This document shows, one piece after another, positions 1-44,079 of a stretch of 44,079 nucleotides of DNA; within the stretch, counting starts at the first letter, position 1, and each line of letters starts with the position of its first letter. The DNA comes from Candidatus Kapaibacterium sp. (GTDB lineage Bacteria > Bacteroidota > Ignavibacteria > Kapaibacteriales > Kapaibacteriaceae). Where the stretch lies: NCBI GenBank assembly GCA_030833725.1, contig JAURGP010000001.1, positions 1 to 44,079 of the forward strand, written 5' to 3'. The notes beneath the pieces were generated by a model. That model was not told where the DNA came from and searched no databases. It was given only the letters and a program-made list of their open reading frames with translations. Made by a program: the position numbers and the translations under genes.

Positions 1-402
1 GACCGACGTAGCAAACTCGGAGTTCCCCCGGCCACCGTATCCACCCTTGGCCAGAACCACGCGTTGGCCATCTCTGTCGAGATCGGCCAACTGCTCACCG
101 GTAACCTTATCGCGAATCACTGTACCGCACGGGACCTTGATGATGATGTCATCGCCACTCTTGCCGGTACATCGGCTTTTGCCACCTGGCGCTCCGGCCA
201 TGGCTTTGTAGTGTCGCTTGTAGGTAAAGTCCAGAAGTGTTCCCAGCTGGTGATGGGCCTCGGCAATAACGTTTCCGCCGTTACCACCATTACCTCCATC
301 TGGGCCGCCCTTTGGGACGTACTTTTCGCGGCGAAAGGAGATATGCCCCTTTCCACCATCGCCGGACTTCACCTCGATGGTAGCAGTATCTATGAAATTC
401 AT
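1..402 (-). CDS. obg: GTPase Obg/CgtA, N-terminal part (gene runs off the left edge)
   Basis: Only the first 134 codons are inside the window; the reading frame is open to base 1. The translation starts [17 protein letters not shown] and continues with the glycine-rich Obg fold ([21 protein letters not shown] at residues 23-43, then a TYKRHYKA segment and a GTVIRD..GEQLADL segment). This is the Obg N-terminal domain; the GTPase domain with the G motifs would lie outside the window. Obg is a ribosome-associated GTPase in 50S maturation and stress control. The start is the ATG at 402-400, which overlaps the stop of the upstream 387-aa gene in an ATGA arrangement, so translation is probably coupled to that gene. 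The GTPase motifs cannot be checked here. Confidence 0.93.
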
Positions 403-1562
403 CGGAATGCTCGATTCAAGGCGTGGGTAAACTCCATGGCAATCGCATTCGTTGCGGCGATGCCTCGCTTTACGAGCCAGCGGTCGAGTTTCGCCGCTGC
501 TATCTTCCAAGTTTCGCTGCCCAGCACGTCACCTACGACCATCTCCATCTCTACATCGTCAGCGCTAAACAGGCGTTTGAGGAATCGCTCCCGACCTCCA
601 GAGCCGATGTGGGCGATGTAGCGCTCGTAGCGGACGTCGTAGGCATTGGTCGCCACCGGGGGCTGAGCAGGCTCCGGTTCGGGCTCCGGCGTCAGCTCTG
701 GTGCAGGCTTCGGTTCGGGCTCCGGTGTTGGCTCCGGCTGTGCCGTAAATGCCGGCCGCTGCACTCCCGTCTCGATCTCGGAGATCACCAGGTCGATCAC
801 GTCGAAGAAGGCCGAGCGGCTCAGAAACTTCAGGTTTTCACGGTACAGCTTGCGCTCGAGCGTCTGTGAAAGTGGGATAGCCCCCTTATCATCCAGAAAG
901 ATGATCACGGCCTCTGTTGGGACGGTATCCGCTGGAAGGTCGGTGTGATAGGCGGCAAACCACTCGTACATCGGATCCAGCAAGGCAACGAAGTCGTCCT
1001 GGGATAGATCCAGGATCGCATCGTTGTCGATCTTCTCTACGACTCTCTCGAACTCGACGATCGACAGGATGTCCAGCGACGTGAGGGCGTCGGCACGACG
1101 GGTTTCGATCCACTGGCGCAGACCATCTGTAAGGTAGCCGTGATCGTACACATAATCTAGGCGTAGCAGGACTTCGTGTAGTGGTTTGGTGGGTTCCCCT
1201 CGGAATACGAACCATTTCAGCGTAGTGCGGGGCCGACAAAGCATGTTCAGTCGCACTTTCACGGCTGCATCCGTTGCGGCCGTCAGTTCCTCGTGGTCAA
1301 AACGTGCATGACGCACGTAGGCCTCGTCGAGCCTAGCAAAAAGCTCACGAAAGGCCGGCTCCGAAGTGTCGAACCGGGGATTTGACGTACGCAGAGCACG
1401 CTCCTCATGGATCCACCACTGCACCTCGGCGCCAAAAAAGGCACGATAGGCCGGATGAAGATCCGGAAGTGCTTGGAGATCCTTCAGGGTAACGTAGGGG
1501 GCTCTGGTAGCCAGTTGATCGCGCAGGCCTTTTCGAGCCCGTTCGAGTTCACGTTCGAACAT
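399..1562 (-). CDS. Unknown 387-aa protein with Pro/Glu-rich linker
   Basis: I do not recognise a family. There is no signal peptide or membrane segment, so it is probably cytoplasmic. Three parts are visible: an acidic/aromatic helical N-terminal region of about 275 residues, a low-complexity linker of alternating Pro and Glu (about residues 276-306), and a compact C-terminal helical domain of about 80 residues rich in Arg and Lys ([15 protein letters not shown]). The organisation suggests two folded domains tethered by a stiff linker. It lies 34 bp after radA and overlaps the obg start by 4 bp, so it is co-expressed with a DNA repair gene and a ribosome-assembly GTPase. A TATCTTCG box at 1574-1567 ends only 4 nt before the ATG, so leaderless transcription is possible. 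Confidence 0.8.
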
Positions 1563-1596
1563 GGGGCGAAGATACGCACCAATTCAGCGTTCAACC

Positions 1597-2934
1597 TCAG
1601 TACAGCGAACGGAGCACATCAATCAAGCGCTCGGCCGGCTGAACATGATGCGTAACAGACTTGTTGGTTGAGGGTGCAAAGATCGTGGTCAGACCGAGAC
1701 GGATCGCCTCCTGAACGCGTTGCTCCAAATGGGCCACACGGCGGATCTCTCCGGTCAAACCCAGCTCGCCCACAAAGGCCATCGTTGGTGGAATGGGGCT
1801 ATCACGTACGCTCGAGGCAATGGCAACAGCCATTCCCAAGTCCAAGGCCGGATCCTGAATCGAAATGCCACCGGCAACGTTCACGAACACGTCGGACTGA
1901 CGCGTGGAAATGCCTCCACGTTTTTCCAACACAGCCAGGATCAACTGCAGGCGCTTACTATCGTACCCGGTGCTCACCCGTTGTGGCGTAGCGTATCCGC
2001 TGGGCGAGACCAAGGCCTGCACCTCTACCAAGAGTGGTCGCGTACCTTCGGTGACGGCTACCACGGCTGTGCCCGGTTCGCCCGCTCGACGATTCGACAA
2101 CAACACTTCCGATGGATTTGCCACCTCAGCCAGGCCAGTTGACAGCATGTCGAACACACCGATCTCGTTAGTTGAGCCATAGCGGTTCTTCAACGCTCGA
2201 AGCACACGATAGGAGTACATCCCATCGCCTTCGAACTGCAGGACGGCGTCTACCATGTGCTCCAGGACCTTCGGCCCAGCAAGGAGGCCATCCTTCGTCA
2301 CGTGACCGATCAGAATCGTCGGTATACCCGAGGACTTGGCAATCTTGGTGAGTAAGGCCGTACACTCACGCACCTGTGCCACACTACCTGCCGATGATTC
2401 CAGTTGCTCGGTCACCATCGTTTGAATCGAGTCGACGATCACAAGAGCCGGCGACGTTTGTGCGATTAACGCTCCGATGCGCTCGATCGACGTTTCCGAA
2501 GCCACCGCCACACCGGAGGCAGATAGTCCCAACCGATCAGCGCGCTGCTTGATCTGATGCAAACTTTCTTCACCGGTAACATACAGTGCTGTTCCAGCAG
2601 TGGTGCCGAGGTTTGCGGCTAGCTGTAGTGTGAGGGTACTCTTTCCCATGCCGGGATCGCCCCCTAACAGGACAATGCTTCCCGGAACCAGTCCGCCGCC
2701 GAGCACGCGATCCAGTTCGTTGATACCCGTGCGCTTGCGTGGCGCTTGATCTGCATTCACGTCTGGTAGAGCTACGGCTTGTATTCCAGCCGCAGACACC
2801 GTGCGAGACGGTGTCCCACGTTCTTGGACCTCCTCAACAAATGTTTCCCACTCACCACAAGCTGGGCAGCGGCCCATCCACTTTGGCGAGGACTGGCCAC
2901 ACGATGTGCAGCGATACAGGGTGCGAGTCTTCAT
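1597..2934 (-). CDS. radA: DNA repair protein RadA (branch migration ATPase)
   Basis: The 445-aa product has the full RadA order: an N-terminal four-Cys zinc finger (C9, C12, C23, C26), a Walker A loop GGDPGMGKST at 91-100, the RadA-specific KNRYGS motif (in LKNRYGSTNEIGVF), and a C-terminal Lon-like domain. RadA is a RecA-like ATPase that drives D-loop branch migration in recombinational repair. I chose the ATG at 2934 (MKTRTLYRC): it places the zinc finger at the usual distance from the N-terminus, and the upstream TTG at 2952 would lie inside a promoter-like TACCTTTG box. The gene is divergent from the phytoene synthase gene, and the unknown 387-aa gene and obg follow on the same strand. 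Confidence 0.96.
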   Translation of the reverse strand: MKTRTLYRCTSCGQSSPKWMGRCPACGEWETFVEEVQERGTPSRTVSAAGIQAVALPDVNADQAPRKRTGINELDRVLGGGLVPGSIVLLGGDPGMGKSTLTLQLAANLGTTAGTALYVTGEESLHQIKQRADRLGLSASGVAVASETSIERIGALIAQTSPALVIVDSIQTMVTEQLESSAGSVAQVRECTALLTKIAKSSGIPTILIGHVTKDGLLAGPKVLEHMVDAVLQFEGDGMYSYRVLRALKNRYGSTNEIGVFDMLSTGLAEVANPSEVLLSNRRAGEPGTAVVAVTEGTRPLLVEVQALVSPSGYATPQRVSTGYDSKRLQLILAVLEKRGGISTRQSDVFVNVAGGISIQDPALDLGMAVAIASSVRDSPIPPTMAFVGELGLTGEIRRVAHLEQRVQEAIRLGLTTIFAPSTNKSVTHHVQPAERLIDVLRSLY

Positions 2935-2949
2935 GGTAATACGTGGCTG

Positions 2950-2966
2950 CAAAGGTAGTACATTCG
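2950..2966. promoter_or_regulatory. Divergent promoter pair between radA and the phytoene synthase gene
   Basis: Within a 43-bp divergent gap there are two Bacteroidota-type -7 elements side by side. TACCTTTG on the minus strand (2957-2950) faces radA, and TACATTCG on the plus strand (2959-2966) faces the phytoene synthase gene; the second has TTCG instead of TTTG. Spacing to the ATGs is 15 and 11 nt, so leaders would be very short. I see no convincing TTG -33 box for either. Confidence 0.45.
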
Positions 2967-2977
2967 TAGTCGTGTCT

Positions 2978-3913
2978 ATGACTACTGCCTCGCCATCATC
3001 TATCGTCCAACAGGATGTTGAGCATGACTACGAAGTGTGCCGCCAGGTCACCTTCACGCATGCAAAAACGTTCTACTTTGCCTCCCACTTCATTCCCAGA
3101 AAGAAGCGAGCAGCGTGCTACGCCGTGTACGCGTTCTGCCGATATGTGGACGACATTGTAGACGTGGCAATGGAACAGGGCCATGTGACGCGTGATGATG
3201 CTTGCCGACTGGTCGAGCAGTGGCGGACAGCCGTGGGACAACTCTACGACGGGGCCACAACGTCCAGCAGCAGCGAGGTATCCCACCACGTTCTGCGCGC
3301 CTGGGAGCACACCCTTCAGCAGTACCATATCCCACGGCACCTCCCTGAGGAACTGATCGAGGGTGTGCTGATGGACACCGAGGTGTCGCGCTTCGCCACC
3401 TTCGACGACCTCCGCGAGTACTGCTACAAGGTGGCATCGGTGGTTGGACTGATGACCTCCGAGATTTTCCAGTACTCTTCTGCCGAGGCGATTCCACATG
3501 CCATTGACCTTGGCATTGCCATGCAGCTTACGAACATCATCCGTGATGTAAAGGAAGACGCCGTGCGCGGACGCATCTACCTTCCCCAGGACGAACTGGC
3601 TGCCTACGGTGTATCAGAAGCCGACGTCCTTGCCTCGCGCTGGTCGGAGAACATGCATCGCCTGATGCAGTTCCAAGTAGAGCGAGCGCACGCCTACTAC
3701 GATAGCGCCGATTGTGGCATTGCCTACCTAGAGCCCGATAGCAGGCTTACCGTGCAGCTGATGAGCACCAACTACCGGAACATTCTCACGGTGGTGGAGC
3801 GCGCAGACTTCAACGTGTTTCAGGGTAGGGCCAGCACATCACTCTGGCAAAAGGTATCAACCATTCCCACGGCGTGGTGGAAGGTGCGACAGCTTCCGAA
3901 CTACCGGAAGTAG
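2978..3913 (+). CDS. Squalene/phytoene synthase family protein (trans-isoprenyl head-to-head synthase)
   Basis: The 311-aa protein carries both Asp-rich motifs of the family: CRYVDDIVD near residue 55 and TNIIRDVKEDAVRGRIYLP in the second half. It also has the HAKTFYFASHFIPRKKR and YAVYAFCR segments typical of CrtB. Enzymes of this family join two geranylgeranyl or farnesyl diphosphates head to head, giving phytoene (carotenoids) or squalene/presqualene (hopanoids). No desaturase, cyclase or other crt/hpn gene is adjacent, so the product cannot be decided here; the sequence looks closer to CrtB. The start is the ATG at 2978, 11 nt after a TACATTCG box. Its 3' end overlaps the convergent DUF6544-like gene by 13 bp. 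Confidence 0.85.
   Translation: MTTASPSSIVQQDVEHDYEVCRQVTFTHAKTFYFASHFIPRKKRAACYAVYAFCRYVDDIVDVAMEQGHVTRDDACRLVEQWRTAVGQLYDGATTSSSSEVSHHVLRAWEHTLQQYHIPRHLPEELIEGVLMDTEVSRFATFDDLREYCYKVASVVGLMTSEIFQYSSAEAIPHAIDLGIAMQLTNIIRDVKEDAVRGRIYLPQDELAAYGVSEADVLASRWSENMHRLMQFQVERAHAYYDSADCGIAYLEPDSRLTVQLMSTNYRNILTVVERADFNVFQGRASTSLWQKVSTIPTAWWKVRQLPNYRK
3893..3910. terminator. Possible bidirectional hairpin in overlapping 3' ends
   Basis: A perfect 6-bp inverted repeat (CTTCCG ... CGGAAG) with a 6-nt loop lies where two convergent genes overlap by 13 bp, and both stop codons fall in or next to it. It could help terminate transcripts from both sides. There is no T-tract on either strand, so intrinsic terminator function is uncertain. 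Confidence 0.3.
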
Positions 3914-4752
3914 TACTGCAGGTCCTTCAGCGTGAAGTGACCGTACTCAAAATCCCCATCGGGAAGATTCCAGACGAACGTAACCTGTGTAGGTACGTGT
4001 ACACCATCGATGCGTTGATAGTTCGAGCATCGCATCGTGAATTGTGTCTGCTCGAAGCCACTGCGATGATCGCGGTACTTGCTGTTCGTGGTGATGCGCT
4101 CCACCTGTCCATCGTCATTCACGTGGAACAGAGCTTCAACGCGCGTTGGACCGTCGGCAAGAATGGCCTTGGCTGTGTTGCCGTCGATCGCTTCCCATCG
4201 TAGCGCCTTAGTAGGCAACAGTCCTGTGGGTAGCCATACCAGATCACTCAAGAAGCGAAACAGCATAGAGTGATTTGTTTCAGCCCCCTCCAGCTCACGC
4301 AGTGTGATCGCACCAAAGAGCTTGAGATGTCCGTGACCTTCGCCATGAAGAAAGCTCAGCTTTGCCGTGCGCCACCAAAACGTGTGGTGTTTCAGGAAGG
4401 CATCCCACACGAATCCCGGTTCCATGCCTGATAGGTACTCCGTAGCCGAAACCGTAAACCACGGGCGGTCGGCTCCGTGCCGAAACCGGGCGCGAATCTT
4501 CAGGATAGCATAGCGGATGTTCTGCTGACCGTCCCGGAGAGCGTAGTCGAGGTAGCGCTGAACAGGCTCCGGCAGCGATGCTGTCCGCTGGGATGAGTAG
4601 GCAGGCAGCTCGTTCTTGCCGATCGACCGCAAGAGCCGCTTGATCCAGCGACGCACAAACAATCGCGAGAGCAAGGCGCTCGCTGCCCACAGTACCAGCA
4701 GCGTTGCCAGTACGGTTCCAAAGATCAAAGGAAGTTTGGGCAGCTCGGTCAT
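3901..4752 (-). CDS. DUF6544-like membrane-anchored protein
   Basis: This 283-aa protein has an N-terminal hydrophobic segment (about residues 8-28) followed by basic residues, then LPEPVQRYLDYAL, a W-rich central part (FVWDAFLKHHTFWW) and LVWLPTGLLPTKALRW. These resemble the conserved blocks of the DUF6544 family, whose members have no assigned biochemical function; the match is from memory. It is the last gene of the ATP synthase run, 10 bp after atpG, and may be co-transcribed by read-through. Its stop codon lies inside the end of the convergent phytoene synthase gene. Confidence 0.7.
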   Translation of the reverse strand: MTELPKLPLIFGTVLATLLVLWAASALLSRLFVRRWIKRLLRSIGKNELPAYSSQRTASLPEPVQRYLDYALRDGQQNIRYAILKIRARFRHGADRPWFTVSATEYLSGMEPGFVWDAFLKHHTFWWRTAKLSFLHGEGHGHLKLFGAITLRELEGAETNHSMLFRFLSDLVWLPTGLLPTKALRWEAIDGNTAKAILADGPTRVEALFHVNDDGQVERITTNSKYRDHRSGFEQTQFTMRCSNYQRIDGVHVPTQVTFVWNLPDGDFEYGHFTLKDLQYYFR

Positions 4753-4762
4753 TGGCGGTGCC

Positions 4763-5644
4763 TTACTTACCGCTCAACGCTTCGGCACCACCCACGATCT
4801 CGAGCATTTCCTTAGTGATGGCAGCCTGACGTTCGCGGTTGTAAATCAACTGCAGCGACGAAATCAGATCACGAGCGTTGTTGGTAGCGTTCTCCATGGC
4901 CATCATCCGTGCGGCTTGCTCGGCGGCATTGCTATCCAGCAACGAGCGCCACACCTGCATGTTCAGGTACTGCGGCAGCAAGGCATCCAAGATCTCGGCT
5001 CGCGTTGGCTCAAAGATGTAATCCGTAGCCGACGCCCTACTCGACGACGTCTCTGCCGAGGGTGCGATCGGTAAGAGCTGCATAGCGTTCACATCCTGTC
5101 GGATCACGGAGACGAACTCCGAGTGGAGTACCTCTACGCGATCTACGGTGCCAGCCAAGAAGGCATCCGATGCCATCGTGGAGATCTGCAGAGCCGTCGA
5201 GAAGTTCAATCCGGTGAACACATCAGGAAAGCTACGTACCACATCGGCCGACTGCTTGAACGCACCTGCGGCGCGGCGGCCAACCGGTACAAGCTGAATC
5301 GTAATCCCTGGTACGTCGCGCCGCAGCTGCTCCATACGCTCACGTGCTGCACGCAGAATGTTGGTGTTGAAGCCACCACACAGGCCGCGGTCCGAAGTAA
5401 CAACAATCAGCATCACCGTGCGCAACTGCTCACGTGACTCGAAGTATGGGTGAACAAAGTCCGTTTCCGCCATAGCCAGATTGCTCAGAATCTTCTGTAA
5501 CTGGTTGGCATACGGACGGGCTGCCGTGATGGCATCCTGCGCGCGACGAAGCTTTGCCGCAGCCACCATGCGCATGGCCTGGGTGATCTTCGACGTGTTG
5601 CGAATCGATACAATACGGGTACGTGTTTCTTTGAGCGTTGCCAT
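4763..5644 (-). CDS. atpG: ATP synthase F1 subunit gamma
   Basis: The 293-aa protein shows the two conserved ends of the gamma rotor subunit: N-terminal IRNTSKITQAMRMVAAAKLRRAQ and C-terminal ATNNARDLISSLQLIYNRERQAAITKE(M)LEIVGGAEAL. Between them is the TSDRGLCGGFNTN motif. These form the coiled-coil shaft that turns inside the alpha3beta3 head. It follows hldD by 10 bp. Gamma normally directly follows atpA in such operons, so the separation by hldD is unusual. The annotated start fits the family start MA-x-LKE. Confidence 0.97.
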   Translation of the reverse strand: MATLKETRTRIVSIRNTSKITQAMRMVAAAKLRRAQDAITAARPYANQLQKILSNLAMAETDFVHPYFESREQLRTVMLIVVTSDRGLCGGFNTNILRAARERMEQLRRDVPGITIQLVPVGRRAAGAFKQSADVVRSFPDVFTGLNFSTALQISTMASDAFLAGTVDRVEVLHSEFVSVIRQDVNAMQLLPIAPSAETSSSRASATDYIFEPTRAEILDALLPQYLNMQVWRSLLDSNAAEQAARMMAMENATNNARDLISSLQLIYNRERQAAITKEMLEIVGGAEALSGK

Positions 5645-5654
5645 AGTTCAGGGC

Positions 5655-6635
5655 TTACGTTGTTGTTTCGAGGTAGGGCCAGGGGGTATGAAGGTAGCCG
5701 TTCACATAATCAGCTACGGCGTCTTCCAGCGGCGTTAGTTCAAGATCCGGAAGCTCGCTACGCAGGAGCGTCATGTCGGCTTGCGTGAAGTTCTGATACT
5801 GTCCGGCCAAATGGTCCGGCATAGGGATGTAGGTAATGGAAGGGGGCTTGCCGAGTGCAGTACAAACAGCCGTGGCAAGATCGTTCCAACTTCGCGCCGT
5901 ACCCGTGCCCAGATTGAACAGTCCATTAATGTCCGGACGATGAACAAACTGCATGATCACGCGCACCACGTCCTTCACGTAGATGAAGTCGCGTAGCTGA
6001 CCACCATCAACGTAGTCCGGATGACGTGAGGCAAACAGTCGCACAGTTCCTGATGTCATCATCTGGTGATAGGCTTTGAACACCATGCTGGCCTGATCAC
6101 CCTTATGGTACTCGTGCGGACCGAACACGTTGAACAGTTTCAGGCCCACGGCACTGTCACGCAGTCCTTGGTCGTCCATCCACAGGTCAAACAGGTGTTT
6201 CGAGTACCCGTACATGTTCAACGGCCGCAGGTGGCGTTCCGACTCGTTGTAGCCCATGCTACCGTCGCCATAGGTGGCAGCGGAACTGGCATAGATGAAC
6301 CGAGCCTGATGGTCGGCAGCAAACTCGGCTACGTCGCACGAAAACTGAAAGTTGTTGTCGTAGAGGTAGTCGGCATCACGTTCCGTCGTGGCCGAGCACG
6401 CTCCAAGGTGGATCACGGTATCTACCGTTCCAAGATCAAGCTGATCTCCGGACGCCATGATCGCACGAAACTCTTCCTTGCTGACAAGGTCGATGTATGA
6501 CCTACCAACCAGATTCTTCCACTTCTCACCACTGCGCAGGGAGTCCACGATCAGCACATCCGTATGGCCGGCACGGTTGAGTGCGTCCAGCACACAACTG
6601 CCAATAAATCCGGCGCCTCCGGTAAGGATGATCAT
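5655..6635 (-). CDS. hldD: ADP-L-glycero-D-manno-heptose 6-epimerase
   Basis: The 326-aa short-chain dehydrogenase-type epimerase begins MIILTGGAGFIGS (NAD(P)-binding GxxGxxG), has the catalytic pair Y142-xxx-K146 in MYGYSK, and carries RfaD/HldD-specific stretches (NVFGPHEYHKGDQASMVFK and DFIYVKDV). The enzyme makes ADP-L-glycero-beta-D-manno-heptose, the donor for the LPS inner core, which supports a Gram-negative envelope. It sits inside the ATP synthase operon, 19 bp after atpA and 10 bp before atpG, with no sign of its own promoter. That position is the odd point; the protein itself looks complete and normal. Confidence 0.94.
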   Translation of the reverse strand: MIILTGGAGFIGSCVLDALNRAGHTDVLIVDSLRSGEKWKNLVGRSYIDLVSKEEFRAIMASGDQLDLGTVDTVIHLGACSATTERDADYLYDNNFQFSCDVAEFAADHQARFIYASSAATYGDGSMGYNESERHLRPLNMYGYSKHLFDLWMDDQGLRDSAVGLKLFNVFGPHEYHKGDQASMVFKAYHQMMTSGTVRLFASRHPDYVDGGQLRDFIYVKDVVRVIMQFVHRPDINGLFNLGTGTARSWNDLATAVCTALGKPPSITYIPMPDHLAGQYQNFTQADMTLLRSELPDLELTPLEDAVADYVNGYLHTPWPYLETTT

Positions 6636-6654
6636 AGCGTGCCCTAAGTGTTCG

Positions 6655-8211
6655 TTACGCCGCTACCGTAGCAGCAAAGCGCTCCGTAAAGGACGTGAGT
6701 AGCGAGTTCAGCATCTGGACAATCTCATCGGTGAGAGCCTTGTCGCGTTGCAATTTCTGGATCAACTCCGGCTGCGACACCTTCACCGTTTCCAACAGTT
6801 CCTGCTCGAAACGCTTCACTTCCGTTACAGGCAGTTCGTCCATGAAGCCGTTAGTAGCAGCGTAGATCGTCACGATCTGCTCCTCAACCGGTACCGGTGA
6901 GTACTGCTGCTGCTTCATCACTTCCATCAGACGTGCGCCACGGCGGAGCTGCTGCTGCGTGGACTTGTCCAGGTCGGAACCGAACTTGGCAAATGCCTCC
7001 AATGCGCGGAACTGTGCCAACTCCAGCTTGAGTGGGCCGGCGACCTTCTTCATGGCCTTGATTTGCGCGTTGCCACCTACACGGGATACCGAAATACCCA
7101 CGTTGAGAGCAGGACGCACACCGGCGTTGAACAGGCTTGGCTCGAGGTAGATCTGACCGTCCGTAATGGAGATCACGTTGGTAGGAATGTAGGCAGATAC
7201 GTCACCAGCCTGCGTTTCAATCACAGGAAGAGCAGTAAGTGAGCCCCCTCCCAACTTGTCGTTCAACTTGGCAGCACGTTCCAGCAAGCGGCTGTGGAGG
7301 TAGAAGACGTCGCCCGGATAGGCCTCGCGTCCTGGTGGACGGCGCAGCAGGAGCGACACCTGACGGTAGGCAGCAGCCTGCTTGGTTAGGTCATCGTAGA
7401 TCACCAGTGCGTGACGTCCGCTATCACGGAAGTACTCACCCATCGAGCATCCGCAATACGGTGCAACAAACTGCAGAGGAGCAGGATCGGAAGCCGAGGC
7501 TGTCACGATCGTGGTGTACTCCATCGCCCCGTACTTCTGCAGTGTGGCTAGCACGTTGGCAACGGTGGATCCCTTCTGACCGATGGCAACGTAGATACAG
7601 TACACCGGCTCAATGCCATTGGCTTTCGCTTCTTCGGTGTGCGTGTACTTCTGGTTGATGATCGTGTCCACGGCGATCACGGTCTTACCCGTTTGGCGGT
7701 CGCCGATAATCAGCTCGCGCTGACCGCGGCCGATTGGAATCAGCGAGTCTACGGCCTTGATACCAGTTTGCAGCGGCTGTGTTACCGGCTGACGATCGAT
7801 CACACCCAACGCCTTACGCTCGATCGGATAGATTGCCGATTCCTTAATCGGACCCTTACCATCCAGGGGCTGACCGAGTGGGTTCACGACGCGGCCCAAA
7901 AGACCTTCGCCAACAGGCACCGATGCAATACGACCGGTGCGACGAGCTTGGTCGCCTTCCTTCACCAGCGAGTCATCGCCAAAGAGAACCACACCTACGC
8001 TGTCCTCCTCGAGGTTGAGTACCATTCCCACAACACCGTTGGGGAACTCCACCAGCTCGGAGGCCATCACGTTGCTCAGGCCGTATACGCGAGCAACACC
8101 GTCGCCCACTTGGAGCACGGTGCCAACTTCATACACATCGGTTTCTTTTTCGAATCCTGCGAGCTGTCGTCGGAGAATTGCTGAAATCTCTTCGGGGCGA
8201 ACATCAGCCAT
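6655..8211 (-). CDS. atpA: ATP synthase F1 subunit alpha
   Basis: The 518-aa protein is a full-length alpha subunit with the Walker A loop GDRQTGKT at 170-177, a [16 protein letters not shown] segment, and the conserved [36 protein letters not shown] region. Alpha subunits carry the non-catalytic nucleotide sites and alternate with beta in the F1 head. The beta subunit (atpD) and epsilon (atpC) are not in this cluster. The start codon lies 48 bp after the atpH stop. An ARGGGGCT octamer (7249-7242, minus strand) falls inside the conserved GGGSL stretch. Confidence 0.98.
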
Positions 8212-8259
8212 GGTTGTGATCCTTCTTCAGTATTCGGTCGGTGTTGATCAATTGTGTTC

Positions 8260-8808
8260 TTAGTTCAGAATCTCAGCGGACAACCTGGTGCGCAGATCCT
8301 CCAGCTGGTGCTGTAGCGTTCCGTCGTAGACGTTGTCGCCGATGGCAATGCGCATGCCCCCAATCAACGACGCATCTACGGAGTACACAGCTTCGATAGT
8401 TTTTCCTGTTCGCGTTGCTACAGCCTTTTGAACGCGATCTCTGGTTGCTGCATCAAGCTCAGCAGCCGATGCTACCGAGATGCGCAGCACGTTGTTTCGC
8501 TGGTCGAGCAGGTCTGCGTACGACTGGATGATCTCTCGGTAGAACCGCTCACGACCTTTCTCGATGACCAGCTGCAGGAAGGTCAGTGTTAGGGGGCTTA
8601 CCGACTCGGCAAATGCCTCCTTCACGATCGCTTTCTTGCGCCACCACTCAATGATGGGGCTACGCAGGAGCATCCGCAGATCGGCCGAGGCTTCGGCTGT
8701 TTCTTTTACCCGAACCAGATCGGCTTGCACGGCATCTTCAATACCCTGAGAGACAGCTTCGCTGAGCAGGGCAGAGGCATAGCGATCGGCAATGGCTTTA
8801 ATGGACAT
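8260..8808 (-). CDS. atpH: ATP synthase F1 subunit delta
   Basis: This 182-aa protein matches the delta (OSCP) subunit in length and pattern: an N-terminal IADRYASALLSEA helix, a central LRSPIIEWWRKKAIVKEAF motif, and the C-terminal DASLIGGMRIAIGDNVYDGTLQHQLEDLRTRL signature. Delta joins the peripheral stalk (subunit b) to the top of the F1 head. It lies 33 bp downstream of atpF and upstream of atpA, the standard order. Confidence 0.96.
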   Translation of the reverse strand: MSIKAIADRYASALLSEAVSQGIEDAVQADLVRVKETAEASADLRMLLRSPIIEWWRKKAIVKEAFAESVSPLTLTFLQLVIEKGRERFYREIIQSYADLLDQRNNVLRISVASAAELDAATRDRVQKAVATRTGKTIEAVYSVDASLIGGMRIAIGDNVYDGTLQHQLEDLRTRLSAEILN

Positions 8809-8841
8809 GGTGCAAATCTGTATGGGTTCGGTTCAGGAGAA

Positions 8842-9345
8842 TCAGTTCTTCGACAGTTCGTTCACGTAGTCCTCTGCGATGCGCTTGTGGTCGGCATCGT
8901 TGATGGACCGACCCAGCATCTTGGATGTGGCATCCACTACCATCGTGGAGACCTCGGAGCGAAGCTGCTGCAAGGCAAGGTCACGTTGACGCTCGATTTC
9001 ACGCGTTGCGTCATAAACCTTCTGCTTCTTGACCACCTCTGCCTCTTCGGCTGCCTTGCGCACGATGGCTTCGGCTTGAAGCTTTCCTTCGCGCACGATA
9101 GACATCATCTCGTTCTGCGCATTGGCAATCTTCTCCTTGCTCTCCGTGAGGATCGCCTTGGCTTCTGCATTTGCCGTTTCAGCATTTCGCAGAGCTTCGT
9201 CGATGGTGTGCGTGCGAGACGCTAAGGCCGACATCATCGGCTTCCACGCGAACTTGGCAATGATGAGGGCGAAGATCGTGAAGTTGATAAGCGTCCAGAA
9301 CACAAGTCCCGGACTCAATTGCAGAAACGCTGGTAGGTTACCCAT
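8842..9345 (-). CDS. atpF: ATP synthase F0 subunit b
   Basis: The 167-aa protein has one N-terminal membrane helix (about residues 11-31, LVFWTLINFTIFALIIAKFAW) followed by a long charged, Ala-rich helix expected to form the peripheral-stalk dimer. The KPM sequence after the helix and the repeated A/E/K pattern are typical. It follows atpE after a 119-bp gap that holds a strong hairpin, so its expression may be set separately from that of the c subunit. Confidence 0.95.
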   Translation of the reverse strand: MGNLPAFLQLSPGLVFWTLINFTIFALIIAKFAWKPMMSALASRTHTIDEALRNAETANAEAKAILTESKEKIANAQNEMMSIVREGKLQAEAIVRKAAEEAEVVKKQKVYDATREIERQRDLALQQLRSEVSTMVVDATSKMLGRSINDADHKRIAEDYVNELSKN

Positions 9346-9383
9346 AATGCTCTCGGTAAAACGGACGATCGTTCACGTGTACT

Positions 9384-9440
9384 TCAGTGCAGGCATGTTG
9401 GCAACGTCCAACCGGCCTGCACTGACCCCGACATGCGGGG
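9384..9440 (-). promoter_or_regulatory. Two adjacent intercistronic hairpins between atpE and atpF
   Basis: A perfect 11-bp inverted repeat (arms 9384-9394 and 9415-9425) encloses a second 5-bp inverted repeat (GTTGG 9397-9401, CCAAC 9408-9412) with a 6-nt loop. Together they form a 42-nt stem-loop with one 2x2 internal loop. Directly next to it, CCCCG/CGGGG (9426-9430, 9436-9440) forms another short hairpin. In the mRNA they begin 25 nt after the atpE stop and end 38 nt before atpF. No T-tract follows, so an RNA stability, processing or partial attenuation element fits better than a full terminator. Confidence 0.7.
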
Positions 9441-9464
9441 ACAGCGAAGAAGCAGTGCTTCAGA

Positions 9465-9704
9465 TTACTTCACAGCCAGGAGAATACAGATTACACCGGC
9501 CAGAAGGGCAACACCCTCGATCAGAGCGGCGCCGATAATCATCGTGGTACGGATATCGCCAGCATTTTCTGGCTGACGGCTGCTTGCTTCAAGAGCAGCA
9601 GCGGCAAGGCGACCGATACCGGTACCTACGCCGAATACAGTGATACCTACACCAAGGCCGGCTGACAGGTAGGCAAATGCGGTTGAGAGTGCTGCGGTTT
9701 CCAT
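9465..9704 (-). CDS. atpE: ATP synthase F0 subunit c
   Basis: This 79-aa double-helix hairpin protein has helix 1 rich in Gly (GLGVGITVFGVGTGIG), the polar loop RQPE at 43-46, and helix 2 with the ion-carrying carboxylate E63 in ALIEGVALLAG. The residues after E63 (Gly-Val) do not resemble the Glu-Ser-Thr pattern of Na+-binding rings, so proton coupling is inferred. The start is the ATG at 9704, preceded by a good GGAG ribosome site; an in-frame start further upstream would add a non-family extension overlapping atpB. A c-ring needs 8-15 copies per enzyme, which fits the hairpins after this gene. Confidence 0.97.
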   Translation of the reverse strand: METAALSTAFAYLSAGLGVGITVFGVGTGIGRLAAAALEASSRQPENAGDIRTTMIIGAALIEGVALLAGVICILLAVK

Positions 9705-9757
9705 TGGAAACTCCTGTTGTGATGATGGATTAGTGATCTGTTGTATCGTTACGTGTA

Positions 9758-9779
9758 CGTGCCAATGAATCGTGCCAAT
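9758..9779. repeat. Short direct repeat after atpB
   Basis: The 9-bp string CGTGCCAAT occurs twice, at 9758-9766 and 9771-9779, with a 4-bp spacer, in the gap between the atpB stop and atpE. Function unknown; it may be a small duplication. Confidence 0.5.
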
Positions 9780-10774
9780 CAATGAGCGTGGGAGTGATGG
9801 TCGTCGGTGGCATGATCGCCCAGTGCCAGACCGACGAACACCGAAGTCAGCATGGAGAAGATGTAGGCCTGCAGGAAGGCAACCAGCAACTCAAGCAGGT
9901 AGATGAATACCGAGAACAGCACGCTCACCGGGGCAACAAACGAGCCCACGAGCGCACCCATGTCCTGCGAGAAGAAGAAGATCAAACCAACAAGCGACAG
10001 CAGTACGATGTGGCCGGCCGTCATGTTGGCGAACAAACGAATCATCAAGGCAAACGGCTTCGTAATCAGCGACACCAATTCAATCGGAATCATGATGGGA
10101 GCAAGGTAGACTGGAGCACCACCGAGGAGGTGATGGAGCCACGCACCAATACCGGCATCCTTGATGGCGATGTAGTTCACCACGCCAAAGGCCGTGATGG
10201 CCAGTGCCATCGTTACGCCCAACGCTCCCGTGGCGGCGTGATTGCCCGGAAGCAAGCCAAACAGGTTCAGAAACAGAATGAAGAAGAAGAGCGACATGAT
10301 GTAGGGCATCAGGCGGTTCGTTCGGGCCGGTGTGCCTACGTTGGGTCCAACGATCTCGTCGCGGATGTAGAGGACCACACTCTCCAGAACGTTCTGGATT
10401 CCGCGCGGTGCTGCCAATGGCTGCTTCTTGTACCGACGGCCTGCTACCGAGAATAACAGAATCACCACGGCCATGGCAATCCACTCGTACACCACGAAGT
10501 TGGTCACGGAGAGATCCCAAGCAGGATGCTCGCCGGTTTCCGTGCGGACGGGGTGTCCTTCATGCATCGTAAACACGCCGGCTTCCTCCATGGCATGTTC
10601 GTTGGCGTACACATGGAAGCCATTGTCGACCAGGATCACCGGAAGAACCGGCAGATGCTGGAAGAACATGTTCAGTTCGTGATGGTCGCCCAGCTCGCCC
10701 ATCAGCTCGGTGAAGACGGATTTCTCCTCCGCTGCTACTGGCGACTCTACAAGTTGTTGTTGTTCGTTGTTCAT
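9779..10774 (-). CDS. atpB: ATP synthase F0 subunit a
   Basis: The 331-aa membrane protein contains the essential stator arginine R246 in LMIRLFANMTAGH and the conserved LLELLVAFLQAYIFSMLTSVFV helix near the end. This subunit forms the proton half-channels against the c-ring. The N-terminal ~95 residues before the first membrane helix are longer than in E. coli and contain an acidic/His stretch. The C-terminus is His-rich (last ~13 residues). The ATG at 10774 overlaps the stop of the upstream small membrane protein gene as ATGA, so its translation is likely coupled to that gene. Confidence 0.96.
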   Translation of the reverse strand: MNNEQQQLVESPVAAEEKSVFTELMGELGDHHELNMFFQHLPVLPVILVDNGFHVYANEHAMEEAGVFTMHEGHPVRTETGEHPAWDLSVTNFVVYEWIAMAVVILLFSVAGRRYKKQPLAAPRGIQNVLESVVLYIRDEIVGPNVGTPARTNRLMPYIMSLFFFILFLNLFGLLPGNHAATGALGVTMALAITAFGVVNYIAIKDAGIGAWLHHLLGGAPVYLAPIMIPIELVSLITKPFALMIRLFANMTAGHIVLLSLVGLIFFFSQDMGALVGSFVAPVSVLFSVFIYLLELLVAFLQAYIFSMLTSVFVGLALGDHATDDHHSHAH

Positions 10775-11157
10775 GCCGAGGCTACTGTTCCTGCGATTCG
10801 ATCAGATGTCAGTCGAGCGTTTTTTTTTAGGAGGTCCGACACTGGACGGCGCACCTGTCGCTTGCTGAGCTCGTACGAGCGATGAAAAAAAAGGATCTCT
10901 CCCATCAACATCACAAAACACACCACGGCAAACGTAAGGCTAAACACCACCTGGTGCATCCTGGCAATACTCAAACAGTACCAAGCTGCTGTTACCACGG
11001 CGATACCCCGAACGGCCATGCTTCCAAAAACAACGGCAAGGAACGCGTTCAGCTCCTTACCGAATGCCCTTTTGGTAACCACGTAGCCCAGCGCTGTATT
11101 CACGGCGCAAATGGCTATGGCTGTTACCGCACCAACCCATGGACTTGCAACGTCCAT
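10771..11157 (-). CDS. Small membrane protein of the ATP synthase operon (AtpI-like position)
   Basis: The 128-aa protein has four predicted membrane helices (about residues 7-27, 37-57, 68-85 and 88-90 onward to the HRS motif) and a basic C-terminal tail. Its position between atpZ and atpB is where the assembly factor AtpI/subunit I normally lies, but the sequence is too diverged for a firm family call. Two long homopolymers, T8 (coding strand, bases 10892-10885) and A9 (coding strand, 10828-10820), interrupt it. A slip of one base at A9 would end translation at 10802-10804 or 10809-10811, before the ATGA overlap with atpB. Confidence 0.75.
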   Translation of the reverse strand: MDVASPWVGAVTAIAICAVNTALGYVVTKRAFGKELNAFLAVVFGSMAVRGIAVVTAAWYCLSIARMHQVVFSLTFAVVCFVMLMGEILFFHRSYELSKRQVRRPVSDLLKKNARLTSDRIAGTVASA

Positions 11158-11177
11158 CTCAGCTTCTTCCCTCGTGC

Positions 11178-11456
11178 CTACTCGGCGTTGTTGTTCCTAC
11201 TGCCTGTTCCTACTGCCTGTTCCCGCCGTCCTGTTTCCTGATCCCGCGCCAGCAAACGCTGCACGTTCTTCAGGAACTGATAAAAGCCTGCCACACTCCC
11301 AAGGGTGAGTCCCCCGATCAGCCCCCACGGGTCGGAACCCGCGTAGCGATCAACAAACCACCCAAGAGCTCCCATCACAACAACCGATGCTGCCAGCTGC
11401 GTCCCCAGCACAAGGTAGGGGGCTAGGCTCTGCATTACCGTCGATGGTGGAGGCAT
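11178..11456 (-). CDS. atpZ: AtpZ/AtpI-family F0F1 assembly protein
   Basis: The 92-aa protein has two hydrophobic helices (residues ~10-33 and ~44-62) with the family pattern LGTQLAASVV...LGWFVDRYAGSDPWGLIGGLTLGSVAGFYQFLK, as in AtpZ proteins, which lie at the head of atp operons and are linked to Mg2+/Ca2+ uptake and F0 assembly. An alternative start is the ATG at 11435 (MQSLAPYL). The C-terminal tail is low complexity because it is encoded by a 13-bp tandem repeat. First gene of the atp operon, directly behind a good promoter match. Confidence 0.85.
   Translation of the reverse strand: MPPPSTVMQSLAPYLVLGTQLAASVVVMGALGWFVDRYAGSDPWGLIGGLTLGSVAGFYQFLKNVQRLLARDQETGRREQAVGTGSRNNNAE
11193..11223. 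repeat. 13-bp tandem repeat in the 3' end of atpZ
   Basis: The unit GTTCCTACTGCCT occurs twice in perfect tandem plus five further bases (11193-11205, 11206-11218, 11219-11223). A degenerate relative may precede it on the coding strand. The unit is not a multiple of three, so gain or loss of one copy would change the frame of the last residues of AtpZ. Confidence 0.8.
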
Positions 11457-11470
11457 GGCAAGGCCAATAC

Positions 11471-11513
11471 AATTTCGCGCGCAAAATTAGCCGTGAACTG
11501 GCTAAAAACCCAA
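11471..11513 (-). promoter_or_regulatory. Promoter of the ATP synthase operon with overlapping palindrome
   Basis: On the minus strand a TTG (11513-11511) is followed after 21 nt by TAATTTTG (11489-11482), a full match to the Bacteroidota -33/-7 pattern TTG-N~20-TAnnTTTG. Transcription would start near 11476, about 20 nt before the atpZ ATG. The -7 box overlaps an 18-bp imperfect palindrome, AATTTCGCGCGCAAAATT (11471-11488, one mismatched pair), which could bind a regulator. The upstream element lies in the last codons of the preceding gene. Confidence 0.6.
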
Positions 11514-12836
11514 TTCACGAAGACTGGTCAGAACGTCATCGGCAAAAATGTTTGTGGTTTGACCATACCACATGGCCGCAGGCACAAAACACAGCGAACC
11601 GTAGGTTGACGGATTGAGTGGTTCAATTGCACTCGAGGCCACCATCGTCACCTCATCAGCCCGAAAATCATTGTCGACGTCGTACAGAGCAATCGTGCAG
11701 CCAATCTCCGAGAGCTGTTCGTCGCGCACCGGCGGACGGTTATAGCCAAGCAAGGCAAAGGGGATCCGCAGCTTTACGATGTAGCCGTCCGAGCGTTGCG
11801 ACGTCACCACGCGCACCTGGGAGGCGGTCTCGTCCTGCTCTGGGGTCAGTTCGTCTGTTGTGCGCACCTTCACCGTGGGGCGTATGTCCTGAAAGTCGCC
11901 GATTTTCACCGCGAAGGCGTACAGGCCCGAATCAGCCTCGGACCGCACGTTCAGTGTACGCCCCGTGACCTTGGATAGGTAGCGACTGGACGACTCCGTA
12001 CCCGGAGGCGCCACGTCCAGCCATAGCTCGAGGCGATCTGATGGGCAGGTATCGCACCACCCGGTCACCACGTGGGAGTCCTGCACAGCCACACGTACGT
12101 ACAGATACTGCTCATCGTACACGAGGCGGGCGCGAAACGAGGCATCCCCTGCACCCGACCACCAGAAGGTTCCACGACGCACATGGTCGATAGTACCCAC
12201 GGTGGCTTCGGAAACAATACCTGCAAACACCTGCCTGCCACGCTCGTAACATGGGATGGTGATGAACGATGTCTGGAAGGACGGTTTCGCTTGGAGCAGG
12301 TATCGGTCGCTCGTTTCGAGGGTCTGGTAGTTCCGGTATGATTCATGGGCGAAGCCCTGCACGGTATTGCTCACGAAGCGATCAACCATCACCACACTAC
12401 CACCTACATAGCGATAGCCCGTCATGATCCAGTCCTCTTCCTTCCGCTTCTGGGCCACGTAACAGATGGTGTTCTTGATCACCACGCCCACTTCCAGAGG
12501 TAGGGATACGTACGGAACACGATACGTCGCAACGTTTTCCAGAAAGCCATCAACATCGGCAAACAGGTACACCACGCACTCCTTGCGGCGGGTCCCGAGC
12601 ACGTTGATGGAAAAGGCTACATCAAGATTACCATCACCGGTAAAATCTCCCGCATCCCAGCCCCAGATCCGATACTCTGACCCCTTGGGCATGGCCTCCT
12701 GAAGATCATCAATCAACTCGTCGGCAAAGTAGGGGGCTAACCGCGCCCGAAGTTCGGAGAACGGCACGCCTGACTGTGCCACTGCAGAAGCAGAGGCAAC
12801 AGCGAGTACAACACCGGCGAGAAGCAACAGTCGCAT
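11502..12836 (-). CDS. Secreted CBM9/DOMON-like protein
   Basis: The 444-aa protein starts with a clear signal peptide (MRLLLLAGVVLAVASASAVAQ). Early in the mature part, DAGDFTGDGNLDVAFS is a calcium-loop motif of the FG-GAP/dockerin kind. The second half (about residues 215-400) has the layout of family-9 carbohydrate-binding or DOMON-like beta-sandwich domains (FRARLVYDEQYLYVRVAVQDSHV, DRLELWLDV, GYIVKLRIPFALLG). Such domains bind sugars or redox cofactors; the ligand cannot be read from sequence. No T9SS tail is seen. It is 12 bp after the PfkB kinase gene and ends the clpC operon. Confidence 0.7.
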   Translation of the reverse strand: MRLLLLAGVVLAVASASAVAQSGVPFSELRARLAPYFADELIDDLQEAMPKGSEYRIWGWDAGDFTGDGNLDVAFSINVLGTRRKECVVYLFADVDGFLENVATYRVPYVSLPLEVGVVIKNTICYVAQKRKEEDWIMTGYRYVGGSVVMVDRFVSNTVQGFAHESYRNYQTLETSDRYLLQAKPSFQTSFITIPCYERGRQVFAGIVSEATVGTIDHVRRGTFWWSGAGDASFRARLVYDEQYLYVRVAVQDSHVVTGWCDTCPSDRLELWLDVAPPGTESSSRYLSKVTGRTLNVRSEADSGLYAFAVKIGDFQDIRPTVKVRTTDELTPEQDETASQVRVVTSQRSDGYIVKLRIPFALLGYNRPPVRDEQLSEIGCTIALYDVDNDFRADEVTMVASSAIEPLNPSTYGSLCFVPAAMWYGQTTNIFADDVLTSLRELGF

Positions 12837-12848
12837 AGAACTGCGAAT

Positions 12849-13832
12849 CTACGGCAGGACGGAGTCACGCACACTGATGTGATTCGTCTTGAGCCGCGCA
12901 CCGTACTGGGCTACCACCTGGGCAGCAGCGTAGGAGGCCAGCCGGCCGGCATGCTCGGGATGGTGGCGATGGATCACACCGTACAGGAAGGCCCCGGCAA
13001 ACATGTCGCCGGCGCCTGTAGCATCCACAGGAACAATGGGATAGGCAGGAACCTCAACCTCATGCCCGTTCCAGGCGATGTGGGAACCACGGTCGCCCAT
13101 GGTGAGGACCACATTGCGAAACCGGGAGCGGAGAGCCGCGTGAGCGTCATCCAACGACTCCTCCTGCGCAAGCGCCTGTCCCTCCACCTCGTTACAGAAT
13201 ACCAAATCGGTATGCTTCAGAATACTGTTGAGGTGATGGCCGAACACGTCCACCACGAAGCGATCTGAGCAGCTGACGGCGATGTACGTGCCATGCTTGC
13301 GCGCATAGAAGGCGGCACGGTCTACGGCCTCGGCACCAGCGTCGTCGGTAAGCTTGTAGCCCTCGATATACAGCCACTCGGAGGCACGAATCACTTCTTC
13401 GTCTACGTGCCCTGGACCGTAGTTCTGGTTGACTGCCAACGTGGTATTGAGCGTACGTTCGCTATCTGGCGTGATCATCACCACACACGTTCCGGTGGAC
13501 TCCCCTGGAATGGACGACGCCTGGAGGTGGATGCCCAACTCATGAAACTCATCGGCATAGAAGGTGCCGTAAGCATCATTCCCGAGGAGGGAACTAAATG
13601 CCCCCTTCCCCCCAAACTGTGCGAAGGCAATCACAGAGTTTGCCGCCGATCCGCCAGAACTGCGATGGCCATCGCGGTCGGCAAGAGCGGTGAGGAGTTC
13701 GTGCTGACGAGCAGGATCGGTAAGGGTCATTGCTCCCTTGGTTACACCAAAGGACGTCAACTCCTGCTCAGTAACGCGGTATTCTAGATCAACAAGGGCA
13801 TTTCCGATGCCCATCAATTGAAGTTGTTTCAC
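12849..13832 (-). CDS. PfkB-family kinase (adenosine/ribokinase-like)
   Basis: The 327-aa protein shows the ribokinase fold: N-terminal GIGNALVDLEYRV, the substrate loop SSGGSAANSVIAFAQFGGKGAFSSLLGNDAYG, and the signature DATGAGDMFAGAFLYG, whose Asp is the catalytic base and whose GAGD forms the anion hole. Sequence style resembles bacterial adenosine kinase-like proteins more than ribokinase or fructokinase, but the substrate is an inference. It lies 3 bp after ddl in the clpC operon. Confidence 0.88.
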   Translation of the reverse strand: MKQLQLMGIGNALVDLEYRVTEQELTSFGVTKGAMTLTDPARQHELLTALADRDGHRSSGGSAANSVIAFAQFGGKGAFSSLLGNDAYGTFYADEFHELGIHLQASSIPGESTGTCVVMITPDSERTLNTTLAVNQNYGPGHVDEEVIRASEWLYIEGYKLTDDAGAEAVDRAAFYARKHGTYIAVSCSDRFVVDVFGHHLNSILKHTDLVFCNEVEGQALAQEESLDDAHAALRSRFRNVVLTMGDRGSHIAWNGHEVEVPAYPIVPVDATGAGDMFAGAFLYGVIHRHHPEHAGRLASYAAAQVVAQYGARLKTNHISVRDSVLP

Positions 13833-13835
13833 AGA

Positions 13836-14864
13836 TTAGTGCGGTTGTTGGTCGAGAGAACGATGGATGATGTCTTCACAGAGATCGGCAAACCCAATGC
13901 CTACGGCCTTGGCAGCCATCGGGACAAGACTCAGCTCCGTAAAACCGGGAACTGTGTTTACCTCCAAGCAGACGGGTAACTGATCTTCGGTCAGCAGAAA
14001 GTCAACGCGACTATAGGTCGTACAGCCCAAAACACGGTGTGCCGTTACCGCAAGGCTCATCATGTGCTCACGCACATGGTCTTCGAGATCAGCCGGGCAA
14101 TGGTACTCCGTACGACCCTTTGTGTACTTGTTCTGGTAGTCGTACGTACCCTCGTGCGGCACAATCTCGATCACCGGCAGAGCCTCGTCGCCCAGCACAG
14201 CAACCGTAAACTCCCGACCCCGTACGTAGCGCTCCACGATGATGGAGTTCGTGAACCGCGCTGCCTCCTTCACTGCTGCCTGAAGATCGTGCAGATCGCC
14301 GGTTTCGACGATGGTCATGCCAACGGTGGAACCGCCGTCATTCGGCTTGACGACCACCGGGCCCTTGAGCTCCTGCCGGACCTCTTCAAGCAGTTCGAGG
14401 TTGTCGGCGTCGGAACCTTGGAGCGTCACCCAATGCGCCGTGGGAATGGAGCTCACCTGAAACAACATCTTCGCTAGCCCCTTATCCATCGCAATAGCAC
14501 TGGCCGTCATACCGCTTCCGGTGAACCGCAAGCCACGCATGTGGAGGAGAGCCTGCATGTAGCCATCCTCACCATACTGGCCATGGAGGAGGTTGAACAC
14601 GATGTCGACGCCATCCAACTGACCAGAGGCCACGCATTCCATCAGAGCTTCCTTCCGGAAACCTGCCAGCTCCTCCGGAGTCACGGCTGCGTTCGTTGCG
14701 GCATCCAGATCGGCATCCGATAGTGCAGCATGTGCACCACGGGCGGGGTCGAAGGCCTGCACGGTATGCCCACGTTCTCGGAGGGCACGAGTAACGGCTC
14801 GGCCGCTCAACAGAGAGATGTTCCGTTCGGAACTAATTCCGCCCATCAGTACGGCGATGTTCAT
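13836..14864 (-). CDS. ddl: D-alanine--D-alanine ligase
   Basis: The 342-aa ATP-grasp enzyme begins MNIAVLMGGISSERNISLLSG. It contains FNLLHGQYGEDGYMQALL, the GSGMTASAIAMDKG Ddl signature, VVKPNDGGSTVGM and, near the end, CLEVNTVPGFTELSLVPMAA. It joins two D-Ala residues for the peptidoglycan precursor in the cytoplasm. The ATG at 14864 is chosen: it matches the family start and forms an ATGA overlap with the preceding glycosylase gene; a longer in-frame version would add 19 unrelated residues. Confidence 0.96.
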   Translation of the reverse strand: MNIAVLMGGISSERNISLLSGRAVTRALRERGHTVQAFDPARGAHAALSDADLDAATNAAVTPEELAGFRKEALMECVASGQLDGVDIVFNLLHGQYGEDGYMQALLHMRGLRFTGSGMTASAIAMDKGLAKMLFQVSSIPTAHWVTLQGSDADNLELLEEVRQELKGPVVVKPNDGGSTVGMTIVETGDLHDLQAAVKEAARFTNSIIVERYVRGREFTVAVLGDEALPVIEIVPHEGTYDYQNKYTKGRTEYHCPADLEDHVREHMMSLAVTAHRVLGCTTYSRVDFLLTEDQLPVCLEVNTVPGFTELSLVPMAAKAVGIGFADLCEDIIHRSLDQQPH

Positions 14865-15586
14865 GGGGTGTGCAGTAAACGAGCTAACTGCTGCACATCC
14901 TCCCATGTGGCCTTCTTCCACTCAGGATTGCGCAACAGCGCTGCGGGGTGATAGGTAACAACCATGGGAATCCCCTGGTAGTCGTGAATGGAACCACGCA
15001 GGGATGTCATGGACTCTTTGTTTTTCAGGAGCGTGTTGGCTGCCGTAAGACCGAGTGCCAGAATGTAGCGGGGCTTTACCAACTCGATCTGCTTCCACAG
15101 ATATGGCTCGCAGGAGTCGGTCTCTGAGGCAAGGGGCTTCCGGTTACTCGGCGGTCGGCATTTCAGGATGTTGCAGATGTAGACGTCGTCGCGCTGGATC
15201 TCGATGGCCTCGAGAATCTTGGTGAGGAGTTGTCCGGCCCGTCCCACAAACGGCAGACCTTGGGCATCCTCATCTGCACCTGGTGCCTCGCCTACGATCA
15301 TCAGATCGGCATTGGGGTTGCCGGTGCCAAACACAAAGTTGGTCCGCGTGCCCCCGAGGGGACAGTCCATGCAGCTACAGATGCGTGCGTGCAAGTCCTC
15401 CAGCGTAGTCGACTCAGACCACGCGACGCTCACGTGTTGGGGCACAATCTCCTCCTGCTCCTCCAGAGCTGGAATACTGGCATGTGCGTCATCTTCAATG
15501 ACACGGGAGCGGTCGACATACGTAACGTTGCCGAACAGCTCCCGTTGTTGTTTCAGATAGCGCAGAATGTCGGAATGAAGTGTCAC
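14861..15586 (-). CDS. Uracil-DNA glycosylase, family 4 (iron-sulfur)
   Basis: The 241-aa protein has the family-4 UDG layout: cysteines C72 and C75 before LGGTR, and C143 and C159 further on, fitting the four ligands of the 4Fe-4S cluster. Motif 1 is GEAPGADEDAQGLPFVGRAGQLL and the active-site motif is TYHPAALLR. It removes uracil arising from cytosine deamination. About 60 N-terminal residues before the first Cys are extra relative to the shortest family members. It overlaps clpC by 4 bp at its start and ddl by 4 bp at its end (both ATGA). Confidence 0.93.
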   Translation of the reverse strand: MTLHSDILRYLKQQRELFGNVTYVDRSRVIEDDAHASIPALEEQEEIVPQHVSVAWSESTTLEDLHARICSCMDCPLGGTRTNFVFGTGNPNADLMIVGEAPGADEDAQGLPFVGRAGQLLTKILEAIEIQRDDVYICNILKCRPPSNRKPLASETDSCEPYLWKQIELVKPRYILALGLTAANTLLKNKESMTSLRGSIHDYQGIPMVVTYHPAALLRNPEWKKATWEDVQQLARLLHTP

Positions 15587-18111
15587 TCTTCGTGTGTTTC
15601 AGCTTCTTCTGGTTCTTCCTCGCCGGGATCTACGTTTGAATCAGCCTTGGCCTTACTCAGAGCGAAGGCAATCGTGGCCGACTTCTTGTCCAACTTGCCC
15701 TTGATCACGGATCCCTCCGGATAGCCGCCCTTTAGCATCTCCTCGGCTAATGGATCCTCGACGAATCTCTGGAGGGTTCTACGCAGCGGTCGTGCACCGT
15801 ACTTCTCGTCAAAGCCGTGCTCTGCCAGAAACTCCTTGGCTGTTTTCGAGAGGTCCAGACTGATGCCGCGCTCGGTAAGTCGCTTGGTCAGGTCTTTCAG
15901 CTGCAGATCGATGATCTCTACCATGTGCTCCTTTTTGAGCGTCCGGAAGATCACGTACTCATCGATCCGATTGAGAAACTCTGGATTGAACAGGCGCTTC
16001 ATCGTTTCTTCCACCGTCTGCTTCATATTCTCGTAGGCATCGCCAGATTCATCGGTTGTGAAACCGATCTTTCCTCCGGCCTTGACGTCGCGCATGCCAA
16101 CGTTGGAAGTCATGATGATGATCGTGTTCTTGAAGTCGACGCGTCGGCCAAGACCGTCCGTGAGCTGTCCATCATCAAACACTTGCAGCAGGATGTTGAA
16201 GACGTCCGGATGTGCCTTTTCGATCTCATCCAGCAGCACGATCGAGTACGGCTTGCGTCGCACCTTCTCCGTGAGCTGTCCACCCTCTTCGTAGCCAACA
16301 TAACCTGGAGGCGCACCCACGAGTCTCGACACGGAAAACTTCTCCATGTACTCACTCATGTCGATGCGAATCAGAGCGTCTTCAGAGTCGAACATGTAGC
16401 GGGCCAGTGCTTTGGCCAACTCCGTCTTTCCCACGCCAGTAGGTCCAAGGAACATGAACGAACCGATGGGTCTGCTGGGGTCCTTCAATCCAGCACGTGC
16501 ACGACGAATGGCCTTTGCAAGGTGCTCGACGGCTTCTTCCTGGCCAATCACCTGCCTCTTGAGCTCAGCCGCCATCTGGAGCAGCTTATGCGACTCACTC
16601 TCGGCAATCCGGTTCACCGGGATACCGGTCATCATGGCAATAACGTCGGCAATGTCGTCCTCGGAAACCTCGTGCACAATATCCTGCGCCGACTGTTCCC
16701 AGTTCTCCTTTGCTGACTCAAGCTCCGCCTGATACTTCTTCTCAAGGTCGCGCAGACGGGCTGCCTCTTCGAAATTCTGAGCCTTTACGACCTGGTTCTT
16801 CTCGACGCGCACGTCTTCGATTTTGGCTTCGAGGTCCAGGACTTCTTGTGGAACGTTGATGTGGGACAGGTGGACGCGTGCACCGGCCTCGTCCATCACA
16901 TCTAGGGCTTTGTCCGGCAAGAAGCGGTCGGTGATGTACCGCTCGGCCATATGCACACAGGAGCGAATCGCGTCGTCACTGTAGCGCACCCCGTGGTGCT
17001 TCTCATAACGGTCCGACACGTTTGTGAGAATCTGAATTGCTTCTTCGGTTGAAGGGGGCTCGACGAGAATCTTCTGGAAACGTCGATCCAGTGCCCCATC
17101 TTTTTCGATGAACTGGCGGTACTCATCCAGCGTGGTAGCACCGATGCATTGGATGTCGCCTCGGGCAAGCGCTGGCTTAAACATGTTCGAGGCGTCCAGC
17201 GAACCGGAGGCACCGCCGGCGCCCACAATCGTGTGAAGCTCGTCGATGAACAGGATTACATCCTTGGCCTTCTCCAGTTCGTTCATCACGGCCTTCATGC
17301 GCTCTTCGAACTGACCGCGATACTTCGTTCCGGCAACCAGAGCTGCCAGGTCGAGCGTCACAATCCGCTTCTCAAACAGCACCCGCGAAACCTTGCGATC
17401 AATGATCCTCAGTGCTAAGCCCTCGACGATAGCCGTCTTTCCCACACCTGGCTCACCAATGAGGACGGGATTGTTCTTTTTCCTTCGTGAGAGCACCTGG
17501 GCGACGCGTTCAATCTCCTTTTCACGACCGATGACGGGGTCCAGCTTGCCTTCAGCTGCCAGCTTGGTAAGGTCGCGACCGAAGTTGTCGAGTACCGGTG
17601 TTTTTGCACGTTCCGGTACTGCCTTGCTTTTGGTAGGCGCACCGCGCTCGGCCTTCTGGGCGCTGGTACTTGGCTTTCCACTCAGGTAGGCATCCAGCTC
17701 CTTGCGAACCGTGTCGTAATTCACGGAAAACTGGGCCAGAATCTGCGCTGCGATGTTATCCTCGTCCCGCAGCAGCGAGAGCAGCAAGTGCTCGGTGCCA
17801 ATCACATCCGACTTGTACAGCTTGGCTTCGAGGTACGTGATCTTCAAAACCTTCTCGGCCTGCTTCGTCAGAGGAATGTTACCGATCGTCAGCGGGCCAC
17901 TCATGGCACGCACCGTATCCTCGATCGAGCGCTTGAGCTTACTGAGATCTACCTCCAGGTTTCGGAGGATCTTGATACCAATGCCCTCACCTTCCCTGAT
18001 GATACCCAGCAGAAGATGCTCGGTACCGATGTAGTCATGCCCCAACCGCAGAGCTTCCTCGCGGCTGAGTCTGATGACGTCTTGGACTCGATTTGAAAAG
18101 TTGCCTTCCAT
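15583..18111 (-). CDS. clpC: ATP-dependent Clp protease ATP-binding subunit ClpC
   Basis: The 842-aa AAA+ unfoldase has the ClpC order: two N-terminal Clp-N repeats (about 10-140), AAA-1 with Walker A GEPGVGKT at 219-226, a UVR-type middle segment (about 430-465, [19 protein letters not shown]), and AAA-2 with Walker A GPTGVGKT at 556-563. [11 protein letters not shown] loop carries an IGF tripeptide that would dock ClpP. It unfolds substrates for ClpP in the cytoplasm. It heads a coupled group with the uracil-DNA glycosylase, ddl and a PfkB kinase. The 153-bp upstream gap holds an inverted repeat and a promoter-like box, so stress regulation is plausible. Confidence 0.97.
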
Positions 18112-18170
18112 GGCATGGTTCCGGTGAGAGTGAGACAGTGCCAGTAAGACGGTCGTGGTCGCGTTCTGTT

Positions 18171-18208
18171 ACCTGCAGGGGAAATATAGCTGTTCACACC
18201 CTGCAGGT
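18171..18208 (-). promoter_or_regulatory. Inverted repeat flanking a putative clpC promoter
   Basis: A perfect 10-bp inverted repeat, ACCTGCAGGG (18171-18180) and CCCTGCAGGT (18199-18208), is separated by 18 bp. Each arm is itself nearly self-complementary (CCTGCAGG). Between the arms, on the minus strand, TATATTTC (18188-18181) resembles the -7 element TAnnTTTG. If used, transcription would begin about 64 nt before the clpC ATG, with a repressor-type operator around it. It does not match CIRCE. A terminator for the preceding gene is the alternative, but no T-tract follows. Confidence 0.55.
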
Positions 18209-18264
18209 CGGATCCAAGATTTCAACATCTACCCCTGGATCTACACCCGACTCTTGCTACAACA

Positions 18265-19203
18265 TCAGTTTCCGAATAGACGTTTCACCTCGCCAATGAC
18301 GACCGTCAGATTTGATTCCAAAACCGGGGCGGGAGCAGGCGATGTAGCTTTTTTCTTCTTGGACGTGAGTTCGGCTAGGATCGCTGCTTCATTGATCACT
18401 GTAGCGGACCCAGCTGCTGGTGACACCAATTCGTACACTATGCGCAGCTCGCCATTGCGAACATCCGTGAAGAAAGCCTGCAGAGCAGCCCTTCGTTCGT
18501 TGGCCTGAGGACTGATGCCCGATAGCGCGACAACTGGGCGAACAGGTGCAACCGGAGGTTCCGGCTTCTGTTGGTTCTTCTTGGTCTTCTTGTACTTCTT
18601 TTCGTAGACCTTCATGCTCTTGGCCCACTCCAGTGAGTCAGCCAGGTAGGTACGAATTGCCGCGGTCTTCATCTGAAGGTCCGCACCTGGGTCGGAGGAA
18701 ACACGCACCACCACCTGGAGCTGCTGGTTGGTTTCCAAGTCGGTCTTGAGTGCCGTCAAGGCCTGTTGGGCCGAGGGATTCAGCGTTGCACTTCCACGAT
18801 CGAATGCCACGCCGCTGTAGAGCTGCGTGCCTTGCTTGAACTCCCGCACGGTGAAGTCTTGCTTGACTTCCTGAAAGACGGCACTCTTCGGTACCACAAC
18901 GCTGTAGTCCTTTCGGTGCACGTTGTGCCCACCCAGACTGAACTTGTACGTACCTGCTTCGTTAAGTACCGTGAGGTAGCTTCCGTCCGTGGAGTTCGAG
19001 CTTACCGTCCGGATGCGCTTTCCAGCGGGATCGTAAATGTACAGCTTGCATTCTACCGGCGACCCGGTGACCGCGTCGGTAATCTTGCCTTCCACGCGGG
19101 TGACCGCCTGGGGCTGGGCCATGACGACTGTCGTGGCTGTTGTAACGATGGCAAAAAGCGACACAACAAGAAGCAACACAATGCGGAGAGAAGTACGCAG
19201 CAT
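18265..19203 (-). CDS. Secreted OmpA-like / carboxypeptidase-regulatory-like protein
   Basis: The 312-aa protein starts at the ATG at 19203 with a signal peptide (MLRTSLRIVLLLVVSLFAIVTTATTVVMAQ). The next ~80 residues look like a CarboxypepD-regulatory-like beta-sandwich (VEGKITDAVTGSPVECKLYIYD). From about residue 135, VAFDRGSATLNPSAQQALTALKTDL resembles the first half of an OmpA C-terminal domain, interrupted by a Lys-rich insertion (KKYKKTKKNQQK). It was probably a periplasmic or outer-membrane-associated peptidoglycan-contact protein, but the OmpA signature is degenerate. It lies 4 bp after the enoyl-CoA hydratase gene. Confidence 0.65.
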   Translation of the reverse strand: MLRTSLRIVLLLVVSLFAIVTTATTVVMAQPQAVTRVEGKITDAVTGSPVECKLYIYDPAGKRIRTVSSNSTDGSYLTVLNEAGTYKFSLGGHNVHRKDYSVVVPKSAVFQEVKQDFTVREFKQGTQLYSGVAFDRGSATLNPSAQQALTALKTDLETNQQLQVVVRVSSDPGADLQMKTAAIRTYLADSLEWAKSMKVYEKKYKKTKKNQQKPEPPVAPVRPVVALSGISPQANERRAALQAFFTDVRNGELRIVYELVSPAAGSATVINEAAILAELTSKKKKATSPAPAPVLESNLTVVIGEVKRLFGN

Positions 19204-19207
19204 ACGA

Positions 19208-19972
19208 TCACGTAGTTGATGAGAGAAAACGAGCGATTCCGGTCTTACAATCTTCTGTCTGGCGGGCCAAGGCATTCATCGACACGGCATAGCGCAGTCC
19301 GGTTTCCAGGGTCATACCGTGGAGCGCATGCAACATCTGTTTGGTAAGATCCATGGCCGAGGCACTGTTTCGTGTAAGCTGTTCAGCCATGCGATAGGTG
19401 GCCGACTCTAGGTCGGCATCAGGAACAACATGGGCGATCAATCCCATGGTGCAGGCCTCGGTGGCGGTGATATTCCTGGCTGTAAGCACTAGCTGACGTG
19501 CTCGTGTGTCGCCGATCTTCCTAAGGAGGTACACCATCACGATGGCAGGAATAAAGCCAATCTTCACCTCGGAGTATCCAAACTGCGCACCTTCTTCAGC
19601 CGCAAGCACGATGTCGCAGACCGTGGCCAACCCGCACCCACCAGCGATAGCAGGGCCGTGCACCATACCGATCACCGGCTTGGAGCATGTCACGATCCGT
19701 TGAAACATGGCCATGAGCCGTGCCGAGTCCTCGGCATTCTCTTGGGGCGACTGCTCGGAAATCTGCTGAAGGTAGGCTAGGTCGGCACCGGCACAAAACG
19801 CTGGTCCAGCCCCCTTCAGCACCACAACCCGAACCTGTGGATCGGCGTCGGCCTCGTTCATGGCGCGATGCAAGGCCGCGATCAGCTCAGGATTCAGCGC
19901 ATTGCGCTTCTCCGGCCGATTCATCGTAAGGGTAAAGATGCCGTCGCTCAGCGTTTGCAACAGTGGTTCCAT
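19208..19972 (-). CDS. Enoyl-CoA hydratase/isomerase family protein
   Basis: The 254-aa crotonase-fold protein begins MEPLLQTLSDGIFTLTMNRPEKRNALN. It has the oxyanion-hole motif GAGPAFCAGADLAYL and the GPAIAGGCGLATVCDIVLAAEEGAQFGYSEVKIGFIPAIV stretch with the catalytic Glu region. The style is close to methylglutaconyl-CoA hydratase-like members of leucine catabolism, but the substrate is not determined. The ATG at 19972 is used because upstream in-frame sequence is unlike the family and overlaps the preceding protease gene. It follows that gene by 20 bp. Confidence 0.9.
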   Translation of the reverse strand: MEPLLQTLSDGIFTLTMNRPEKRNALNPELIAALHRAMNEADADPQVRVVVLKGAGPAFCAGADLAYLQQISEQSPQENAEDSARLMAMFQRIVTCSKPVIGMVHGPAIAGGCGLATVCDIVLAAEEGAQFGYSEVKIGFIPAIVMVYLLRKIGDTRARQLVLTARNITATEACTMGLIAHVVPDADLESATYRMAEQLTRNSASAMDLTKQMLHALHGMTLETGLRYAVSMNALARQTEDCKTGIARFLSSTT

Positions 19973-19992
19973 CCGTCGAAGATACGAGTCGG

Positions 19993-22833
19993 TTATCGGA
20001 GCACCACAAGTGGAATGTAGGAAACCACACCAACGTCGGCACCAGATGCACGCACGGCATAGATTCCAGGAGGCAGTATTCGAAGGTCGATCATCACGAT
20101 GCGATCGGCAGGTAGCGCTGAACGGCGCAATACCTCCTGCCCCTGAAGGTTGGTGATCACAACATCGAGCGGGTTGTTGCCATTTGGTGGCAGATGCAGC
20201 CATACCTCCGCCTGCGCTGGGTTCGGGTAGATCAGCAGTGGGTTCCGCGTTCGCCGCGGTGCCGTACCTGTCACGCCACGAGCCAGCTGGATAGCGTCAT
20301 CTGACGAGTTGGCCATGGCAATCACGTACCGAAACTCTCGACGGCCTCCCGGTGGAATCGGACCAGCGAAGTGCATGCCCGTGACGGTGGCAATATCGTT
20401 GACGTCCGGGTACTGCTCCACCTGCTCATTGAGCAACCTCCACTTCTCCGCCGCCGAAAAGCCTCGATACGTGGTGGTGTTGTCCATGGTGATTGCAATG
20501 GGTCGCGCATCGGCAAACACCGACGACACTCCCAGGGCCACGGCCGGTTCGTTGGGAGTTGTGGAGGTGACGACCTGGAGATGACTATTCGGCTCAGTTT
20601 CCACCACATAGCCACGGTTGCGTACGGCATTGGTGCCCAGATCCCAGTCTGAGAAGTAGGCCACACTGAGGGTTGGCCACGCCGTGTCGCTGCGGTTGGT
20701 CACGGCCAGATCAATCACGATCGCTGCCGAGTCGGCCCCAGCCAGCCACACGCGCTGCTCCACTTCGACACCGCTGCGGAGTGAGTCAGGTGCATCGTCA
20801 TCATTCACAACAGCAACCATGGTGTCTGGTCGCACAAAGCGCTTTACGGGACGGAAGTGATCGTTCGTGCCGCGATCGGCGCGAACGGCATCTACCACCC
20901 GATCTCCGACCGACACCATCAGACCCGACTCATACAGCTGGCCACAGAACTCCCGAAACGTGAGCCCAGCCCCCTGCCCACGCGACAGGTCGGTGTTTCC
21001 AATTCGACCTCGATCGCCCAGCGATACCGTGAGCACGTCGTTCTGGATCGTTCGAAACTCTGGTGCCGGAGTCACAGGCAATACAAGGTCGAACGGCGTA
21101 CTATCGGCATGTAATCTCGCCTGCAATCTGGATTGGACAAACACGGACGCATCCGTTTGCTGCTGTACAACAAAGCTCAGTGATGGCAGCGGGAGTGAGT
21201 CCCCCGCGGCGATGAACTGTGAGCTGGTGTCGGTCGTTCCCGGTAGTGAGCGGAGAGGTAGCAATGGCGTTGGCCAGATGAGATCCGTGACGGTATAGCC
21301 CCCTACAATCAGGTCGCGCAAGGGATTCGTCACCACGGGCGTAACGAGGATGGTATCGCCAACCGTCCAGCGGGAATCACCCTGAGCGCGGACGTCAACT
21401 GATAGCACTTCAAGGTCAACACGTGTGGAGTCCGGTGTCACCGCGGCCAGTGCATCAACCCTGCCCTGTGGCAGCAGACGATCGTCGATGGTGGAAGGAA
21501 CACTCGCCCATGGTGCCCGCGCGGCAGAGGCCTTTACCGTAGCCAGCGCTTGCCGGGCTGAATACTCCGGAAAACGCGACCGGACCAGCCCCACCACAGC
21601 AGCAACAATCGGCGATGACCCCGACGTACAACAGAAGCCACCGTAGGTGCCATCGTTACTGGTGGTTATCGTGCCCTGGCCAGGAGCCATGATATCAACC
21701 GTGGGACCGTAGCCCGTCATAGAGATGACGTTGTCGGCAGCATCGGTTACACCTACGTTCAACACATCTGGGTACGAGCCGGGATAGAATGGCGTTGTGG
21801 TGCCATGGTTGCCCGCTGCGGCAACGATAGCAACGTTCCGCGCTGTTGCATACCGGATGATGCTCTCGTTGATGCAAGACGACGAGAACCCACCCCAACT
21901 GCAGTTCACGACCTGCACATCGTTCAGAGCGCAGTACATGATCGACTCATACCCGTACACAATTCCGGGAATGTTGTCGGGCATCGTTTTCAGAGGGACA
22001 ATCGTGCAGGCTCCCGCAACTCCGGCAATGCCAATCCTGTTGTTCACGGCAGCTGCGCAGATCCCCGCAACACCGGTGCCATGGCCCTCGACGGCATTGA
22101 ACGTGTTACCTGGTGGTGTGCCGTCATCGTCCGTGCAGAAGTTATAGCCACGACAGTCATCAACGTATCCATTGCCGTCGTCATCGATTCCGTTATCGGG
22201 AATCTCTCCGTCGCGTACGTACAGTTGAGGGGCTAGGTCCTCGTGTTCTTGAAGAATGCCACTATCACTAATGCCGATAGACACCGTGGCCGAGCCCCCT
22301 TCCACATCCCATGCATCAAACACACGAATCGTGGCGAGCATCGTCTGTTCCGAGCTGAGAGAATCATTGGGAACGCCGGCTACCTGGTAGATGTAGACTG
22401 GCTCTGCAACATCGATGGCCGAGCAGCCAGTACGCAGAAATGCCACAGCTTTTTCGGGCGGTACGGCATCATCGTAGGCTACCACATACGTACGCAGGAG
22501 TTCCTCCTCCAGTTCAAGCGCCGCAGCCGAGGGACGTTCCACCATAGCACGCCGGGGCTGATTGTTCTGCAGCTGAGCCGTTAGCGACTGCTCCCATGGT
22601 AGCACGGCGTACAGGATGGTGCAGCCGGCTTCTGCTAACACTGCCGCATGGAGCTCACGCGGAATCTCCGGCATGAGTCGAACCTTGAGTCTTCCTCCGA
22701 GGGCGGCATCTAGGCGCACACCCTGTTCAACAGGCCAGATGATTGGCTGTGCGGGCCGTGCAGGCTGCGCTCCTGCGGTACACACAAGACAGACCACGAA
22801 CGCAACGAACGCAACAATCGTACGGATCTTCAT
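19993..22833 (-). CDS. Subtilisin-like serine protease (S8) with T9SS sorting domain, copy 1
   Basis: The 946-aa secreted protein has a signal peptide (MKIRTIVAFVAFVVCLVCTAGA), a propeptide-like region and an S8 catalytic domain with D190 (GISDSG), H251 (GHGTGVAG), N341 (AAAGNHG) and S403. The Ser motif reads CTSGSSP instead of the usual GTS-MA-AP, so the Gly before Thr is Cys; activity is probable but not certain. A Ca-binding-like NGIDDDGNGYVDD loop lies between D and H. The last ~80 residues (YPNPAQAEVWLHLP ... PPGIYAVRASG) form a type A T9SS C-terminal sorting domain, so it should cross the outer membrane by T9SS. It overlaps copy 2 by 4 bp. Confidence 0.93.
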   Translation of the reverse strand: MKIRTIVAFVAFVVCLVCTAGAQPARPAQPIIWPVEQGVRLDAALGGRLKVRLMPEIPRELHAAVLAEAGCTILYAVLPWEQSLTAQLQNNQPRRAMVERPSAAALELEEELLRTYVVAYDDAVPPEKAVAFLRTGCSAIDVAEPVYIYQVAGVPNDSLSSEQTMLATIRVFDAWDVEGGSATVSIGISDSGILQEHEDLAPQLYVRDGEIPDNGIDDDGNGYVDDCRGYNFCTDDDGTPPGNTFNAVEGHGTGVAGICAAAVNNRIGIAGVAGACTIVPLKTMPDNIPGIVYGYESIMYCALNDVQVVNCSWGGFSSSCINESIIRYATARNVAIVAAAGNHGTTTPFYPGSYPDVLNVGVTDAADNVISMTGYGPTVDIMAPGQGTITTSNDGTYGGFCCTSGSSPIVAAVVGLVRSRFPEYSARQALATVKASAARAPWASVPSTIDDRLLPQGRVDALAAVTPDSTRVDLEVLSVDVRAQGDSRWTVGDTILVTPVVTNPLRDLIVGGYTVTDLIWPTPLLPLRSLPGTTDTSSQFIAAGDSLPLPSLSFVVQQQTDASVFVQSRLQARLHADSTPFDLVLPVTPAPEFRTIQNDVLTVSLGDRGRIGNTDLSRGQGAGLTFREFCGQLYESGLMVSVGDRVVDAVRADRGTNDHFRPVKRFVRPDTMVAVVNDDDAPDSLRSGVEVEQRVWLAGADSAAIVIDLAVTNRSDTAWPTLSVAYFSDWDLGTNAVRNRGYVVETEPNSHLQVVTSTTPNEPAVALGVSSVFADARPIAITMDNTTTYRGFSAAEKWRLLNEQVEQYPDVNDIATVTGMHFAGPIPPGGRREFRYVIAMANSSDDAIQLARGVTGTAPRRTRNPLLIYPNPAQAEVWLHLPPNGNNPLDVVITNLQGQEVLRRSALPADRIVMIDLRILPPGIYAVRASGADVGVVSYIPLVVLR

Positions 22834-25604
22834 CGCAGGATGACAAGGTGGTGCGAGGTACCCCGATCAGGATGCACCACGTACATTCCTGGTGCAAGAT
22901 GACTCACGTCCAACACCGTTGATGTACTGCCGCGTGGTGTCGGCTGCTGATGGACAACCATTCCCATGGCATTCACCACAGTGATCGTGGCGGCTTCTTC
23001 GTGCTGTACCGTAACAACGCTGGAGGCCGGATTGGGATAGAGCTTCCGTCGGGAATCTTCTATGACGGTCATGGGGTCCAACAGTGTTTCGCGTACCGAA
23101 GCCGAAGCTTCCTCGATGTTCTGGCCTACACCGATCACAAGCATCATCGTCTTCATATCACCCGGTAGGAGCGCGCCAGGGAAACGCATGCCCAGCACAC
23201 CACACACATCGCCCGTCTGAGCTGTCTGGATGCTCGTTCCGGAGGAGAGCAACCGTAGCACGTCGGGGTCCGTCATACCATCGGCATCATCGACGATATC
23301 CCAGATCAGCATGCCGGAGGCCTGTGCCTCAGCCAGAGGGTCGGACGTAGCCGCAGCACACACCACCGCTACAGGTAGCACCTCATGCCAGAACGCCTGT
23401 GCCACAGCACTCCCTGCACTACCTGTTGGTAGAGCCTCTGGTGCTAGTTGCGTGCCGTTATTGGCCACGGTTGCAAGATCCCAATCGAAGTAGTACCCCG
23501 CAGCAACATCCTGCAGGGGGCTGGTGGTGCGGTTTTCAATTGTGACCTCTACAACGGCAGTTCTCGACGACACCGTGGGGAAGGTCCAGCGCGTGCTAAT
23601 GCGCACACCCACGTCCTTCCCACTCAAGCTATCCGTCATCACGGCCGTGGTGGTATCTGGAGCGACGAAGGCTTTCTGTATCGTGAACTCGCTCTGTGTA
23701 CTGACATTGTTGAACGCCTTTACTACACGCGAGCCTCCTTCTGAAAACAGGAGACCACTTGGCGAGAGCAGGTTATACCGCTCCTTCCACACAAAGCCTC
23801 GGCCCGTACGAGACACCAGCACGTTGTTGTAGCCGAAGGTACCGTCTTCTCCAGCAGAAAACAGGAGTTCGTTGTTCTCGAAGGTGCCCATCGTCGTGGA
23901 GGGACTGACGTAGTCCAACATGCTGCGCTCCTGGTCATCGAATACTGCCGCAAGATCCAGGATGCAAGGGGCTTGGGATTGCTGATTCACCACGATGCGG
24001 AAGGGGCCAATGCGCTCGGAGGCTCCGGACGGTAGTGCACCACCACGCACCTGGCTGGTAACGACGGTCACCTGCCAGCGGTTTTCCTCGGCAATGCGCA
24101 GTCGATAGTCCACCGAACCAGCTGGTCCGAGGTCGTTGCCAATCGTGTACCACACCTCCAGCGTATCGCCATTGGAGAACCGATCTCCGCGTCGACCATC
24201 TATGTGGCGGCGCTCCACGGCTGTGATCCGCAGCGCGGCGACGTCGAGCGGTGCGGTGCGTAGAGCCGCCTCGGCATCCACCCTACCGGAAAGCACATTG
24301 GCATAGCCCGGGTTATTGGCATCGATATTGGCTGATGTTACTTCGATGAGTGCAGTGATTTGACGTGGGGTAAGATCCGGGTATTCTGCAGCCACGAGGG
24401 CTGCCACACCAGCCACGATGGGCGAAGCAAACGATGTTCCCGTGATACCTTGCGTTGCATAGCCCCCTCCAGCCTCGGTGGTGGTAGCTCGATTGCCAGG
24501 CGCCATCACCCGAGCATTGATACCCAGACCAGATGATTGAACGACAACATCGCCCGACGTTGTTTCCCCTACACCCAACACGCCGCGATAACTGGATGGG
24601 AAGTTCACCAGTTGCCATCCTAAACCGCCGGCACCATCTCCATGGTTACCAGCCGAGGCCACAATCAAGGTGCCGCGCTCCGTGCAGTAATCCACAACAT
24701 CCTGGTCGATCATCGACGGTGGCTTCACAACGCCCCAGGAACAGTTCACGACACGAGCACCCATCTGGGCAGCATACATCAGAGACTGGTAGCCATACAG
24801 AATGCCGTTCTGGTCGGTGCGGGCTGTTTTCAGCGGAAGCATCTTGCAGTTCCATGCAATGCCGGCCATGCCAATGCCATTGTTGGTGGTGGCGCAAGCA
24901 ACTCCTGCCACGCGTGTGCCATGTCCGTTCGCACGGTAGTTGACCGTGACGCCTGGCTGTGTACCCTCCTCCTGCCATGTGAAGTTGTAGCCTTGGTAAT
25001 CATCCACATAGCCGTTGTTGTCGTCGTCGATGAGGTTATTGGGAACCTCGCCGGTGTTTGTCCAAAGCGATCCCTGCAGGTCCTCGTGCTGCTGATCAAC
25101 GCCATTGTCGCTGATCGCAATCACCATCGAAGCATTGCCCTGTTGAACGTCCCACGCCTGCTGCATACGTATGGTTGTAAGGGCAGCCTGCGAAGACACG
25201 AGCGGGTCGTTGGGAACGGCATGCAGTTGACCGATGTACCACGGCTCGGCCAGCTCCACAGCTGGATCCTGCATCGCTACGGCGGCCGCCTTCATGGGAT
25301 CGATCGGCCCGGCATAGCGCACAATGGCAGTGCGCAGCAATCGTTCTTCGATGCCTGCCAGTGACATGTTGTACGTGCCTCGCGGGGCCAGCCTGCCAAT
25401 AGCGACACATTGGGATGGTTGGAGGAACCAGTCGGTGACCTCCATCCCCGGAGACGGCCTAGAAAAATCCGTGTTGCCAGGTTGAAACCGTACAATCACG
25501 TAGCCAGGGCGAACAGACGATTCCGTAGCGCTTGCCGGCATATTCAGGGCCGAGAGCAGCACCAGAATCAGGATGTGGAGGAGTTGGTACTTGGTAGGGG
25601 TCAT
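22830..25604 (-). CDS. Subtilisin-like serine protease (S8) with T9SS sorting domain, copy 2
   Basis: The 924-aa paralogue of the following gene starts at the ATG at 25604 with a signal peptide (MTPTKYQLLHILILVLLSALNMPASA). The catalytic triad is intact: D166 (AISDNG), H228 (GHGTRVAG) and S391 in the canonical GTSFASP; N320 is the oxyanion Asn. An NLIDDDNNGYVDD loop matches copy 1. The middle ~350 residues are beta-rich, of unknown role. The tail (LYPNPASSVVTVQHEE ... LAPGMYVVHPDRG) is a T9SS type A sorting signal. Gene order and shared layout indicate a tandem duplication followed by divergence. It is transcribed away from dnaX across a 50-bp gap. Confidence 0.94.
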   Translation of the reverse strand: MTPTKYQLLHILILVLLSALNMPASATESSVRPGYVIVRFQPGNTDFSRPSPGMEVTDWFLQPSQCVAIGRLAPRGTYNMSLAGIEERLLRTAIVRYAGPIDPMKAAAVAMQDPAVELAEPWYIGQLHAVPNDPLVSSQAALTTIRMQQAWDVQQGNASMVIAISDNGVDQQHEDLQGSLWTNTGEVPNNLIDDDNNGYVDDYQGYNFTWQEEGTQPGVTVNYRANGHGTRVAGVACATTNNGIGMAGIAWNCKMLPLKTARTDQNGILYGYQSLMYAAQMGARVVNCSWGVVKPPSMIDQDVVDYCTERGTLIVASAGNHGDGAGGLGWQLVNFPSSYRGVLGVGETTSGDVVVQSSGLGINARVMAPGNRATTTEAGGGYATQGITGTSFASPIVAGVAALVAAEYPDLTPRQITALIEVTSANIDANNPGYANVLSGRVDAEAALRTAPLDVAALRITAVERRHIDGRRGDRFSNGDTLEVWYTIGNDLGPAGSVDYRLRIAEENRWQVTVVTSQVRGGALPSGASERIGPFRIVVNQQSQAPCILDLAAVFDDQERSMLDYVSPSTTMGTFENNELLFSAGEDGTFGYNNVLVSRTGRGFVWKERYNLLSPSGLLFSEGGSRVVKAFNNVSTQSEFTIQKAFVAPDTTTAVMTDSLSGKDVGVRISTRWTFPTVSSRTAVVEVTIENRTTSPLQDVAAGYYFDWDLATVANNGTQLAPEALPTGSAGSAVAQAFWHEVLPVAVVCAAATSDPLAEAQASGMLIWDIVDDADGMTDPDVLRLLSSGTSIQTAQTGDVCGVLGMRFPGALLPGDMKTMMLVIGVGQNIEEASASVRETLLDPMTVIEDSRRKLYPNPASSVVTVQHEEAATITVVNAMGMVVHQQPTPRGSTSTVLDVSHLAPGMYVVHPDRGTSHHLVILR

Positions 25605-25654
25605 AGCATTTCGCAGTTTTCGCACTTCACCCAAGGAAGGTAAGTGTACAGATC

Positions 25655-27277
25655 ATGTCCGACCAACAAAGTTTCATCGTTACCGCTCGAAAATGGCGCC
25701 CACTCACCTTTGCCGACGTTGTGGGTCAGGAGCACGTAACTACTACACTGAAGAATGCCATCGCCTCCGGTCGTGTTCACCATGCCTACCTATTCACTGG
25801 ACCACGGGGTGTGGGTAAAACAACCTGTGCACGCATCCTGTCCAGAGCGCTAAACTGCCAACATCCCGTAGACAACGAACCCTGTAACACGTGTTCGTCG
25901 TGCCTCGACGTTCTGGAAGGACGCAGCGTAGACGTGATTGAAATCGACGGTGCCTCCAACAATAGCGTAGATGATATTCGGAAACTACGGGACAACGCGA
26001 AATACGCACCGCTGTCCGGACAGTACAAGCTCTACATTATCGACGAAGTGCACATGCTGTCCACGGCAGCGTTCAATGCACTGCTCAAGACACTCGAAGA
26101 GCCCCCTCCCCACCTCATCTTCGTGTTTGCCACAACAGAGATCCATAAGGTCCCGGCCACGATTCTAAGTCGGTGTCAACGCTTCGACTTCCGACGTATG
26201 GAGGTGGAGTCGATCGTGAATCACCTTGGCACCATTGCCGCAGCCGATGGCATCACCATCGACGAATCAGCCTTAACGATCATTGCCCGAAAAGCCGACG
26301 GTTCCATGCGAGACTCACAGTCGATCTTCGACCAGGTAGTCTCGTATTGCGGTACGACGATTTCTGGAGCAGCGGTCGCCGATGCCCTTCACTTGATCGA
26401 TACCGAGTTCTTCTTCCAACTCAGCGATGCAGCACGTGCCGGAGATGTCCGTGAGATGTTCAGCCTAGCATCACAGGTGGTGCAGCGCGGCTATGACCTT
26501 CAGGACTGCCTCCTTGGCTTGTTGGAGCACTATCGCAACATCCTGACGGTGCTCACGACGGGATCGACGGACTTGATCGATGGTTCGGCACAGGAACGTG
26601 AACACTACCAGACAGCCGCCAGTGATTTTAATCAGGCCGATGTTGTGCGTGCCATGAACATCATTGTGTCCGGCGAAGCCGTCCTTCGCCAGCATCCCCC
26701 GCAACCACGAGTGCGATTCGAGTTTACGCTGGTGCAACTGGCGCAGATGGATTCGTCGGTAGATCTTGGCGAGTTACTCCAGCGACTGAGTGGGAAGGGG
26801 GCTGCACCGGTGGGCGGTGTAACTGTAGCTCTGAAGACCCCAGCCCTCAAGGCTCCAGCCGTCAAGGTAGGCGCCCGACCGGCACCCATGAAGCGCGAGC
26901 CTGTCAGCTCACTATCGTCCGGCAACCTGACTCAGCGGTGGGAGCACGTCCTGCAAGAGTTACCCGAGCACCTTGCCTTTGTGCGCTCGACGCTCCGTCA
27001 GGGGTTACTGACCGCCGATCTGACTGAGGTTGGTATCGTACTGCGTCCGTCGGCAGAAGTGATTCATCAGCGCTTAGCCGATAAACTCGCCGAACTGAAA
27101 CAGCATCTACAATCGGTGTATGGCGCATCCGTAGGGGTGCAGCTCATGCCACCAGGAATGGGTCAGCCCCCTACTGATCGTCCAGCAGTGGCATCCGAAT
27201 CACCTGGGTTGCTGCCCATTGAAGAAGCTGTGATTGAACTCTTCAACGCTAAGCAGGTTCCTGTGTTCAAGTCGTAG
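25655..27277 (+). CDS. dnaX: DNA polymerase III subunit gamma/tau
   Basis: The 540-aa clamp-loader ATPase has the Walker A loop GPRGVGKT at 49-56, a zinc module C68/C77/C80/C83, the IIDEVHMLS Walker B region, and FATTEIHKVPATILSRCQRFDF with the sensor 1/SRC motif. The C-terminal third is a variable tau-like region. DnaX opens the sliding clamp and bridges the replisome polymerases. I saw no A-rich slippery heptamer that would produce a shortened gamma form by frameshifting. It is divergent from the second protease gene. A TAGTTTTG box overlaps its stop codon and probably serves the next gene. Confidence 0.96.
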   Translation: MSDQQSFIVTARKWRPLTFADVVGQEHVTTTLKNAIASGRVHHAYLFTGPRGVGKTTCARILSRALNCQHPVDNEPCNTCSSCLDVLEGRSVDVIEIDGASNNSVDDIRKLRDNAKYAPLSGQYKLYIIDEVHMLSTAAFNALLKTLEEPPPHLIFVFATTEIHKVPATILSRCQRFDFRRMEVESIVNHLGTIAAADGITIDESALTIIARKADGSMRDSQSIFDQVVSYCGTTISGAAVADALHLIDTEFFFQLSDAARAGDVREMFSLASQVVQRGYDLQDCLLGLLEHYRNILTVLTTGSTDLIDGSAQEREHYQTAASDFNQADVVRAMNIIVSGEAVLRQHPPQPRVRFEFTLVQLAQMDSSVDLGELLQRLSGKGAAPVGGVTVALKTPALKAPAVKVGARPAPMKREPVSSLSSGNLTQRWEHVLQELPEHLAFVRSTLRQGLLTADLTEVGIVLRPSAEVIHQRLADKLAELKQHLQSVYGASVGVQLMPPGMGQPPTDRPAVASESPGLLPIEEAVIELFNAKQVPVFKS

Positions 27278-27282
27278 TTTTG
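27275..27282 (+). promoter_or_regulatory. Possible promoter of the peroxiredoxin gene
   Basis: TAGTTTTG matches the Bacteroidota -7 pattern TAnnTTTG, overlaps the dnaX stop codon and lies 37 nt before the ATG of the Bcp gene. No clear -33 TTG is visible, so confidence is modest. Confidence 0.4.
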
Positions 27283-27319
27283 TAGGTCGACGCTGTTCCA
27301 CCTACACGTAGATGTCCCC

Positions 27320-27799
27320 ATGGCTCTCTCTTCCGGTACGAAGGCACCCTCGATCTCTGCAGCAGCAACGCAGGCAGGGGGCTCGTGGAGTATGAAGGAT
27401 GCAAAAGGCTCCTGGCTGGTGCTGTACTTCTATCCCAAGGATAACACCTCCGGTTGCACGGCTCAAGCCTGCGACTTCCGCGACACCATGCCTCGGCTTG
27501 CTTCAGCAGGCGTTGCCGTTGTAGGCGTCAGTCCGGATAGCGTGAAGAGTCACGACAACTTCGTCCAGAAGCATGATCTGAACTTCACCCTACTGTCCGA
27601 TCCCGACTCCTCTATCTGCGAAGTCTACGATGTGTGGAAGGAAAAGTCCATGTACGGTAGGAAGTACATGGGTGTCGTGCGCACGACGTACCTCATCAAT
27701 CCGGCTGGAAAGATTGTCCACGTGTGGGACAAGGTGAGCGTCAAGGGCCATGTAGACGACGTGCTTGCTACGCTAGCTACCCATGGCATCACCGTATAG
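27320..27799 (+). CDS. bcp: Thiol peroxidase, Bcp/PrxQ-type peroxiredoxin
   Basis: The 159-aa thioredoxin-fold protein has the PrxQ signature: YFYPKDNTSGCTAQACDFRD with peroxidatic C46 and resolving C51 five residues later, and FTLLSDPDSSICEVYDVW. It reduces hydroperoxides with thioredoxin as electron donor in the cytoplasm. It follows dnaX and precedes the tatD frame by 4 bp (using the tatD start at 27804), so the two are probably co-transcribed. Confidence 0.94.
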   Translation: MALSSGTKAPSISAAATQAGGSWSMKDAKGSWLVLYFYPKDNTSGCTAQACDFRDTMPRLASAGVAVVGVSPDSVKSHDNFVQKHDLNFTLLSDPDSSICEVYDVWKEKSMYGRKYMGVVRTTYLINPAGKIVHVWDKVSVKGHVDDVLATLATHGITV

Positions 27800-27803
27800 T
27801 GGC

Positions 27804-29387
27804 ATGATCGACTCCCACGCCCACATCGATGCTAAAGCCTTCGACGCGGACCGATCAGCCATGCTACAGCGAGCATGGGATGCCGGAGTCGAAGCGATCA
27901 TTGTTCCGGACATTCAGCCCTCGCGGCGTGACCATCTGATCGAGGTTGTCAACAGTGACGCTCGCCTCTATCGTGGAATAGGTGTCCATCCTCATCATGC
28001 AGGCTCCGTTGACACGGCTGAACTCGATGCCATCGAAGCTGGAGCCAGTGAGGCTGGCGTTGTAGCCATCGGTGAAATCGGATTAGACTACCACTACGAC
28101 TTCTGTCCGCCCGATGTTCAGCAGCACGTGTTTCGCGAGCAGATTCGGATTGCTAAGCGCATGAACCTGCCGATTATCGTGCACAATCGTGAATCCGACG
28201 ACGATGTTCTGCGCATCCTTACCGAAGAGCAGGACGGCACGCTGCGCGGTGTGCTTCACTGCTTCTCCAGCGATGCTCAGGTTCTTCACACAGTCCTAGA
28301 TCTAGGTCTGATCGTGTCGTTCACAGGCAATATCACCTTTAAGAATTCGACCTTACTCCCCGTGGTCGCGTCCGTTCCCGATGATGCCTACATGATTGAA
28401 ACGGATTCACCCTACATTGCACCTGTACCTCATCGCGGAACACGGAACGAGCCAGCGCACGTTGCCCTTGTTGCGCAGACAATAGCGGAGATCAAATCCA
28501 TGACCTATCACGATATCCTGCGGGCAACCACCACAACGGCCAAGCGTCTGTTTGGCTTGACGGCAGTGGTGATGATGTTGCTCACATCGGCTGCGTTGGC
28601 GCAGCCCACACCACCTCGCGATGAAGACTACGAAAACGATTACGACTGGGAAATCGCGCTCGAGAACTACTACGCCGACAGCGCAGCCTATGAGAGCTGG
28701 GTACGGCCCCGTAGAAGCAGCGTCGGTATCGGTATCTCAGTGGGATCCAACACACAGGTGGAATCTCAGACCTTCCGGCAGCGCTACGACAACTCCTATG
28801 AAGTAAACGGCAATCTGGATCGTGGTGAACCCACTCGGTGGACCTTCTTCGCACCGGAGCAAGGTCCGAACCGTAGCTTCTCCTTCGAAGGTTTGACCGC
28901 CATTGGTGGCACCATCACCTATAGCCCCTTTACCAGTCTGATGCTGGAGGGTACGTTCACCTATAGCCAGAACACCGGCCCAGCCGAGGACTTTGGCTTG
29001 GATCCAATCACCACGAACATTGTTGAGGTGTCTGGCCTGTACAACCTGAACCCGTACAGCAGGGTGAACTTTTGGCCCCAGTTTGGCGGCACGATGGCCT
29101 TCGTAGACGACGGCACTACCCAGCAAACAAAGTTCGGGATCAACTTCGGATTGGGAATCGGCGTGAACATCCCCACATCGTTTGGCTTGTTCTATCCGAT
29201 GTTCAACGTGCGGTTTAATGCCATGCTGCAGCAGGATCAGAACAAGTTGGTACAGCGCTACCTTGACGCCGACGGAAACGTTGCCACCAAGACCGACGAC
29301 CCCACGAAGATCTCCGTTGATCTTGCCGATGTGAACGTGCTGTACTCGATTCCACGCCTGACCATCCTCTATTATCCACCGTTCTAA
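27804..29387 (+). CDS. TatD-family DNase continuing in frame into an outer-membrane barrel protein
   Basis: One open frame of 527 codons holds two proteins. Residues 1-252 are a complete TatD metal-dependent DNase: MIDSHAHID (HxH metal ligands), GEIGLDYHYD, IIVHNRESDDD, LHCFSSDA and the ETDSPYIAP motif, ending at KRLFGL where TatD proteins normally stop. There is no stop; instead LTAVVMMLLTSAALAQ follows at once, a signal-peptide core with an Ala-x-Ala type cleavage site, then ~260 residues of alternating beta pattern ending in an aromatic (LTILYYPPF), as in outer-membrane barrels. A fused protein would put an export signal in the middle. I list the whole frame because nothing interrupts it; an internal start at 28500 is given separately. 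ATG 27783 is an alternative start overlapping the bcp stop. Confidence 0.85.
   Translation: MIDSHAHIDAKAFDADRSAMLQRAWDAGVEAIIVPDIQPSRRDHLIEVVNSDARLYRGIGVHPHHAGSVDTAELDAIEAGASEAGVVAIGEIGLDYHYDFCPPDVQQHVFREQIRIAKRMNLPIIVHNRESDDDVLRILTEEQDGTLRGVLHCFSSDAQVLHTVLDLGLIVSFTGNITFKNSTLLPVVASVPDDAYMIETDSPYIAPVPHRGTRNEPAHVALVAQTIAEIKSMTYHDILRATTTTAKRLFGLTAVVMMLLTSAALAQPTPPRDEDYENDYDWEIALENYYADSAAYESWVRPRRSSVGIGISVGSNTQVESQTFRQRYDNSYEVNGNLDRGEPTRWTFFAPEQGPNRSFSFEGLTAIGGTITYSPFTSLMLEGTFTYSQNTGPAEDFGLDPITTNIVEVSGLYNLNPYSRVNFWPQFGGTMAFVDDGTTQQTKFGINFGLGIGVNIPTSFGLFYPMFNVRFNAMLQQDQNKLVQRYLDADGNVATKTDDPTKISVDLADVNVLYSIPRLTILYYPPF
28500..29387 (+). CDS. Putative internally initiated outer-membrane barrel protein within the tatD frame
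   Basis: From the ATG at 28500 the same frame gives a 295-aa protein whose first ~34 residues form a full signal peptide: a basic n-region (R8, K15, R16), a hydrophobic core (LFGLTAVVMMLLTSAA) and cleavage near ALA|Q. A GGAG at 28487-28490, 9 nt before the ATG, could serve as ribosome site. The mature part has acidic N-terminal residues and then beta-strand-like repeats with a terminal Phe. If used, 20 codons encode both the end of TatD and the start of a signal peptide in the same frame. This is inference from sequence; no homologue search was possible. Confidence 0.5.
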   Translation: MTYHDILRATTTTAKRLFGLTAVVMMLLTSAALAQPTPPRDEDYENDYDWEIALENYYADSAAYESWVRPRRSSVGIGISVGSNTQVESQTFRQRYDNSYEVNGNLDRGEPTRWTFFAPEQGPNRSFSFEGLTAIGGTITYSPFTSLMLEGTFTYSQNTGPAEDFGLDPITTNIVEVSGLYNLNPYSRVNFWPQFGGTMAFVDDGTTQQTKFGINFGLGIGVNIPTSFGLFYPMFNVRFNAMLQQDQNKLVQRYLDADGNVATKTDDPTKISVDLADVNVLYSIPRLTILYYPPF

Positions 29388-29398
29388 GGCGCCGTATC

Positions 29399-30019
29399 AT
29401 GGTTACTGTGTTGACGGGTACGGGGCTGGCCGCAGAGGTCGCTGCCATTCGGCAAACCTCGACTTCCATGCAGGACTTCCGGACGGGTGTGCATCGTATC
29501 GGCATCCATCTGGCGGTGGAGGCGTCCAAGCACCTACCAGGTAGATCGACTACCGTGCAGACGCCGCTGGCTCCAGCTGAAGCCACGATGGTTGATGGCG
29601 ACGTGATTCTACTGCCCGTCCTTCGGGCAGGCCTTGGCTTGCTGGATGCCTTCCTACAGGTGATGCCCTACGCCAGCGTTGGATTTGCCGGGCTACGGCG
29701 GAATGAGGAAACTCTCGAACCCACCGAGTACTACCGCCGGTTTCCAGACTCGACGTCGAACACCACCTTCATCATCATCGATCCGATGCTGGCCACTGCT
29801 GGTAGCATGATTGCTACCCTCTCGATGCTGAAGGACCTCCCCCATCGCAGCATTATGGCAGCCTGCTTGATTGCAGCCCCGGAGGGTGTGGAAGCCCTGA
29901 CGGCTGCACATCCAGATGTTCCGTTGTTTATTGCCTCTCTGGACGATCACCTCAATGAGATGGGCTTTATCGTGCCGGGCCTAGGTGACGCCGGTGATCG
30001 CCTTTTTGGCACAACGTGA
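29399..30019 (+). CDS. upp: Uracil phosphoribosyltransferase
   Basis: The 206-aa protein has the family motifs LRAGLGLLDAFLQVMP, the PRPP-binding loop IIIDPMLATAGS, and the uracil-binding C-terminus GFIVPGLGDAGDRLFGT. It salvages uracil to UMP in the cytoplasm. In the PRPP loop the usual ATGGS is ATAGS, a conservative change. It follows the barrel frame by 11 bp. Confidence 0.95.
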   Translation: MVTVLTGTGLAAEVAAIRQTSTSMQDFRTGVHRIGIHLAVEASKHLPGRSTTVQTPLAPAEATMVDGDVILLPVLRAGLGLLDAFLQVMPYASVGFAGLRRNEETLEPTEYYRRFPDSTSNTTFIIIDPMLATAGSMIATLSMLKDLPHRSIMAACLIAAPEGVEALTAAHPDVPLFIASLDDHLNEMGFIVPGLGDAGDRLFGTT

Positions 30020-30048
30020 TTCTGTCTTTTCTCGATTCTGTCTTTTCT
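30018..30048. repeat. 15-bp direct repeat after upp
   Basis: GATTCTGTCTTTTCT occurs at 30018-30032 and again at 30034-30048, one base apart, spanning the upp stop and the gap to the next gene. The pyrimidine-rich strand and the following TTTG could belong to a promoter or a weak transcript end. Confidence 0.7.
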
Positions 30049-30087
30049 TTGCACGTTCTATCGACATTCATTCACAGGAGTATTCCG

Positions 30088-30300
30088 ATGATCATCTTTC
30101 ACTTTGGCAAGCACAGTGTACCACTGGCCGACATCCACGACATCCGCGTTGACTACAAGTACCAGGATAACGAGATCTATGTTGATCTTGAGATCAATGG
30201 TGGTGCACAACTCAGCCTGAACCTGCCAGACTCTCTCACGTTCATGGAGCAGTTCATGGCTCACATTCGTGAAGTCAAGAATATTCCGGCCCAATCCTAA
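30088..30300 (+). CDS. Small unknown protein (70 aa)
   Basis: The protein starts MIIFHFGKHSVPLADIHDIRVDY and contains a compact beta-beta-beta-alpha pattern with no signal peptide. The ATG at 30088 is chosen because a GGAG ribosome site lies 9 nt upstream; an earlier in-frame start at 30016 would overlap upp and read through the direct repeat. I do not recognise the family. It is convergent with the aminotransferase gene, with only 11 bp between the stops. Confidence 0.75.
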   Translation: MIIFHFGKHSVPLADIHDIRVDYKYQDNEIYVDLEINGGAQLSLNLPDSLTFMEQFMAHIREVKNIPAQS

Positions 30301-30311
30301 CACCTGCCCTT

Positions 30312-31451
30312 TTACAGCAGGCGGTTGAGGGCCATCGACAGAGCGTCGAGATCTCCCTTGCTCGTGTGGGCATGCGTGCTGAATCGCAGTACGGCGTGAT
30401 CGAAAACGCGGTGAACCACAACTTCGATACGATGGGTGTTGTACAGCTCATTCTTCAGCCACTGCACATCAGTGGACGAAGGGAGTAGTACGGCACCCAT
30501 TTGTAGTTCGTCGGCTCGCCAATCGCTGCACGCCGCAAGCCCCTTACGCAATAGCATGTGCATGCCGTAGTCGCGGAGGTCGCGAGCTTCCATCTGCACC
30601 AGATCCCACTCATTGCGATGCATCCACTGCAATGCCTCAGGGACCGTGAGGAACGGACTCACGTCGCGCGTACCCAGGTACTCGACGTCGTCAACAAAGG
30701 AGCCGTCGCCCGCCGTTGGGATCAGGTTGCCCCAACTCACGATCAATGGCTGTACGGCACGGTGGAGGGACGGATGTACCCACAGAAAGGCAGATCCCTT
30801 TGGCGTACACATCCATTTGTGGAAGTTCCCCGTGTAGACGTCAGCGTTGAGCGTATGAAGATGCAAGGGCAGGTGTGCTGGAGCATGTGCTCCATCGATC
30901 ACGGTAAGGATGCCACGCTCCCTAGCACGGGCACACAGGTTCTCAACGGGCAGTCGTATCGCTGTTGGTGAGGTGACATGACTGAGAAACAGTACCCGCG
31001 TCCGGCTGGTCACCGACGACCAGATCAGCTCTTCGATCTCATCCATTGATGGTGCGGGAAGAGGAAGGCATGCCTCAACAATCTCAGCGCCAGTTCCCTG
31101 CAGATGGTGTCTCCACGCTCGCAGGCAGGCACCGTACTCGTGATCGGTGGTGAGGACTTCCTCACCGGGAGCCAGCATCGGGGCAATCATGGCCGCAGCC
31201 ATCGACACGCCGAACGTACTGTTCGTAACGTAGACCAGATCCGTGGGCTGTGCGCCGAGATAGTCGGCGATGGCGCTGCGAGCCCCCTGCATCAGATCGG
31301 CCAGCTCTCGGTGAAACAGCACGGGCTGGTGCTCAAGGCGCTCCTGCCAAGATCGCTGCACATCCAGCAGCTCGCGCGGGCAGGCCCCGAAGGACCCATG
31401 GTTGAGAAAGTGAATGTCGTCGCGGAGAAGGAAGTCGGCTTTAGTCAGCAT
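30312..31451 (-). CDS. Class V aminotransferase, isopenicillin-N-epimerase-like
   Basis: The 379-aa PLP enzyme has FLNHGSFGACP at the N-terminus, VIDGAHAPAHLPLHL with the cofactor Asp, and TGNFHKWMCTPKGSAFLWV with the Schiff-base Lys. This combination is typical of the CefD-like branch of class V (isopenicillin N epimerase, cysteine desulfurase relatives). The true substrate is unknown; in many bacteria this branch acts on amino acids other than penicillins. The start is taken at 31451, overlapping the OmpA gene by 11 bp. It is the last gene of the long minus-strand operon. Confidence 0.85.
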   Translation of the reverse strand: MLTKADFLLRDDIHFLNHGSFGACPRELLDVQRSWQERLEHQPVLFHRELADLMQGARSAIADYLGAQPTDLVYVTNSTFGVSMAAAMIAPMLAPGEEVLTTDHEYGACLRAWRHHLQGTGAEIVEACLPLPAPSMDEIEELIWSSVTSRTRVLFLSHVTSPTAIRLPVENLCARARERGILTVIDGAHAPAHLPLHLHTLNADVYTGNFHKWMCTPKGSAFLWVHPSLHRAVQPLIVSWGNLIPTAGDGSFVDDVEYLGTRDVSPFLTVPEALQWMHRNEWDLVQMEARDLRDYGMHMLLRKGLAACSDWRADELQMGAVLLPSSTDVQWLKNELYNTHRIEVVVHRVFDHAVLRFSTHAHTSKGDLDALSMALNRLL

Positions 31452-33321
31452 CTGCGAGAATACGAAGTCGGACGCTTCGTTGCGCAATGCGCTCTAGCGG
31501 CGAGCCGGCCGGATTGGCATCGCTCTGCACCTGAACGTCTACACGATCGGACCGAAGTAGAGCCTGAGCGGCTTGGGCACGACGCAGGCGCAGTGGTTGG
31601 TTGACATCCTCGGAACCGAGAGCATCAGTGCCGGCAATCACCTGTACGCGTTCACCGCGCGCCAGCGCTCTCAGTGCTGTTTGCAGTGCCGCCGTGTCGA
31701 TCATGCGGAATTGAGAACTGCCAAAGTCAAAGTAGCCCAGTATGAGATCGGCCTCTTCGGCAGAACAGAGCACGGTATCAATCGTGCGACTCCGCTCGAC
31801 GATCCGAAGACTCTTCCTCGCAACTGCAATGTTCTGAGCACCCGTGGAGTCCGTAGTTGTCACGCGGACGTTCACCTCGACTGGGCGCCCTGATGCCAGC
31901 GCCTTACGGTGCACAGTCATGCGGGCAATGCCGCGCTCCAGCGACGTTTGCAACGGTTGCCCGTCAGCCGTCGCCTCGATGCGTGACGTACACGGACCCG
32001 CCTCGCACGTCAGCACATGAGCTGCCGACAGCTCCACTGGTAGGATGGTCTCCACTTCGCGAGTGCGAATGGTGGTAAGGGGCTGAAAGACGCCATTCAC
32101 GAGGAATTCGATTCGACGCTGCTCAGTCTCCAGTTCCGGATACGGCACGACACTGTACGGCTGGATCAAGACAGTCAGCTTGTTCTGGTCGATGGGCAGG
32201 TCCCTCAGGACTGCAGCAACCCTAGCCTTGGCAATGGAGCGATCTTCATCGGCAGAGGTGCCCACTACAATCGTCACGCGATGATCCGGATGCTCGGCAA
32301 TGTAGGAGCGAACCGCATCAATAATCATAGCAAACGGACCAATCGGTTCGGTACTCCGTTTGGCGAAAAAGATGGCCGGGTAGACACGCCGAAGCGTATC
32401 CTGCTGACGCACATCGATTGCCGGAATCACCAGTTCTCCATCCACTTCACGCACTCCTGGCATTGTTGACGCTACAACAACGGAGCTCCGAAGCAGTGGA
32501 GCTTCCACCACCACGGGAGGCGGAGGAGGTGCCGGGGGTGGAGGAGGGGGAGGTGCCACTACGTCTTCGCTCTTCGGCAGCGTCCAGCGCAATTGAGCAC
32601 CCGCGGTGAGCGCCTGTACCGCCCATGGTACAGCGGTGGTGATGTTGGAAAGTGGATGCTGATACCGAAGTATCGGAGACAGCGTTATCGCTGCCGAGAC
32701 AGGAAGATCATAGCGCAGCGCAAGGTCCACAGCCACAACCAACCCTGCAGCGTCGGGCAGGACTTCGTTGTAGACGTTTCGAATGGAACTGCCATTCTCG
32801 AAGGTATAACCCTCTGGACTCAGAAGAACTTCCTGCTGATGGACGCTCGTGGAGATGGGCATGCCTGCCTGTACTCCTGCCATCGCCCATAGCCCAGAAG
32901 AAACGGGAATGGCAAGGTAGGGACGAAGCGTTATGGCCATGTAGGAGAGCTCTAGGTCGTGACTGATGACCCCTTCACGGACTTCTTGGCCATCAATCAG
33001 ATTGATTCCACGCTGTTGCTCCTGCATCATCAGTGGCATCGTGGACGCACCCACCATCAGGCCTACCGCTAACGGGCCTCCGGGAAGGCGCATGCTGGTT
33101 TGGTACTCCGCTCCAGCTTCAAGAGACGCCGTCCAACTCCACGTATCGGTGAAGGTGACGCAACACACCGGGTGGCCCGGAAGGACGGAAAACCGCAAGG
33201 CATGGAGGGCAGCCCCGCCGCGCAGCTCCGCCGACAGCGACAGTGGACTGTGCTCCTGCGCCGAAAGGCCTGCACATAACACTGCACAGAGAACGGCCAG
33301 CCGCATGATTGAAGTCCTCAT
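31441..33321 (-). CDS. OmpA-family outer-membrane protein with two OmpA-like modules
   Basis: The 626-aa protein begins with a signal peptide (MRTSIMRLAVLCAVLCAGLSAQ). Residues ~28-248 are a beta-barrel-like region with repeated amphipathic strands. A poly-Pro linker (257-269) follows, then two OmpA-like peptidoglycan-binding segments: IFFAKRSTEPI...VTIVVGTSADEDRSIAKARVAAVL (about 315-390) and LGYFDFGSSQFRMIDTAALQTAL...GTDALGSEDVNQPLRLRRAQAAQALL (about 535-600). Between them is a beta-rich segment. Such proteins tether the outer membrane to the cell wall. The start overlaps the 1207-aa gene by 4 bp (ATGA). Confidence 0.85.
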   Translation of the reverse strand: MRTSIMRLAVLCAVLCAGLSAQEHSPLSLSAELRGGAALHALRFSVLPGHPVCCVTFTDTWSWTASLEAGAEYQTSMRLPGGPLAVGLMVGASTMPLMMQEQQRGINLIDGQEVREGVISHDLELSYMAITLRPYLAIPVSSGLWAMAGVQAGMPISTSVHQQEVLLSPEGYTFENGSSIRNVYNEVLPDAAGLVVAVDLALRYDLPVSAAITLSPILRYQHPLSNITTAVPWAVQALTAGAQLRWTLPKSEDVVAPPPPPPPAPPPPPVVVEAPLLRSSVVVASTMPGVREVDGELVIPAIDVRQQDTLRRVYPAIFFAKRSTEPIGPFAMIIDAVRSYIAEHPDHRVTIVVGTSADEDRSIAKARVAAVLRDLPIDQNKLTVLIQPYSVVPYPELETEQRRIEFLVNGVFQPLTTIRTREVETILPVELSAAHVLTCEAGPCTSRIEATADGQPLQTSLERGIARMTVHRKALASGRPVEVNVRVTTTDSTGAQNIAVARKSLRIVERSRTIDTVLCSAEEADLILGYFDFGSSQFRMIDTAALQTALRALARGERVQVIAGTDALGSEDVNQPLRLRRAQAAQALLRSDRVDVQVQSDANPAGSPLERIAQRSVRLRILADAD

Positions 33322-36300
33322 CGTACGATCACCATCGGTGTGGATGACAGACCGTCTGGCGATGATACAACGACGCGATAGGTTCCTGGCACCAAATCAG
33401 ACGTGTCCATCCTCATCGAGTAGGTTCCGGACGCAGAGATGCCTGGGTTGATGCCTGGGTTCTGGATCTTCACGTCACGCCCCGTGGCGTCGAGTACACG
33501 CAGGATGACGGATGCGTACGTTGGCACATCAAGCACCAACGTAACATCATCCGTGGCTGGCTGTGGTGTAATCTGCACGATCGTGGGAGCTGTTGCGCGT
33601 TTGATGCGCCGCACCGGATCATCGTGCTGAATGCGCAACACACCTGGTACGTAGGTCATTGGCACGGTGGTGCCAAAGCCTGTTGCGGCGCTGTCGAAGT
33701 CAAGAGGTGACTGATCGATCTCGGCCATTCCGGCATAGCCCACCAGGCGGGCAATCTCCATGGTGCCACTAAACCTACCCGTCACGCGGAAGGTGATGAA
33801 CCGAAGGCCGTTGCGCACGTCTTGCGAGAGAATCTGGGCTACTCCGGCCGTTGTTGTAATGTCGCGTGCTAGATACAGCCGCTCATCCACCGTGAGCGTG
33901 GCCTCGAGGAAGCGCTCACCAGCGTAGGCCTGCTGCTCCGTAATGGTTGCCATGATCGGCAGGGCCGTCGTATCGCCTCTGGGTGGTGCCGTAACGGTCG
34001 GGGCCGAGAGCGTTGCTGTGCCGCGATAGTTTGCCAATCGAATCTTCGTGGACGCAGCACATGGTTCAACAGCAAACACCACTTCAGCGGCGTCACTTAT
34101 GGTACCTCCGCTGTACTGCAGCGTAATGACCACGGAATCACGTGGTCCGATCACGATTGGCAGAGGTGTGAGTACCGTGACTGGTTCACTACCTGCAATC
34201 GTTGCTTCCGTAATGGTCAATGGATTATCCGAGCGATTGCGCAACACCACGTCACGGTTCGGGATTTCGGGAATGAACGGTAGCACAAGATGCGATAGCT
34301 GAAGATCAGCACCCGAGCCACGGCCTTGCAGACGAATCGTGCGCTCGATTGAGCGCTGGTTGGCATAGCGAATCACCACCTTGGCTGAATCGGCGCCCAA
34401 TCGTCGAGGAGCAAACTCCACATCAAGAACCAACGTGCCACCTGGTGGTATCACCGTGTCGGGTACAAGATTCAGCACGCGGAACTGGGCCAGCAAGCCC
34501 CTTTCTACAAACACCGTGTTGATCACAAGTTCCACGGGATCGTTGTTTCGCAGCATCGCAAGGGTACGTACCTGTTGCTGTCCAACGCAGACGTCTCCAA
34601 AATCCTCGTCGCTGATCAGCAGGCTCAGGTTTCGATCGATCGAGAGCTGTTCAACGGGAATGAAGTAGGTACGGCCGCAAAACTCGAGCACCATGGTATC
34701 CCGCAGCTGACCGGTATCAGCCGGAACACTGGTGAGCTCCACCGTAAGACAGGCCCCCGGTAGGACTGTGTCGCCATTCACGTTGTTCGTGATACGCACC
34801 CATGACCCATCCAGCATGTAGCTGCTTCGGATGATGGCCGGTACGCTGCCGGTGTTACACACCTCTGCGCTGAAGATAGTGATGGTTTCTTCGCCAATCA
34901 GGGCATCGGCGATTTGCAGTGGATTCACCGATAGCTCCACCGGAGCAATGCGGAAGACGTTGTCGCTCAGGTCGGTTTCTGGCGCCGACACCCGTCGTAG
35001 CAGCGCATTTCGAGTGCTATCAATCGACGTACTCACAAGGGTGGAACCGTCGGGGCTGAAGGCCAGGTACGTCACGCGATTCTGGTGTCCGGCGGCCGAG
35101 CCCGTTGGGGGCAACACGGTGGCCTGAGCCATGTCGTACACCACAAACTGCGGGCTATACTCGAAGCCCATTGCCATGAAGGTATTGCTAGGCGTAAACG
35201 ACAAGCTCACGGCTTCGCTGGTTTCGCGGTAGATGATCTTCACGATCGACTGCGCTTCCATGTCGAAGACAAACGTGCGCTGCTCCTTGGCTCCATTAGC
35301 AATGTCGGTTCGCCGCTTCCCGGCCAATCCAGCTAGCCGTCCGTCAGGCGATGATGCTACGCGGTACACGTACGGACCTACGGCCTCGAGAAGACCACTA
35401 TTTGCCGTGCGTTCTTCGGCTCCCGTATCAACGTTGTAGATGCTGACGGTGCCATCTAACAACGCAAGGGTAAATCGAGAACCAGCTACCGACGACGACG
35501 CAATTGGCGTAGCAAGCGTGATCGGAGTAGACTCTTGGAGGTTACCAGTGCTGTATCGTGCTACACGAGCTGTTTGTTGCGGCAGCACGTAGATCGTTGC
35601 TCCGTCGCTCGTACTCGCAAGAGCTTGGACAAGAATATCGGAAGGAAGGTCAACTGCCTGCTGTGGATCTTCCACGGCTTGAGAAAATCGCAGAAGTCTT
35701 CCGCCACGTCTACCAGGTTGACCCGTGCTGATAACGAGGTCTCGCGTAGTACCAACGTAGGTAACGGCAGCAACCACTTCCCCGGGATTCAGTGATGTGC
35801 GATACGAACCGGTTTGCTGACCCGTTGCCACATTCCATTCATTGATCGTTCCGTCCGAATATGCCACCAGCAGATACTCGCCCGTACGTGAGTATGCAGC
35901 CGTTGATGCCGATGCCTCTGGTCCGCTCAGCCACCGTGGTTCCGAGGCTTGGAACTTCTGCGAGACACGGATCCGAGCGCTATCGGTAAACGTCACCGGT
36001 ACCTCCCAGAGGTACGTCGAATCCAGGGTCGAGTCGATGGCAACCCATGATCGGCCGTTGTCGGGCGTAAACTCCACAAAGGAGTAGAAGCCGGGAATAG
36101 CCCCTTTCCATCGGATGGGAATCTCTTGACAGGGGGCAAAGGACTCGCCACCATTCGGTGCCGTGATCTGCAGGATCGTGCGCTGTGGATAGGTGCGAGG
36201 ATTGGCCACCACCATTAGGGTTCGTCGCATCCCGCCCTCGTAGTACACGGAGATCACGCCAGAAATCGGATCGGCGTTGACAGGAGTGCAGATCACATCG

Positions 36301-36941
36301 ATGCGATACTCCAGCGGGGAGATGACCATCACCGGCGGTTGACCCGTGCGGAAAGATCCCTTCCACACTACGGCGATATCGGGATGGTTGGACGTGACCG
36401 AATCGATCGTGATCATCCGCTCCTGACCATTCTGGAGCGCGGCCTCGGTGGCTACCACCTTTAGCTTCATGGTGTCGGAACGGCCCACAGGTATCGATTC
36501 GAAATCGGCATAGCCGGGCAGGTTCCTGCTCAGACTATCACGGAAGACAACATTCGCACCTACACTACGGCTGAGCGGACGGCGGTAGGAAAGGGCTGCG
36601 GTTTGTCCCTGATGCGTTATCAGCAGATCCACGAGGAAGGAGTCAAACTGAGAGTTCACCCATTCGATCACGTGAATGCCCCCACCCTCCTGTGTGACCG
36701 TTGCGGGGCGCAGGGCGGTGTTGCTCTGAATCAAGATGACGTTCGTCGACGAGATGGTAAGGGGCTGCTGGTTATTGGTAACTCTGCACCGCACCCGCAC
36801 CTTGGGATAGGCGCTGAGATCCAGGTCGCTCCCACCCGGGAACGACACGCCCACAACCTGTACCTGGGCTACAGCATTCGGCTGCCACAGGACCGTGGCG
36901 GCCAACGCCACGATGAAGATGAAGATTCGGAGGTAGTGCAT
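33318..36941 (-). CDS. Large secreted T9SS protein with WD40-like and ASPM/choice-of-anchor-like domains
   Basis: The 1207-aa protein has a signal peptide (MHYLRIFIFIVALAATVLWQPNAVAQ). Around 265-345 there is a Ser/Thr-kinase-receptor-like Ig segment (TAPNGGESFAPCQEIPIRW...DNGRSW). From about 350 to 670 repeated WD40/YVTN-type blades occur (NEWNVATGQQ, HQNRVTYLAFSPDGSTLVS). From about 700 to 980 the pattern resembles ASPM-SPD-2-Hydin/choice-of-anchor D repeats (FEFAPRRLGADSAKVVI). The end (ITPQPATDDVTLVLDVP ... LVPGTYRVVVSS) is a T9SS sorting domain. It is probably a cell-surface scaffold; no catalytic motif was seen. Confidence 0.85.
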   Translation of the reverse strand: MHYLRIFIFIVALAATVLWQPNAVAQVQVVGVSFPGGSDLDLSAYPKVRVRCRVTNNQQPLTISSTNVILIQSNTALRPATVTQEGGGIHVIEWVNSQFDSFLVDLLITHQGQTAALSYRRPLSRSVGANVVFRDSLSRNLPGYADFESIPVGRSDTMKLKVVATEAALQNGQERMITIDSVTSNHPDIAVVWKGSFRTGQPPVMVISPLEYRIDVICTPVNADPISGVISVYYEGGMRRTLMVVANPRTYPQRTILQITAPNGGESFAPCQEIPIRWKGAIPGFYSFVEFTPDNGRSWVAIDSTLDSTYLWEVPVTFTDSARIRVSQKFQASEPRWLSGPEASASTAAYSRTGEYLLVAYSDGTINEWNVATGQQTGSYRTSLNPGEVVAAVTYVGTTRDLVISTGQPGRRGGRLLRFSQAVEDPQQAVDLPSDILVQALASTSDGATIYVLPQQTARVARYSTGNLQESTPITLATPIASSSVAGSRFTLALLDGTVSIYNVDTGAEERTANSGLLEAVGPYVYRVASSPDGRLAGLAGKRRTDIANGAKEQRTFVFDMEAQSIVKIIYRETSEAVSLSFTPSNTFMAMGFEYSPQFVVYDMAQATVLPPTGSAAGHQNRVTYLAFSPDGSTLVSTSIDSTRNALLRRVSAPETDLSDNVFRIAPVELSVNPLQIADALIGEETITIFSAEVCNTGSVPAIIRSSYMLDGSWVRITNNVNGDTVLPGACLTVELTSVPADTGQLRDTMVLEFCGRTYFIPVEQLSIDRNLSLLISDEDFGDVCVGQQQVRTLAMLRNNDPVELVINTVFVERGLLAQFRVLNLVPDTVIPPGGTLVLDVEFAPRRLGADSAKVVIRYANQRSIERTIRLQGRGSGADLQLSHLVLPFIPEIPNRDVVLRNRSDNPLTITEATIAGSEPVTVLTPLPIVIGPRDSVVITLQYSGGTISDAAEVVFAVEPCAASTKIRLANYRGTATLSAPTVTAPPRGDTTALPIMATITEQQAYAGERFLEATLTVDERLYLARDITTTAGVAQILSQDVRNGLRFITFRVTGRFSGTMEIARLVGYAGMAEIDQSPLDFDSAATGFGTTVPMTYVPGVLRIQHDDPVRRIKRATAPTIVQITPQPATDDVTLVLDVPTYASVILRVLDATGRDVKIQNPGINPGISASGTYSMRMDTSDLVPGTYRVVVSSPDGLSSTPMVIVR

Positions 36942-36948
36942 AGCCGCT

Positions 36949-37734
36949 TTAGAAACCCTCGGCTACGTAGCGTGCAAGAAAGTCGACCACTTCGGGATCG
37001 TTCGTAGCACGCAGTGCAGGAACATCGCCCTGGAATCGCACCACGCCATCCACAATCATGGCAACGTTATCGGCAATGTTGAAGATGCTGAACATGTCGT
37101 GCGTAATCACCAAGGAGGTCACCTGTAGCTTTCGTGCCAGATCCCCAATCATGTCGTCGATCTGCTGTGACGTGACAGGATCAAGACCTGTTGTAGGCTC
37201 GTCGTAAAAAATGTACTCCGGTTGCCCGACCAAAGCGCGGGCAACACCAACGCGCTTTCGCATGCCTCCCGACAAATCCGAGGGCTTTTTGTTACGCAGT
37301 ATGGCATACTCACGCTCGAAGGCCGTAGAACCGTCATCCGTCAGCTCCGGCAGCAGTCCCACGGAACTCAGTACCCGACGTGCCTCAGACTCGAGGATGG
37401 AGCGATCATGCACGCCGTGCTCTACCAGACTGATCACCACATTGTCGAACACGGTCATCGAGTCGAACAGCGCTGCACCTTGAAAGACATAGCCGATTTT
37501 CTTGCGCATGGAGAACAGCTCTGCATGCGATAGCGACTCCAGATCCCGTCCGTCGATCAGAACCGTTCCTGCGTCGGCCTTCAACAGGCCTACAATGTGT
37601 TTCAAGAGGACGCTCTTCCCGGAACCCGACTTGCCAATCACGCACGTCGTGCTTCCCGTTGGGATCACCAGATCAATGCCCTTCAGAACTTCTTTCGCAC
37701 CGAAGGACTTTCGTATGCCACGCAGTTCGATCAT
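36949..37734 (-). CDS. ABC transporter ATPase, MlaF-like
   Basis: The 261-aa ATPase has Walker A GKSGSGKS, the signature LSGGMRKRVGVARAL (the RKR after SGGM is typical of MlaF/Ttg2A), Walker B FYDEPTTGLDP and the H-loop VITHD. MlaF drives phospholipid transport between the membranes together with MlaE and MlaD, but no mlaE or mlaD is in the window. It lies 3 bp after the dual oligopeptide-type ATPase and 7 bp before the 1207-aa gene. Confidence 0.88.
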   Translation of the reverse strand: MIELRGIRKSFGAKEVLKGIDLVIPTGSTTCVIGKSGSGKSVLLKHIVGLLKADAGTVLIDGRDLESLSHAELFSMRKKIGYVFQGAALFDSMTVFDNVVISLVEHGVHDRSILESEARRVLSSVGLLPELTDDGSTAFEREYAILRNKKPSDLSGGMRKRVGVARALVGQPEYIFYDEPTTGLDPVTSQQIDDMIGDLARKLQVTSLVITHDMFSIFNIADNVAMIVDGVVRFQGDVPALRATNDPEVVDFLARYVAEGF

Positions 37735-37737
37735 CGC

Positions 37738-39531
37738 TTATGCTACTCCGCGTTCCTTCATGCGATCCCGAATCTCTTGGACAGTACCCATGGGAATCGC
37801 TTCAATCAGACTGCGCGTATACTCTTGCTGTGGATTCTGGTAGATCTCTGCTGCAGAGCCCATCTCGACGATCTTTCCAGCATTCATCACGGCAATACGA
37901 TCGCTGATGAACTTTACCACACTAAGGTCGTGCGAAATGAAGATGTACGTCAGGTTGAACTCGTCGCGGAGCTGAACCAGCAGATTCAGGACCTGTGCCT
38001 GGACGCTTACGTCCAAGGCGCTCACTGACTCGTCGCAGATCAGCAGCTTTGGCTTCAGGGCAAGGGCACGCGCAACGCAAATGCGCTGACGTTGTCCGCC
38101 CGAGAACTCATGCGGATAGTTGTTGAAGTGGCGCGGCAACAGATCGACCTTATCCAACAGGTACAACACCTGCTCCTTACGGTCCTTGTCGTGTTCACCG
38201 ATGCCGTGGACCCGCAGGACCTCGGTGATTGCACTGCCAACGCTCAACCGGGGATTGAGTGACGAATACGGATCCTGAAAGATGATCTGGAAATCCTTCC
38301 GCATGTTCTTGAGCTGGGCTGAACCCAGCGCTCGAACGTTGACGCCGTTAAACGTGACGGAGCCAGCCGTTGGCTCTACGAGTCGCAGAATGGCTCGACC
38401 GGTGGTGGTCTTACCACACCCCGATTCTCCTACCAGGCCAAGCGTTTCACCAGGCTTGACGTCGAAGCTGACATCGTCCACAGCCTTGACGTATCCTGTT
38501 GTCTTGCCAAAAAATCCGGACTTGACCGGAAAGTGTACCTCAAGGTTTCGCACATCCAAAAGTGGCTGTTGCGCAGCCAGGTGCGCAGTGCGCTGTTGAA
38601 TATCCTCGGCGGTAAACTCCAACTGGTGTACCAGCGCATCGACATTGTTGGCAGAACGCTCGGTAATGGTTCCATCGGCGGCTTCGTCCATGAAGTCGCG
38701 CACGGTTGGAAGAATCCTCAGTTTCTTGTCGAGTCGGGGTCTGCATGCCAGAAGCCCCTTGGTATACGGATGCTGCGGATCCTCGAAGATTTGCAGGACG
38801 GGGCCCTGCTCTACGATGTTTCCTTTGTACATCACGATTACGTCGTCGGCAATCTCTGCGATCACGCCGAGGTCGTGAGTGATGAACATCATGGACATGC
38901 CATGGTTTCGCTGCAGTCCCCGCATCAGGTCCAGAATCGTTGCCTGAACCGTTACGTCCAGCGCCGTTGTAGGCTCGTCGGCAATCAGGAGATCTGGATT
39001 GCAACTCATAGCCATGGCAATCATCACACGCTGCTTCTGCCCACCCGATAGCTGATGCGGATAGGACGTCAGCATCTGCTCGGGCCGAGGAAGTTGCACC
39101 TCCTTGAGTAGCTCGAGCGTGCGCTCGCGAGCAACCTGCTTGTCGACGTTCTGATGCAGCTGAATGGCCTCGATGATCTGATCGCCGCAGGTAAACACGG
39201 GGTTGAGGGATGTCATCGGCTCCTGGAAGATCATCGCCAGTCGATTGCCACGGTAGCTACGCATGCGATCTTCCGACAGCTGCAGCAGGTCCGTGTGCGT
39301 GCCGTCCTTCTCGTGGAAGATGGCCTGCCCACCAACGATCTTGCCTGGCGGCGTCTGGATCAGACGCATCACGCTCAAGCTGGTCACGGATTTTCCAGAA
39401 CCGGACTCTCCTACGATACCCAGGGTTCTCCCCTTGTGTACGGTAAACGACACATCGTTCACGGCCCGCATCACGTGGTGATCGGTACGGAACTCGGTAA
39501 TCAGGTTTCGGACTTCAAGCAGGGGCTGCAT
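37738..39531 (-). CDS. Dual-domain oligopeptide-type ABC ATPase (GsiA/YejF-like)
   Basis: The 597-aa protein has two complete nucleotide-binding domains: Walker A GESGSGKS in the first (about 38-45) and GESGCGKT in the second (about 366-373), with signatures [14 protein letters not shown] and [14 protein letters not shown]. The oligopeptide-family C-terminal extension ([12 protein letters not shown]) is present. This is the DppD-DppF fusion that powers peptide/nickel importers. No cognate permease or binding protein is nearby, so the transported compound is unknown. It is in the minus-strand operon, 12 bp after the MOP transporter gene. Confidence 0.93.
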
Positions 39532-39543
39532 ATCAACCTTTTC

Positions 39544-40872
39544 TCAACCGTTGGATCGTTGAAGCGACCATAAAGATACGTGCTTCTTTGCTGCTACGGC
39601 CGCGTAGCTGCTACCGAGAACCCTGCCTACGGCAATCGCTACGGCACCAGCTACTGCCCCGTTCCAATGCGTAATGCCTACTAGCGCCGCCATCACCAGT
39701 GTGAGGCCCCCTACCTCGATCAGGGCCGCAATCGTGACATGCACAGTTTTGCGCTCCACGATCAGCACGCTACGCTGAAGTGAAAACAGCGCAGCGGTAG
39801 CTGGCATCACCAGTTGCACCAGCGTGGGAAGGTAGGCAACGTCCACTAGTGCTGGATTGAGCCCGAATACTCCACCGAACACCAGTCGATACAGCGGCGT
39901 TACCGTCACAACCAGCAGTAGACCAGCAGTACTGGCAAGGGTGATCAACCACGCAACACGACGAATGCTGGCGTACGCGTCTCGCGACTCACCGAGATAG
40001 GCGATGCCAACCTCTTGGTAGGAGAATCCGAAACTGCGGAACAGGAAGATGAGGGCATTCACCACCGGCAATACTGCCAAGGACTCTACCGGGAACGGCG
40101 CTTTACTGACGAAGAGTGATACGATTGGCATCGACACGAAGCCAATCACCGAGGTCAAGGCCAAGGGTAGGAAGAACGCTAGAATGCTGCGATTGGTGGG
40201 AGGGGGCTCGCAGGTGCTGAGATCTTGTACGCGGTACGATCGCACCACGCCTCGAGCCATCCAGCGTGTTGCCAGCGCCTCACCCACCACGCCAGCAGTA
40301 AGACCGGCCGCACCCAGTGTGATGCCCTCTACCGATTCGGTGACGAAGAGGATGATCGCGATCACCAGCATCGACACCAGCCGTACCACCGTACCAATGG
40401 CCACGTTGCGTGTCTGGTTGTTCCGAATCATCAAGCCCTGGTAGAACCGGCGCACACCAATGGCTGCAGGCCACGGAATGAGTAACAAGAGTCCCTGATG
40501 AAGCCGCCAGCCAATCTCGGGCTTGACACCAATGACCCCGTAGGCAACGGCATCGAAGACCGGTGGCAGGCATACCACGATCATGCCCATCGTTACGACA
40601 ATGTTGGTCATCACCATGAATCGCCGGAGTCGTTCCTCGGCAGCTCGATCCTTAGCCAAGGCTACGCTGGTGCTCAGCAGGTGAATCACCGGTGATTCGA
40701 TCAGCATCGCCAGCGCAATGGCTACGCCATATGCTGCCAGGTTGTAGGTTGCATCCGGTAGCCGTGCGATGAAGATGGTCAATGTGGGACCCTCAACGGC
40801 CATCAGTAGCCAGGTAAAACTGAGCGGTGCCCAGAAGCGTAGTATCCCGCTCGTTGTTGCTACTGGTTTCAT
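39544..40872 (-). CDS. MOP-superfamily membrane transporter (MATE/ANKH-like)
   Basis: The 442-aa protein has 11-12 hydrophobic helices. Its pattern resembles the MATE/flippase fold, and the stretch FFLPLALTSVIGFVSMPIVSLFVSKAPF recalls ANKH-like proteins, for which pyrophosphate or citrate/ATP export has been described in animals. Bacterial relatives are uncharacterised. The ATG at 40872 is used; a GAAGTTTG box ends 3 nt before it, so a leaderless transcript is possible. First gene of the long minus-strand operon. Confidence 0.7.
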   Translation of the reverse strand: MKPVATTSGILRFWAPLSFTWLLMAVEGPTLTIFIARLPDATYNLAAYGVAIALAMLIESPVIHLLSTSVALAKDRAAEERLRRFMVMTNIVVTMGMIVVCLPPVFDAVAYGVIGVKPEIGWRLHQGLLLLIPWPAAIGVRRFYQGLMIRNNQTRNVAIGTVVRLVSMLVIAIILFVTESVEGITLGAAGLTAGVVGEALATRWMARGVVRSYRVQDLSTCEPPPTNRSILAFFLPLALTSVIGFVSMPIVSLFVSKAPFPVESLAVLPVVNALIFLFRSFGFSYQEVGIAYLGESRDAYASIRRVAWLITLASTAGLLLVVTVTPLYRLVFGGVFGLNPALVDVAYLPTLVQLVMPATAALFSLQRSVLIVERKTVHVTIAALIEVGGLTLVMAALVGITHWNGAVAGAVAIAVGRVLGSSYAAVAAKKHVSLWSLQRSNG

Positions 40873-40898
40873 GTACAAACTTCGTCAGGAACACCGTC

Positions 40899-41432
40899 AT
40901 GATCGATTTCACCGAGACTCAGCGTCCACCCACGGCCATGAAGATCATTCTGGGCGTGGCCATGGCCATGCTGGTGTTCACCTTCGGCGCTGCCATCCTG
41001 CTCACCGAAATCGATCAACCAGATACGACGTGGTATGAAGTTGCACTACCCCTTGGCTTTCTCGTCCTCGTCATGATCGTACTTGGTGTGGCGTACGGAC
41101 GTACGAAGCAGCACGTGCAGATTACCAGCACCGATCTACGCGTTCGCCAGGTACCCTTTCATCGGCGAGATCGCGTGTTTCCGTGGAGCGACGTCACCAC
41201 AGTGATCTATCGACCATTTAGCGCCATGGGCGAGTTCGGTGGCTGGGGCATTCGATACAACATGCGCGACGCCTGGGGCTATGTACTGTCCGGTGATCGC
41301 GCCATCGAAGTCCACCTTGCCAACGGCAAGAAACGTATCATCTCGATTGTCGATGGGCAAGGGGCTCGGGCAGCGCTGGAGGCCCTGCACACCGAGCACG
41401 GAGTGAACGTCCGGTTCTTAACAATTACCTAG
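40899..41432 (+). CDS. Membrane protein with PH-like cytoplasmic domain
   Basis: The 177-aa protein has two membrane helices (about residues 15-35 and 46-66) followed by a soluble ~105-residue domain: VFPWSDVTTVIYRPF, GGWGIRYN...WGYVLSGDRAIEVHLANGKKRIISI. That layout is close to small bacterial membrane PH-like families; the exact family is not certain. The ATG at 40899 has an AGGA 6-9 nt upstream. It is divergent from the MOP transporter gene and 18 bp before the T9SS nuclease gene. Confidence 0.7.
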   Translation: MIDFTETQRPPTAMKIILGVAMAMLVFTFGAAILLTEIDQPDTTWYEVALPLGFLVLVMIVLGVAYGRTKQHVQITSTDLRVRQVPFHRRDRVFPWSDVTTVIYRPFSAMGEFGGWGIRYNMRDAWGYVLSGDRAIEVHLANGKKRIISIVDGQGARAALEALHTEHGVNVRFLTIT

Positions 41433-41438
41433 ATCCCG

Positions 41439-41446
41439 TACGTTTG
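41439..41446 (+). promoter_or_regulatory. Promoter-like box immediately before the T9SS nuclease gene
   Basis: TACGTTTG matches TAnnTTTG exactly and ends 4 nt before the ATG at 41451. With the normal spacing of this promoter class, transcription would start at or next to the initiation codon. No ribosome site lies in the gap, which agrees with a leaderless message. Confidence 0.5.
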
Positions 41447-41450
41447 TTTC

Positions 41451-42623
41451 ATGAGATACTTCAAGCGTGGATCTGTGATGCTGCTCGTAGCCGCCCTGGC
41501 TACAGTGACGAGTTTTGGTGCCGACACCGTGCGCGTGTGTGCCTACAACGTGTTGCGGTACACTGCCGATAACGAGGATGGCCGCCTACCGCAGTACCGT
41601 GCCATCATGGAGCAGATCCGTCCGGAATTGCTGATGTGCGTTGAAGTGGCCGATGGCACCATGGGGCCACGGTTTGTCGCGGACGTCCTCACGTGGGGGT
41701 CGTATGCTGCCACGCCATACATCGACGGACCCGACATGAATGCCCAGGCATTCTATGATCAGCAGCACTTCTCGTTTGTAAGCCAGCGACGGATCCCCAC
41801 AGCCCTGCGAGATATCGCCGAGTTTGTGTTTGTCACCAAGCCGCCATCGGGGCTTTCCGCTGATACAATCGTTCTGTACGCTCTGCACCTAAAGGCCTCC
41901 GACAGCCAAAGCGATGCTGCACAGCGTGCCTCGGAAGTACGTGCCATGATGCAGTCCATGTCCACGGCCAGGTACGTGGTGGTGGGAGGTGACCTAAACA
42001 TCTACGCACCTACAGAGGCTGCCTACCAGCAGTTGGTTGGTGCTACGGCATCACCCCGGAGATTTGTAGATCCCCTCGGCACCGTGTGGCAGCGCAACGT
42101 GTCGGCCTTTGCCGGAATGTACACGCAGTGCACACGCTCGACCAACATCGCCGGCTGCGGTGGCGGCGTGACCGGTGGCATTGATGATCGATTCGACTAC
42201 CTGTTCGTAAGCCAGGAACTCGAGCCCCGCACGCTGATGAATACCTACACGGCATTCGGTAACGACGGCATTGCTCGACTGAACAAAGCCATCAATAACC
42301 CACCGAATCAAATCGTGACGAGCGACGTAGCGGATGCGCTGCTGTGCGCGAGTGATCACCTCCCGGTGTACGTCGACGTCCTCCTTGGAGATGTTCCAGC
42401 CTCCGTCACACAGCGCACCACAACACGCCTGCAGATGGAGTCAGATACAGCGGTATTGACGGGCTGTAAGCCCGGACAGATGATCACCGTGTATGATCTG
42501 GTAGGACGCGAGGTGTACGCACGTGTAGCACGCGACACCAGCGTGCGACTCGATCTTAGCTCGCTCAAAAAGGGCCTGTACCTGATCACTCACGCAGGCT
42601 TGTCCAAACGCGTAGTGCTCTAA
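41451..42623 (+). CDS. Secreted endonuclease/exonuclease/phosphatase-family protein with T9SS tail
   Basis: The 390-aa protein has a signal peptide, then an EEP fold: VRVCAYNVLRY, a metal-ligand region PELLMCVEVADG, VVVGGDLNIYAP (the GDxN motif) and ASDHLPVYVDV (the SDH motif). Members hydrolyse phosphodiesters of DNA/RNA or phosphoesters; the secreted form suggests an extracellular nuclease or phosphatase. The last ~65 residues (GQMITVYDLVGREVYARV ... LKKGLYLITHAG) form a T9SS sorting domain. It is convergent with the deoxyhypusine synthase-like gene, 7 bp apart. Confidence 0.88.
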   Translation: MRYFKRGSVMLLVAALATVTSFGADTVRVCAYNVLRYTADNEDGRLPQYRAIMEQIRPELLMCVEVADGTMGPRFVADVLTWGSYAATPYIDGPDMNAQAFYDQQHFSFVSQRRIPTALRDIAEFVFVTKPPSGLSADTIVLYALHLKASDSQSDAAQRASEVRAMMQSMSTARYVVVGGDLNIYAPTEAAYQQLVGATASPRRFVDPLGTVWQRNVSAFAGMYTQCTRSTNIAGCGGGVTGGIDDRFDYLFVSQELEPRTLMNTYTAFGNDGIARLNKAINNPPNQIVTSDVADALLCASDHLPVYVDVLLGDVPASVTQRTTTRLQMESDTAVLTGCKPGQMITVYDLVGREVYARVARDTSVRLDLSSLKKGLYLITHAGLSKRVVL

Positions 42624-42630
42624 CGCGCCC

Positions 42631-43623
42631 TTACCAGCGCAGAATCCAGGCAAAGATTAGTGGCGCAACGATGGTTGCGTCGGACTCCACGATGAACTTC
42701 GGCGTGGTGATATCCAGCTTGCCCCACGTGATCTTCTCATTGGGGACGGCCCCGGAATACGAACCATACGAGGTTGTGGAGTCGGAGATCTGACAGAAGT
42801 AGCTCCAGAACGGCACATCGTGCCACTCCAGATCTTGGTACATCATGGGGACTACACAGATTGGGAAGTCTCCGGCAATACCGCCACCAATCTGGAAGAA
42901 GCCTACGCCCTTGCCTTCGGAGTTATGACGATACCAGTCAGCAAGCCACACCATGTAGTCGATACCACTCTTCATTGTCGTGGACTCGAGTTCGCCCTTG
43001 ATCACGTAGCTGGCAAAGATGTTCCCCATGGTGGAGTCTTCCCATCCCGGGCAGACGATCGGAAGGTTCTTCTCGGCAGCGGCAATCATCCAGGAGTTCT
43101 TCGGGTCGATCTGATAGTACTGCTCTAGGTCACCGGCCAGCAGCATCTTGTACATGTACTCGTGAGGGAAGAACCGCTCACCACGCTCCTGAGCCCCTTT
43201 CCACTGCTTGACAATCTGGGCCTGAATCCGACGGAACGCCTCTTCTTCCGGAATGCATGTATCCGTCACACGGTTGAACCCGTCCTCCAGTAGCGCCCAT
43301 TCATCCTGTGGGGACAGGTCGCGGTAGTTCGGCACGCGCTTGTAATGGTCGTGGGCCACCAGGTTCATGATGTCTTCTTCAAGGTTGGCGCCCGTGCAGG
43401 AGATGATATCGACCTTACCCTGCCGGATCATCTCGGCCAAGGAGATACCCAGCTCCGCCGTGCTCATGGCACCTGCCAGGGTGATCATCATCTTGCCACC
43501 TTCGGCAAGGTGGGTTTCATATCCCTTGGCGGCGTCCATCAAGGCCGCTGCATTGAAGTGCCGGTAGTGATGCTCAATGAACTGCGAAACAGGTCCGCGA
43601 GAGGCGTTGGGTGTTGTATTCAT
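42631..43623 (-). CDS. Deoxyhypusine synthase-like protein
   Basis: The 330-aa protein belongs to the deoxyhypusine synthase family: GGKMMITLAGAMSTAELGISLAEMI, VDIISCTGANLEEDIMNLVAHDHY, PIVCPGWEDSTMGN and the C-terminal FIVESDATIVAPLIFAWI. In eukaryotic DHS a Lys in GGGxxK forms the enzyme-imine intermediate; here the position reads GGGIAGDFPI, so that Lys is absent. Bacteria lack eIF5A hypusination, and such homologues are thought to act on polyamines instead. The start at 43623 overlaps the arsenite transporter stop (ATGA); a longer in-frame version would overlap it further. Confidence 0.88.
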   Translation of the reverse strand: MNTTPNASRGPVSQFIEHHYRHFNAAALMDAAKGYETHLAEGGKMMITLAGAMSTAELGISLAEMIRQGKVDIISCTGANLEEDIMNLVAHDHYKRVPNYRDLSPQDEWALLEDGFNRVTDTCIPEEEAFRRIQAQIVKQWKGAQERGERFFPHEYMYKMLLAGDLEQYYQIDPKNSWMIAAAEKNLPIVCPGWEDSTMGNIFASYVIKGELESTTMKSGIDYMVWLADWYRHNSEGKGVGFFQIGGGIAGDFPICVVPMMYQDLEWHDVPFWSYFCQISDSTTSYGSYSGAVPNEKITWGKLDITTPKFIVESDATIVAPLIFAWILRW

Positions 43624-44079
43624 GACGGCAAAGATACGGGCTTGCTCATCGTTTTTCGCCCGATCCACCGAACAAGTAAGAGCATCACCGGCACTTCAAT
43701 CAACGGGCCGATCACAGCTGCGAATGCCTGACCCGAGGCAAACCCGAAGGACGTGATGGCAACGGCAATGGCTAGCTCGAAGTTGTTACTCGCAGCCGTA
43801 AAGGCCAGGGTGATACTGCGCTGATGATCCATACGCGCGCGGCGCGACAACCACAAACTGATGGCAAACATTCCAACGAAGTAGAGGAACAACGGGACTG
43901 CAACGCGCACAACATCGAGAGGAAGTCGAATGATGGCATCTCCCTTGGTGCTGAACATTACCACAATCGTGAACAGCAAGGCAGCGGGTGTGAGGTAACT
44001 CAGTCGGGGGAGGAAGGTGTTCCTGTACCAATCGTTACCCATGGAACGCCGCAGCACCGTGCTGAGAAGTATGCCCACG
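43620..44079 (-). CDS. Acr3-type arsenite efflux transporter, C-terminal part (cut by the right edge)
   Basis: The frame is open at the right edge; 152 codons are visible. The sequence has five or so membrane helices, with the Acr3 motif LAFTAASNNFELAIAVAITSFG and the ending FAAVIGPLIEVPVMLLLVRW. Acr3 extrudes arsenite through the inner membrane. The first codons in the window are internal, not a start. It is translationally coupled to the deoxyhypusine synthase-like gene downstream. No arsR or arsC is visible, but the region upstream is outside the window. Confidence 0.9.
   Translation of the reverse strand, partial: VGILLSTVLRRSMGNDWYRNTFLPRLSYLTPAALLFTIVVMFSTKGDAIIRLPLDVVRVAVPLFLYFVGMFAISLWLSRRARMDHQRSITLAFTAASNNFELAIAVAITSFGFASGQAFAAVIGPLIEVPVMLLLVRWIGRKTMSKPVSLPS

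Follow-up and report, generated by a model that had tools for sequence, protein, structure and literature searches.

The locus described here raises the question of why the frame of a tatD gene continues, without a stop codon, into what looks like a signal peptide and an outer-membrane barrel, and which products such a frame would give. We refer to the whole stretch of DNA that was analysed, 44,079 nucleotides from Candidatus Kapaibacterium sp., as the window. A first-pass annotation had noted that TatD reaches its normal last residues, KRLFGL, and that the frame then goes straight on into a hydrophobic core, a signal peptidase-type site and a barrel-like part; this stop-free run is confirmed over 27783-29387. 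As read from the window sequence, the frame begins at ATG 27783 and terminates at TAA 29385-29387, with a second possible tatD start at ATG 27804 (the second Met), and the flanking genes are dnaX-, bcp- and upp-like by Pfam. An ATG at 28500-28502 (M240 of the long frame), separated by 9 nt from an upstream GGAG (28487-28490), had been claimed inside tatD and is present. The features are collected in Table 1.

Table 1. Features of the long tatD frame, in window coordinates.
Feature	Position	Strand	Basis or remark
Whole frame: TatD, signal peptide and predicted outer-membrane barrel	27783..29387	+	Stop-free between the parts, 534 aa
TatD DNase domain, residues 1-259	27783..28559	+	Pfam PF01026, YcfH alignment, catalytic positions
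GGAG, Shine-Dalgarno-like	28487..28490	+	From Ala-Glu codons GCG GAG inside tatD
Shared 20 codons: TatD C-terminal helix and putative signal-peptide start	28500..28559	+	Internal ATG conservation
Proposed second gene, pre-barrel, 295 aa	28500..29387	+	Proposed from the internal start
Predicted signal-peptide hydrophobic core and c-region	28560..28601	+	Hydropathy, SPase-like pattern
Predicted mature outer-membrane beta-barrel with N-terminal linker	28602..29384	+	AlphaFold2, Foldseek

Elsewhere in the window, two neighbouring subtilase (Peptidase_S8) ORFs at 19993-25634 (-), each with a Por_Secre_tail sorting domain, overlap by 4 bases as listed. An ORF that is enoyl-CoA hydratase-like by eye, at 19208-20203 (-), would overlap the subtilase ORF at 19993-22833 (-) by 211 bases if read from its first ATG, and it probably starts at an internal Met instead.

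The first part of the frame matches the PF01026 profile over positions 1-253 of 253 (E 3.4e-74). Its alignment to the closest solved TatD-family protein, YcfH (6l25), extends to residue 259, the Leu at 28557-28559 (252 aa from the second Met), YcfH itself ending after two more residues; among the other 11 solved TatD-family proteins, most end at 257-259. The end of TatD at KRLFGL is thus borne out. Six positions taken as metal-binding or catalytic in this family (H12, H14, E98, H134, H159 and D208) are kept at the aligned positions of all 114 fused loci. The TatD part looks functional and is predicted to be a nuclease; the source genome (G000) has one further TatD-like match, a distant one (30%).

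Behind TatD, the hydrophobic core covers approximately residues 260-271, and the predicted signal peptidase cut falls between residues 273 and 274 (28601), after ALA and before Q (ALA/Q). The signal peptide was judged by hydropathy and pattern alone: the 12-residue hydropathy mean is at least 2.0 in 113/114 fused loci, with a maximum of 1.09 in 19 control loci in which TatD is joined to a radical SAM-like part, and a loose SPase-like pattern, applied to fused loci only, follows the core in 114/114. The A and Q of the site are invariant in 16 aligned sequences. Structure prediction of the part after TatD, which the first-pass annotation had suggested, returned a beta-barrel (AlphaFold2 pLDDT 80.6) whose best Foldseek matches include OmpA, Ail, NspA and OmpW (best E 4.8e-6), with modest TM-scores of 0.3-0.43 by query length. 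Pfam OMP_b-brl is found in 18 of 65 aligned barrel members at E 0.01, the window copy being without a match, and a model of the whole frame, in which TatD is followed by a helix (259-272) and then by the barrel, is of low confidence overall (pTM 0.49). From these models the C-terminal part is predicted to be a small OmpA/OmpW-like outer-membrane barrel, and it looks like a functional protein. The gene downstream of unfused tatD was considered as a possible barrel ancestor and rejected, as in the examined loci of families f11, f26 and f27 it is ABC transporter ATPase-like (by eye).

For a frame seen in one metagenome-assembled genome, it was fair to suspect at first that the sequence or its assembly was wrong, or that a stop had been lost recently. 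We found no support for this. The barrel was found in 117 of the 123 genomes of the order Kapaibacteriales examined and in 51/51 of its genera, and TatD and the barrel share a single open frame in 115 of 116 judgeable genomes, four of the 115 being single-contig assemblies. The 115 consist of 98 loci of a first set, 16 later loci and G001, which was judged apart as its contig ends within the barrel; G401, a contig-end fragment only, was not judgeable, and G073 is the sole exception with separate genes. The comparison of orthologous loci that had been proposed as a check therefore shows no stop between the two parts outside G073, and this order-wide conservation, together with fusions in two families outside the order, excludes the sequencing error that had been offered as an alternative and leaves error or recent stop loss with almost no credence. 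Six genomes of the order have no barrel match, and in one of these (G016) the TatD gene is broken by a contig end. The 114-locus set used for the counts below left out 8 of the 106 order genomes first found (G001, G016, G020, G073, G076, G078, G089 and G401), with G076 entering the later 16-locus set, and "fused" in the start and motif counts was assigned by family, an extension behind TatD being seen in each.

The two families outside the order belong to the same class (f13, 5 loci; f19, 11 loci), and their barrels are linked to that of the order by profile comparison (f13 99.85%, E 1.6e-30; f19 95.6% over 101 columns, E 1.3e-8). In the other families examined TatD stands alone or carries a radical-SAM-like extension. 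On a TatD tree of 103 rows, made by a quick search with the tail columns excluded, all 72 barrel-fused rows fall on one side of one branch (SH-aLRT 94), which supports the barrel fusion being one change on this tree. A free-standing barrel was found in G073 only among the 123 genomes of the order, and in a search of 296 genomes across the phylum, with a profile that misses some distant barrels, 26 of 27 matches lie in frames of at least 474 aa in genomes with the fusion, the 27th being weak (G468, E 3.4e-4, in a 474-aa frame). No match to the barrel was found on plasmids. The f1 barrel profile gave 16 named records, of which 12 are titled Candidatus Kapaibacterium or Ignavibacteria and the other four Bacteroidetes, bacterium, Melioribacter roseus and Bradyrhizobiaceae, the last of which is probably mislabelled.

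In the one exception, G073 (family f7, a MAG that is 70% complete), tatD lies between bcp- and upp-like genes in the same gene order as in the window and stops soon past the TatD tail. The barrel is on a different contig, with its own start and its own signal peptide (L235 and L229 are the separated loci); it adjoins a gene named by eye as glycosyltransferase-like. The G073 tatD has no ATG at columns -18 and -10 (numbered as below), one at -4 without a nearby upstream motif, and GCA GAA as its Ala-Glu codons. In trees both parts fall among the fused ones, with their exact placement weakly supported. G073 shows that the two proteins can exist apart and that relocating the barrel offers a way out of the arrangement. 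This weighs against the view that the frame encodes a single fusion protein that is never separated, a cytosolic TatD with a membrane anchor and a barrel. Such a protein would agree with the one frame, the one change on the TatD tree and the one separation in the order; against it, the outer membrane is the expected place of an OmpA-type barrel, TatD carries no export signal, ALA/Q is invariant in the 16 aligned sequences, and both halves stand apart in G073. We regard it as very unlikely.

The first-pass annotation had suggested that the internal ATG, if used, would make the end of TatD the beginning of an export signal, and that its conservation be examined among orthologs. We numbered alignment columns from Gly258 = 0 and took columns -20 to -3 as the tail window. 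A tail ATG is present in 104/114 fused loci versus 2/35 TatDs without the barrel, and other 18-codon windows of the fused TatDs contain an ATG in 27%; with GTG and TTG included, a tail start codon is found in 111/114 and 15/35, respectively. By family, the ATG is present in 19/20 f1 loci (the remaining one has GTG with AGGAG), f2 35/35, f3 8/8, f4 3/3, f6 1/1, f7 8/9, f8 3/3, f9 12/12, f10 1/1, f13 5/5 and f19 9/11, being absent from L170 (f7) and two f19 loci. Family f5 has no tail ATG in any of six loci (L026, L029, L031, L032, L045 and L053) and has nonetheless kept the fusion; GTG or TTG occurs in columns -20 to -3 in 4/6 of them. The column of the ATG varies by lineage, mostly -18 in f1 and f7, -12 in f19, -11 in f3, and -10 in f2, f8, f9 and f10 with some f2 at -18. 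This variation suggests that selection acts on a start and not on a methionine, and the alignments strongly support an ATG that is conserved for its function rather than for its residue. Sixteen further loci, fetched once the hypothesis was fixed, have the ATG at -10 in 16/16, several of them belonging to genera already in the first set.

In f1 loci with the ATG at -18, G is the last base of both the Glu codon four positions upstream and the Ala/Ser codon five positions upstream in 17/17, versus 2.4 expected from each gene's own codon use, the basis of all expected counts here (tail 3e-16). Where the ATG is at -10, the codon four upstream ends in G in 42/47 (expected 11.5, tail 2e-22), or 25/28 with one locus per genus (expected 6.7, tail 4e-14); by family this codon, at -14, is G-ending in f2 27/28, f9 9/12, f8 and f10 together 4/4, f3 1/2 and f7 1/1, and it stays so whether it encodes Glu, Lys, Gln or Arg. 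The motif produced by this synonymous choice is GGAG or GAGG, and it shifts along with the ATG: with the ATG elsewhere, the same columns have no excess of G (0/54, expected 7.5; 4/43, expected 11.7; 9/20, expected 9.8). In a gene-wide scan for G, column -14 ranks first of 131 in f2/f8/f9/f10, and in f1 column -23 ranks first, -27 second and -22 fifth of 151. A test of codon homogeneity, omitting the two near-copies G015 and G018, ranks both f1 motif columns 1 and 2 of 150 (z 10.1 and 9.3), with z of 2.0 only for column -14 of f2/f8/f9/f10. The later loci have a G-ending motif codon in 14/16 (14 of 15 scored, L253 entered as a miss, versus 3.3 expected, tail 2e-9). In these lineages the motif is conserved in this form, the second feature that had been put forward for ortholog comparison.

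All of these tail probabilities assume that loci are independent given codon use, and as the loci are related the true weight is lower. It could be argued from this relatedness that the ATG and the G-ending codons are a relic of ancestry or a codon preference, with no start site behind them. The genus representatives and the later loci agree with the full set, the control columns lack a G excess, and the -14 codon keeps its G across four amino acids, which makes a relic extremely unlikely. Codon-pair bias was rejected as the source of GCG GAG, as GCG is used in 9 of 71 Ala-Glu pairs in 31 window ORFs. A point against the internal start is that Shine-Dalgarno motifs are generally rare upstream of genes here (7/32 window ORFs). 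The strength of the signal lies in the sum, since single-locus tests reach p<0.05 in 2/111 loci. Three f1 loci start at -16 behind AGGA or AGGAG, where the motif is due to the residues (Lys/Arg-Gly) rather than to synonymous choice (p 0.30-0.61), and no excess of Shine-Dalgarno strength was seen in f3, f4, f5, f6, f7, f13 and f19. By these codon comparisons, a ribosome-binding signal appears to be under selection in f1, f2, f9, and f8 with f10 (four loci).

A further Ala codon lies at f1 column -27 (window 28473-28475), 12 nt upstream of the Shine-Dalgarno codons. It is GCG in 16/20 f1 loci (expected G-ending 4.4), and in 14 of those 16 Glu comes next, giving a tandem GCGGAR...GCGGAG that is perhaps a standby site; the window copy has Gln next.

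Folding of the mRNA is consistent with a start at the same place. Relative to synonymous shuffles, the mRNA around the internal ATG folds less (mean z +0.52, s.e. 0.09, 104 loci), compared to z -0.14 (s.e. 0.07) in 312 control windows. The effect is +0.75 +/- 0.18 in f1, +0.38 +/- 0.11 in f2/f8/f9/f10 and +1.21 +/- 0.14 in f13 with f19, and in f3/f4/f6/f7 (+0.25 +/- 0.19) it is not distinct from other windows.

Comparison among genomes supports the open frame, the internal ATG, the Shine-Dalgarno codons, the open mRNA, an intact TatD and the single change on the tree, and from these we infer the initiation, export, cutting, fate of the long form and lock-in set out here. Two products would come from one frame, a long TatD form and an internally initiated barrel precursor, a reading to which we give a probability of roughly 0.78. 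Initiation at tatD would give TatD followed by the signal peptide and barrel with no stop in between, and ribosomes loading at the GGAG and ATG 28500 would make the barrel precursor alone. This precursor would begin with a Sec signal peptide of 34 residues, the n-region of which comes from the codons of the TatD C-terminal helix, and signal peptidase I would cut it at ALA/Q, with the barrel going to the outer membrane. The last 20 tatD codons thus probably double, in the same frame, as the export-signal start of an unrelated outer-membrane protein, as had been proposed from the ATG and GGAG and as the lineage-shifting ATG with its matching G-ending codons suggests. A stop loss giving a true fusion, the other explanation considered at the outset, fares worse, since it does not predict the synonymous signal and G073 has the halves as separate genes.

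As no stop separates the parts, the long TatD-signal-barrel polypeptide must also be made, and it would be the source of the DNase, either as an intact membrane-tethered fusion or, more likely, after being cut at ALA/Q as well, leaving TatD with a short membrane tail. Cutting of the long form could by itself account for both proteins if the frame had one start and an internal signal, with signal peptidase I yielding a membrane-tailed TatD and a mature barrel. The stop-free frame in 115/116 genomes, the hydrophobic core (113/114) and SPase-like pattern (114/114), and the fusion retained in f5 with an internal ATG in 0/6 loci all fit such a polyprotein, which does not predict an ATG whose column varies by lineage and which a synonymous ribosome-binding motif follows at constant distance; we consider it unlikely as the only route. 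Internal initiation does not preclude cutting of the long form, and f5 may depend on cutting alone or on a GTG/TTG start.

With two products from one frame, it is possible, as a tentative extension that we think probably goes too far, that the long form is a working protein: signal peptidase would turn it into an inner-membrane-tethered TatD, two starts and one cut site would serve both proteins, the internal ribosome site would set the ratio of barrel to nuclease, and the shared helix-signal codons would lock the pair together across the order. With the barrel start placed within tatD and in frame with it, a stop upstream of the ATG would truncate TatD and one downstream of it would kill the barrel; as either stop is damaging, the pair would stay locked together until a copy of one gene arises at another site. 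An overlap may in this way turn into an evolutionary trap; in this order the arrangement has been kept, with a single escape observed. The synonymous choice that shifts with the start offers a comparative test for hidden starts, and the TatD proteins of approximately 500 aa in this group appear to hide an outer-membrane protein, a warning for annotation.

Among known systems, the FbcH precursor of cytochromes b and c1 is cut by signal peptidase and likewise has an internal signal sequence linking two proteins encoded in a single frame; it differs in that it is not known to use an internal start and that both of its parts belong to one complex. The TatD::radical SAM fusions of sister families resemble the present case as a TatD with an in-frame C-terminal extension, and differ in lacking the hydrophobic segment and in the tail ATG, present in 2 members of the 35-locus control set to which they belong. 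These radical-SAM-like extensions occur in f12, f18, f20, f21 and f28 (L117, L120, L123-L126, L128, L129 and others), L117 by Pfam TatD_DNase and Radical_SAM and the others recognised by their sequence, and the TatD C-terminus seems prone to fusions.

In-frame internal starts are already known, and in the cases compared, as described in the consulted parts of the two reports, they yield two forms of one protein. The mycobacteriophage Ms6 lysA/lysin241 pair is an in-frame nested gene with its own ribosome-binding site, according to the consulted part of that report (PMC3111421), and as with TatD and the barrel the second product begins in frame within the first gene behind that site. N-terminal proteoforms of Salmonella and E. 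coli, in the portion of the source seen (PMC11005335), also have two in-frame starts, and their localisation may differ. In the open-access literature we found no report of one protein's tail serving as another's export signal. In the TatD-barrel frame, a cytosolic enzyme's C-terminal helix and the export-signal start of an unrelated protein appear to be written in the same 20 codons. The Ms6 products are two forms of one enzyme in the account consulted (PMC3111421), whereas TatD and the barrel are unrelated, would have different destinations and share only 20 codons. In OmpX, PagC and SseL, as given in the part of the proteoform study seen (PMC11005335), the shorter form loses its signal, whereas in TatD-barrel the internal start would create one from another protein's tail.
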